Assembly: GCA_022705905.1 (NCBI GenBank)
Contig: JAKJDO010000006.1
Location: 1 to 39,695, forward strand
Source of the DNA: Patescibacteria group bacterium
Lineage (GTDB): Bacteria; Patescibacteriota; Patescibacteriia; Patescibacteriales; UBA12075
DNA: 39,695 bases
Reading direction: 5' to 3'
Shown: positions 1 through 39,695 of the stretch, in pieces
Numbering within the stretch: the stretch's first letter is position 1
Layout: each line of letters opens with the position of its first letter
Notes under the pieces: model-generated
What the model was told of the DNA's origin: nothing
Databases searched by the model: none
What the model saw: only the letters and a program-made list of their open reading frames with translations
Translations under genes and position numbers: made by a program

Positions 1-3000
1 TTTATAGCCGAAGGAGCGACATTGACCATTCAACCCGGTGTAATCGTAAAGATAAAACAAACCAGCATGGTAGTGAACGGTAAAATAATAGCTCGGGGCA
101 GCACTGATAATCCAATAGTTTTTACCTCTATTAACGACGATTCTCAAGGAGGAATCGACGATCAATCGAATAATAATCCACAAGCTGGCGATTGGGGCGG
201 TTTTGAAATCAGAAAAAATGGTGAGTTAGTTTTTGACTATGTAATAGCAAGTTATGGCGGTTATAAATATGTTAGTATTGTTAAAGAAAGTAAGTTTATA
301 AAATATAATACGGCTTTAGCGGATATTTTTCCAATAGGAGTAATTAGCGCCAATGGCGGCAAAGTTGAAATTAGCAATTCAGAAATTTCTAACAATATTA
401 TTGGTTTGGAGTTCGGTGATTACTGGGTGGATGTAAATAATCAAATTTCCAGCCAGGTTTCAATTCATAATTCCAAAATATACGACAACGTGCAAAGCGG
501 AGTTATAAATAGCGGCGCCAGTCAAATTGATGCTACTAATAATTGGTGGGGCAGCAATTCGGGACCCTATAATTTAAGTTCCAATCCTAACGGGCAAGGC
601 AATGAAGTTAGTAATAATGTTTTATTCGATCCGTGGATAGGTAAAATATCCGAACCAAAACGCAATCCAGTAATTATTATTCCGGGCATTTTAGGCAGTT
701 ATTTAAGCGACCAAAGCGGAGAAGAAGTTTGGCCGAATTTAACCAGTACAGTTTTAGACCCTTGGGACATCCACCTTAATAAATTAGCGCTTCCAGAAGA
801 CGGGGTTCCTGCTGGTAATTCCGTGATGTATCCCAAAGATATTTTTAGGGAGATTTTGAGCAAGGATTTTTTCCAAGGATTAATTGAGGAGCTAGAGAAT
901 AACGGTTACAAGGAAAATAAAGATTTATTTGTTTTTCCTTATGATTGGCGCCGGGATTTAAATAGCACGGCTGGTGACGGCACTTACGAAGAAGTAAAAT
1001 CTTTAGATGAAAAAATAGAAGAAATAAAAGAGTTAACTGGCGCAAATAAAGTCGATATTATTGCTCATAGTATGGGCGGGTTAGTTTCAAAGTTGTATAT
1101 AAAGAAATATGGGGGAAATTCGATTGATAAATTTATTGATATAGGCACGCCTCATTTGGGCGCTCCAAAAGCTTTCAAGATTTTAGCTTATGGTGATGAT
1201 ATGAGTTTTAACTACCTGGGTATTGGTTTAAATTCACAAAGAATATATTCCATATCTCAAAACCTCCCGTCAGTTTATCAGCTTCTTCCTAGCAGAAAAT
1301 ATTTTGATAGCTCAAATCAGAATTACAAGAGTTATATTGTTGATATTTATGATTATGACAGTAATGGCGTAAAAAACAACTTGGATTACGATCAGTCAAT
1401 AGAATTTATGAAAAATACTGGTCGCAATAATTATTTATTAGGATTTAATGACGGCTTGCATAACAACATAGATGAATATTTTCCCGAACTAGATGGTATT
1501 AAGACTTATAATATTGTCGGGTGTAGCAAGCCAACCATTGGTAAAATTTACATTTTAAATAAAGAAAAATCTGGCGGTTATGAGTATGGCCTGCAGTATA
1601 TTAACGGGGATGGTACGGTACCATTGCGCAGCGCAGAATATCTAGATGCTGATAAAAAGTATTATACAAACAACGTAGAGCATGCTTATTTACCTAGCGC
1701 CGAGGGAGTTAAACAATTAATAGTTTCTATATTAAGTAATAATGAAGAAAATTTTGATTTAGATAATTATACGAACATAAGTTCAGATGATAGTATCTGT
1801 TCGTTGGCAGGCATTCAAATTGAATATCACAGCCCTATAGACCTGCACATTTATGACGCCGACGGTAATCACGTCGGACCGGATGCCAATGGTGATATCG
1901 ACAATAAAATTGAAGGCGCGCAATATGATATAATAGATGGTAATAAGTTCGTTTTTTTACCTTTTGGCAGTTTTTACAAAATTGAAGGCAGGGCTACTGA
2001 TATTGGCACCTTTGATGCGCACATAAAAATAATTGAAGACGGGGAGTGCATGAGATCAGTATATTTCAATGAGATTCCGTTATTGTCCACTTCTACTAAT
2101 ATTCAGATTTTGACCAATAGCCAAGAACCGGTTATGCAGATTGACCAAGATGGTGACGGGTTTTTTGAAAGTGAGCGTGAGCCGGACGCTTTTCTCGACG
2201 AAGAAGAAAGTCAAGACCTAGACAAACCAGAAACTGTTATAAATTTAAGCGGTAATCAAGGTGATGGCGGTTGGTATAAATCAAACGTTGAAGTGTCATT
2301 GAGCTCTCAAGACAATGAGGGCGGCGCCGGCATATTAAAAACGGAATATAGCCTGGATAATGGTCAAAATTGGATAATATATCAGCAACCATTTATTATT
2401 TTCCAAGAAGGCACCACCACAGTTTTTTATCAAGCCATTGATCGCACCGGGAATATCGAAATCACAAAAGAAGGTATTATAAAAATTGACGCGACACCGC
2501 CAACTGTAAATATTGTAGCTCCTTATAACGGTCAAGAATTTTTACAAAGCGATATTTTTTTTATAGATTATGAGGTCTTTGATAACAGCTCTGGGGTTGC
2601 TAATTTAAGTTTGAGTCTAGACGGTAACGCTCTTGCCCCATCTTCAATTAAATTGTCTAATTACAATCCAGGCGAGCACATCTTAAAGATTGAAGCAGTG
2701 GATTTTGCTGGCAACCGAAGCGAGGCGGAGCTAGAATTCAATATTATTGAAAGTGAAGCCAGCATAGACAAAATAATTGACGACATTGAGGGGCTGTATA
2801 TCAACGATGAAATTTATAAAAAAGCGGTAAAAGAGACTTTGATCAGAGAATTATTGCTTATTAAAAAATATGAAGAGAAATATGGAGAGAGGCAGGAAAA
2901 AAATAGCAAGCACAATGAGCAAGCATTTGATAAGTGTATAGAAAAAAAAGGACTGGAATGGTGCCAAAAATATTTGATTATAAATAAAGTAGTTTCATAT

Positions 3001-3153
3001 CATCTAAATAAAATTCACGAAAAAATTATCAGAAGCTATTATCAGGTTTTATTACATGAGCTAGATTTATTTTTTAAGAAAAAGTGGTTAAGCCAAAATG
3101 CTTATGATATAATAAGAAATGATATTACAGATTTAATTAATAATTTAAAATAA
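1..3153 (+). CDS. Secreted multidomain protein with LCAT/lipase-like hydrolase domain (5' partial)
   Basis: The frame is open from base 1, so the true start and any signal peptide lie outside the window. Numbering residues from the TTG at 22, residues about 1-210 are rich in N, G and I with short repeating strands, typical of a right-handed beta-helix. Residues about 215-570 look like an alpha/beta hydrolase of the lecithin:cholesterol acyltransferase group: a PGILGS strand/oxyanion-type motif, a nucleophile elbow HSMGG with Ser350, and likely Asp530 (GDGTVP) and His554 (NVEHAY). Residues about 740-905 contain an OmpL47/Ig-like segment (SLDNGQNW, YQAIDRTGN) and a second Ig-like domain beginning TPPTVNI. 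The C-terminal 130 residues are charged and helical, resembling FIMAH-type tails. Inference: an exported surface lipase or acyltransferase acting on host or environmental lipids. The substrate is unknown. Confidence 0.8.
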   Translation, partial: FIAEGATLTIQPGVIVKIKQTSMVVNGKIIARGSTDNPIVFTSINDDSQGGIDDQSNNNPQAGDWGGFEIRKNGELVFDYVIASYGGYKYVSIVKESKFIKYNTALADIFPIGVISANGGKVEISNSEISNNIIGLEFGDYWVDVNNQISSQVSIHNSKIYDNVQSGVINSGASQIDATNNWWGSNSGPYNLSSNPNGQGNEVSNNVLFDPWIGKISEPKRNPVIIIPGILGSYLSDQSGEEVWPNLTSTVLDPWDIHLNKLALPEDGVPAGNSVMYPKDIFREILSKDFFQGLIEELENNGYKENKDLFVFPYDWRRDLNSTAGDGTYEEVKSLDEKIEEIKELTGANKVDIIAHSMGGLVSKLYIKKYGGNSIDKFIDIGTPHLGAPKAFKILAYGDDMSFNYLGIGLNSQRIYSISQNLPSVYQLLPSRKYFDSSNQNYKSYIVDIYDYDSNGVKNNLDYDQSIEFMKNTGRNNYLLGFNDGLHNNIDEYFPELDGIKTYNIVGCSKPTIGKIYILNKEKSGGYEYGLQYINGDGTVPLRSAEYLDADKKYYTNNVEHAYLPSAEGVKQLIVSILSNNEENFDLDNYTNISSDDSICSLAGIQIEYHSPIDLHIYDADGNHVGPDANGDIDNKIEGAQYDIIDGNKFVFLPFGSFYKIEGRATDIGTFDAHIKIIEDGECMRSVYFNEIPLLSTSTNIQILTNSQEPVMQIDQDGDGFFESEREPDAFLDEEESQDLDKPETVINLSGNQGDGGWYKSNVEVSLSSQDNEGGAGILKTEYSLDNGQNWIIYQQPFIIFQEGTTTVFYQAIDRTGNIEITKEGIIKIDATPPTVNIVAPYNGQEFLQSDIFFIDYEVFDNSSGVANLSLSLDGNALAPSSIKLSNYNPGEHILKIEAVDFAGNRSEAELEFNIIESEASIDKIIDDIEGLYINDEIYKKAVKETLIRELLLIKKYEEKYGERQEKNSKHNEQAFDKCIEKKGLEWCQKYLIINKVVSYHLNKIHEKIIRSYYQVLLHELDLFFKKKWLSQNAYDIIRNDITDLINNLK

Positions 3154-3158
3154 AATTT

Positions 3159-3479
3159 ATGTTAACTTTGAACCAAAGAAGTAAATTATTTTTTTATCCA
3201 ATTTTGTATTGGATCATTTTTATTTTTTTTCCGATTGTCATCGCTTATATTTATCAAGATAACAGCTCTATAATAAATTTTTCCGGTATTTTAATGTTTT
3301 TTGTTATTTTTGTTGCACCATTTTTATATTTTATTCCTTATAAAACAATCATATTTGAGAATAAGAAGCAAAAGATACTTTTTGTTTTTTTAGGTTTGAT
3401 GTTGCCTTATCTTTTTTTGCTTGCATTTTTGAGTTATAAGATAGCAAATAATTTTAGCCGCTCTAATTTTCCGTTTTGA
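3159..3479 (+). CDS. Small hydrophobic membrane protein, function unknown
   Basis: This is a 106-residue, very AT-rich gene starting 5 bases after the preceding stop, so it is probably co-transcribed with the hydrolase gene. Three hydrophobic stretches (about residues 10-30, 40-60 and 72-95) separated by short polar loops suggest three transmembrane helices; the loop containing ENKKQK is basic and probably cytoplasmic. No family is recognised. Such small membrane proteins are common in reduced genomes and may partner the upstream secreted protein, but nothing in the sequence shows this. The low-complexity TTT-rich coding makes it less certain than its neighbours. Confidence 0.55.
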   Translation: MLTLNQRSKLFFYPILYWIIFIFFPIVIAYIYQDNSSIINFSGILMFFVIFVAPFLYFIPYKTIIFENKKQKILFVFLGLMLPYLFLLAFLSYKIANNFSRSNFPF

Positions 3480-3496
3480 TTTTAAAAATAATTTTC

Positions 3497-3526
3497 TAGA
3501 TTCCTGCTTTTGTGGGAATGACAACA
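3497..3526. repeat. Dispersed palindromic element, degenerate copy
   Basis: A short imperfect inverted repeat (GATTCCTGC, TTTT loop, GTGGGAATGACAA). It matches in form the elements at 22729, 26950 and 35973, all of which carry the ATTCC(C) arm and the GAATGACA edge. It lies between a stop codon and a terminator. Confidence 0.6.
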
Positions 3527-3545
3527 GCGTTTTTAGTTTGACAAA

Positions 3546-3571
3546 GTGTAGCCTTAGGGCTATACTTTTTT
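3546..3571 (+). terminator. Rho-independent terminator
   Basis: GTGTAGCC (3546-3553), loop TTAG, GGCTATAC (3558-3565), followed by six T. The 8-bp stem contains one G-T wobble. It ends the upstream unit and isolates the two genes that follow. Confidence 0.8.
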
Positions 3572-3611
3572 ATTGTCTAAAGACAATAAAAATAAGAACG
3601 AGGAGGAGTCT

Positions 3612-4151
3612 ATGTCCATTGAAAAATTAGAACAAATCATCTTAGTGATAGCTTCTTTGCCTGAAATAAAAGGGACCTTTTTGGGCGATTTACTGCGCAC
3701 CATCGCCCAAAAGGATTTTTCTGAACCGTTATTTGAAACAGACGACCCAGTCGCTTATAATATTCAACCGATGAGCTTGTTGCAAAGGTGTTTGTATACT
3801 ATCCTTGAAAAATATGATAAGCGACTGACTATGTTTGAGGAAAAAATGGGAGATGACTGTAAAAACAATCTAGAATATCAGAAGATATCAGCGCGCGTAG
3901 CCCTAGCTGCTCAATGGTTGCAAGAAGACTTAGCCGAAATTATCTTGAATAACCCAGAAAAAGCTGGGCCAGAAGACGATGTAATTCTCGGCAAGTCGTT
4001 TCAAGTCGTTGGTATTCCGCACGACTCGAAGCTTTCCTTGGATTTATTCGGCGCCCATGAAGATGAAGATGATGAAAATGGGTTCGACGAAGAGATTGAG
4101 CCAGAGAATACGTTCCAAGGCATGGAGTGCAAAAATAAGTTGCCAGCCTAA
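3612..4151 (+). CDS. Hypothetical protein with acidic C-terminus
   Basis: No family is recognised. The ATG at 3612 is chosen because a near-perfect ribosome binding site (AGGAGGAG, 3601-3608) lies just upstream; a TTG in frame at 3573 is less likely because it sits in the terminator tail. The 179-residue product is soluble and helical (residues about 1-120, with repeated amphipathic patterns around LLQRCLYTILEKYDK and AQWLQEDLAEIIL), then becomes very acidic (about residues 143-165, DEDDEN). The gene pairs with the next one (18-base gap, also with a strong ribosome binding site), and both sit between two terminators, so they form a two-gene unit. The strong Shine-Dalgarno sites differ from most genes here, which suggests high expression or separate origin. 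Confidence 0.7.
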   Translation: MSIEKLEQIILVIASLPEIKGTFLGDLLRTIAQKDFSEPLFETDDPVAYNIQPMSLLQRCLYTILEKYDKRLTMFEEKMGDDCKNNLEYQKISARVALAAQWLQEDLAEIILNNPEKAGPEDDVILGKSFQVVGIPHDSKLSLDLFGAHEDEDDENGFDEEIEPENTFQGMECKNKLPA

Positions 4152-4169
4152 GATCGAAAGGAGTCTGAT

Positions 4170-4610
4170 ATGGATCCGCTACTTTTCTATTTACTTCAGT
4201 TTCTTCAGTATGCAGTGTTTTTCATCATTGCTTTCTTTTTTATTATTGCCAACAACGCGTTCAAAAAACCCGGCTTCAACATAAAGGAGTCGGATGAAAA
4301 CCAGATCTATATTGCTTGGCATACGAAATTGCCCGGATTCGTACAGGAATATTTGCCAAAGGACGAAGTCAACCTTGGAGACCTGTTGTCCAAAGGATTT
4401 CTTAAATCAGCGGATAATAGGTTTGAAGATACAATAAATCCCGAGGTAAGGGTGGCTAGGATTTTGCAGGCGGATGGTCTTTGCCGCGATTACAGATTGA
4501 CTGAAAGGGATGGTCATCATTTTTTGTACCGTCCCGGAAAAGTCCACTGGCGATTTTCCTGGCGCGCGGAATACAGGATCGGACCTTGGAAAAAGATTAA
4601 ATCCAAGTAA
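4170..4610 (+). CDS. Hypothetical single-pass membrane protein
   Basis: A 146-residue protein of unknown family. The start at 4170 follows a clear AAAGGAGT ribosome binding site (about 4155-4162). Residues about 4-30 form one strongly hydrophobic helix (LLQFLQYAVFFIIAFFFII). The remaining 115 residues are soluble, with several Trp and Arg residues towards the C-terminus (HWRFSWRAEYRIGPW), suggesting a small beta-rich domain. Part of the gene (around 4441-4500) is about half G+C by hand count, higher than its surroundings. It is the second gene of a bicistronic unit with the acidic protein upstream and is followed by a terminator. Co-function with that partner is inferred only from arrangement. 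Confidence 0.7.
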   Translation: MDPLLFYLLQFLQYAVFFIIAFFFIIANNAFKKPGFNIKESDENQIYIAWHTKLPGFVQEYLPKDEVNLGDLLSKGFLKSADNRFEDTINPEVRVARILQADGLCRDYRLTERDGHHFLYRPGKVHWRFSWRAEYRIGPWKKIKSK

Positions 4611-4651
4611 TAACAGGCGCTAAGGGGGGAGACAAAAGAATATAAACATCA

Positions 4652-4686
4652 AAGGCCTCACAAGGAAGTGGGGCCTTAATTATTTT
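4652..4686 (+). terminator. Rho-independent terminator between convergent genes
   Basis: AAGGCCTCAC (4652-4661), loop AAGGAA, GTGGGGCCTT (4668-4677), with one wobble pair, then AATTATTTTT. The T-rich side is on the + strand, so it mainly stops the two-gene unit upstream. The transferase gene converges from the other side. Confidence 0.8.
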
Positions 4687-4702
4687 TAGGATAATTTCAG
4701 AG

Positions 4703-6061
4703 TTAAACGCCGCTACGGCTAAGAACGGTGGCAACAGTTTTAAGAATGATAGAGAGGTCTAGGTAAATAGATCTGTTTTTTATATAGAAGAGGTCGTATT
4801 GCAATTTTTTAATCGTATCTTCTTGAGATGGAGAGTGATATTCACCGGAAATTTGATCCCAGCCGGTTAATCCTGGCTTGACGAGCATACGTTCACGATA
4901 GAAGGGAATTTCTTTTTCTAACAGAGATACTATTTCCGGACGTTCGGCACGCGGACCAACAAAGCTCATATCGCCTATTAAAACATTTATAACCTGCGGT
5001 ATTTCGTCAATTCTAGTTTTACGCAAGAAGGAACCGAAGGTTGTAACGCGGCGATCATTAAGCGTTGTGGGATTGCGATTATTGCCATCTTCGCTCATAG
5101 TGCGGAATTTTATCATAGTAAAGGGCCGGAAGTTTTTGCCGACACGGGTTTGTTTAAAAAATATCGGCCCTTTGCTTTCTAGTTTGATGATTAAACCGAT
5201 GATTGGCCAGAGTGGGGCAGTAATTATCAAAATAAAACCAGCTAAAAACAGGTCAATAATTTTTTTACCAAATTGAAAAAATGTCCTATCACTGCGATTA
5301 AGATTTTCCAAAAACCACATTTGATTAATGGCGCCAATCGGAACTCTGCCGGTTATCATCTCATAAAAATGAGTAAAGTTAATAAAGTTTAAATTTAGCG
5401 GCAAGCAAGAAAAAAGAGCCGAACGCAGTTCGGATGATTGATGCGGGTCGGAAGTCAAAATAACCGTGGCAATTTTTTTGTCGATCATCAACTTTTTGTA
5501 GTCATCTATTTTTACTTTTAATGCTTCATCGCCAGTAACATCAAGGCCGTTATTGTCTACGATTAATTTAATTTCATAGCCGATATGAGGATTGTTTTTT
5601 ATAATACTTAATAGTTCTTGAGCTTGTTCATTGGTGCCAATAAAAGCAAGGTTGTTTTTTGGTGAATAAGCTCCGACCAGCCAGTTGTATAGACGGCGCC
5701 AAAAAATAAAAAGGAAGTAGGAAATTATTATATAAATCAGAAGATTTGTTTTAGGGGCAATGCCGATACCGGGATTAATATAAAAAAAAGCAGCCGATAG
5801 TAATCCAGCCAGAATTATTGATTTTGAGGCAGTCTGAAGAAATTTTGAGTTATTTATCGCCAGATACAAATTATATAAATCGGCGATGTAAAAAATAATG
5901 ATCCAAAAGATAAAAATAAAAGAGAATGGCCAAAAATGAATATTCCAGTTATTGATTCCTGGCTGGCCCCAGTAGCGCAGAGTTAAGGTTAGATATAAAG
6001 CCAAATAAAGAATTGATATATCTCCGCCCAAGAGCAACAGTTTTTTTAGATTATTGTTCAT
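4703..6061 (-). CDS. Polyprenyl-phosphate sugar-1-phosphate transferase (WcaJ/EpsE-type)
   Basis: Initiates exopolysaccharide or glycan assembly by moving a sugar-1-phosphate from a nucleotide sugar to undecaprenyl phosphate at the membrane. The 452-residue protein has the full polyisoprenyl glycosylphosphotransferase layout: four or five N-terminal hydrophobic helices (about 1-130), a Rossmann-like CoA_binding_3 region (about 135-235, [15 protein letters not shown]), a membrane re-entrant helix near 268-290, and the C-terminal bacterial sugar transferase domain with [29 protein letters not shown] and KPGLTGW motifs. It is the only minus-strand gene, divergent from holB, with its own promoter whose -10 lies 6 bases before the ATG. 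Sugar specificity cannot be read from the sequence. Confidence 0.92.
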
Positions 6062-6067
6062 GGTCTA

Positions 6068-6096
6068 ATTAAAGCAGATTTTGACGGAAAAATCAA
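6068..6096 (-). promoter_or_regulatory. Promoter of the sugar transferase gene, probably leaderless
   Basis: On the minus strand: TTGATT (6096-6091), a 17-base spacer, TTTAAT (6073-6068), then 6 bases to the ATG at 6061. With normal -10 to +1 spacing, transcription would start at or next to the start codon. Confidence 0.6.
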
Positions 6097-6128
6097 CTGT
6101 TTTTTTGGTTGCATTTGACTTCTGTTAA

Positions 6129-6137
6129 TGTTATAAT
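6129..6137 (+). promoter_or_regulatory. Extended -10 promoter of holB, probably leaderless
   Basis: TGTTATAAT, an exact extended -10 (TGnTATAAT), ends 6 bases before the holB ATG at 6144. No Shine-Dalgarno sequence can fit between the expected +1 and the start codon. Confidence 0.65.
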
Positions 6138-6143
6138 TTAACC

Positions 6144-7223
6144 ATGTCAAAACAAAATTCTAAATTAAATTGGCCGTTAGTTGGCAATGCCCACATTACC
6201 GAATTCATAGAAAAATTAATTTTAAAAGACGAAGTATCAGGAACTTATATTTTTAGCGGTCCGGACAATTTAGGTAAGACAACAACGGCTATTTATTTTG
6301 CGCAAATTTTGCTTTGCCAAAATAAGCAGAATGGAAAAGTCCTGCCCTGTGGAGAATGTTCAATCTGCCGACACTTTAGCGAACAACGCAACCAAGAATC
6401 AAGTGTAGCCAGCGGCGAGACAGGACAAGACGAAATGCTTTACGCCCACGGCGATTTTCATTTAATTAAAAAGGAAAAAGACAAAAAAAATATTGGCATT
6501 GAACAGATTCGTGATTTTATCAGGACTTTAAACTTGAGTTCTTTTTTAGATTCTTATAAAATCGGGATTATAAAGCACGCTGATAGCTTGAGCAATGAAG
6601 CGTCTAATGCGCTATTGAAAACATTAGAAGAGCCTAAAGAAAAAGTTATTATTATTTTGATTTCTGCCGATATCGGTCAGATACATTCCACTATAGTATC
6701 GCGTAGTAAAGTATTAAATTTTCATCCTGTGCCAACGGAAGAAATCTACGACTACTTGCTTAAGGATTTAAAAAAGTCGCGCAGTGAAGCTAAAAGTTAT
6801 TCTCGTTTAGCGCTCGGTCGCCCAGCTTTAGCTGTTAAATTTTTGGAAGACAGAGAGTTTAATCAAAAATATCAAGAAAAAATGAATATTTTTATCAATT
6901 TTTTTAGCCAAGATATAAACAGTCGTCTGTTGGCTGTTGATCAGCTGTTTGATAAAAAAGTTGCTGGTCAGGAGTTAGTTAAAAAAACTAAACGCACGCT
7001 AGAAGTTTGGCAGGGTATTATCCGTGATTTTCTGTTGATTGAGTGCGGTCAAGATAATTTAATGCAACACGTCATTGTTGAAGATAAAATAAAGCAGGCC
7101 GGGAGGGGTATAGCCGCTTCTAGATTGTTAAACTGTTCCGCACTTATTCAGCGCAGTAAAATTATGCTGGAAGCCAACGTTAATCCCAAATTGGTTTTAG
7201 ATAATATCGCTATAAATTTATAA
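6144..7223 (+). CDS. holB: DNA polymerase III, delta-prime subunit
   Basis: Clamp-loader subunit that helps load the beta sliding clamp. The 359-residue protein begins with an AAA+ domain: Walker A-like GPDNLGKT at residues 39-46, a Cys cluster next to it (CxxCxxC in PCGECSIC plus an upstream Cys) that fits the clamp-loader zinc module, the sensor region with LLKTLEEP, and an SRSKVLNF segment matching the SRC-type motif of DnaX/HolB proteins (here SRS). The C-terminal half is the helical collar region and is divergent. Assignment as delta-prime rather than DnaX rests on the short length and the lack of a gamma/tau-type extension. It starts the unit that runs to hpf. Confidence 0.88.
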   Translation: MSKQNSKLNWPLVGNAHITEFIEKLILKDEVSGTYIFSGPDNLGKTTTAIYFAQILLCQNKQNGKVLPCGECSICRHFSEQRNQESSVASGETGQDEMLYAHGDFHLIKKEKDKKNIGIEQIRDFIRTLNLSSFLDSYKIGIIKHADSLSNEASNALLKTLEEPKEKVIIILISADIGQIHSTIVSRSKVLNFHPVPTEEIYDYLLKDLKKSRSEAKSYSRLALGRPALAVKFLEDREFNQKYQEKMNIFINFFSQDINSRLLAVDQLFDKKVAGQELVKKTKRTLEVWQGIIRDFLLIECGQDNLMQHVIVEDKIKQAGRGIAASRLLNCSALIQRSKIMLEANVNPKLVLDNIAINL

Positions 7224-7224
7224 T
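7219..7224 (+). promoter_or_regulatory. -10 box before the lipoprotein gene
   Basis: TATAAT overlaps the holB stop and ends 8 bases before the ATG at 7233, the same spacing pattern as at holB and frr. The surroundings are AT-rich, so a chance match is possible. Confidence 0.4.
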
Positions 7225-7232
7225 TTAAAAAT

Positions 7233-8303
7233 ATGCTTAAAAGAAAAAAAATATTATTATTTTTAGCTGCGCTGGCAGTTTTACTGCTTGCCTCCGGCTG
7301 TACTGTTATTACCTCCAGCAGTCAAAGCACAGTCAACAATATCGGCGGTATTTTCGCGTCAAATGACAAGGGCGATACTTGGAAGTCAAAATCATTAATC
7401 GCCACAGTCAGCGGCTCGGCTAAATCATTTTCCGGTTTAGATGTTTATTCTTTGACTATGGATCCGAGCGACAGCAAGGCCGTTTATTTCGGCAGCGTTG
7501 GCAGCGGTCTTTTTTATACCTATAATGGCGCTGAGTCTTGGCAGCTAGCCGCCGGCTTGGGTAATGTTTCCATCAGGTCTATCGCCATTGATCCTTTAAA
7601 TAAGTGTAATATTTATTTGGCTGTTGCTAATAAAGTAATGTATTCAAAAGATTGCAATCGTTCCTGGTCTCAAGTTTATGTCGACGAGCCGACAGTTACG
7701 GTGGATGCCATCGCAATTGATCATTATAACAGTTCCACAATTTATATAGGCGTTTCTCGCGGTGATTTAATAAAAAGCGAAGACAAAGGCGAGGGGTGGC
7801 AGACTATTTACCGCGCCAAAGATAAAATTAGAAAAATCGCCGTTGATCCGAATGACAGCCGCGTCATTTATTTAGCTACTGAAAAGAAGGGAGTTTTTTA
7901 CACAAAAGATCGCGGACAGAATTGGTCTGACTTAAATAAGGCTTTAAATGAAAAAAAATTAGGTCTTGATGTGAGAGACATAGCCATGGTTAAAAAAGAA
8001 CCAGGCACAGTATTTTTAGCCACCACTTACGGAATTTTAAAATCAAAAAATGGGGGTGAAACGTGGGATAGTATTGAGTTAATTCCGCCGGAAAGCAAGG
8101 CGTCAATAAATGCTATGGCTGTCAATTTGAACAACAGCCAGGAAATTTACTATGTCACTAACACTACTTTTTACCGATCGGTAGACGGTGGTGCCAGTTG
8201 GAAACCGTTAAAACTGCCGACCGGTCGCGCCGGCGCCAAATTACTGCTCGATCCGCAGAATGCCAATGTAGTTTATCTGGGCGTAAAAACAATTGCTAAA
8301 TAA
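7233..8303 (+). CDS. Lipoprotein with BNR/Asp-box beta-propeller (sortilin/Ycf48-like)
   Basis: Residues 1-22 are a lipoprotein signal peptide (MLKRKK, then a hydrophobic core) with a lipobox ending ASG before Cys23, so the mature protein should be lipid-anchored on the outer face of the membrane. The rest consists of repeated propeller blades marked by Asp-box motifs: SNDKGDTW, SEDKGEGW, TKDRGQNW, SKNGGETW and SVDGGASW, plus a diverged one (SKDCNRSW). The repeats of IAIDP/VDPNDS..IYL match the sortilin/BNR and Ycf48-like fold. Known relatives include glycosidase-like and assembly-factor propellers; no catalytic residues are evident here. It lies between holB and frr, 9 bases after holB. Its role is unknown, perhaps binding of surface glycan or protein. 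Confidence 0.85.
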   Translation: MLKRKKILLFLAALAVLLLASGCTVITSSSQSTVNNIGGIFASNDKGDTWKSKSLIATVSGSAKSFSGLDVYSLTMDPSDSKAVYFGSVGSGLFYTYNGAESWQLAAGLGNVSIRSIAIDPLNKCNIYLAVANKVMYSKDCNRSWSQVYVDEPTVTVDAIAIDHYNSSTIYIGVSRGDLIKSEDKGEGWQTIYRAKDKIRKIAVDPNDSRVIYLATEKKGVFYTKDRGQNWSDLNKALNEKKLGLDVRDIAMVKKEPGTVFLATTYGILKSKNGGETWDSIELIPPESKASINAMAVNLNNSQEIYYVTNTTFYRSVDGGASWKPLKLPTGRAGAKLLLDPQNANVVYLGVKTIAK

Positions 8304-8330
8304 TTTAAACCATTCTTAATTTTATTATTT

Positions 8331-8336
8331 TATAAT
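8331..8336 (+). promoter_or_regulatory. -10 box of frr, possibly leaderless
   Basis: TATAAT ends 7 bases before the frr ATG (8344). There is no ribosome binding site in the interval. No convincing -35 is seen. Confidence 0.5.
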
Positions 8337-8343
8337 TAAATAT

Positions 8344-8898
8344 ATGAATAAATTTATTATTGTTAAGCAGGACGAATTAGCCAAGACTGTGGAATTTTTT
8401 AAAAAAGAAATCGCCGGTTTGCGCACCGGCCGCGCCAATCCAGGAATCTTAGAAGTTATTCAAGTTGATGCTTATGGCGTTAAAACGCCTATTAACGGCC
8501 TGTCTTCAATAACTTTGCAGGATGGGCAATGCATCGTTATTGCTCCTTGGGACAAGAATGTCGCTAAGGATATTGAAAAGGCTATTGTTGAGGCTGATTT
8601 GGGTTTGGGTGTGGTTAATGAAGGCGATAAAATTAGGTTGACGGTTCCACGCATGACAGAAGAAAACCGCAGAGATCTGGTAAAAAAGTTGAATGAGAGA
8701 ATGGAAAAATCTAAAATTTCAGTTAGACAATTGCGTGATGAAATCAAGCATGATATTGAAGACGCGCAAGAAAAAAAAGAAATTTCCGAAGATGATAAAT
8801 TTCGTTTTATCAAAGAACTGGATGAACATATCAACAAAACCAATGAAGAAATAAAAAGTATAAGAGAAAAAAAAGAGGAGGAAATAATGACGATTTAA
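8344..8898 (+). CDS. frr: Ribosome recycling factor
   Basis: Releases the 70S ribosome from mRNA after termination, together with EF-G. The 184-residue length matches the family (about 185). Diagnostic segments are present: GLRTGRANPGILE (about residues 25-37), the domain II beta strands (about 38-105) including SITLQDGQCIVIAPWD, the LTVPRMTEENRRDLVKKL helix start, and the long C-terminal helix ending in a KKEEEI tail. It precedes rseP; in many bacteria frr also lies near rseP and cdsA. Confidence 0.97.
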   Translation: MNKFIIVKQDELAKTVEFFKKEIAGLRTGRANPGILEVIQVDAYGVKTPINGLSSITLQDGQCIVIAPWDKNVAKDIEKAIVEADLGLGVVNEGDKIRLTVPRMTEENRRDLVKKLNERMEKSKISVRQLRDEIKHDIEDAQEKKEISEDDKFRFIKELDEHINKTNEEIKSIREKKEEEIMTI

Positions 8899-8934
8899 TA
8901 TTAATAACAGAGCCTCAAGCCATAAAATTAATTT

Positions 8935-10095
8935 ATGTTTTTAACTATTGTAGTATTTATAGCCGTATTGTCTCTCTTGGTGTTTGTTCATGAATTGGGT
9001 CATTTTTGGGTGGCCAAAAGATTCGGTTTAATTCCCGAGGAGTTCGGTTTTGGCTATCCGCCACGAGCAGTTGGCTATTATAAAAATAAAGAAGGGAAAT
9101 GGCAGAAAGTTTTTGGCAATAAACCGGTTAATGATGCGTCCGATACGGTGTACTCGATAAATTGGGTGCCGATTGGCGGCTTTGTAAAATTAGGAGAGGA
9201 TGACGTTGCTGAAGCTGGCGCAAATCATTTCAACAACAAACCGATTTGGCAGCGAGCAGCTATTTTATTTGCCGGAGTGTTTATGAATTTTTTGTTAGCC
9301 GCTTTTTTGTTTGCCGTTGGTTATATGATCGGTTTGCCTCAAGCTATAAGCGACCTAAATCCGTCTGCTGAAATCAGCAATAAGCGGATACAGATAATGG
9401 AAGTGATGTCTGGTTCGCCGGCCGAACAAGCCGAATTTAAAGCTGGCGATGCAATTTTGAGCATCAATAACGAGGCAATGATTTCTTTGGATCAGATGGA
9501 AAAATATGTTGATGAACGCAAAGGACAAAAGTTAAATTATAAAATCGAGAGAGCTGGCGTCGAGATTGAAAAAGAAGCCACTCCCGAGGTTAGACAAGAG
9601 ACCGGCAAGGGCGGCATCGGCGTAGCGATTATTGAATCGGGAATCGTCCGTTATCCGTTTTTTGTCGCTATTTGGGAGGGATTTAAAACTGCCGTTGAAA
9701 TGACTTTAGCCATTCTTTTTGCTTTTTACGTATTATTGAAAGGGATATTTACCGGCACTGGTGTCAGCGCCGATTTAGCCGGTCCGGTTGGTATCGCAGT
9801 GTTGACTGGTCAAGTGGCTAAAATGGGCTTTGTTTATATTTTGCAGTTTACCGCCATTCTTTCTATTAATTTAGCAATTATCAACGCTTTACCCTTTCCA
9901 GCTTTAGACGGCGGTCGATTGTTATTTTTGTTAATAGAAAGCATAAAGGGCTCGCCTGTTAAGAAAGAATTAGAGGGCACAATTCATTATGTCGGCTTTA
10001 TTTTGTTAATGATTTTGGTAGTGTTTGTTACTTATCGCGACGTCGCTAAATATGGCGGCAAGTTTTTTAGCAGCCTTTTAAGCCTGTTTAATTAA
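8935..10095 (+). CDS. rseP: Site-2 type intramembrane zinc metalloprotease
   Basis: Cleaves transmembrane substrates such as anti-sigma factors or signal-peptide remnants within the membrane. The 386-residue protein has the M50 zinc site HELGH at residues 19-23 in the first membrane helix and the second metal-binding motif around Asp325 (PALDGGR). Between them are hydrophobic helices and a PDZ domain (about residues 150-215; EVMSGSPAEQAEFKAGDAILSIN). One PDZ is visible, as in RasP-type enzymes, versus two in E. coli RseP. It sits between frr and hpf, 36 bases after frr. No sigma/anti-sigma pair is seen in this window, so the substrate is unknown. Confidence 0.93.
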   Translation: MFLTIVVFIAVLSLLVFVHELGHFWVAKRFGLIPEEFGFGYPPRAVGYYKNKEGKWQKVFGNKPVNDASDTVYSINWVPIGGFVKLGEDDVAEAGANHFNNKPIWQRAAILFAGVFMNFLLAAFLFAVGYMIGLPQAISDLNPSAEISNKRIQIMEVMSGSPAEQAEFKAGDAILSINNEAMISLDQMEKYVDERKGQKLNYKIERAGVEIEKEATPEVRQETGKGGIGVAIIESGIVRYPFFVAIWEGFKTAVEMTLAILFAFYVLLKGIFTGTGVSADLAGPVGIAVLTGQVAKMGFVYILQFTAILSINLAIINALPFPALDGGRLLFLLIESIKGSPVKKELEGTIHYVGFILLMILVVFVTYRDVAKYGGKFFSSLLSLFN

Positions 10096-10114
10096 TATAT
10101 CCGATAAAAATTAT

Positions 10115-10432
10115 ATGAAAGTAAAAATAAAAAGCACTAAGATAGAATTAACTCCGCAGATCAAAGATTATGTCCAGCTCAAGATGAGCAGGCTGCAAAA
10201 ATATTTAGGAAAGGTGCCGGCTCTTAATTGCGACGTGGAATTAAGTCGAGAAAATGGAATGCAAAACAGCGGCAAAATTTATCGCGCTGAAGTTAATTTG
10301 GAGTTACCCGGCAGTTTGTTACGCGTAGAGAAAACTGAAAAAGACATGCTTAAGGCGATTGATAAAGTAAAAGATCACTTAGCTAGATCGATTAAGAAGT
10401 ATAAAGAGAGAAAGCAAACAGTAAAAAAGTAG
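10115..10432 (+). CDS. hpf: Ribosome hibernation promoting factor, short form
   Basis: Binds the 30S decoding region and inactivates ribosomes in starvation. The 105-residue length corresponds to the short HPF/YfiA type and lacks the C-terminal dimerisation domain of long HPF. The sequence shows the usual start (KIKSTKIELTPQIKDYVQLKM), the central strand with YRAEVNLELPG and a basic C-terminal helix (KDHLARSIKKYKERKQ). It follows rseP by 19 bases and ends just before the secA promoter. Short HPF/YfiA proteins cannot be separated into 100S-forming and blocking types from sequence alone. Confidence 0.9.
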   Translation: MKVKIKSTKIELTPQIKDYVQLKMSRLQKYLGKVPALNCDVELSRENGMQNSGKIYRAEVNLELPGSLLRVEKTEKDMLKAIDKVKDHLARSIKKYKERKQTVKK

Positions 10433-10442
10433 GCGAATAGAT

Positions 10443-10471
10443 TTGACATTTACCCGTTTTTAATTTATAAA
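10443..10471 (+). promoter_or_regulatory. secA promoter
   Basis: TTGACA (10443-10448), 17-base spacer, TATAAA (10466-10471). The predicted +1 is near 10478, leaving a leader of about 50 bases before secA. Confidence 0.7.
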
Positions 10472-10502
10472 TAACTGATGATTAATTGATAAATTTTTAC
10501 TT

Positions 10503-10521
10503 CACGCTTCAGCGTGTTTTT
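10503..10521 (+). promoter_or_regulatory. Hairpin with T-run in the secA leader (terminator or attenuator)
   Basis: CACGC, loop TTCA, GCGTG, then TTTTT, ending 10 bases before the chosen secA start. It is either a weak terminator for the hpf unit or, if the promoter at 10443 is real, an attenuator or translation-control hairpin in the secA leader. Confidence 0.55.
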
Positions 10522-10531
10522 GTTTGATATG

Positions 10532-13345
10532 ATGAATTTCGTCTATAAAATTTTTGGTAATCCTAACGAAAAAATCGTCAAAGAACTGCAACCGGTAATC
10601 GCTGAAATTAACGGTTGGGAAGAAAAAATGGAAAGGATGTCTAATGACGAATTACGCAATCTGACAATGGAGTGGCAAAAACAGTTTACGACCGAGAAAG
10701 AAATTGCCAAAGAAGAAATTGAAAAAAAAATGAGTATTATTTTGCCGCAAGCTTTTGCCGCTGTTAGAGAAGCGGCTAAAAGAACTCTAGGCAAGAGATT
10801 GTATGACGTGCAGCTAATCGGCGGCATCGTTCTTCATCGCGGGCAAATTGCGGAAATGAAAACTGGCGAAGGCAAAACTTTTGTAGCTACTGCGCCGCTA
10901 TATTTAAATGCTTTGACCGGGCGAGGCGTTCAGCTTGTAACTGTCAATGATTATTTGTCACGGGTTGGCGCTGGTTGGATGGCACCTGTTTATCACCTTC
11001 TAGGTATGACCACGAGCGTTATTGTTCACGACTCCGCTTTTATTTATGACCCAGAATATTCTGATGATACGCAGTACGATGAACGTTTGAAACATTTCCG
11101 CCAGGCGGAACGTAGAGAGGCTTATAGCTGCGACATTCTTTACGGCACTAATAACGAATTTGGTTTTGATTATTTGCGCGATAATATGGTGCCAAATTTA
11201 TCGCAAATGGTACAGCGAGGATTAAATTACGCCATTGTTGACGAAATTGATTCTATCTTAATTGATGAAGCGCGTACGCCATTGATAATTAGCGCGCCGG
11301 CTGAAGAATCAACGGAAAAATATTATAAATTTGCGCAGTTGGTTCGCCAGCTCAAAGAAAATGAAGATTATAATATTGACGAAAAAATGCGCGCCGCAAC
11401 TTTAACGGAAGGGGGTATTGCCAAAATGGAAAAGTGGCTAGGCGTTGACAATATTTATACTACCGGCGGGATTGCCGAAGTTCATCATATCGAGCAGGCT
11501 CTAAAGGCGCATGCTCTGTTCAAGTTAGACAGAGATTATATAGTTAAGGAAGGAGAGGTGATAATCGTTGATGAATTTACCGGACGCTTGATGCATGGCC
11601 GCCGTTATAGCGAGGGTCTTCACCAAGCGATTGAAGCCAAAGAAGGCGTAAAAATTCAACGTGAATCGCAGACCCTAGCTACCGTCACCTTTCAAAATTA
11701 TTTTCGTATGTATAATAAGCTAGCTGGCATGACTGGTACGGCTGCCACTGAGGCAGAAGAATTCGCTAAAATTTATAGTTTAGATACCGTCGTTATTCCC
11801 ACTAACCGTCCCAATATTAGAAAAGACAATAATGATTTAATTTATAGAACTGAAGAAGCTAAGTATAAAGCCGTGATTAGAGACATAAAAGAAAAGACTA
11901 AAAAAGGCCAGCCGGTTTTGGTCGGCACTATTTCAATCGAAAAAAATGAAGTATTAGCTCAGATGATGGAACGAGAAGGTTTGCATCCAAACATCTTGAA
12001 CGCTAAGAACCACGAAAAAGAAGCGCGTTTTATCAGCGAAGCTGGTAAAAGCGGTAGTATAACTTTAGCCACCAACATGGCCGGACGCGGCGTTGATATT
12101 ATGTTGGGTGGGCACGAACCCGAGAAGGGCGAACCGGCCTATGAAGAATGGAAGAAAGAACATGAAAAGGTAGTGGCTGCCGGCGGTTTACATGTCGTCG
12201 GTACGGAAAGGCACGAGTCAAGGCGCATTGACAATCAGTTGCGCGGACGCGCCGGACGCCAAGGCGATCCCGGTTCGTCCCAGTTTTATGTTTCGATGGA
12301 AGATGATTTGATGCGTATTTTTGGTGGCGATCGTATGAAAAATTTGATGATAACTTTAAAAGTACCAGATGATATGCCGATTGAAAATAAAATCATTTCG
12401 AAATCAATAGAATCAGCGCAAACTAAAGTCGAAGGCAATAATTTTGATATTAGAAAACATCTGCTTGAATACGACGATGTTTTAAATAAGCATCGCGAAA
12501 CAATTTACCGTAAACGCCGCGAAATAATGGTAGCTGCGGAAAAAAAAGATGAAAATGAAGCAGCTGATAGGTTGGCTAGCATCGTTTTGGAAATGATTGA
12601 AAACGAAATTGAGCAGGTTGTTAGTTTTCATACAGCTGCAGAAAATAGTAAAGATTGGAATCTAGACGAAATTTACCAAGTTACATCAACAATTTTTCCA
12701 TTAGAAAATAAATTGAAAGAAGAGCTTTTAGGATTAGCTCAAGACGAACATAAGCTAGACAAAATAAAAATACGCACGCAAATCATTGAACATTTAGTAG
12801 CGGCAGCGCGCGATAATTACGTCAAGATAACTAAACGTTGCGAAGAACTGAATTTGAATTGGCGCGAAATTGAAAAAGCGGTTTTAATTAGAAGTATTGA
12901 TACACTTTGGATTGAACATCTTGAAGCTATGACCAGCATGCGGCAAGGTATAGGACTCCGCGGCTACGGCCAGCGCGATCCTTTGATTGAATATAAAAAA
13001 GAAGCTTATAAATTATTTAATGAGCTCAATAATTTAATCCAAAAAGAAGTTGTTTATTCTATTTTTAAAGTCGGCATGATGCAGGAGTCAATGGCTCGTG
13101 GTTTTAAGGAAACGAATTTGGCCGATCGCGCTAAACAATTTATCGCCCCGTCTAAAACGATGGACAGCTCCAACACTTCTTTTTCTGGCTTATTGCAAGG
13201 AGCCAAAAAGAATGACGGTAAACCATCGGGCAGCGTAGATTCGGTTAAACAAAAAGTAAGAAACGCTGCCGGCGATAAAGTAGGTCGTAACGATTTATGC
13301 CCATGCGGTAGTGGAAAAAAATATAAAAAGTGTTGTGGCAAGTAA
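10532..13345 (+). CDS. secA: Preprotein translocase ATPase SecA
   Basis: Motor of Sec-dependent export, acting at the cytoplasmic face of SecYEG. The product is about 937 residues and has the full family layout: DEAD motor with AEMKTGEGKTF (Walker A) and VDEIDSILIDEARTPL (DEAD-like), preprotein crosslinking region, second helicase domain (TNMAGRGVDIMLGG, RGRAGRQGDPG), helical scaffold/wing domains and a C-terminal SEC-C zinc motif (DLCPCGSGKKYKKCCG). The ATG at 10532 is preferred because SecA proteins begin close to MNF..KIFG; another ATG lies at 10529, and the upstream GTG at 10514 falls in the hairpin stem. Residues about 575-595 include a short acidic insertion (GGHEPEKGEPAYEEW) as seen in many SecAs. 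Confidence 0.97.
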   Translation: MNFVYKIFGNPNEKIVKELQPVIAEINGWEEKMERMSNDELRNLTMEWQKQFTTEKEIAKEEIEKKMSIILPQAFAAVREAAKRTLGKRLYDVQLIGGIVLHRGQIAEMKTGEGKTFVATAPLYLNALTGRGVQLVTVNDYLSRVGAGWMAPVYHLLGMTTSVIVHDSAFIYDPEYSDDTQYDERLKHFRQAERREAYSCDILYGTNNEFGFDYLRDNMVPNLSQMVQRGLNYAIVDEIDSILIDEARTPLIISAPAEESTEKYYKFAQLVRQLKENEDYNIDEKMRAATLTEGGIAKMEKWLGVDNIYTTGGIAEVHHIEQALKAHALFKLDRDYIVKEGEVIIVDEFTGRLMHGRRYSEGLHQAIEAKEGVKIQRESQTLATVTFQNYFRMYNKLAGMTGTAATEAEEFAKIYSLDTVVIPTNRPNIRKDNNDLIYRTEEAKYKAVIRDIKEKTKKGQPVLVGTISIEKNEVLAQMMEREGLHPNILNAKNHEKEARFISEAGKSGSITLATNMAGRGVDIMLGGHEPEKGEPAYEEWKKEHEKVVAAGGLHVVGTERHESRRIDNQLRGRAGRQGDPGSSQFYVSMEDDLMRIFGGDRMKNLMITLKVPDDMPIENKIISKSIESAQTKVEGNNFDIRKHLLEYDDVLNKHRETIYRKRREIMVAAEKKDENEAADRLASIVLEMIENEIEQVVSFHTAAENSKDWNLDEIYQVTSTIFPLENKLKEELLGLAQDEHKLDKIKIRTQIIEHLVAAARDNYVKITKRCEELNLNWREIEKAVLIRSIDTLWIEHLEAMTSMRQGIGLRGYGQRDPLIEYKKEAYKLFNELNNLIQKEVVYSIFKVGMMQESMARGFKETNLADRAKQFIAPSKTMDSSNTSFSGLLQGAKKNDGKPSGSVDSVKQKVRNAAGDKVGRNDLCPCGSGKKYKKCCGK

Positions 13346-13356
13346 AAAAAGAAAAA

Positions 13357-13417
13357 CCACTAGTCGCGGGCAAGGACTGATGGGTCGTTGTAGTTACGAC
13401 CGCCGTATGACTAGTGG
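13357..13417. other. Nested hairpin structure downstream of secA
   Basis: Outer perfect 9-bp arms CCACTAGTC (13357-13365) and GACTAGTGG (13409-13417) enclose a perfect 6-bp hairpin GGTCGT (13383-13388) / ACGACC (13396-13401). On the minus strand the structure is followed by TTTTTCTTTTTTT, so it could end minus-strand transcripts; on the + strand there is no T-run. It could also be a structured RNA or the secA mRNA 3' end. Confidence 0.6.
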
Positions 13418-13624
13418 CAGCTAGATATTATAAAATTATTGCGACAATGTTAATAAGTATAAAAATGTTGCGTGAAATACAAAGAATGAAGAAAATGCTG
13501 ACAGAGTTGATTCTATGCGGAAGATTTTTTATGACGTTTTTAAGTTTTATCATAAAAAATATTTGTCTAATTTTAGCTAATCTTCAAACTTTTTTTTATT
13601 TAATATTGGCTAAAATTACGGAGA

Positions 13625-13653
13625 TTGAATTTTTTTTGGTTTTGTTCTAAAAT
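13625..13653 (+). promoter_or_regulatory. Possible secD promoter
   Basis: TTGAAT (13625-13630), 17-base spacer, TAAAAT (13648-13653). Spacing is ideal, but the region is AT-rich. Confidence 0.45.
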
Positions 13654-13681
13654 TGATGGAGATGTAATTCTAATTAAGACT

Positions 13682-13706
13682 AATGCCTTTTGTAGGTATT
13701 TTTTAT
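13682..13706 (+). promoter_or_regulatory. Terminator-like hairpin in the secD leader
   Basis: AATGCCT (13682-13688), loop TTTGT, AGGTATT (13694-13700), then a T-rich run. The 7-bp stem has one G-T wobble. It lies about 40 bases before secD and just downstream of the possible promoter, as in the secA leader. Confidence 0.55.
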
Positions 13707-13743
13707 TTATAAATAAAATTAAATATTATTTTTCAATAATTTT

Positions 13744-15819
13744 ATGAAAACGACTTTCATGGATAAATTTTCTAGAGGCACTCAAGGGAAAATGCGTTTA
13801 TTTTTAGCGGGAATTATTATTTTGGTAATTGCTTGTGGGCTTATTGTCGCTGGCAAGCAATATAACAAAGGAATCGGCTGGTTGTCTGATAAAACTGGTA
13901 ATTCAATTAATTTACCAAAGATGTGGGAGTCTCCCTTTCGTTTAGGTTTGGATTTATCCGGGGGGACGCAATTAATGTACAAAGCTGATATGTCAAACAT
14001 TCCAACAGCAGATAGGTCGGTGGCAGCTGAAGGCGCGCGAGATGTTATTGAAAGACGCGTCAATGTTTTTGGTATCAGCGAACCAGTAGTGCAGACTAGC
14101 GTTTCGGGCGGGGAGTATAAAATTATCGTCGAATTAGCAGGTATTAAAAATGTCGATGAGGCTATAAAAATGATTGGTGAAACACCCCTTCTAGAATTTA
14201 AAGAACAAGCAGACGCTTCAAGAAGTTTAACTACCGATGAACAAACTAAAATCGATTCTTATAATAAAGAGGCAGAGAAAAAGGCTGAAGATGTTTTGGG
14301 AAAATTATTATCAGGCGGTGATTTTGCCGCCTTAGCCAAGCAATATACTGAAGAGGATGGCGCTAAGGAAAAATCAGGCGATTTAGGTTGGATTGTAGAA
14401 AGTGACAATCCAGAAGTTGTTAGCTTCGTTAAAAATTTAAAATCAGGAGAGTTTACTAAAGATTTAATAAAAGCCGCTGACAGTTTTCAAATTTTAAAAT
14501 TAAATGGCCTAAGGCAAAAAACAGATGCTTTTACTAAAGAGGCTGAGAATGAAGTCAGGGCAGCTCATTTATTAATTTGCTACCAGGGATCTGAAGGCTG
14601 TAGCAGTGATTTAAGTAAAGAAGATGCTTTTAAAAAAATTAGCGAACTTAAAGCCAAAGCCACGCCTATTAATTTTACTCAATTGGCAAAGGACAATTCT
14701 ACCGAGCCGGGAGCTAAAGACACTGGCGGCGAATTAGGTTGGTTTAAAAAATCAGATATGGTTTCTAAATTTGCCGAAGCTGCTTTTGTGCAGAAGGTAG
14801 GAACTATATCTGACGCCGTGGAAACAGAATTCGGCTACCACTTAATTTGGAAACAGGACCAAAGAGCAATTACCGAATATAATATTAGCCGTATTATTTT
14901 TGGTAAAATGACTGCAGCTAACTTAGCTGGCGGCCAAGAAAATTGGAAAAACACCGAATTGACAGGAAAAAATTTAAAAGGAGCCAGTGTTCAATTTAAT
15001 CCCAATAGCAGCTACCCGGAAGTAAGCCTTAGTTTTGACAATGAGGGCGCCAAGATGTTCGAAGAAATTACTGGCAGGAATATCGGCAAGCCAGTGGCTA
15101 TATTTCTTGACGGTTACGCCATTAGCACCCCAACTGTTAATGAAAAAATTACTGGTGGCCAAGCCGTTATTTCTGGCAAATTTAATGTTGAAGAAGCAAA
15201 ATTATTAGCTCAACGTTTAAACGCCGGTGCCTTGCCGGTGCCGATTGAATTGATAAACCAGACAACGGTTGGCGCTACCTTAGGTCACGATTATTTAATG
15301 GCTAGTTTGAAGGCAGGTTTGTTTGGATTTTTGTTAGTAGCATTATTTATGATTTTTTATTATCGTTTTCCCGGTGTTTTGGCAGTTGTCGCCTTGTTGA
15401 TTTATAGCGTTTTAGTCCTGGCTATTTTTAAAGTGTGGCCAGTAACTTTAACTTTATCTGGCATTGCTGGCTTTATACTTTCTATTGGCATGGCGGTTGA
15501 TGCTAATATTTTGATATTCGAGCGGTTAAAAGAAGAGCTGGGAGAAGGGAAAAACTTAGCTATGGCAGTTAACAATTCTTTTATGCGAGCTTGGCCTTCA
15601 ATTAGAGATAGCAATTTTACTACCTTAATAACTTGTTTTATATTGGCTGAATTTACCACAGGGGTTGTTAAGGGGTTTGCCATTACATTGGGTTTGGGAG
15701 TTCTAGTCTCTATGTTTACCGCTATAGTTATTACTAAAACTTTTATGCAGTTATTCGTCGGTCAATGGTTGGAAAAAAGATTGTGGCTAATTCGCATTAA
15801 AAACAAGAAAGTGAGTTAA
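13744..15819 (+). CDS. secD: Sec translocon subunit SecD with inserted tandem parvulin-like domains
   Basis: Proton-driven accessory of SecYEG that pulls exported proteins on the outer face. The first helix is at about residues 18-36, then the P1 start (PFRLGLDLSGGTQL; RRVNVFGISEPVVQ). At about residue 155 the P1 region is interrupted by roughly 240 residues and resumes at about 400 (VQFNPNSSYPEVSLSFDNEGAKMF). The insert holds two PpiC/parvulin-like units: a degenerate one (about 165-265; GGDFAALAKQYTEEDGA, GDLGWI) and a complete-looking one (270-372; VRAAHLLI, FTQLAKDNSTEPGAKDTGGELGWF, FGYHLIW). The C-terminus has the SecD membrane block with GMAVDANILIFERLKEE. Length is 691 residues; the excess over compact SecDs is the insert. 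secF follows by 19 bases. Confidence 0.95.
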   Translation: MKTTFMDKFSRGTQGKMRLFLAGIIILVIACGLIVAGKQYNKGIGWLSDKTGNSINLPKMWESPFRLGLDLSGGTQLMYKADMSNIPTADRSVAAEGARDVIERRVNVFGISEPVVQTSVSGGEYKIIVELAGIKNVDEAIKMIGETPLLEFKEQADASRSLTTDEQTKIDSYNKEAEKKAEDVLGKLLSGGDFAALAKQYTEEDGAKEKSGDLGWIVESDNPEVVSFVKNLKSGEFTKDLIKAADSFQILKLNGLRQKTDAFTKEAENEVRAAHLLICYQGSEGCSSDLSKEDAFKKISELKAKATPINFTQLAKDNSTEPGAKDTGGELGWFKKSDMVSKFAEAAFVQKVGTISDAVETEFGYHLIWKQDQRAITEYNISRIIFGKMTAANLAGGQENWKNTELTGKNLKGASVQFNPNSSYPEVSLSFDNEGAKMFEEITGRNIGKPVAIFLDGYAISTPTVNEKITGGQAVISGKFNVEEAKLLAQRLNAGALPVPIELINQTTVGATLGHDYLMASLKAGLFGFLLVALFMIFYYRFPGVLAVVALLIYSVLVLAIFKVWPVTLTLSGIAGFILSIGMAVDANILIFERLKEELGEGKNLAMAVNNSFMRAWPSIRDSNFTTLITCFILAEFTTGVVKGFAITLGLGVLVSMFTAIVITKTFMQLFVGQWLEKRLWLIRIKNKKVS

Positions 15820-15838
15820 TAATTATTTATATATTAAT

Positions 15839-16813
15839 ATGTTGAGAATAATACAAAAAAGAAATTATTGGTTTGCGCTTTCCGGAATTATTTTAATTTT
15901 GGCTATCCTATCTTTAATGACCTGGAAGTTAAAACTGGGTATAGATTTTACCGGAGGTAGTTTTATGGAATTAAGTTTTAACGAGGAGAGGCCGGAAATA
16001 AGCTTAATAAAATCGACCTTAGATCCTTTGGAGCTAGGCAGTTTAATAGTCCAGCCGATGGGAGACAAGTCGCTAGCTTTAAGATTTCAAGATACCAGTG
16101 AAGAAAAGCATCAAGAAATTTTAAAAAAAATTAATGAGCTAGCCTTTTCTCTGGAAGGCCAAAATAAGCCAGAATCAGAAAATGTTATCAAAGAAGACGG
16201 TGGCACTACTGCCAGCGCTGTTTCAAGCAACACCGTTGAAGAATTGCGATATAATGCAGTCGGCCCGACCGTTGGCAAGGAGCTGCGCAGTAAATCAATT
16301 ACAGCCGTCACTTTAGTGGTTGTTGCTATTTTGTGTTATATCGCTTATGCTTTCAGAAAGATTTCCAAGCCAGTAGCTTCCTGGAAATATGCCGTCTCGG
16401 CTATTATTGCCGTTTTGCACGATGCTTTTATAACTTTGGGTGTAGTTGCTGTTATCGGCAAGTTTTTGAACATTGAAGTCGATACGTCTTTTATTGTTGC
16501 TGTTTTGACTGTTTTGGGATTTTCAGTTCATGACACTATTGTGGTTTTTGATCGAATTAGGGAAAATTTGCCTAGGAGTAATGAAGATTTTGAGAATACG
16601 GTCAATACAAGTATAAACAAAACACTGGCTCGCTCTATTAATACAACCTTATCTACCGTATTAGCTTTGTTGGCTATTATTATTTGGGGAGGTGCAAGCA
16701 TCAAAGGATTTGTTATAGTTTTGTCCGTTGGGTTTTTGTTTGGCGCTTATTCATCAATTTTTCTCGCTTCGCCTCTACTTGTCGTTTGGGATAAATTATC
16801 CAGAAGGGCGTAG
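15839..16813 (+). CDS. secF: Sec translocon subunit SecF
   Basis: Partner of SecD in the RND-like SecDF complex. The 324-residue protein has an N-terminal helix (about 12-30), the LGIDFTGGSFMEL motif (about 36-48), a periplasmic P4 domain, and five C-terminal helices with the VLTVLGFSVHDTIVVFDRIREN motif, which carries the conserved Asp in the proton path. The periplasmic segment is somewhat extended by a Ser/Thr/Glu-rich loop (about 100-130). It follows secD directly and is ended by a terminator at 16841. Confidence 0.97.
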   Translation: MLRIIQKRNYWFALSGIILILAILSLMTWKLKLGIDFTGGSFMELSFNEERPEISLIKSTLDPLELGSLIVQPMGDKSLALRFQDTSEEKHQEILKKINELAFSLEGQNKPESENVIKEDGGTTASAVSSNTVEELRYNAVGPTVGKELRSKSITAVTLVVVAILCYIAYAFRKISKPVASWKYAVSAIIAVLHDAFITLGVVAVIGKFLNIEVDTSFIVAVLTVLGFSVHDTIVVFDRIRENLPRSNEDFENTVNTSINKTLARSINTTLSTVLALLAIIIWGGASIKGFVIVLSVGFLFGAYSSIFLASPLLVVWDKLSRRA

Positions 16814-16840
16814 TAACAAAATGACTGTTATTTGCAACAA

Positions 16841-16866
16841 AAGACCGCTTATTCAGGCGGTTTTTT
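16841..16866 (+). terminator. Terminator of secDF
   Basis: ACCGC (16844-16848) and GCGGT (16857-16861) form the stem core, extended by A/T pairs with the flanking AAG and TTT, followed by a run of T. It lies 30 bases after the secF stop. Confidence 0.8.
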
Positions 16867-16870
16867 GCTT

Positions 16871-16900
16871 TTGACAAAGGATGGCATTTTAGGGTAAGAT
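16871..16900 (+). promoter_or_regulatory. Promoter of the proS-mre unit
   Basis: TTGACA (16871-16876), 18-base spacer, TAAGAT (16895-16900), directly after the secDF terminator. It would drive proS and, given the 9-base gap, mreB onward. Confidence 0.65.
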
Positions 16901-16949
16901 AATATTGACAACTTAAATTTTTTTGGCAAGAAATTGCCTTTTATATTTT

Positions 16950-18179
16950 ATGCTATATTCACAATTTTTTACAAAAACAGAAAGGCAGGCGCCGTCTGAC
17001 GAGGTTAGTATAAACGCTAAACTGTTAATTCAGGCTGGATATGTTGACAAATTGATGGCTGGTGTTTATAGTTTGCTGCCCCTGGGGCTTCGGGTGTACA
17101 AAAAGATTGAACAGATTATCCGTGAGGAGATGGATGCAATTGGCGGCCAGGAATTAGTCATGCCCAGTTTACAGCCTAAGGAAAATTGGGAGAAGACTGG
17201 ACGTTGGACCGCTATGGACGACTTGTACCAATTAAAAGTTGATGATAAAGAATATGCCATTGGTCCAACACACGAAGAGGTGATTGCGCCCATAGCTAAG
17301 AGATACATTTCTTCGTATAAAGATTTGCCGAAATACGCCTACCAATTTCAAACTAAGTTTAGAAACGAAAAGCGTGCTAAGTCTGGAGTAATGCGCGGGC
17401 GGGAATTTAGCATGAAAGATCTTTACTCCTTTCACGCCGATCAAGCCGATTTAGATAATTTTTACGAGAAGGCCATTGTCGCGTATAAAAATGTTTTTAA
17501 ACGTTGCGGCATTGGAAATTTGACTTATTTAACTTATGCTTCTGGAGGAACTTTTTCAAAATATTCCCACGAATTTCAAACGCTGACAAGGGCTGGCGAA
17601 GATCTTATTTATATCTGCGAACAATGTAAAGTCGCTATTAATAAGGAGATTTTGGATGACCTCAAATCTAAATGTCCGGTTTGTGGTGGCAATATTTTAC
17701 GCGAAGAAAAGGCTGTGGAGGTTGGCAATATTTTTAAGCTGGGGACAAAATATACTGAGCCTTTTGATTTATTTTATACTGATAAAGACGGAAATAAAAA
17801 ACTAGTAATTATGGGCTGCTACGGCATCGGATTGACAAGATTAATGGGCGCTGTTGTAGAAGTGAGTAGTGATGATAAGGGCATCATTTGGCCGGAAGCA
17901 GTTGCTCCTTTTAAAGTAAATTTAATTTCTTTGAACAAAGATGCAGAAGCTGAAAAAATATATAAAGATTTAAGGAGTGCTGGGATTGAGGTGCTGTATG
18001 ATGATCGCAGTGAAGTTTCTGCGGGCGAAAAATTCGCTGATTCAGATTTAATTGGCTGCCCTTGGCGAGTGGTAGTTAGCGGAAAAACTTTAGCGGAAAA
18101 CGCTGTTGAAGTAAAACAAAGAAGTAAGGAAAAATGTGAAATAATAAAAATTAACGATTTAATAAAAACATTAAGATAA
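16950..18179 (+). CDS. proS: Prolyl-tRNA synthetase, compact form without the editing insertion
   Basis: Charges tRNA-Pro with proline. The ATG at 16950 gives the usual N-terminus (MLYSQFFTKTERQAP), so the TTG at 16923 is not used; length is 409 residues against about 570 for E. coli type. Class II motifs are present: motif 1 region (LLPLGLRVYKKIEQIIREEM), motif 2 (TKFRNEKR..VMRGREFSMKDLYSFH), motif 3 (GCYGIGLTRLMGAVVE), and the anticodon-binding domain at the C-terminus. Between motifs 2 and 3, where bacterial enzymes carry the INS editing domain of about 180 residues, there is only a short segment with C223-x2-C226 and C242-x2-C245, a probable zinc ribbon. Hydrolysis of Ala-tRNA-Pro would then need a separate protein. 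Confidence 0.95.
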   Translation: MLYSQFFTKTERQAPSDEVSINAKLLIQAGYVDKLMAGVYSLLPLGLRVYKKIEQIIREEMDAIGGQELVMPSLQPKENWEKTGRWTAMDDLYQLKVDDKEYAIGPTHEEVIAPIAKRYISSYKDLPKYAYQFQTKFRNEKRAKSGVMRGREFSMKDLYSFHADQADLDNFYEKAIVAYKNVFKRCGIGNLTYLTYASGGTFSKYSHEFQTLTRAGEDLIYICEQCKVAINKEILDDLKSKCPVCGGNILREEKAVEVGNIFKLGTKYTEPFDLFYTDKDGNKKLVIMGCYGIGLTRLMGAVVEVSSDDKGIIWPEAVAPFKVNLISLNKDAEAEKIYKDLRSAGIEVLYDDRSEVSAGEKFADSDLIGCPWRVVVSGKTLAENAVEVKQRSKEKCEIIKINDLIKTLR

Positions 18180-18188
18180 TAATCAAAA

Positions 18189-19232
18189 ATGTTCAACAAA
18201 GTACTCGGAAAATTTAGTAAAGATTTAGGTATAGATCTAGGTACCAAAAACACTTTAGTTTACACCAGTGAAAAAGGTATTGTTATCAATGAGCCATCGG
18301 TGGTAGCAGTTAATACTCGTACTGATGAGATTTTGGCCGTTGGCGAAGAAGCAAAACAAATGCTTGGCAAAACCCCAGGACATATCCAAGCAATCAAGCC
18401 GTTAGTTGATGGAGTAATTTCTGACTTTGAGGTGACCGAAAAAATGCTTAAATATTTTATTGATAAAGTCCACAGTGAAAGTTTTACTTTGATTCCGCGT
18501 CCCCGGGTAATTATCGGCATACCTTTAGATATTACCGAAGTAGAGAAAAAAGCAGTTGAAGACGCTGCTAAATCAGCGGGTGCGCGCCAAGTATTTTTAA
18601 TAGAAGAATCAATGGCGGCGGCTATTGGTGCTCGTTTACCGGTGACTGAACCGACGGCAACTATGATTGTTGACGTTGGCGGAGGCACGACTGAAATATC
18701 AGTAATTTCATTGGGCGGTGTCGTCACTTGGAAATCAATCCGTTTAGCTGGCAACGAACTTGACAACAACATCATTCAGTACATTAGAGAGGAATTTAAT
18801 ATCTTGATTGGCGAACAAGTGGCTGAAAAAATAAAAATTAAGATTGGTTCAGCCACCCAGCTTAAGGAGTCGGTAGATATGGAGGTGCGCGGGCGTGATT
18901 TAATTAACGGTTTACCCAAGGCTGTGACGGTTAATGATTCGCAAATTCGCGAAGCAATGACTAAGACTATCAACCAAATTATTGAAAATATTAAGAATAC
19001 TTTAGAAAGCACTCCGCCGGAATTGGTTTCGGATATTTACGAACACGGTATAATTTTGTCTGGGGGCGGGGCTTTGCTCAGAGGTTTAGATAAAGAAATC
19101 GCCCAAGCCACAAAAATTCCTGTACGTCTAGCCGACGATCCTTTAACTTGCGTAGCCAGAGGCACTGGAGTTTTGCTTTCCGATCAAGAACTACTGGTTA
19201 AAGTTATTAGTCCAGCTAGCAACGAGTTGTAA
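18189..19232 (+). CDS. mreB: Rod shape-determining protein MreB
   Basis: Actin-like filament protein that guides lateral wall synthesis. The 347-residue length is typical. Nucleotide-binding motifs are visible: phosphate 1 (GIDLGTKNTLVY), phosphate 2 (IVDVGGGTTEISVISLGG) and the adenosine site (GIILSGGGALLRGLD). It starts 9 bases after proS and is followed by mreC after 4 bases, so they should be co-transcribed. Presence of the complete mreBCD-PBP2 set suggests rod shape. Confidence 0.97.
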   Translation: MFNKVLGKFSKDLGIDLGTKNTLVYTSEKGIVINEPSVVAVNTRTDEILAVGEEAKQMLGKTPGHIQAIKPLVDGVISDFEVTEKMLKYFIDKVHSESFTLIPRPRVIIGIPLDITEVEKKAVEDAAKSAGARQVFLIEESMAAAIGARLPVTEPTATMIVDVGGGTTEISVISLGGVVTWKSIRLAGNELDNNIIQYIREEFNILIGEQVAEKIKIKIGSATQLKESVDMEVRGRDLINGLPKAVTVNDSQIREAMTKTINQIIENIKNTLESTPPELVSDIYEHGIILSGGGALLRGLDKEIAQATKIPVRLADDPLTCVARGTGVLLSDQELLVKVISPASNEL

Positions 19233-19236
19233 AAAT

Positions 19237-20046
19237 ATGATTAATAAAAATAAAAATTATATTTGGGTATATGTGGCAGTTGCTGGACTGCTAATTTTTT
19301 TATTTTTATTTAAAATTTTAAGCCCCTTTGAAAAAGCCACTCGCCAGTTGATAAATCCGGTGCTCAAGACTTTTTACTCAGCCACAACTAAATTAAGAAT
19401 GAAATACGAAGAGAGGGCTAGCAAAGAAGATCTTGCCTCTCAAATAGAGAATTTAATTGAAGAAAGAAACGGCTTGATAGAAGAAAAAGCTAGATGGCAA
19501 GCTCTAGAAGAAGAAAACGGTGTTTTAAGAGAACAGTTGGGATTCTTAACTAAGAAAAAATACCACTACGTCGTTAGTAATGTTGTTTCCAGAGGAGATT
19601 TAACTGACAGTAACCGAATTTCCGAATCGATCATTATAGACAAGGGGTCACACGATGGCATATATAATGGCTTAGGTGTTATCGGCGGTAACGGCATAGT
19701 CATCGGTAAGGTGGTAGAAACTAAAGACAATATCGCCAAAGTTTATTTAACCAACAATTCTCATTGTAAATTAGCAGCTACAATTTTAGGAGATAACAAA
19801 ACAAGCGGCGTTGTAGAGGGGGAATTAGGTCTAACTATGAAAATGGGGTTTGTTCCGCAAACAGCAGACATAAAAGCAGGCGATCTTATTGTTACTTCAG
19901 GATTAGAAGAAGGTATTCCCAGAGGTTTGGTTATTGGTAAGGTGGCCGAGATAAAAGGCGAAAGCAACGATCCTTGGCGACTAGCCATTGTCGAGACGCT
20001 AATTGATCCTGACGATTTAACTATTGTTTCTGTAATTTTACCATGA
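19237..20046 (+). CDS. mreC: Rod shape-determining protein MreC
   Basis: Links MreB to the extracellular synthetic enzymes. The 269-residue protein has one N-terminal membrane helix (about 8-27), a coiled-coil segment (about 60-100, with repeated E-rich heptads and the conserved ENGVLREQL) and a C-terminal beta-rich domain (VVSRG..., VIGGNGIVIGKVVE, GDLIVTSGLEEGIPRGLVIGKV). The stop overlaps the mreD start as ATGA, indicating translational coupling. Confidence 0.95.
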   Translation: MINKNKNYIWVYVAVAGLLIFLFLFKILSPFEKATRQLINPVLKTFYSATTKLRMKYEERASKEDLASQIENLIEERNGLIEEKARWQALEEENGVLREQLGFLTKKKYHYVVSNVVSRGDLTDSNRISESIIIDKGSHDGIYNGLGVIGGNGIVIGKVVETKDNIAKVYLTNNSHCKLAATILGDNKTSGVVEGELGLTMKMGFVPQTADIKAGDLIVTSGLEEGIPRGLVIGKVAEIKGESNDPWRLAIVETLIDPDDLTIVSVILP

Positions 20047-20597
20047 ATAAATTAAATAATTTTTTCTTGCAAATTTTTTTTTATTTTTTGTTTTTTGCGA
20101 CATTAGTTGCTGTACATCTAGCTGTTATTAAGGCGCTGCCTTATCCCTTCAATAAGATTAATTTTTTAATTATTTTTATTATTTTTATTCTTTTTGTTTT
20201 CGGCAAGCGCTTGGCCATGTTCGCCTCCTTAATCATCGGCTTGATTTTAGATTTCTATTATTTTCCATCCTTGGGCATAAACACAGTTAGTCTGCTTCTA
20301 ACTTTATTGTTAACCAACTTTTTATTGGTTAATTTTTTAACAGATAAATCATTATATTCATTTTTAGCTCTGACTTCAACGGCTTACTTTTCTTTTATTG
20401 CCAGCCTGCATATTTTTTATTACGTAGTATCTTTAGGCGGTGGTCTTGAAGCTAACTTTGTTTTTAATCGTTATTTTTTTAACAGTAAAATCTACGGCTG
20501 GCTTTTTAGCTTAATAATTGCCACGATCATTTTTTATATATTTAATTATATTAATAAGAGATATAAACCATTTTTTTTAATCAAGGGCGGTCGTTAA
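20043..20597 (+). CDS. mreD: Rod shape-determining protein MreD
   Basis: A 184-residue, very hydrophobic protein with five or six membrane helices, as in the MreD family. Sequence identity within this family is low, so the call rests on topology, length and position between mreC and PBP2. The LPYPFNKINFLIIFIIFILFVFGKR start, in which a short loop separates helices, fits MreD. It overlaps mreC by four bases. Confidence 0.88.
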   Translation: MNKLNNFFLQIFFYFLFFATLVAVHLAVIKALPYPFNKINFLIIFIIFILFVFGKRLAMFASLIIGLILDFYYFPSLGINTVSLLLTLLLTNFLLVNFLTDKSLYSFLALTSTAYFSFIASLHIFYYVVSLGGGLEANFVFNRYFFNSKIYGWLFSLIIATIIFYIFNYINKRYKPFFLIKGGR

Positions 20598-20604
20598 CTA
20601 TTTT

Positions 20605-22635
20605 ATGACCTCAGTTAATTATTTTTTATTTAAAAAAAAGAAAAAAAACAGCGATCCTTTTTTGATAAAAACAGGTAAATTTGGCGAAGCCAGAAATAAA
20701 TCTTTTTACCGTCCAGCCTGGGCCGAGGATGCCTATATCGGCGATTCCAACAAACAGCAGGAGCTGGTTGGACAAAATTTTAACGTTAATTATTTATTTA
20801 TTATTGCCGCCTTTATTTCAATACTTTTGCTGTTGTTGTTAGCTAAAATAGCTTGGCTGCAGATTGCTAAGGGTGATTATTACCGCTCTATGGCCGAGGG
20901 AAATCGTATTAGGACGGTTAGAATAGAGCCGCAAAGAGGCGTAATTTTTGACAGTACAGGCAATGCCTTGGTACACAATAAACCAAATTTTTTATTATAC
21001 TTCATCCCTGTTGATTTGCCGGTCGGCGATGATTTAGATACATTGATTTTGGAAATAGAGAAAATAATAGACAGCATTTCGGCCGAAGAAATAAAAGCTA
21101 AGCTAGCTAAGATAAATAGGCTATCATTAGAAGCTTATCAGCCTTTATTTGTTGATGACAATATTGAATACGAAAAAGCAATGAAGATTTATCTGAAGTC
21201 TTCTGATTGGCCAGGTGTTGTGCTGACCAATAAGAGCGTCAGAGAATACTATTATGTAGCCGATTATATTAATGCTAATTCAGCTGCTAGTAAAAACAAT
21301 CTGGGATATAGCCTGTCTTTAGCCCATGTTCTGGGTTATACAGGAAAAATAAACGAAGAGGAGTTGAAAAAATATGGCAGTGAATATCTGCCGATAGATT
21401 ATATTGGTAAAATGGGGGTTGAATATTTTTGGGAAAATGAATTAAAGGGTTTGAATGGTAAAAAACAAATTGAGGTTGACGCCTTGGGTAAAGAAAAGAA
21501 GATTATTGGCGAGGTTTCGGCTATACCCGGCAACAGTTTAGTTTTAGCTTTGGATATAAATCAGCAAATAAAGATGGAAAGTTTACTAAAGAAAGAATTG
21601 GAAAAATTGCATTTGCAAAAAGGCATAGCGATAGTTATGGATCCTAACAACGGGGGAATTCTGGCGTTAGTTAGTCTGCCTGCTTTTGATAATAATGCTT
21701 TTGCCCGCGGAATTAGCCGGACAGAGTATGAAACTTTAATAAAGGATCCCAATCAGCCTTTATTCAACAGAGCTGTTAGCGGCGAATATCCTTCTGGTTC
21801 GACTATAAAACCAGTGATGGCAGCAGCTTTAGAAGAGGGGGTTATTGATGAAAACACAAGTATAATTAGCACGGGTGGCATTAGAATTGGGCAGTGGTTT
21901 TTCCCTGATTGGCGAGCAGGCGGTCATGGGGTTACTGATGTGCGTAAAGCCATAGCCCAATCAGTTAACACTTTTTTTTATTATATTGGCGGCGGTTTTC
22001 AAAATTTTTCAGGTTTAGGTTTGGATAAAATTGTATATTATGAAAAAATGTTTGGTCTAGGCTCTCAGACTGGCGTTGATTTGGCTGGTGAAAGCGATGG
22101 TTTTTTGCCAACCTCCGAATGGAAAGAAAAAACCAAAAATGAAAAATGGTATATTGGCGATACTTATCATATTTCTATTGGCCAAGGTGATTTATTAGTT
22201 ACGCCCTTGCAAGTAGCTATGTACGTCAGTTTTTTTGCCAACGGAGGGACTTTATATCGCCCTCATTTAGTTAAGAGCGTAATTAACGGCGCGACCAAAA
22301 TAAGCGAAGAAGTGAAAAACGATCCGATTAGGGGGGGGTTCATAAAGCCGTATAATGTTAGAATCGTTAGGGAGGGAATGAGACAAACAGTAACGTCTGG
22401 TAGTGCCAGTCGTTTGCAGTCCGTGCCAGTGCCAGTAGCCGGCAAAACTGGGACTGCTCAATGGGCAACCGACAAGAATCCGCACGGTTGGTTTGTTGCT
22501 TTCGCACCATATGAAGAACCGGAAATTGCTATTGTTGTTATGATTGAAGCCGGCGGAGAAGGTAGCAGTGTAGCCACGCCGATCGCTCAAGACTATTTAA
22601 CCTGGTATTTTAGAGATTATAAAAATAGCGAATAG
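20605..22635 (+). CDS. mrdA: Penicillin-binding protein 2 (elongation-specific transpeptidase)
   Basis: Crosslinks peptidoglycan during elongation. The 676-residue protein has an N-terminal basic cytoplasmic tail of about 60 residues, a membrane helix (about 63-87), the PBP dimerisation domain (RIRTVRIEPQRGVIFDSTG) and the transpeptidase domain with S399-x-x-K402 (SGSTIKP), S453-V-N455 and K614-T-G616. The cytoplasmic tail is longer than in E. coli PBP2. No rodA follows in this window, so the glycosyltransferase partner must be elsewhere. It closes the proS-mre unit. The first 20 codons are Lys-rich and could contain an alternative start, but no better one is seen. Confidence 0.95.
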   Translation: MTSVNYFLFKKKKKNSDPFLIKTGKFGEARNKSFYRPAWAEDAYIGDSNKQQELVGQNFNVNYLFIIAAFISILLLLLLAKIAWLQIAKGDYYRSMAEGNRIRTVRIEPQRGVIFDSTGNALVHNKPNFLLYFIPVDLPVGDDLDTLILEIEKIIDSISAEEIKAKLAKINRLSLEAYQPLFVDDNIEYEKAMKIYLKSSDWPGVVLTNKSVREYYYVADYINANSAASKNNLGYSLSLAHVLGYTGKINEEELKKYGSEYLPIDYIGKMGVEYFWENELKGLNGKKQIEVDALGKEKKIIGEVSAIPGNSLVLALDINQQIKMESLLKKELEKLHLQKGIAIVMDPNNGGILALVSLPAFDNNAFARGISRTEYETLIKDPNQPLFNRAVSGEYPSGSTIKPVMAAALEEGVIDENTSIISTGGIRIGQWFFPDWRAGGHGVTDVRKAIAQSVNTFFYYIGGGFQNFSGLGLDKIVYYEKMFGLGSQTGVDLAGESDGFLPTSEWKEKTKNEKWYIGDTYHISIGQGDLLVTPLQVAMYVSFFANGGTLYRPHLVKSVINGATKISEEVKNDPIRGGFIKPYNVRIVREGMRQTVTSGSASRLQSVPVPVAGKTGTAQWATDKNPHGWFVAFAPYEEPEIAIVVMIEAGGEGSSVATPIAQDYLTWYFRDYKNSE

Positions 22636-22673
22636 AGTATTATTATTTAAAATTAGCATAAAATTATATTTAT

Positions 22674-22700
22674 TTAGCACTCTCTTGACAAGAGTGCTAA
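22674..22700. promoter_or_regulatory. CIRCE operator (HrcA binding site)
   Basis: TTAGCACTC (22674-22682), 9-base spacer, GAGTGCTAA (22692-22700). It is an exact match to the CIRCE consensus and lies 125 bases before hrcA. The spacer contains the -35 box of the promoter. Confidence 0.97.
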
Positions 22701-22712
22701 ATGTTTTATAAT
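22685..22712 (+). promoter_or_regulatory. hrcA operon promoter overlapped by CIRCE
   Basis: TTGACA (22685-22690), 16-base spacer, TATAAT (22707-22712). Both hexamers are perfect consensus. The -35 falls in the CIRCE loop and the right CIRCE arm fills most of the spacer, so bound HrcA would occlude RNA polymerase. Confidence 0.9.
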
Positions 22713-22728
22713 GGTATTGTAAAGTTTG

Positions 22729-22814
22729 TTGTCATTCCCGCGAAAGTGGGAGAAAAATTCCCCATACGTGGCCCCAAACCTTTAAGGGATTCCTTGCCAT
22801 GCTCGGAATGACAA
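22729..22814. repeat. Palindromic dispersed element in the hrcA leader
   Basis: Outer arms TTGTCATTCC (22729-22738) and GGAATGACAA (22805-22814) are perfect inverted repeats. Inside are ATACGTGG (22764-22771) and AAGGGATT, both also in the copy at 26950-27072. It fills most of the 5' untranslated region between the promoter and hrcA. Confidence 0.8.
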
Positions 22815-22824
22815 TAAAAAGTGT

Positions 22825-23505
22825 ATGGATAAAAGAAAAGAGCTTATTCTTAATACAATCATAAAGGAGCATATCAAAAGCGGCGCACCAGTGGGCTCCA
22901 GTATTTTGGTGGAAAAATATAAACTAGATATTTCACCGGCGACTGTTCGTAATGAAATGATGGCTTTAGAGGACGATGGTTATATTATGCAACCGCATAC
23001 TTCTGCCGGCCGCATTCCGACCGAGAAGGCTTACTCCATGTTTTTAGAAAATTTAAAAATTAAAAAATTAGCTGCCCAAGAAAGCGAGGATATAAGTAAT
23101 ATATTAAAGAGCAGAGACGAGTCCGATTTAAAAGATGCGGCTAAAGCGGTTGCTAACATTTCAGGCACGGCAGTTTTTTGGGCATTTCATCGCCATAATC
23201 TTTTTTATACCGGCATTTCTAATCTATTGAAGCAACCTGAATTTAGAGAATTTAATTTAATTTATGATATTTCTGCCATTATTGACCACATTGATGAAGT
23301 GGTTGATAAGTTATTTGATCAATGCGAATTTGGCCGTCACGTTTTAGTCGGATCAGTTAATCCCTTCGGCAATTTTTGCAGTACGGTCTTAGTAAAATAT
23401 AAACTCGGCGATAATATTGGTTTAGTCGGCATCTTAGGACCAATAAGGATGGATTACGAGAAGAATATTGCGATTGCTGATTTTATAAAAGAAAAGTTAG
23501 GATAA
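22825..23505 (+). CDS. hrcA: Heat-inducible transcription repressor HrcA, compact form
   Basis: Represses heat-shock genes by binding CIRCE. The 226-residue product has the N-terminal winged-helix (residues about 1-75: LNTIIKEHIKSGAPVGS, SPATVRNEMMALEDDGYIMQPHTSAGRIPTEKAY) and the conserved C-terminal end (GILGPIRMDYEKNIAIADFIKEKLG). Canonical HrcA has about 340 residues, so some 110 are missing from the middle, where the GAF-like domain and inserted dimerisation domain reside; both ends are intact, so this is not a truncation. The CIRCE just upstream implies autoregulation of hrcA and the genes behind it. Confidence 0.94.
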   Translation: MDKRKELILNTIIKEHIKSGAPVGSSILVEKYKLDISPATVRNEMMALEDDGYIMQPHTSAGRIPTEKAYSMFLENLKIKKLAAQESEDISNILKSRDESDLKDAAKAVANISGTAVFWAFHRHNLFYTGISNLLKQPEFREFNLIYDISAIIDHIDEVVDKLFDQCEFGRHVLVGSVNPFGNFCSTVLVKYKLGDNIGLVGILGPIRMDYEKNIAIADFIKEKLG

Positions 23506-23538
23506 AAGTTTAGATTTAAGAATAAAGATTTAAGATTT

Positions 23539-24204
23539 ATGAATGAAGAAAAAAAAGAGACAAACCTTAAACTAGGAACATATAAACATTATAAAGATAA
23601 GTTATATAAAGTTTTGTTTACAGCTATTAATACAGAAACAAAGGAAGATGAAGTTGTTTATCAAGCTATGTGTGGTGACGAAAAAATATGGGTTAGACCT
23701 AAAAAAATGTTTTTAGAAGAAGTTGAAGTTGAAGGAAAAAAAATGCCTCGTTTTCAATTTATTGAAGAAGATAAAAGCGATTGGCAAGATAAGTATAAGC
23801 GAGCGCTAGCTGATTACCAAAATTTACTGAAGCAAACAGCTAGAGAAAAAGCAGAGTTTGGAAGATTTGCACGCGAACAATTTTTAATCGAAATTTTACC
23901 AGTTTATGATAATTTAAAAATGTCTTTAATCCATTTTCAAGAAGATGCTGATCAAAACAACTGGGTAAAGGGAATTGAATATGTAACTAAACAGTTCAAA
24001 GATACTTTAGCAGGAATGGGAGTTGAAGAGATAAAAACAATTGGCATGAATTTTGATCACAATACAATGGAGGCGATGGATAACGAAGAAACGGAAGATA
24101 AGAAACATAACGGGAAGGTGGCTAAAGAAATAAAAGCAGGGTATAAGTTAAATGGGAAAGTCGTTATGCCCGCTAAAGTAATTGTTTATAAATTAAAAAA
24201 TTAA
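23539..24204 (+). CDS. grpE: GrpE nucleotide exchange factor with N-terminal DUF1653 domain
   Basis: GrpE exchanges ADP on DnaK. Residues about 85-221 form GrpE: a coiled-coil helix (DWQDKYKRALADYQNLLKQ, then REKAEFGRFAREQFLIEILPVYDNL) and the C-terminal beta domain (DHNTMEAM, AKEIKAGYKLNGKVVMPAKVIV). Residues about 10-78 match a different family, DUF1653: GTYKHYKDKLYKV, a TKEDEVVYQAM strand, WVRPKKMF and PRFQFIEE. DUF1653 proteins are usually small standalone proteins of unknown function. Here the domain takes the place of the usual disordered GrpE N-terminus. The gene lies 33 bases after hrcA and should share its CIRCE control. Confidence 0.95.
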   Translation: MNEEKKETNLKLGTYKHYKDKLYKVLFTAINTETKEDEVVYQAMCGDEKIWVRPKKMFLEEVEVEGKKMPRFQFIEEDKSDWQDKYKRALADYQNLLKQTAREKAEFGRFAREQFLIEILPVYDNLKMSLIHFQEDADQNNWVKGIEYVTKQFKDTLAGMGVEEIKTIGMNFDHNTMEAMDNEETEDKKHNGKVAKEIKAGYKLNGKVVMPAKVIVYKLKN

Positions 24205-24205
24205 A

Positions 24206-24261
24206 TTATTTTTTCTGCTCAAGTTGGTTTATTTTGAAATCAAGTTGGCAGAAAAAGGAAG
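24206..24261 (+). promoter_or_regulatory. Possible RNA thermometer hairpin before hsp20
   Basis: TTTTTCTGC (24210-24218) pairs perfectly with GCAGAAAAA (24248-24256). The stem can extend by a T-G pair, one mismatch and two A-T pairs into 24257-24260, which covers part of the GGAAG ribosome binding site (24257-24261) of hsp20. The 29-base loop has a direct repeat TCAAGTTGG (24219-24227, 24240-24248). An A/U-rich stem next to a heat-shock ribosome binding site suggests temperature-controlled translation. Confidence 0.5.
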
Positions 24262-24268
24262 AAAATAT

Positions 24269-24700
24269 ATGACAGCTATAATAAGATGGGCGCCATTACT
24301 CGAACCATTCGAGGAAATGGACAAAGTGTTAAGTGAGTTCGTCCCTACTGGACGACCAAGCCAAATGGGTTTTATGCCGGCAGTTGATATGTATGAAGAT
24401 AAAGACAATGTCATTGTCGAGACGCAATTAGCTGGTGTCGACCCAGAGAAGGTTGACATCGCTATCGAGAACGATGTTTTAACAATTAAGGGTGAGAGCG
24501 AAAAAAAAAGTGAAGTGGACGAAAAAAATTATTATCGCAAAGAAATACGCCGTGGCAGTTTTTACCGCAGTGTGCCATTGCCGGCGCATGTCATTGGTGA
24601 AAAAGCGGTAGCTGAAGCTGACGGCGGGGTGTTAAAAATTATGATTCCGAAAGCGCCGGAAGTAAAGCCGAAGACCATTAAAATTAAAACTAAAAAATAA
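24269..24700 (+). CDS. hsp20: Small heat-shock protein, Hsp20/alpha-crystallin family
   Basis: ATP-independent holdase chaperone. The ATG at 24269 is chosen because a GGAAG ribosome binding site lies 7 bases before it and the product (143 residues) then has a normal start; a TTG at 24224 would lie inside the leader hairpin. The alpha-crystallin domain spans about residues 35-130: PAVDMYEDKDNVIVETQLAGVDPEKVDIAIENDVLTIKGE, YYRKEIRRGSFYRSVPLP, and ADGGVLKIMIPKA. The C-terminal tail is KPKTIKIKTKK, with an IKI in place of the usual I-x-I anchor. It sits between grpE and dnaK. Confidence 0.95.
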   Translation: MTAIIRWAPLLEPFEEMDKVLSEFVPTGRPSQMGFMPAVDMYEDKDNVIVETQLAGVDPEKVDIAIENDVLTIKGESEKKSEVDEKNYYRKEIRRGSFYRSVPLPAHVIGEKAVAEADGGVLKIMIPKAPEVKPKTIKIKTKK

Positions 24701-24718
24701 AATCGATAACTCCCCCAA

Positions 24719-24741
24719 CCCCCTCTTTCGAAAAGAGGGGG
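24719..24741. repeat. GC-rich perfect hairpin upstream of dnaK
   Basis: CCCCCTCTTT (24719-24728), loop CGA, AAAGAGGGGG (24732-24741). No T-run follows. The surrounding C-rich and G-rich tracts (24712-24780) suggest a dispersed non-coding repeat rather than a terminator. Confidence 0.6.
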
Positions 24742-24782
24742 AGAACGACCACCTTCCTTTATGGGAGGGGGCAGGGAGGGTT

Positions 24783-24802
24783 CAGGAGCTTTTTTGCTCC
24801 TG
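24783..24802 (+). terminator. Hairpin with T-rich loop, possible terminator
   Basis: CAGGAGC (24783-24789), TTTTTT loop, GCTCCTG (24796-24802). The T-run is in the loop, not after the stem, so terminator function is doubtful. Confidence 0.35.
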
Positions 24803-24886
24803 CCGACTGCGTAAACTTTGCCTTGGAAAAATAAATGTTTATTTCTTTGCTAAATATTTATTAAGAAGACATTTACGCGGTCAGCA
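24801..24886. repeat. Long imperfect inverted repeat upstream of dnaK
   Basis: Arms 24801-24815 and 24872-24886 pair in 14 of 15 positions (13 Watson-Crick, one G-T). Inside is a second perfect palindrome (24829-24844, AAATAAA TG TTTATTT). The layout resembles a small MITE or a structured RNA. Confidence 0.55.
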
Positions 24887-25014
24887 GGGGAGGAAAAAAA
24901 TCAAAATACAAAAGTAAAAAGTCAAAATTAATGTATCGTTTCGCGATAATAATTTCTGTCTTAAATTATTAATAAATTGCACATTGCCCGTCTCGCCATA
25001 TTTTTATGTGTTAC

Positions 25015-25031
25015 GTGCTATGTGATATGTG
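25015..25031. repeat. ATGTG-rich repeat before dnaK
   Basis: GTGCTATGTGATATGTG. The 13-mer TATGTGATATGTG (25019-25031) and 11-mer GTGCTATGTGA occur in inverted orientation at 27726-27746 before dnaJ. Confidence 0.55.
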
Positions 25032-25040
25032 ATAAAAACT

Positions 25041-26942
25041 ATGAGTAAAATTTTAGGAATTGATTTAGGCACAACGAACAGTGCCATGGCCATTATTGAA
25101 GGTGGTCAACCAAAAATTTTAGAAAACTCCGAAGGCAATCGCACCACGCCTTCTATCGTGGCTGTTTCCAAAAACGGCGAAAGATTAGTCGGATTAACAG
25201 CCAAAAGACAAGCTGTTACCAATCCGGAAAATACCGTTTATGCCATTAAGCTTTTAATCGGCAGACGCTTCGAAGATGAAGAGGTGCAACGCGATATCAA
25301 AACAGTGCCATATAAAATTGTAAAATCTGGCGAAGGCGTAAAAGTAAAAATGAATGGTCAAGAATACACTCCGCAAGAAGTTTCGGCTATGATTTTAGCC
25401 AAATTAAAAGCTGATGCTGAGGCTAAAATTGGAGAAAAAATTACCGAAGCGATTATTACCGTTCCAGCTTACTTTGATGATTCACAGCGCCAAGCTACTA
25501 AAGACGCTGGTAAAATTGCCGGTTTAGATGTTAAGCGTATTATTAACGAACCAACTGCAGCTGCTTTAGCCTATGGTTTTGAAAAAAAGAAAGGACAACA
25601 AATCGCAGTTTATGATTTAGGCGGCGGCACTTTTGATATTTCCATTTTGGATGTTAGCGAAGATACGGTTGAAGTAAAATCAACTAATGGTGATACGCAT
25701 TTAGGCGGCGAAGACTTTGATCAGCGCTTAATCAAATGGATTATCGATGAATTTAAAAAAGATCAAGGCGTTGATTTGTCAAAAGACACTTTGTCATTGC
25801 AAAGGATTAAAGAAGCGGCCGAAAAAGCTAAGATTGAATTATCGACGACGATGGAAACCGAAATAAATCAACCGTTTATAACCAGCGATGCAAACGGTCC
25901 TAAGCATTTGGTGATGAAGATGACTAGGGCTAAACTGGAAGAAATTGTTGGCGATTTAGTGGAAAAGACTTTGGAGCCTTGTAGGGCCGCTTTGCGTGAT
26001 GCGGGATTAGAAACAAAAGATTTAGAGGAAGTTATTTTAGTTGGTGGTATGACCCGCATGCCTTTAGTCCAGAAAAAAGTAAAAGAATTTTTTGGCAAAG
26101 AGCCGCACCTAGGGGTTAATCCAGACGAAGTCGTGGCGTTAGGCGCTGCTGTTCAAGCCGGTGTTTTGCAGGGAGATGTTAAAGATGTGTTGCTTTTAGA
26201 TGTGACACCATTAACTTTGGGCATTGAAACTTTGGGTGGAGTAGCTACGCCGTTAATTGAGCGCAACACAACCATCCCAACTTCTAAATCGCAGGTTTTC
26301 TCAACCGCAGCTGATAACCAAACTAGTGTGGAAATTCATATCGTGCAAGGCGAGCGTCCGATGGCACACGACAATAAGACTTTAGGCAGGTTTATTTTAG
26401 ACGGCATTCCGCCAGCACCGCGCGGTATCCCGCAAGTTGAAGTAGCTTTTGACATTGATGCTAATGGTATATTGAATGTCAGTGCTAAAGACAAAGCTAC
26501 TAGTAAGATGCAAAAAATTACTATTACCGCTTCGTCTGGTCTGTCAAAAGACGAAGTTGAAAAAATGCGCAAGGAAGCGGAAATGCACGCTGACGAAGAT
26601 AAAAAGAAGAAAGAACAAGTAGAAATCAAAAATCAAGCTGACGCAGTTATCTTTCAAATGGAGAAGCTGATAAAAGACGCCGGTGATAAAATGAAACCAG
26701 AAGATAAAAAAGAGTTGGAAGAAAAAATCGAAGCGATAAAGAAAGTAAAAGACGGAAATGACATTGATGATATAAAGAAAAAACTTGATGACTTAAACCA
26801 GTCAGCGCAAAGAATCGGTGCGGCTATGTACCAACAACAAGGACAAACCGCCTCCGCCGAAGCTTCGGCGAGCCAAGGTGGTGAAGAACCAAAAAAGAAT
26901 GAAGATGGAACTGTAGAGGGACAATACGAAGAAAAAAAATAA
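25041..26942 (+). CDS. dnaK: Chaperone DnaK (Hsp70)
   Basis: ATP-dependent chaperone working with DnaJ and GrpE. The ATG at 25041 gives the standard start [18 protein letters not shown] (633 residues); the GTG at 25029 lies in the preceding repeat. The nucleotide-binding domain includes [15 protein letters not shown] and the [13 protein letters not shown] motif, the linker is [14 protein letters not shown], and the substrate-binding domain follows with the helical lid, ending in a Q- and E-rich tail (EGQYEEKK). It follows hsp20 by 340 bases of hairpin-rich sequence. Confidence 0.98.
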
Positions 26943-27440
26943 GTTTTTATTGTCATTCCGAACCCCGACGCTCGGGGCGAGGAATCCCTTATACGTGGAT
27001 TACAATAAGAGATATTCTAAGTCTTTGAGGGATTTCTCTTCACCGCCAGTTGGCGGTTCGTCGAAATGACATGCTCATAGGTTGCTTGAAGCCATTCGAG
27101 CAACTAATTGAGTATATTTTGATAAAAAATCAAGGAGGGTTAACCACGAAAAGAAGTAAAAAATTGGGGTATTCTGATAGTAAGAATTAGCATTATAGTG
27201 TTTTGGCGGTATATCGTATCTCTGATTCCGAGAAAAATTCTGTTATTTTATATTTGATCAGTATTTTAGGCTATTTTAGGTACTTTTGTTTTTTTTGGTA
27301 GCAGACAGCTTTGTCTATGTGGTTAAAATGCGCAAGCTCAGAAAAGTAGGTTAGTTATTTTAGTTTATTACGGAGGCAGCTTCTAGAACAACTCTTCAAT
27401 GTAGATTAACATTTCATATATTTATTTTCTAATAATTTTT
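26943..27440. other. Intergenic stretch between dnaK and the DUF3467 gene
   Basis: 498 bases without a gene. 26950-27072 is a palindromic dispersed element. In 27073-27440 I see no RNA gene or open frame that I can support. It has an AGGAGGGT (27134-27141) not followed by a useful start, a small hairpin AGACA GCTT TGTCT (about 27303-27316), and a weak promoter candidate TTAACA (27406-27411) / TAATAA (27430-27435) ending 5 bases before the next ATG. Confidence 0.7.
26950..27072. repeat. Palindromic dispersed element after dnaK
   Basis: Outer edges TTGTCATTCC (26950-26959) and CGAAATGACA form an inverted repeat with one mismatch. Internal hairpins are CCCCGA CGC TCGGGG and ACCGCCA GT TGGCGGT. 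It shares ATACGTGG (26991-26998) and GAGGGATT with the hrcA leader element at 22729. Confidence 0.8.
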
Positions 27441-27725
27441 ATGTCTAATCAAAATCAACCTCAAGAAATAAAAATTGCGGATAATATTCCCGGAGCGGAA
27501 TATGCTAACGCCGCGCAAATTAGCCACAATAAAGATGAATTTCAAATGTTTTTCTTTAGTATCGTGGGGCAGACTGGCCGTGTGGTTGGAAAAATAATAA
27601 CTAACCCTGGTCATTACAAGAGAATGGTGGCGGCGATGACGGACAATTTGAAAAAATACGAAGAGAAGTTTGGTGAAGTAAAAGAGTCGGCAGAGTTAGA
27701 TAAGGAAATTGGGTTTAAAGCATAG
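27441..27725 (+). CDS. DUF3467 family protein
   Basis: A 94-residue protein matching the DUF3467 pattern: an N-terminal polar tail, then PGAEYANAAQISHNKDEFQMFFFSIVGQTGRVVGKIITNPGHYKRMVAAMTDNLKKYEEKFG. Family members are small, conserved in diverse bacteria and of unknown function; the fold looks like a beta-strand-rich half followed by a helix with the NLxKYE end. It is placed between dnaK and dnaJ in this genome, 81 bases before dnaJ, so a chaperone-linked role is conceivable but only by position. Confidence 0.82.
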   Translation: MSNQNQPQEIKIADNIPGAEYANAAQISHNKDEFQMFFFSIVGQTGRVVGKIITNPGHYKRMVAAMTDNLKKYEEKFGEVKESAELDKEIGFKA

Positions 27726-27746
27726 TCACATAGCACATATCACATA
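27726..27746. repeat. ATGTG-rich repeat before dnaJ
   Basis: TCACATAGCACATATCACATA is an inverted copy of the segment at 25015-25031. It is followed by CACATAAC (27741-27748), which pairs with GTTATGTG (27777-27784) to make a stem within the dnaJ upstream gap. Confidence 0.6.
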
Positions 27747-27806
27747 ACATGTAACAGGTTTGTAAAATTGTTGTGTGTTATGTGTCTCATGTTGTGTGAA
27801 TAAAAT

Positions 27807-28895
27807 ATGGGGAAAGACTATTACAATATACTCGGCATTAATCGCGCAGCTACACAAGAAGAAATTAAGAAAGCATTTCGGCAAAAGGCTCATCAGTATC
27901 ATCCGGACAAAGCTGGCGGCGACGAAGCCAAGTTTAAGGAAATAAACGAAGCTTATCAAGTGCTGGGCGATCAAAAGAAAAGAACGCAATACGATCAGTT
28001 TGGGTCTGCTTTTGAACATGGGCAAGCTGGCGGCGGTTTTCAGGGTTTTGACGGTTTTCGTGATTTTTCCGGCTATACTAACGGCTTTAATATTAATATG
28101 GATGATTTGGGCGATATGTTTAGCGGATTTGGCGATGTTTTTGGATTCGGCGGCGGCGGACACACCAAAAGAGCGCGCCGTGGTCGAGATATTCAGATGC
28201 TTTTAGAAATCGATTTTATAGAAGCGGTTTTCGGTGTAGAAAAAGAAATTTCTTTGAAGAAGACCGTTAAATGTGATCATTGCCATGGCAATTGCGCGGA
28301 ACCAGGCAGTAAAATAGAAACTTGCCAAGTTTGCGGAGGCAGCGGGCGGGTTACCAAAATCCAAAGAACGATTTTAGGTAATATGCAGGTACAAACTACT
28401 TGCGAAGCTTGCGGCGGAGAAGGTAAAGCTTATAATCAAAAATGCACAAAGTGTCATGGCTCCGGAGTCTGTCAGGAAATCGCTAATTTAAAAGTTAAAA
28501 TACCGGCAGGTATTGATAACGGCGAGACGATCCGTTTGTCGGGTCAGGGTGAGGCTGGAGAGAAGGGCTCTCCAGCCGGAGATTTGTATTTGCAAATTAG
28601 AATTAGGTCAGACAGGCGTTTTGAACGTGAAGGCTATGATATAAAATCGAAAGCAGAAATTAATTTTACCCAAGCGGCGTTAGGTGATAAAATTGAAGTT
28701 GAAACTGTTGACGGTTATGTTAAACTATATATACCGGACGGCACCCAGTCAGGCACAATCTTTAAATTAAAAGGTAAGGGGGTTGAGCGGTTGCAAGGTC
28801 GTGGTCGCGGCGATCATTTAGTTGAAGTTATAGTAAAAACTCCGAAAAATTTAAGTAGAAAACAAAAAGAGTTATTACGAGAATTAGAAAATTAA
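27807..28895 (+). CDS. dnaJ: Chaperone DnaJ (Hsp40)
   Basis: Stimulates DnaK ATPase and delivers substrates. The 362-residue protein has the J domain (residues about 3-68) with the HPD motif, a Gly/Phe-rich linker (about 75-120), four zinc-binding CxxCxGxG-type repeats (CDHCHGNC, CQVCGGSG, CEACGGEG, CTKCHGSG) and the C-terminal substrate-binding domains. The first repeat is slightly altered (C at the last Gly position). It is in the same cluster as dnaK but separated by DUF3467 and repeats. Confidence 0.98.
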   Translation: MGKDYYNILGINRAATQEEIKKAFRQKAHQYHPDKAGGDEAKFKEINEAYQVLGDQKKRTQYDQFGSAFEHGQAGGGFQGFDGFRDFSGYTNGFNINMDDLGDMFSGFGDVFGFGGGGHTKRARRGRDIQMLLEIDFIEAVFGVEKEISLKKTVKCDHCHGNCAEPGSKIETCQVCGGSGRVTKIQRTILGNMQVQTTCEACGGEGKAYNQKCTKCHGSGVCQEIANLKVKIPAGIDNGETIRLSGQGEAGEKGSPAGDLYLQIRIRSDRRFEREGYDIKSKAEINFTQAALGDKIEVETVDGYVKLYIPDGTQSGTIFKLKGKGVERLQGRGRGDHLVEVIVKTPKNLSRKQKELLRELEN

Positions 28896-28928
28896 AATAA
28901 TTTTAATAATTTTAGCGTATATAATAAT

Positions 28929-29396
28929 ATGAAGGAGAAAATGCCAGATCCAGTTGGAGCATTAAAGAGATTGATAGGTGACGTAAAGGGTGAAGAATAT
29001 CGCAAAAAAGTAGAGAAACATTTTGCAGAAAGCAAAAAAGACGGAAGAGGAACTGTTTTGCCAATTGAAAAAAGGCCAAGAACAGAAAAAGGAAGGGAAA
29101 AACAGTTAGAATTAAAATTAGAAGAAGTAATAAACGATTTATTTCAGGAGGGCCATAAGGTAACGGATAAAGAATTTGTACAGGATGCGATTCATAGATT
29201 GTGCATTGAAACCGGCCAAAGCTTTCAAAAAATTTTTGGTGATAATGATATGTTTGAAGAATACAAAAGAAGAGTTCTGACTGCGGTCGATAGGGTAAAT
29301 GCAAAAAGACAAGAGAAGACTTTACGAGGATTAAGGAGTCATAAATTTCAAATGGAAATATTATCAAAACGGGACGGTCTAAAGAACGATGATTAA
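28929..29396 (+). CDS. Hypothetical charged protein between dnaJ and the HtrA gene
   Basis: No family is recognised. The 155-residue product is very rich in Lys, Glu and Arg, predicted to be helical, with no signal peptide or membrane helix. An alternative ATG at 28941 has AAGGAG (28932-28937) close upstream, and a TATAAT (28920-28925) would place +1 near 28932, so the shorter start is possible. The region with KVTDKEFVQDAIHRLCIETGQSFQKIFGDNDMFEEYK looks like a compact helical domain. A cytoplasmic or nucleic-acid-binding role is possible from charge alone. Confidence 0.7.
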   Translation: MKEKMPDPVGALKRLIGDVKGEEYRKKVEKHFAESKKDGRGTVLPIEKRPRTEKGREKQLELKLEEVINDLFQEGHKVTDKEFVQDAIHRLCIETGQSFQKIFGDNDMFEEYKRRVLTAVDRVNAKRQEKTLRGLRSHKFQMEILSKRDGLKNDD

Positions 29397-29419
29397 TTTT
29401 AAATAAATATGTAACATAT

Positions 29420-30544
29420 ATGAAAAATTCAAAATACTATTTAATCTCGACTTCTATTTTGTTATTAATTTTCGGCGCTTGTTTATTTTATCCGACAGTT
29501 GATTATTCTAATATCAAAAATGTCATTGCTGAACAGTTGCAGTTTGACGAGCAGTCAGCGACGATTACGGCTATAAAAAAAGTTACGCCAGCCGTTGTTA
29601 GCATTAGTGTCATTGACGACACTACTTATACCCAAATTGATTTAGGAACAGGCCAAACATCAAAAGTAACCAGTAAACAAGTAAAAGGCAATGGTACGGG
29701 TTTTATTATTTCAGCTGATGGCTATATTTTGACCAATAAACATGTTATTGAGGTGGGCAGCAGTAATGCTTCGTACAAAATTATTCTAAACTCCGGAAAA
29801 CAATATTACGCCCAATTGATCGGCAAGGATCCATTAAATGATTTGGCGGTTTTAAAAATTTTCGATAAAAATTTGCCCTACGTTGAATTGGGTGATAGCG
29901 ATAAATTAGAGATGGGATATACGGTTATCGCCATTGGTAATATTTTGGGTCAGTTTAGCAATAGCGCCACAAAGGGGATAGTTAGCGGCTTGGAAAGAAG
30001 TTTAACGGCTAATAATAGTTCTGGTAATGCAGAAATATTGAACAATGTTATCCAAACTGACGCGCAAATTAATCCAGGTAATTCCGGCGGACCATTGGTT
30101 GATTTAAACGGCAAAGTAGTTGGTATTAATGTTGCCACCGAAAGCTCTGGAGCATCAATCGGTTTTGCTATACCGATTAACGATGCTAAACCAGTGATTA
30201 ATAGCATAAAAAATATTGGCAGAATTGTGCGTGTTAGATTGGGAGTGCGTTATGTCATGATAACGCCAGCGATTGCGATTGAAAATAAACTGAATAGCCA
30301 AAGTGGCGCCTGGATAACCAGCGTGGGCGCAGAAGAACCAGCCGTCGTTGCTGGTTCGCCTGCCGCCACCGCAGGACTGCAAGAAAATGATATTATTATA
30401 GAAGTAAATGGTATAAAAATTGATGGCAAAAATACTTTGCTTGCAGTTGTGCAAAAGTATAAACCGGGCGATAAAATAACTATAAAATTTTTGCGAGGAG
30501 ATAAAACTTTGACAAAAGAAACAATTTTGACTGAGTTTAAATAA
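29420..30544 (+). CDS. degP: HtrA/DegP-family serine protease with PDZ domain
   Basis: Envelope protein quality-control protease. The 374-residue protein has one N-terminal membrane anchor (about 7-24), a trypsin-like domain with catalytic His108 (TNKHVIE), Asp141 (NDLAVLKI) and Ser222 (NPGNSGGPL), and one PDZ domain (about 280-365; AATAGLQENDIIIEVNGIKIDG). The membrane-anchored single-PDZ layout is typical of DegS/HtrA forms. It lies 23 bases after the charged hypothetical gene, at the end of the proteostasis cluster. Confidence 0.94.
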   Translation: MKNSKYYLISTSILLLIFGACLFYPTVDYSNIKNVIAEQLQFDEQSATITAIKKVTPAVVSISVIDDTTYTQIDLGTGQTSKVTSKQVKGNGTGFIISADGYILTNKHVIEVGSSNASYKIILNSGKQYYAQLIGKDPLNDLAVLKIFDKNLPYVELGDSDKLEMGYTVIAIGNILGQFSNSATKGIVSGLERSLTANNSSGNAEILNNVIQTDAQINPGNSGGPLVDLNGKVVGINVATESSGASIGFAIPINDAKPVINSIKNIGRIVRVRLGVRYVMITPAIAIENKLNSQSGAWITSVGAEEPAVVAGSPAATAGLQENDIIIEVNGIKIDGKNTLLAVVQKYKPGDKITIKFLRGDKTLTKETILTEFK

Positions 30545-30554
30545 TTTTTTAGAC

Positions 30555-30582
30555 TTGCACAAAATTTTTTATTTTGTATAAT
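30555..30582 (+). promoter_or_regulatory. Promoter of the Gld-type ABC unit with a palindrome in its spacer
   Basis: TTGCAC (30555-30560), 16-base spacer, TATAAT (30577-30582); a second TATAAT is at 30584-30589. A perfect inverted repeat ACAAAAT TTTTT ATTTTGT (30559-30577) fills the spacer and could be an operator or a weak terminator of the HtrA gene. Confidence 0.6.
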
Positions 30583-30661
30583 ATATAATACGAACAAGCA
30601 CTCTATAATAGCCTTTATTTTTATAATTGCTATTTTTTATTGATAAAACTATTATAAAAAT

Positions 30662-31591
30662 ATGATCGAAATAAAGAATCTTACTAAAAAATTCGGCAAC
30701 AATGTAATTTTGGACAACATTACATTGACTGTCAAAAAGGGTGAAATTTTAGGGTTTTTAGGCCCGAATGGCGCTGGTAAAACGACTACTATGAAAATTA
30801 TAACTTCATTTTGGTCGCCTACTTCCGGGTCGATTTTAATTGACAATATTGATGTCGCCAATGACAAAATCGCTACTCGCCAGAAAATTGGCTATTTGCC
30901 AGAAACCGTTCCTTTATATGAGGATATGCGAGTATATGAATACCTAAAGTTTGTGGCTGAAATGAGAGGTATTGCCAAGACTGAGATCAAAAAAAGAATA
31001 AAAGAGGTTGTGGATATTTGTGGTTTGCGAAGCGTTATTAAGCAACCAATTGAGGAATTGTCTAAGGGTTTTAGACAAAGAGTAGGGTTAGCGCAAGCAA
31101 TTATGCATAATCCGGAAATTTTAATTTTAGACGAACCGACTACCGGGTTGGATCCAAATCAGATTGTGGAAATTAGAAAATTAATTAAAGATTTGGGTAG
31201 AGAAAAAACCGTTATATTTTCCACGCACATTTTAGGTGAGGTGAGTGCGGTTTGCGATCGTGCGGTTATCATAAATAAAGGTAAAATTGTCGGTGAGGGC
31301 AGTCCGGAAGAATTAACAAAAAAAGCAGGCGGAAAGGAAATAATTTATGTAAAAATAAAAGGACCGAAGGACGCTGTTTTAGAGAAAATTAGCCGCATGG
31401 AAAATGTGGCCAAAGTAGATTTTAAAGACACGGAGTCGGATAATATTCATGGTTACGAAGTTGAATCAAAAAATGAAACAGATATTCGCGAGTCGTTAGC
31501 TAAGTTAGTAATGGATAATGATTGGGGAATTTTGGAGTTTAATAAAAAGGCCGTTAGTTTAGAAGATGTCTTTAGAGAGTTAACCAAATAA
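30662..31591 (+). CDS. ABC transporter ATP-binding protein (GldA-type)
   Basis: Energises a membrane exporter or assembly complex with the permease that follows. The 309-residue protein has Walker A GPNGAGKT at residues 34-41, signature LSKGFRQRV, Walker B ILILDEPTTGLD and the switch His in FSTHIL. The C-terminal extension (about 220-309) is typical of the GldA/NatA-like class. The next genes are permease, GldG-like and DUF4340, so it starts a four-gene cassette driven by the promoter at 30555. Confidence 0.95.
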   Translation: MIEIKNLTKKFGNNVILDNITLTVKKGEILGFLGPNGAGKTTTMKIITSFWSPTSGSILIDNIDVANDKIATRQKIGYLPETVPLYEDMRVYEYLKFVAEMRGIAKTEIKKRIKEVVDICGLRSVIKQPIEELSKGFRQRVGLAQAIMHNPEILILDEPTTGLDPNQIVEIRKLIKDLGREKTVIFSTHILGEVSAVCDRAVIINKGKIVGEGSPEELTKKAGGKEIIYVKIKGPKDAVLEKISRMENVAKVDFKDTESDNIHGYEVESKNETDIRESLAKLVMDNDWGILEFNKKAVSLEDVFRELTK

Positions 31592-31611
31592 TTTTTTATA
31601 ATTATAATAAT

Positions 31612-32343
31612 ATGAATAAAAAATATTTTGAGACAATTTATATTTTGTTCAAGAAAGAATTAATGTCTTACTTTAATTCGCCGATTGCTTATATTTTTAT
31701 CGGTGTTTTTTTGGTAACGGGCAACTGGCTATTTTTCAAGAATTTTTTTCTTATCGGAGAAGCCAGTATGCGCGGCTACTTTGAGTTATTGCCTTGGATT
31801 TTTTTATTCCTATGTCCAGCTATTACTATGCGTTTATGGTCAGAAGAAAAGAAAGCTGGCACGATCGAATTTTTGCTGACATTACCAGTGACGGATTGGC
31901 AGGTAGTCTGGGGAAAATTTTTAGGAGCTTTGGCCTTTCTATCTATCGCGCTGGCAACGACTTTTACTTTGCCGATTACAATCGCTTCTCTTGGCAATCT
32001 TGATTGGGGCCCAGTTATCGGCTCCTATATAGGCTCTTTGTTGCTAGGCGGATCTTATTTATCCTTAGGTTTATTTATATCTAGTTTGACTAAAAATCAA
32101 ATTATTGCCTTTGTTTTAGGACTAGCCGCTTGTTTCGGTTTTTTTATAGTCGGCGCTAATTTTGTTTTGATGGGAGCACCTCAATTCCTCGTGCCGATTA
32201 TGAATTTTTTAGGTTTGGGAAACCATTTTTATAATATAGCTAAGGGCGTGATTGACACTAAAGATTTGATTTATTATTTTTCATTTATATTTATATTCTT
32301 GTGGCTTAATGCGCGCATGATTGAAAGCCGCGGCTGGAAATAA
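31612..32343 (+). CDS. ABC transporter permease (GldF/ABC-2 type)
   Basis: A 243-residue membrane protein with six hydrophobic segments. The N-terminal half has the GldF-type pattern: YFNSPIAYIFIGVFLVTGN, LLPWIFLFLCPAITMRLWSEEKKAGTIEFLLTLPVTDWQVVWGKFLGAL. The E..GT.E.LLT.PV motif is typical of ABC-2 permeases of the NosY/GldF branch. It follows the ATPase by 20 bases. Two TATAAT hexamers just upstream (31597-31608) may add an internal start site. Confidence 0.92.
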   Translation: MNKKYFETIYILFKKELMSYFNSPIAYIFIGVFLVTGNWLFFKNFFLIGEASMRGYFELLPWIFLFLCPAITMRLWSEEKKAGTIEFLLTLPVTDWQVVWGKFLGALAFLSIALATTFTLPITIASLGNLDWGPVIGSYIGSLLLGGSYLSLGLFISSLTKNQIIAFVLGLAACFGFFIVGANFVLMGAPQFLVPIMNFLGLGNHFYNIAKGVIDTKDLIYYFSFIFIFLWLNARMIESRGWK

Positions 32344-32360
32344 ATATTTACTTAAAATAT

Positions 32361-33914
32361 ATGAAATTTGATTTCAAATTTAAGACATTAAATAAAATAT
32401 ATAAGACGGATTTATCAGTTACCATTATTTTACTTATTGGCATTATAGCTGTTGTTAATTTTTTTTCCTACCAAATATTTTATCGTTTTGATTTAACGCA
32501 AGGAAAAAATTATTCAATTTCTGCCGCTAGTAAAAAAACAGCCAGTAGTTTAGATGACATTGTCACCATTAAAGCTTATTTTAGCAGTAATTTACCCAGT
32601 CAGTTTTTATCGGTGCGCCAAGAAGTTTCTGATTTACTGGGTGAATATCAAGTTTATTCAAACGGTAAAATTAGAACAGAGTTTATTGATCCTGGCAGTA
32701 ATGATGAAATTAAAAGAGAACTTTATTTAAAAGGTATCCCGCAGCTGACTTTTCAGGTTTATGCTAAAGATCAAATGCAGACTGTTAACGGTTATATGGG
32801 GCTAATAATCGGTTATGGCGATAACTATGAAGTAATTCCAGCTATTGGACAGAGCACTGGGGATTTAGAATATAAAATAACGACTGCTATCAAGAAAGCA
32901 ACTGCTAAAGAAATAGCGACAATTGGATATGTCGTCACCAACCAAACAGCCGACCCAGCCAGTGAAACAAAAGTAATTTTAGAGGCCTTGCAGAAATTGT
33001 ATAAAATTGAACAAGTTAAATTAAGCCAAGAAGATCTTGCCAGTGAAATTAAAACTTTAATTATATTTGGCCCCAGGGAGTCGTTTACCGAAGATCAACT
33101 AAAAACTATTAATAGATTTTTAGCTAGAGGTGGCTCCTTGCTTGTCTTATTAGATGGAGTTAATGTTGACCAAAATTTATCCGCTCAAGTGAGCAGTACT
33201 AATTTAGATAAATTTTTGGCTAAATACGGAATTATTGTCAACAAGAATTTAATCGCTGATATTCGCAGCAGTCTAGCTTCTTTTTCCCAGGGTTATATGA
33301 CATTCGCAGTTAATTATCCTTACTGGTTAAGAATTACTAACGACGGTTTTAATGCAAATAATAGCATAGTTGCTAGCTTAGAAAACGTTATTATGCCCTG
33401 GTCTAGTAGTATTACTATTGATACAGGTAAAATAAACAAAGAGATTGCCACTAATTTAATTTTTACGACTGATAAGGCTTGGGAAATAAAGGATGACTTT
33501 AATTTAGCCCCAGCGGCAGTTAGCCCTGGTTCTAAAACAGGAATATATAATATCGCCGTAGCAGTCAACGGCTTGGTTGATAATGCTTACCCGGACGATA
33601 AAGGTGAAAAACAGTTTAATGCCCGTCTGACTGTCGTTGGCGACAGTGATTTTGCCAGAGATAGTTTTATCGGTAGCAACAGCGATAATGCTAATTTATT
33701 TTTAAATCTTGTTGACGGGCTAAGTTTAGATGAAGATCTGATAAATATTCGTTCTAAAGACGTTTCTTTTCGACCAATAAAAGAGGGAATGAGCGAAGGC
33801 GCGAAAAATGCTATCCGTTATTTTAATATATTCGGCATCACAATTTTAGCGATTAGTTTTGGTCTGGCTAGATATTATTTAAGAAGAAGGTCAAAATTTA
33901 TTGATGAAATTTAA
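32361..33914 (+). CDS. GldG-like ABC auxiliary protein
   Basis: A 517-residue protein with one N-terminal helix (about 17-38) and one C-terminal helix (about 490-508), holding a large extracytoplasmic domain. The core matches the ABC_transp_aux/GldG family: FDLTQGKNYSISAASKKTASSLDDIVTIKAYFSSNLPSQFL, then LGEYQVYSNGKIRTEFIDPG, and a Rossmann-like half with FLARGGSLLVLLDGVN and GDSDFARDSFIGSNSDNANLFLNLVDGL. In Bacteroidetes GldA, GldF and GldG support gliding and secretion; in other phyla the cassette has no established role. It is 17 bases after the permease. Confidence 0.9.
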   Translation: MKFDFKFKTLNKIYKTDLSVTIILLIGIIAVVNFFSYQIFYRFDLTQGKNYSISAASKKTASSLDDIVTIKAYFSSNLPSQFLSVRQEVSDLLGEYQVYSNGKIRTEFIDPGSNDEIKRELYLKGIPQLTFQVYAKDQMQTVNGYMGLIIGYGDNYEVIPAIGQSTGDLEYKITTAIKKATAKEIATIGYVVTNQTADPASETKVILEALQKLYKIEQVKLSQEDLASEIKTLIIFGPRESFTEDQLKTINRFLARGGSLLVLLDGVNVDQNLSAQVSSTNLDKFLAKYGIIVNKNLIADIRSSLASFSQGYMTFAVNYPYWLRITNDGFNANNSIVASLENVIMPWSSSITIDTGKINKEIATNLIFTTDKAWEIKDDFNLAPAAVSPGSKTGIYNIAVAVNGLVDNAYPDDKGEKQFNARLTVVGDSDFARDSFIGSNSDNANLFLNLVDGLSLDEDLINIRSKDVSFRPIKEGMSEGAKNAIRYFNIFGITILAISFGLARYYLRRRSKFIDEI

Positions 33915-33926
33915 ATATTAAAAATT

Positions 33927-34841
33927 ATGAGTAAAAAAAATTTCTTTTTAATAATCGCTTTAGTTTTGCTAATCGGCCTAGCTTATATTTACCAGGGCCC
34001 ATATAAAAATTGGCAAGAGAGAAGGGCGCAACCTAAAAATTTTTTGGCCGGTATTAACGTAGAAAAAATAAATAAAATTGAAGTTATCAAAGATGGTGAG
34101 GCCACAATCTTGCTTGCTAGCGGCAGTAAATGGAAGATAGATGGTACTAAAGATTTTTATGTTAGTGATTCTAATGCGAACAGTTTGATCTCTGATTTAA
34201 AAGAATTGGTTGTAGCACAGTTAGAGGTTGTTAGTCAGAACAAAGACAAAAAGTCTGATTTTGGCACTGATGAAGATAGCGGCGTTGTCGTTAAGCTAGA
34301 ACAAGATAATAATGAGATGGCAAGTTTTGTTGTCGGTAAACTCTCTAGTGATTACATGAATACTTATATTTCGCCAATTAATTCAGATAAAACATATCAA
34401 GTAAAATTAGATATTTATAGTTTATTTTCCCAAGACGATTGGTATGATAAAACAATTTTTGCCAGTGATAAGACTAAAATCAATAATGTCAGATTTCAAA
34501 TCGGAGGCAAGGAATTTACAATAGTCAAACAGGGCGAAGATTGGTATGCTACCGGGACTAAGTCCGTAAAATTGAGCAATGATAAAGTAGCTAGTGTCAT
34601 TGATCTGATGGCTAGCTTGCTGGCTTCTAAAATTCCGGAGCAAAAATTTGACGGCACTGGTTTAGAAAAAAATCAACTGATAATTCAGGTAACTGGCGAC
34701 AGTATAGATAATACTTTAATTATTGGTAGCGATAATGGTAATGATTTGTATTATGCCAAAAAAGGCGATAGCGATAATATCTATTTGATAACCAAAACAG
34801 AAAGAGACGGTTTAAACAAACAATTGAAAGATTTACAATAA
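33927..34841 (+). CDS. DUF4340 family membrane-anchored protein
   Basis: The 304-residue protein has one N-terminal helix (about 5-23) and a beta-rich extracytoplasmic domain of repeats with the DUF4340 pattern: KINKIEVIKDGEATILLASGSKWKIDGTKDFYVSDSNANSLISDLKEL, WYDKTIF, and LIIGSDNGNDLYYAKKGDSDNIYLI near the end. DUF4340 genes commonly follow GldG-like genes, and here it is 12 bases after, so it is the last member of the cassette. A terminator follows 22 bases later. Function is unknown; it probably binds or shields the GldG-like partner on the outer face. Confidence 0.88.
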   Translation: MSKKNFFLIIALVLLIGLAYIYQGPYKNWQERRAQPKNFLAGINVEKINKIEVIKDGEATILLASGSKWKIDGTKDFYVSDSNANSLISDLKELVVAQLEVVSQNKDKKSDFGTDEDSGVVVKLEQDNNEMASFVVGKLSSDYMNTYISPINSDKTYQVKLDIYSLFSQDDWYDKTIFASDKTKINNVRFQIGGKEFTIVKQGEDWYATGTKSVKLSNDKVASVIDLMASLLASKIPEQKFDGTGLEKNQLIIQVTGDSIDNTLIIGSDNGNDLYYAKKGDSDNIYLITKTERDGLNKQLKDLQ

Positions 34842-34863
34842 TTTTGCATATTATGTTTTAAAG

Positions 34864-34895
34864 AGTGCGCCCGCAGCTGAAAGGCGCACTTTTTG
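34864..34895 (+). terminator. Terminator of the Gld-type cassette
   Basis: AGTGCGCC (34864-34871) and GGCGCACT (34883-34890) make a perfect 8-bp GC-rich stem with an 11-base loop, followed by TTTT and preceded by AAAG. Confidence 0.88.
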
Positions 34896-34920
34896 AATAG
34901 TGGCAGGCGGAAAATATTTG

Positions 34921-34929
34921 TGCTATAAT
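34921..34929 (+). promoter_or_regulatory. Extended -10 promoter of the PfkB kinase gene
   Basis: TGCTATAAT, an exact TGnTATAAT extended -10, is 28 bases before the chosen ATG at 34958 and just after the terminator. Confidence 0.6.
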
Positions 34930-34957
34930 AAAAGTGTTAAAATTAGCAATAAATTTT

Positions 34958-35953
34958 ATGAAATTTGACTTTATTACTATCGGTGGGGCGACCGAAGATA
35001 TGACTTTTTATACTAAGGACGGAGTTATAATTGATAATAGAAAAGACATTCTGCGCCAGAAATTATTTGCCTTTGAATACGGCGCCAAACTGCAAGTTGA
35101 TAATGGTTATTCAACTTTCGGCGGCGGCGCGGCTAATGCCGCCGTATGCTTGTCTTTGTTGGGTTTTAAATCCGCAGCTTTAGCGGCTATTGGCGATGAT
35201 AATCGCGGCCTTTCAATTATTGATAATTTTCAAAAAAAAGGAGTGGATACGTCGTTAATAAAGAAAATATCAGGCGTGAGTTCTGGGTTTTCTTTTTTAA
35301 TTGCTGGTCCGGCTAATGAGCACGTAGTTTTTTCCTATCGAGCGGCGAATGAAAAATTAGAGTTAGACAAGACGGATTTAAATAAACTTAAGCAAGCTAA
35401 ATGGGTGTATTTAACTTCTTTGTCCGGTAACTGGCAAAAAGTTTTAGACAAAATATTTAGCGCTGACAATGCAAAAATATCTTGGAATCCGGGCCACATC
35501 CAATTGCATAAAGGTGCAAAATTGCTGGGTAAATATTTTAAAAAAACAGAGGTGCTGATTGTCAACAAAGACGAGGCTCTAGAATTAGCCGTGTCTAGCG
35601 GCAAGTACAACCGCCGCAATGCTAAATTTTTGGATAATGTCAAAAATTTATTACAGATAATTAAAGATTGGGGACCGAGGATGGTAGTAATAACGAGCGG
35701 TCAAGACGGCGCTGATGTTTACGACGGAAATAATTTCTATCATCAGGCAATTGTTAAAGAAAAAAAGAGAATTAATACCACTGGAGTAGGCGATGCCTTT
35801 GGCTCAACCTTTACTGCCGGCTTGAAAATGTTTTCCGGAGATATTAGAAGAGCAATGTATATGGGCGTTTGCAATACCGCTTCAGTTGTCGGCTCAATGG
35901 GGGCTCAAGCAGGTCTTTTGACTAAAAGCGAAATGATGAAAAAGATAAGATAA
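34958..35953 (+). CDS. PfkB-family carbohydrate/nucleoside kinase
   Basis: Phosphorylates a sugar or nucleoside with ATP. The ATG at 34958 gives MKFDFITIGGATEDM, the normal start; the GTG at 34934 overlaps the promoter region. The 331-residue protein has the N-terminal GGGAANAAVCLSLLGF motif (PfkB signature 1 region), the IGDDNRGLSIIDNFQKKGVDTS segment and signature 2, NTTGVGDAFGSTFTAGL, with catalytic Asp279. Ribokinase, fructokinase and adenosine kinase cannot be told apart from this sequence. The gene is flanked by a terminator and a palindromic repeat. Confidence 0.9.
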   Translation: MKFDFITIGGATEDMTFYTKDGVIIDNRKDILRQKLFAFEYGAKLQVDNGYSTFGGGAANAAVCLSLLGFKSAALAAIGDDNRGLSIIDNFQKKGVDTSLIKKISGVSSGFSFLIAGPANEHVVFSYRAANEKLELDKTDLNKLKQAKWVYLTSLSGNWQKVLDKIFSADNAKISWNPGHIQLHKGAKLLGKYFKKTEVLIVNKDEALELAVSSGKYNRRNAKFLDNVKNLLQIIKDWGPRMVVITSGQDGADVYDGNNFYHQAIVKEKKRINTTGVGDAFGSTFTAGLKMFSGDIRRAMYMGVCNTASVVGSMGAQAGLLTKSEMMKKIR

Positions 35954-35972
35954 ATTATCTTGCGATATAAAA

Positions 35973-36001
35973 CTGGATCCCCGCTTTCGCGGGGATGACA
36001 A
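35973..36001. repeat. Short palindromic element at the murJ start
   Basis: ATCCCCGC (35977-35984), loop TTTC, GCGGGGAT (35989-35996), a perfect 8-bp stem followed by GACAATG. It is a member of the dispersed family at 3497, 22729 and 26950. Two in-frame ATGs for murJ (35995 and 36001) lie in its right edge. Confidence 0.75.
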
Positions 36002-36009
36002 TGCGGAGT

Positions 36010-37650
36010 ATGATTAAAAAATTATTTACCGGTCAAATAAATAGTATAACAGTTGCAGCGCTACTCGTGGCGCTGTCTTCTTTGGCTAGTAGGCTTTTAG
36101 GAATTTTTCGTGATCGTATTTTAGCCGGTCAGTTTGGCGCTGGTGATACACTTGATATTTATTATGCGGCTTTTCGCATTCCGGATTTGATTTACAACTT
36201 GATTGTTTTAGGCGCTTTATCAGCGGGATTTATTCCAATTTTAACTAAATTGATAAAGGATTATAAATGCGAGGGGGTGCACACAAACTCGACGACCAAT
36301 CAGGAGGCTTGGAATGCGACTAATAACGTTTTGAATATTCTCTCTTTATCTTTGATAATTATATCTATTTTGGGTTTTTTGTTTTCACCGTACCTGACCA
36401 AACTTATTGCTCCCGGTTTTTCTTTAGAAAAGCAGGCGCTAACAGCTAGCTTAACTAGAATAATGTTTTTGTCGCCCTTATTTTTAGGTATCTCCAGTAT
36501 TTTAGGAGGAATTTTACAGGCTTTTAAAAGGTTCTTCATTTATTCTTTATCCCCAATTTTTTATAATATCGGCATTATTGTTGGCGCTCTTTACTTTGTG
36601 CCCTTGTGGGGCGTGCGTGGTCTGGCTTGGGGTGTGGCCGTTGGGGCTTTTTTTCATATGGCCGTGCAAATACCGGCGGTTTTAAAACTTGGCTATCGCT
36701 ACTCTTTTAAGTTTAATTTTAAAGATATTCATACAATTCAAATAGGAGCGATGATGATACCGCGAACTATGAGCTTAGCTGTTAGTCAAATTAATTTTAT
36801 TGTTATTACCATCATTGCTTCGACATTAGCCGGTGGGTCTTTGGCTATTTTTAATTTGGCTAACAACTTGCAGTCTTTTCCTGTTGGTATTTTTGGCTTA
36901 TCTTTTGCTGTAGCCGCCTTCCCGGCTTTATCGGCTATAGCTTTTAATAAAAAGAAATTAATTGATAGTTTTTCCAATATTTTCCGGCAGATATTATTTT
37001 TTATTGTTCCATCTACAGTTTTGCTTTTGACTTTGCGCGCGCAAATCATCCGCGTTATTTTAGGTACGGGCCAGTTTGATTGGAACGACACAATTCTAAC
37101 TCTAAATACACTGGGATTTTTTTCTATTTCTTTATTTGCTCAAGCCAGCATACCTTTGTTAATAAGAGTTTTTTATGCTAGACATGATTCCAAAACGCCT
37201 TTCTATATCGGCTTAATTTGCGTAGCGGTCAATGTTTTTTTATCGATATTCTTAAATAAAAAATTGGGCGTAGCTGGACTGGCGCTAGCTTTTTCCATTT
37301 CTAGCATTTTAAATTTTATTTTACTTTGGCTGATACTAAAACTGGAAATTGGGGAAATGGACGAGGTGCGAATTTTATTCTCAACGATAAAATTTTCGCT
37401 GTCTGCTTTAGCTGGCGGCACAACCGTTCAAATTATGAAAATACTAGTTTGGCCTTTTATTGACATGACAAAAGTCTGGGGGGTGGCTACTCAGGGTTTT
37501 TTAGCTGCTATTTTCGGCATCGCAGCTTATCTTTTGTTTTGCTACTTATTGAGAAGTGAAGAACTATTTAATTTTTTAGATTCACTAAAAAGACGTTTGT
37601 CTTGGAAAAAAGTAGAAACTGTTGATCAGGGAGAAGCAAGGGGGATATGA
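36010..37650 (+). CDS. murJ: Lipid II flippase MurJ (MviN family)
   Basis: Moves lipid II across the membrane for peptidoglycan synthesis. The product is about 546 residues with some 14 predicted helices. Family features include the start with SLASRLLGIFRDRILAGQFGAGDTLDIYYAAFRIPDLIYNLIVLGALSAGFIPILTKL and SISSILNFILL in the C-terminal half. The start is uncertain: ATGs at 35995, 36001 and 36010 are in frame, the first two overlapping a repeat; 36010 (MIKKLFTGQINS) is preferred. A GGAG is only one base from it, too near to be a normal ribosome binding site. The gene is unlinked to other mur genes here. Confidence 0.93.
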   Translation: MIKKLFTGQINSITVAALLVALSSLASRLLGIFRDRILAGQFGAGDTLDIYYAAFRIPDLIYNLIVLGALSAGFIPILTKLIKDYKCEGVHTNSTTNQEAWNATNNVLNILSLSLIIISILGFLFSPYLTKLIAPGFSLEKQALTASLTRIMFLSPLFLGISSILGGILQAFKRFFIYSLSPIFYNIGIIVGALYFVPLWGVRGLAWGVAVGAFFHMAVQIPAVLKLGYRYSFKFNFKDIHTIQIGAMMIPRTMSLAVSQINFIVITIIASTLAGGSLAIFNLANNLQSFPVGIFGLSFAVAAFPALSAIAFNKKKLIDSFSNIFRQILFFIVPSTVLLLTLRAQIIRVILGTGQFDWNDTILTLNTLGFFSISLFAQASIPLLIRVFYARHDSKTPFYIGLICVAVNVFLSIFLNKKLGVAGLALAFSISSILNFILLWLILKLEIGEMDEVRILFSTIKFSLSALAGGTTVQIMKILVWPFIDMTKVWGVATQGFLAAIFGIAAYLLFCYLLRSEELFNFLDSLKRRLSWKKVETVDQGEARGI

Positions 37651-37654
37651 TTTT

Positions 37655-37683
37655 TTGTTTTTAGATGGCTTTTGTGTTATAAT
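37655..37683 (+). promoter_or_regulatory. pgk promoter
   Basis: TTGTTT (37655-37660), 17-base spacer, TATAAT (37678-37683), with TGT before the -10 making an extended -10. The leader to pgk is about 40 bases and has a small hairpin (ACTTG / CAAGT, 37692-37712). Confidence 0.7.
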
Positions 37684-37728
37684 ATATAATGACTTGATAC
37701 TTATTAACAAGTAGTTATTTTTATTATT

Positions 37729-38895
37729 ATGGCCATAAAAACTATAAAAAACGCTAAAAATTTATATGGCAAAAAGGTCCTGCTTAGAACTGATTTGAAT
37801 GTGCCGATAAAAAAGGGGAAGATCCAAGATAATTATAAAATAGAACAGCAACTGGCAACTATTAAATTTTTACTGGACAAGCATTGCCGGGTTGTTTTAA
37901 TAACTCATCTCGGCAGACCAGTCCCGGGCAAATACGACGAGAAATATTCGGTTAAACCAATTGCTAAGGCATTAGGAAAGTTAATCGGTAAAAATATTAT
38001 TGTAGTGGAAGAAATAAACGAATTTGAGGCAGGAAAAAAAATAAGTAAAGCCAAGTATGGCGATATAATAATGTTGGAAAATGTCAGATTTGAGGTTGGT
38101 GAAGAAAAAAATAACCGTAGCTTGGCAAAGAACCTTGCTAAGTTAGGCGAAGTTTATGTTAATGATGCTTTTGCCGTCAGTCATCGCGCGCACGCATCAG
38201 TCAGCGCCATTAAAGATTACCTGCCGTCTTATGCTGGTTTATTGCTTGAGAAAGAAATTGTTAATTTAGATAAAGCATTGCATCCGCAGAAACCCCTGAT
38301 TACCGTTATCGGCGGTTCAAAGATATCTACTAAGATTACTTTAGCAAGAAATTTAGAAAAAAAATCAGCCCATTTGTTAGTCGGCGGTGCTCTGGCTAAC
38401 AATTTTTTATTAGCTTGCGGCTATGAAGTCGGCAAATCAATGGTTGATAAAGAAAGTATCGCTTTTGCTAAAAAATTTAAAAGTAAAAAAATTGTTTTGC
38501 CGGTAGATGTGGTGGTTAGTAATCGTGCCAGCGGCGGCGAGGTAAAAGTGAAAAGAGTAAATAGCGTCAGCAAGGGCGATTACATTTTTGACATCGGCCC
38601 GGAAACTATCAGATTATACTCCCATTTTATAAAAAAAGCAGCCACAATTATTTGGAACGGTCCAATGGGCAAATTCGAAGAAGCGCATTTTAAATATGGC
38701 ACAATGTCTATAGCTCGTGTTGTAGCCTCTCGCTCTAAGGGGAGGGCTTTTGGCGTAGTCGGTGGCGGCGAAACTGTAGAGGCGTTGCAAAAAACTAACA
38801 TGTTCGAATATGTAGACTGGGTATCAACCGGAGGCGGAGCAATGCTAGCTTATTTAGGCAAGGAGGAAATGCCAGGACTGGACGGAATTATTTAG
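37729..38895 (+). CDS. pgk: Phosphoglycerate kinase
   Basis: Converts 1,3-bisphosphoglycerate and ADP to 3-phosphoglycerate and ATP in glycolysis. The 388-residue length is normal. Signatures: KVLLRTDLNVPIKKGKI at the N-terminus, ITHLGRPVPGK substrate loop, EVYVNDAFAVSHRAHASV, GGSKISTKI, IWNGPMGKFE and the C-terminal GGGETVEAL with STGGGAMLAYLGK nucleotide site. It is transcribed from its own promoter. This is the only central-metabolism enzyme of clear identity in the window, and its presence suits a fermentative lifestyle. Confidence 0.98.
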   Translation: MAIKTIKNAKNLYGKKVLLRTDLNVPIKKGKIQDNYKIEQQLATIKFLLDKHCRVVLITHLGRPVPGKYDEKYSVKPIAKALGKLIGKNIIVVEEINEFEAGKKISKAKYGDIIMLENVRFEVGEEKNNRSLAKNLAKLGEVYVNDAFAVSHRAHASVSAIKDYLPSYAGLLLEKEIVNLDKALHPQKPLITVIGGSKISTKITLARNLEKKSAHLLVGGALANNFLLACGYEVGKSMVDKESIAFAKKFKSKKIVLPVDVVVSNRASGGEVKVKRVNSVSKGDYIFDIGPETIRLYSHFIKKAATIIWNGPMGKFEEAHFKYGTMSIARVVASRSKGRAFGVVGGGETVEALQKTNMFEYVDWVSTGGGAMLAYLGKEEMPGLDGII

Positions 38896-38951
38896 TTGGT
38901 TTTATTTAGGACAATTTAAACGTTGTTTAAAAAATTTGAAAATTTAAAAAT

Positions 38952-39695
38952 ATGTTTGAAGATTTAGAAAACAAGCCAACTGGCGATAATAAGCAGGTCA
39001 ATAATCCTAATACGCCTTTGCTTGGCAGCCTGCCAAGTGAAGCGCCAGTAAATGAAAATAAAACTAAGAATTTTGCCTTGACAAAAGATGAAGGTGAACA
39101 GGCTATGAGCGATTTTGAAGAGAGATTGAAAGGACTTTATGACAAAGGGCAAAAAAGGGGGAAAAGATACTCTTTGATCGGCATTGCTGGCAGTATTTTG
39201 ATATTGATTGTCGTGTCAGCTGTTGGCTACTATCTTTGGTCGCAAGTTAAGGATATTTCAAAAAAAGTTGAAAATAGAGAGCAGGAGACATTAAACCTAA
39301 TGACAGACACCAGCATTAGAAAAGAAACAGTTAATAATACGGAAAAAGCCATGGCAATTTTGGATGAATGGAAAATTTGCGCCGTTGATGACGATTGCGC
39401 AGAAACTCAAGTTGATTGTTGCTCTTGTAACAACGGCGGACAACAGGCGGCTATTAACAAAGATTACCTAGCTAACTGGCTGGGCGAGACGGGGTCTTCT
39501 TGCGAAGATATTGTTTGCGCAGCCGTTTTTAATTGCCAGGCGGGTCAGGTTGTTTGCGAAAATAACCGATGTGATTTTAAGCTGATTAATAAAATAAGCC
39601 AGGATTCTTTAGACGAGCAGCCATCTATCGCCGAGGAGCAAGAAGTTGGACAACTTAGTTCCGATTCTATTAATCCCGAAGCAGCTAACGCCGAG
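38952..39695 (+). CDS. Membrane-anchored protein with Cys-rich ectodomain (3' partial)
   Basis: The frame from ATG 38952 runs open to the end of the window, so the gene is truncated at the 3' side (248 codons seen). The first 75 residues are hydrophilic and presumably cytoplasmic, then a membrane helix (about 76-98; LIGIAGSILILIVVSAVGYYLW), a short coiled-coil region, and an extracellular Cys-rich domain with the pattern C-x5-C (CAVDDDC), CCSC, and later cysteines (SSCEDIVC, NCQ, VVC, NRC). This pattern is shared with small Cys-rich domains in other bacteria that look disulfide-bonded. The tail afterwards is acidic. Function is unknown; it may bind surface ligands. Confidence 0.75.
   Translation, partial: MFEDLENKPTGDNKQVNNPNTPLLGSLPSEAPVNENKTKNFALTKDEGEQAMSDFEERLKGLYDKGQKRGKRYSLIGIAGSILILIVVSAVGYYLWSQVKDISKKVENREQETLNLMTDTSIRKETVNNTEKAMAILDEWKICAVDDDCAETQVDCCSCNNGGQQAAINKDYLANWLGETGSSCEDIVCAAVFNCQAGQVVCENNRCDFKLINKISQDSLDEQPSIAEEQEVGQLSSDSINPEAANAE

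What the first reader, a model, noticed from the sequence alone, without database searches (positions are those of the whole stretch)
1..3153. Beta-helix plus LCAT-type hydrolase plus Ig-like secreted protein
An intact-looking Ser350-Asp530-His554 set sits in a large exported architecture. Host-dependent CPR cells are thought to scavenge lipids; an extracellular acyltransferase or lipase with adhesive domains could serve this.
Basis: partly seen in the sequence, partly recalled or inferred. Interest (0 to 1): 0.6.

Follow-up and report, generated by a model that had tools for sequence, protein, structure and literature searches.

The report
Exported lipase with membrane-protein partner gene
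A tiny, probably host-dependent bacterium makes a large exported enzyme of the fat-cutting LCAT family, and the gene is nearly always paired with a small membrane protein that may protect the producer, which suggests how such cells could attack or harvest the membranes of their neighbours.

Summary
Window 1-3153 is a 1050-aa frame cut at its 5' end by the contig start. The triad is invariant in relatives (Ser 22/22, Asp/His 21/21 where present; phylum-wide 40/40, 39/39). The export signal is lost at the contig edge, but 21 of 22 relatives with a complete 5' end have one. The genome lacks ketoacyl-synthase, PlsY and PlsC families, which fits lipid scavenging. Across 286 genomes, however, carrying LCAT does not track lack of ketoacyl-synthase.

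Five bases downstream lies a 106-aa, about 3-TM protein with no Pfam family. A small multi-TM ORF directly follows the hydrolase in 27 of 30 near loci (25 of 28 without two found through the partner), against 3 of 128 other large ORFs. Partners belong to unrelated families, come in tandem, and in some genomes alternate with orphan hydrolase C-termini, as in toxin-immunity loci. Best reading: an exported phospholipase A-type enzyme with a dedicated membrane partner, most likely self-protection. Activity and substrate are untested.

The parts
1..3153 (+). Exported LCAT-type hydrolase gene, 5' end cut off by the contig start (about 45-80 residues missing, judged from relatives)
   Evidence: in L056 window residue 8 aligns with residue 52, in L057 residue 2 with 66, in L058 residue 1 with 81
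1..639 (+). Probable right-handed beta-helix segment ending in a conserved NNWWG motif
   Evidence: Pfam Beta_helix 0.0075, sub-threshold; NNWW invariant in the 4 proteins of alignment A2
664..1770 (+). LCAT-type alpha/beta-hydrolase core (residues about 222-590)
   Evidence: Pfam LCAT 1.8e-26; profile to LPLA2 and LCAT structures 3.9e-20 and 2.7e-19
1069..1071 (+). Codon of the nucleophile Ser357 (AHSMGG)
1609..1611 (+). Codon of the acid Asp537 (GDGTVP)
1681..1683 (+). Codon of the base His561
2275..2481 (+). OmpL47-type domain
   Evidence: NCBIfam NF047446, 1.9e-22, residues 759-827
2500..2643 (+). Ig-like domain (Big_7)
   Evidence: Pfam residues 834-881, 0.00018 in the whole protein, 9.5e-6 and over its cut-off when scanned alone
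2740..3150 (+). Helical C-terminal domain, FIMAH-like in relatives
   Evidence: no Pfam match in the window copy; 11 of 19 aligned C-termini match FIMAH at E<=1, best 8.2e-8
3159..3479 (+). Small about 3-TM membrane protein, partner family f1, starting 5 bases after the hydrolase stop
   Evidence: no Pfam family

Best explanation
The gene pair encodes (1) a Sec-exported, multidomain lipid acyl hydrolase of the LCAT / lysosomal phospholipase A2 type and (2) a small polytopic membrane protein dedicated to it. Shown by sequence: the hydrolase family, the invariant triad, export signals in relatives, and the tight, recurrent two-gene linkage. Inferred: the enzyme is displayed on or released from the cell by its beta-helix, Ig-like and helical domains and removes acyl chains (phospholipase A, possibly transacylase) from membrane lipids of neighbouring or host cells, yielding lysolipids and fatty acids that this cell probably cannot make. 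Inferred with less certainty: the membrane partner sits in the producer's own membrane and protects it from the enzyme, as immunity proteins do; its fast turnover, tandem copies and occurrence with orphan hydrolase C-termini fit such a role.
For: LCAT match and near full-length profile match to human LCAT and LPLA2 structures. Triad invariant in near relatives and in 40 (Ser) and 39 (Asp, His) of the 40 strongest phylum matches, the missing one being cut by its contig. Export signals in 21 of 22 and 35 of 37 complete 5' ends against 24 of 780 internal windows. No ketoacyl-synthase, PlsC or PlsY match in the genome, while the controls ring in 14, 10 and 8 of 14. Partner directly downstream in 27 of 30 against 3 of 128. 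Partner families f1 and f2 without similarity to each other; tandem partners; array hydrolase-partner-orphan C-terminus-partner-orphan C-terminus-partner in L185, and orphan C-termini with partners in L061, L062 and L166. Orphan partner genes without a hydrolase (L184, L186). The best bacterial structure match of the profile is 4r1d_A, 3e-14, an entry titled Tle4-Tli4 complex, which is a phospholipase effector with its immunity protein.
Against: No activity or substrate is known; LCAT-family sequence does not separate phospholipase, acyltransferase and other ester hydrolases. LCAT presence does not track lack of ketoacyl-synthase in the phylum (p 0.29). C-terminus type and partner family agree in 25 of 25 clear cases, but the hydrolase tree splits the same way, so this is not independent evidence except for the two orphans. 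Outside the near relatives the partner is downstream in 10 of 36 and on the upstream side in 11 of 37 loci, the latter only moderately above background (11 of 123). The exchanged C-terminal piece is no known toxin domain. The match to Tle4 is local (about 100 residues around the nucleophile).
Confidence: 0.45

Rival explanations
1. The partner is a membrane docking site or anchor: the helical C-terminal domain binds it and so holds the exported enzyme on the cell surface, where it helps adhesion and lipid uptake; there is no antagonism.
For: The C-terminal domain and the partner are neighbours in the genes, in several loci overlapping by 4 bases, and C-terminus type agrees with partner family in 25 of 25 clear cases, including two orphan pairs without a hydrolase.
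Against: An anchor need not come in tandem, in unrelated families, or survive alone; phylum relatives with other C-termini also have a partner.
Confidence: 0.27
2. The partner is a folding or export helper specific to the lipase, comparable in role to the membrane-anchored lipase foldases of Pseudomonas and Burkholderia.
For: Secreted lipases with a dedicated membrane helper in the next gene are known (recalled; the structure search lists such lipase-foldase complexes as weak matches).
Against: The partners are about 90-140 aa and strongly hydrophobic with little outside the membrane; 19 of 40 phylum loci show no partner on either side (some lack room).
Confidence: 0.13
3. A purely nutritional or self-directed lipase: it trims scavenged or own phospholipids to lysolipids, for uptake or for curvature of a very small cell; the partner is a transporter-like or regulatory protein.
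For: CPR-rich fractions were reported rich in lysolipids and phospholipase A was named as a possible source (PMC7242380, passages); the genome lacks ketoacyl-synthase, PlsC and PlsY families.
Against: Rapidly changing, tandem and orphan partners are unusual for a transporter; LCAT carriage does not track loss of ketoacyl-synthase.
Confidence: 0.15

Closest known systems
LCAT / lysosomal phospholipase A2 (PLA2G15) family, Pfam PF02450
   Same: Catalytic core nearly end to end, Ser-Asp-His triad, YDWR, AHSxG and GDGTV motifs.
   Different: Bacterial, embedded between a beta-helix and Ig-like/helical domains, about 1100 aa, with a membrane partner gene; activity unknown.
T6SS phospholipase effector Tle4 with immunity protein Tli4 (PDB 4r1d)
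   Same: Alpha/beta-hydrolase related by profile around the nucleophile (3e-14); an inhibitor gene partner.
   Different: Local match only; the proteins here carry Sec-type signals, and the partner is an integral membrane protein. T6SS genes were not looked for.
Contact-dependent and polymorphic toxin systems with orphan C-terminus/immunity cassettes (CdiA, MafB, Rhs; recalled)
   Same: Long exported protein, small downstream partner, orphan C-terminal pieces alternating with partner genes.
   Different: The enzyme lies in the middle and is conserved; the exchanged C-terminal piece is not a recognised toxin.
Secreted phospholipase of Vampirococcus lugosii, a CPR bacterium (PMC8080830, passage)
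   Same: Proposed use of a secreted phospholipase to disrupt host membranes and obtain lipids.
   Different: The passage names no LCAT family and no partner gene.
FIMAH domain (PF22888) and OmpL47-type domains
   Same: C-terminal helical domain of relatives matches FIMAH; the window has an OmpL47-type domain.
   Different: The window's own C-terminal domain does not reach FIMAH.

Membership tests
LCAT family (PF02450) | Score above the curated cut-off | tested here: met
   93.7 bits against 21; 22 of 22 near (window included) and 40 of 40 phylum proteins match at E<=0.01
LCAT family (PF02450) | Ser-Asp-His triad in family positions | tested here: met
   profile alignment covers human LCAT 17-397 and shows the Asp and His segments of LCAT
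LCAT family (PF02450) | Lid and membrane-binding subdomain, correct active-site geometry | tested here: inconclusive
   Models too poor (pLDDT 40.5 and 48.1); Foldseek gives only low TM matches to lipases
LCAT family (PF02450) | Phospholipase or acyltransferase activity | not testable with these tools
   No assay
Toxin-immunity (polymorphic toxin-like) pair | Exported effector with cognate gene directly downstream | tested here: met
   27 of 30 near loci against 3 of 128 background ORFs; export signals in relatives
Toxin-immunity (polymorphic toxin-like) pair | Orphan C-terminus plus immunity cassettes behind the main gene | tested here: met
   Seen in relatives L185, L061, L062, L166; not in the window itself
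Toxin-immunity (polymorphic toxin-like) pair | Variable C-terminal toxin domain | tested here: not met
   The enzyme is central and conserved; the C-terminus is FIMAH-like or a short tail
Toxin-immunity (polymorphic toxin-like) pair | Partner neutralises toxicity | not testable with these tools
   Needs co-expression
T6SS Tle effectors | T6SS delivery | not tested
   No search for T6SS genes was made; export signals of relatives point to Sec
FIMAH domain (PF22888) | Profile match of the window copy | tested here: not met
   0 families at E<=10 for window 2740-3150; relatives 11 of 19 at E<=1
Host-lipid scavenging enzyme of CPR | Genome unable to make fatty acids and glycerolipids | tested here: met
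   No match for ketoacyl-synt, Acyltransferase (PlsC) and G3P_acyltransf (PlsY); other steps of the pathways were not searched
Host-lipid scavenging enzyme of CPR | Carriage tracks loss of fatty-acid synthesis | tested here: not met
   7 of 54 against 19 of 232, p 0.29

The most novel reading that the evidence does not exclude
Patescibacteria carry a widespread, previously undescribed antagonism-and-feeding system: a Sec-exported LCAT-type phospholipase that strips host or rival membranes, paired with fast-evolving small integral-membrane immunity proteins and renewed by exchange of C-terminus/immunity cassettes. It would be a lipid-directed relative of polymorphic toxins that at the same time supplies lysolipids to cells that cannot make lipids.
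Probability: 0.35. Interest if true: 0.8.

Novelty: new variant of a known kind. Interest (0 to 1): 0.6.

Why it matters
[quoted passage not shown] Here is a concrete candidate gene family, found in 54 of 286 genomes of the phylum, with an intact catalytic triad and a partner gene that makes a clear prediction: toxicity of the enzyme relieved by the partner. Both can be tested in laboratory E. coli without culturing the organism.

Tried and rejected
Rejected: (a) chance frame - excluded by relatives of 43-54% identity over most of the protein and profile matches. (b) A giant gene: an apparent 24,990-aa open frame around one relative is a run of unread bases, not a protein. (d) Defence system: only a weak LmuA match (0.0041) through the hydrolase fold, none for the partner. 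(e) C-terminus/partner agreement as proof of exchange: the hydrolase tree splits the same way, so only the orphan pairs count. (f) Deeper alignment from viral contigs: 10 relatives, mostly short matches; two further scans gave two contigs already seen or nothing. (g) LCAT tied to loss of fatty-acid synthesis: not supported.

Rows dropped: the 19 loci leave out L024 (not tested), L059 and L074 (hydrolase frame runs off the contig end), L063 (neighbourhood unreadable) and L071 (hit only in its repeat part). One search adds L153, L155, L157, L158, L160-L164, L185 and L187, and leaves out L154, L156 (fragments) and L159 (no room). L185 and L187 were found through the partner and are biased; without them the count is 25 of 28. 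The 40 phylum loci are the 40 strongest non-own matches (34 genomes).

Papers: for PMC7242380, PMC11665869, PMC8080830, PMC12455944, PMC9530719, PMC11452946 and PMC12419801 I saw search passages only; all others only in search listings. That an LCAT-partner pair in Patescibacteria is not in print rests on listings in an open-licence library only.

Full report
1. The observation. The frame 1-3153(+) is open over 1050 residues and runs off the 5' end. The window is the whole of contig C11 (39,695 bases) of a 949,608-base genome estimated 99.2% complete, so the missing N-terminus is an assembly edge. Pfam finds LCAT (1.8e-26, 93.7 bits against a cut-off of 21), weaker alpha/beta-hydrolase relatives and Big_7; NCBIfam finds an OmpL47-type domain (1.9e-22). 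The beta-helix is only sub-threshold in the window. It is the only LCAT gene found in this genome.

2. Is the catalytic set real? In 22 relatives the serine is kept 22 times and Asp and His 21 times, the exception (L024) ending before them. In the 40 strongest phylum matches outside this genome, Ser is kept in 40 and Asp and His in 39; the exception (L132) runs off its contig. A profile of the family aligns with human LPLA2 (3.9e-20) and LCAT (2.7e-19), covering the oxyanion, YDWR, AHSxG and GDGTV stretches; a profile of the wider set covers LCAT 17-397 (6.2e-24). Geometry could not be tested: the two models are poor.

3. Export. The window's own N-terminus is missing. Of 22 near relatives with a closed 5' end, 21 have a strong hydrophobic segment near the N-terminus, as have 35 of 37 phylum proteins; internal windows of the phylum proteins pass the same threshold in 24 of 780 draws. 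Examples are L056 and L070.

4. Distribution. A match to the protein is found in 27 of 59 close genomes, own included; the LCAT family in 54 of 286 genomes of the phylum, 49 above the cut-off, against 2 of 14 control genomes, 1 above it. Copies of one genome (G062, G025, G048, G050) fall in different parts of the hydrolase tree, so the gene is multi-copy and probably moves between lineages (inference).

5. Lipid economy. Ketoacyl-synthase (0; control 14 of 14), PlsC-type acyltransferase (0; control 10 of 14) and PlsY (0; control 8 of 14) have no match in this genome. This supports dependence on foreign lipids. But in the same 286 genomes 7 of 54 LCAT carriers and 19 of 232 non-carriers have a ketoacyl-synthase match, no difference in the direction expected. 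So LCAT is not simply the substitute for lost lipid synthesis.

6. The partner gene. Five bases after the hydrolase stop begins a 106-aa ORF, 3159-3479, with about three membrane helices and no Pfam family. Homologues follow the hydrolase in relatives. Asking only for a small hydrophobic ORF directly downstream, 18 of 19 near loci have it against 3 of 132 other large ORFs of the same loci and of the phylum loci; with 11 more loci, 27 of 30 against 3 of 128 (Fisher p 8e-24). Two of the 11 (L185, L187) were found through the partner itself; without them it is 25 of 28. Among the 40 phylum loci it is downstream in 10 of 36 and upstream in 11 of 37, never both (background 3 of 128 and 11 of 123), so the association is strong near this genome and partial further out.

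7. The partners look like fast-evolving protective genes. They were sorted into six sequence families; the two largest do not match each other by profile and match nothing clear in Pfam. Tandem partners occur in L058, L060, L065, L066 and L069. Profile f1 has 27 matches in 16 of 111 order genomes, 23 of them by my reading next to a hydrolase or C-terminal piece (one at 1.3 kb), 4 not: two orphans (G012, next to integrase-like ORFs; G080, beside a ribosomal gene), one broken, one weak. Profile f2 has 28 matches in 15 genomes, 19 linked by comparison with the coordinates; of the other 9, whose surroundings I did not fetch, 7 hold stops.

8. Cassette-like arrays. In L185 the order is hydrolase, partner, orphan C-terminal piece, partner, orphan C-terminal piece, partner, the pieces aligning with the end of the hydrolase protein. 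In L061 and L062 FIMAH-type C-terminal pieces alternate with small membrane ORFs behind the main gene. C-terminus type and partner family agree in 9 of 9 (CT1-f1) and 16 of 16 (CT2-f2) clear cases; four strong CT1 frames have no assigned partner right behind them (three orphans followed by unassigned small membrane ORFs or none, and L159 at a contig end), and frames with weak C-terminus scores were not counted. Most of this follows the hydrolase tree; only the two orphan pairs (L062, L166) show it apart from the hydrolase. This layout recalls CdiA, MafB and Rhs loci (recalled). It differs in that the enzyme is central and the exchanged piece is a helical domain or a short tail.

9. How it most likely works. 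An exported LCAT-type acyl hydrolase acts on membrane lipids of neighbouring cells, and a membrane partner shields the producer. The profile's best bacterial structure match is 4r1d_A (3e-14 and 8.6e-13), titled Tle4-Tli4 complex, a phospholipase effector with its inhibitor; the match is local. Steps shown: family, triad, export signals in relatives, linkage. Steps inferred: substrate, target cell, protection. The chief rival is a docking role of the partner for the helical C-terminal domain.

10. Literature. Uptake of host lipids and lysolipids by CPR bacteria, and secreted phospholipases, have been proposed (PMC7242380, PMC8080830, PMC12455944; passages). [quoted passage not shown] Listings of the searches named in Tried and rejected showed no paper on an LCAT-type pair there; the library holds open-licence papers only.

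11. Verdict. Observation confirmed; interpretation partly supported; the new element is the partner gene. Novelty: new variant of a known kind.

Noticed in passing
window 13744-15819 (+): SecD with parvulin-type PPIase domains (Rotamase_3, 2.2e-34) lying between the two parts of its P1 domain, a SecD-chaperone fusion.
   Followed up: no
window 7233-8303 (+): Beta-propeller protein with sortilin/YCF48-like BNR repeats and a match to an F510_1955 glycosylhydrolase model below its cut-off.
   Followed up: no
window 3573-4151 and 4170-4610 (+): Two ORFs with no Pfam match; no homologues in the loci compared.
   Followed up: partly
L130, L131, L133, L134, L138, L147: In one group of phylum relatives a roughly 100-aa membrane ORF with a shared start overlaps the beginning of the LCAT gene on its upstream side.
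   Followed up: no
L135, directly downstream of the LCAT frame ending at 2067: A 174-aa membrane ORF that by eye looks like a PAP2-type lipid phosphatase (not searched).
   Followed up: no
L186:3424-3750 and L023:3407-6061: An orphan partner gene lies shortly before a ribosomal L10-like ORF; in L023 the hydrolase itself lies before such an ORF, with no partner within 100 bases. Possibly a partner kept after loss of the hydrolase (ORF identity by eye).
   Followed up: partly
L168:97-4941: A 1614-aa protein on an IMG/VR contig that joins propeller-like repeats to an LCAT-type domain.
   Followed up: no
L061:5402-7505 and L062:5744-7360: Direct repeats of the C-terminal coding region at 60-93% DNA identity behind the hydrolase gene, some copies broken.
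   Followed up: partly

Follow-up and report, generated by a model that had tools for sequence, protein, structure and literature searches.

A positionally conserved hairpin upstream of hsp20 in an order of Patescibacteria as a candidate RNA-level control element

The heat-shock operon and the hairpin in the grpE-hsp20 gap

The window, i.e. the whole stretch of 39,695 nucleotides analysed here, belongs to a genome of 0.95 Mb, that of an uncultured Patescibacterium, whose closest named relatives are Ca. Falkowbacteria / Parcubacteria-group Patescibacteria. Pfam assignments gave the gene order hrcA, grpE, hsp20, dnaK at the site under study, and this order was seen again in nearly all loci read. 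The features of the operon are as follows.

22672-22702, plus strand: CIRCE operator, TTAGCACTC-N9-GAGTGCTAA within ATTTAGCACTCT...AGAGTGCTAAAT, an inverted repeat with 12-nt arms that are 100% complementary
22685-22712, plus strand: sigma70 consensus promoter TTGACA-16-TATAAT, predicted from the consensus match (12/12)
22825-23505, plus strand: hrcA, heat-shock repressor (Pfam HrcA, 6.4e-17)
23539-24204, plus strand: grpE with an N-terminal DUF1653 domain (Pfam GrpE, 5.2e-38; DUF1653, 7.1e-25)
24269-24700, plus strand: hsp20, 143 aa with an alpha-crystallin domain (Pfam HSP20, 5.7e-17), start residues common to relatives; the presumed controlled gene
25041-26942, plus strand: dnaK, the next gene of the operon, ATG at 25041 (Pfam HSP70, 2.2e-259)

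The -35 hexamer of the promoter sits in the spacer of the CIRCE palindrome (22672-22712), thus HrcA binding would directly cover the promoter. All 69 loci of the order whose sequence extends far enough upstream of hrcA carry a CIRCE element there (at most 3 mismatches in 18 positions), and we infer from this conserved operator that transcription of the operon is set by HrcA/CIRCE. The segment 22725-22818, between the promoter and hrcA, is a MITE-like element bounded by terminal inverted repeats of 14 nt (TTTGTTGTCATTCC / GGAATGACAATAAA); it makes the hrcA 5' UTR longer, and its ends were found again at a dozen other sites of the genome. The DUF1653 domain of GrpE is encoded by 23539-23760, and the in-frame fusion was present in ~30 loci read across the order, which suggests that DUF1653-GrpE is a regular GrpE variant in these bacteria. 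The hsp20-dnaK gap (24701-25040, ~340 nt) contains several palindromes rich in G+C, CCCCCTCTTTCGAAAAGAGGGGG among them, and also a larger inverted repeat with imperfect arms near 24780-24890; among relatives, the length of this gap ranges from <10 nt to >1 kb.

The grpE stop codon (24202-24204) and the hsp20 ATG (24269) are separated by a gap of 64 nt (24205-24268). A preliminary description of this DNA had placed there a perfect 9-bp stem filling the whole gap, with a 9-base direct repeat in its loop. The stem was recovered as described, with 24210-24218 (UUUUUCUGC) pairing with 24248-24256 (GCAGAAAAA). Folding extended it to a hairpin of 20 bp in total with a 6-nt loop, with an energy of -20.3 kcal/mol at 37 °C and -10 kcal/mol at 60 °C, and the stem is predicted to be stable past 60 °C. 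By the folding model, the hairpin is thus real and stronger than first described, and it takes up most of the gap, although not all of it. The direct repeat is also present (TCAAGTTGG at 24219-24227 and 24240-24248), but the region in which it lies is itself paired. Because CAAGUUGG is nearly self-complementary, the two copies pair together and build the inner helices, so the repeat belongs to the stem and was rejected as a separate loop feature. The parts of the hairpin and the adjoining region are listed below.

24209-24218, plus strand: 5' strand of the outer helix P1, U-rich, pairing with 24248-24257 in the fold
24219-24247, plus strand: inner part of the hairpin, with helices 24220-24222/24245-24247 and 24224-24230/24237-24243 and the loop 24231-24236, from the fold and the TCAAGTTGG copies
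24248-24257, plus strand: 3' strand of P1, GCAGAAAAAG, purine-rich, from the fold; it overlaps the 5' half of the Shine-Dalgarno-like (SD-like) AAAGGA
24254-24261, plus strand: presumed Shine-Dalgarno region AAAGGAAG, with 24254-24257 in the stem and 24258-24261 mostly open, from per-base probabilities and complementarity to the 16S tail

The 16S rRNA of the window genome itself ends in ...ACCTCCTTTCT. The stem had also been proposed to reach into the GGAAG ribosome-binding site by G-U and A-U pairs; one U-G pair (24209-24257) bears this out, but A24259 and A24260 are only weakly paired. Per-base probabilities indicate that AAA at 24254-24256 is sealed and G24257 mostly paired, that G24258 stays ~95% unpaired whether at 20, 37 or 50 °C, and that A24259-A24260 are partly paired in the cold. 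An openness of the ribosome-binding site at all temperatures, named beforehand as a result that would speak against regulation, was therefore found in part: the second half of GGAAG is open throughout, while AAAG at 24254-24257 and the flank from -20 to -12 are sealed.

Several simpler identities of the hairpin were rejected. A transcription terminator was discounted, since neither strand has a U-tract after the stem and a pattern scan raised no flag. A DNA operator was discarded because the hairpin sequences vary between relatives, unlike CIRCE, and a multi-copy repeat because no further significant copy was found in the genome.

Folding of hsp20 leaders across the order

We folded the hsp20 leaders of the order over positions -65 to -3 and compared them with dinucleotide shuffles; 98 leaders were usable. 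As a matched null we sampled 21 stretches, most of them 20 kb long, and took from them 84 co-directional genes whose gaps measured 40-250 nt. The relatives compared all come from outside the window's genus. The median z of the hsp20 leaders was -3.2, with 73% below -2 and 54% below -3, compared with a median of -0.58 for the null genes (21% and 12%, respectively). The corresponding Mann-Whitney p of ~2e-13 is merely indicative, because the species are not independent. Within the same loci, grpE leaders had a median z of +0.1, and hrcA leaders a median of -3.1, which is expected because of CIRCE. A weaker trend, with no purine bias, was seen for dnaK leaders (median z -1.5); two of them (L050 and L051) carry a strong hairpin that ends ~35-40 nt upstream of dnaK, with a pair change between both (CGGCCCTGAAATATTCGGGGCCG / CGACCCTGAATTATTCGGGGTCG). 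In other orders of the class the hsp20 leaders had a median z of -1.3, with 40% below -2, and the SD (AAGGAG) is often free, downstream of the hairpin.

The leader sequences are wholly different between genera, while the position of the hairpin is kept. The distance from its end to the ATG is 8-14 nt in 91% of leaders from the window's family (f1) and in 73% of those of a second family (f9), in comparison to 26% of the null genes, and the total stem length stays near 16-20 bp irrespective of sequence. The conservation in relatives, whose failure would have spoken against the preliminary description, thus holds for structure and position across the order, and is joined by massive covariation in one family, f9. 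In family f20 (L022, L041, L043, L056) there is a second alignable hsp20-leader hairpin, UUUCCGCG-UUAAUUCU...AGAAUU-ACGCGGAA, with apparent pair changes that extend into the SD among its four sequences.

These comparisons bear on the possibility that the hairpin has no regulatory role in the window and is a chance or repeat-derived palindrome made from two near-palindromic 9-mers. The window stem is indeed made from the TCAAGTTGG repeat, its sequence is unlike the hairpins of relatives, and MITE-like repeats lie nearby. However, the genome holds no other significant copy of the element, and the window leader (z ~-4.8 against dinucleotide shuffles) ranked as the most extreme when 22 co-directional leaders of this genome were sampled. 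In 10 of the 11 analysed members of the window's family, moreover, a hairpin with z at or below -2.7 occupies the corresponding position of the leader. A lack of function is thus already disfavoured by positional conservation, and we consider it very improbable. The second hsp20 paralog of the window genome, the start of which is uncertain, showed no strong leader hairpin (-4.5 kcal/mol).

The covarying hairpin of family f9

The covariation result is that of family f9, which consists mostly of Falkowbacteria genera. Its hairpin has an outer helix P1 of ~11 bp, a 3x2 internal loop (5' UCY / 3' UU), an inner helix P2 of ~4-8 bp and a variable loop; the 3' strand of P1 is purine-rich and Shine-Dalgarno-like, and P1 ends ~9-14 nt before the hsp20 ATG. 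We aligned 21 sequences, picked by fold and for the UCY/UU loop. Each of the 16 pairs counted shows changes at both of its positions, with 88 double-change cells compared with 25 in shuffles, a count that is partly circular because the sequences were chosen for folding in this way. In the motif model, 16 of 16 pairs again change on both sides (136 double-change cells, 38 in shuffles). As an independent test, the covariance model was searched against 397 kb of loci and gave 31 matches, all of them at an hsp20 leader and 10 outside the building set. Among 111 genomes of the order (E <= 0.05), 25 of 27 matches lay at hsp20, one per genome, and the other two were weak. At E <= 0.001, f9 was the sole family found among 381 genomes of the class. 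The motif is absent from Rfam 15 and, as far as Rfam 15 and the open-access literature searched show, it is a new RNA element.

The window hairpin has the position and length of the f9 motif but lacks the UCY/UU loop, and the covariance model finds no match in the window genome. Within the window's family, L015 is one member that does have a UCU/UU loop.

In f9, U-C-Y and U-U in the loop are (near-)invariant, in contrast with the flanking pairs, every one of which varies; one genus carries the variant loop UUA/CU. Such a pattern could indicate that the loop is a site for a protein (a ribosomal protein, Hsp20 or another regulator) by which hsp20 translation is repressed or released, temperature having no more than an indirect effect. 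The loop consensus, however, is confined to one family and L015 of f1 and is missing from the window. The invariance is also partly by choice, because the 21 aligned sequences were picked for the loop, and non-canonical pairs are heat-labile points in ROSE thermometers as well (PMC4166951). We therefore regard a protein site as improbable.

The ribosome-binding region and the possible roles of the hairpin

The part of the leader that the hairpin covers was compared between families. The purine fraction of the outer 3' strand was 0.79 in f9 and 0.69 in f1, in comparison to 0.52 in the null genes. Predicted pairing at -20 to -15 and at -15 to -10 amounted to 0.89 and 0.72 in f9, 0.86 and 0.73 in f1, and 0.56 and 0.47 in the null. 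With an SD-like site defined as a pairing to the 16S tail of the same genome, ACCUCCUUUCU, at dG <= -3.5 kcal/mol, such sites occurred in 50% of f9 leaders, compared with 21% of null genes, and their predicted pairing probability in f9 was 0.91. By inspection, most f1 relatives have no recognisable SD. The fraction of positions -20 to -8 that is open at 37 °C was 0.24 in the window and 0.25 in f9; in the same model, the E. coli leaders of ibpA and ibpB had 0.31 and 0.27 open.

What the analysis shows is the predicted hairpin itself, its conserved position, its covariation in one family, its almost exclusive link to hsp20 and the excess of purines in the outer 3' strand. The fixed distance to the start, the hidden SD-like purines and the restriction to hsp20 point to control of translation initiation. 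The reading that we favour, with evenly balanced confidence and by way of the folding model, is that a hairpin close to the ribosome-binding site restrains hsp20 translation and that heat is the likeliest signal for its release. The stem-loop ending ~8-14 nt before the hsp20 ATG would cover the region occupied by the 30S subunit, -20 to -12, and, where present, the SD-like purines; hsp20 translation would thereby be kept low relative to its operon neighbours. Heat might then loosen the A/U-rich outer helix and release hsp20 translation, as in known small-heat-shock thermometers. This restraint of translation has to be set against several observations. Half of the SD-like stretch in the window is predicted to be open at all temperatures, its stem to be stable beyond 60 °C, and an SD that could be hidden is not recognisable in most f1 relatives; in other orders a free AAGGAG often lies 3' of the hairpin. 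In the 7 of 98 loci with a grpE-hsp20 gap of <40 nt the folding effect is absent (median z -0.75), therefore the hairpin is dispensable. The conserved UCY/UU loop, in turn, would be unneeded for merely hiding an SD.

Folding at 20-50 °C had been suggested as a check on thermosensing. ViennaRNA predicts a slow drift with no sharp melting for the window hairpin. Nor does it predict sharp melting for ibpA and ibpB of E. coli, whose leaders barely change up to 47 °C. Since these known thermometers look alike in the model, folding neither supports nor excludes heat sensing, and computed melting was dropped as a means of judging it. Most known thermometers are located before small-heat-shock genes, and their sequences are poorly conserved (PMC4166951), a precedent that favours heat as the signal. 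The hairpin is a probable candidate heat sensor, and it could work like a single-hairpin RNA thermometer.

The element was also compared with the known types. A likeness to ROSE and fourU thermosensors, suggested at first, did not withstand closer comparison, and by the features tested the hairpin is not a member of either. Neither the window nor ten motif-bearing or related loci gave an Rfam match at the gathering score. ROSE elements consist of two to four stem-loops, the 3'-most of which masks the SD (PMC4166951), whereas the present element is a single hairpin with a different internal loop. Like ROSE (E. coli ibpA/ibpB, rhizobial hspA, Pseudomonas ibpA), it lies directly upstream of a small-heat-shock gene, covers the ribosome-binding region to a similar extent in the same folding model and has non-canonical positions within the stem; unlike ROSE, it belongs to a Patescibacteria operon under CIRCE/HrcA, and its thermal response is putative. 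With fourU (Salmonella agsA) it shares a U-run opposite a purine-rich SD flank upstream of a small-heat-shock gene. However, the six U of the window mostly face AAAAA (U24210-24214 opposite A24252-24256), and the sole U that pairs with a G of the SD is U24209, in a U-G pair to the first G of GGAAG, not four U against AGGA. Closest in architecture is the Synechocystis hsp17 thermometer, one short hairpin with an asymmetric internal loop upstream of an hsp20-type gene. That internal loop is a 1x3 bulge (PMC4477652), as opposed to 3x2 in the f9 motif, and it separates the start codon and the ribosome-binding site, both of which lie within the hairpin. The present hairpin, unlike that of hsp17, ends ~8-14 nt before the ATG, with its loop beyond the SD-like strand.

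A different fate of the message might also explain the hairpin. The long irregular stem could be cut by RNase III, or it could shield the 5' end of an hsp20-dnaK message released by processing; post-transcriptionally, hsp20 would then reach higher levels than hrcA-grpE. An RNase III gene is present in the window genome and in 54 of 59 genomes searched, the stem length stays near 16-20 bp whatever the sequence, with that of the window being compatible, and there is an asymmetric internal loop in the middle of the stem. Such a loop resembles classical phage T7 RNase III sites. The SD, which is half free or absent in the window and several relatives, and the free AAGGAG that often follows a hairpin in other orders fit processing or stabilisation. 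Processing alone, however, would not lead one to expect a near-fixed spacing of 8-14 nt before the ATG, nor a 3' strand that is rich in purines and SD-like, and some motif members (L028, L066) have inner helices of just 2-4 bp. In the B. subtilis dnaK operon mRNA the hrcA part is cleaved off and decays faster, according to a passage in PMC3446304 citing Homuth 1999. This hrcA-grpE-dnaK-dnaJ mRNA has the same operon core, CIRCE/HrcA control and segmental mRNA fate; there the hrcA message is cleaved off, whereas the present element lies between grpE and hsp20, with putative cleavage, and it precedes hsp20 instead of being located at the hrcA-grpE junction. We consider processing or stabilisation a serious alternative, although a rather unlikely one.

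Restraint of hsp20 translation may be taken one step further. As a tentative proposal from the folding and covariance models, the hsp20 leaders of the order would form an undescribed class of RNA thermometer. The UCY/UU loop of f9, lying between covarying helices, would set the temperature at which the SD-bearing helix opens, and elsewhere, the window included, the same architecture would be built from unrelated sequences. An open-access search, which covers part of the literature, returned no paper on RNA thermometers in the Candidate Phyla Radiation, or on heat shock in Falkowbacteria. The f9 internal-loop motif is a concrete small RNA, for which melting, protein binding and cleavage are testable in E. 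coli or in vitro. Across the order a hairpin is retained before hsp20 while its sequence varies freely, suggesting an RNA switch on protein production that is not yet on record. Such a covarying hairpin, located almost nowhere but at hsp20 and unrecognised by Rfam, would add a second, RNA-level heat-shock control to minimal genomes and, if true, the thermometer class would place such control on top of CIRCE/HrcA in these organisms.
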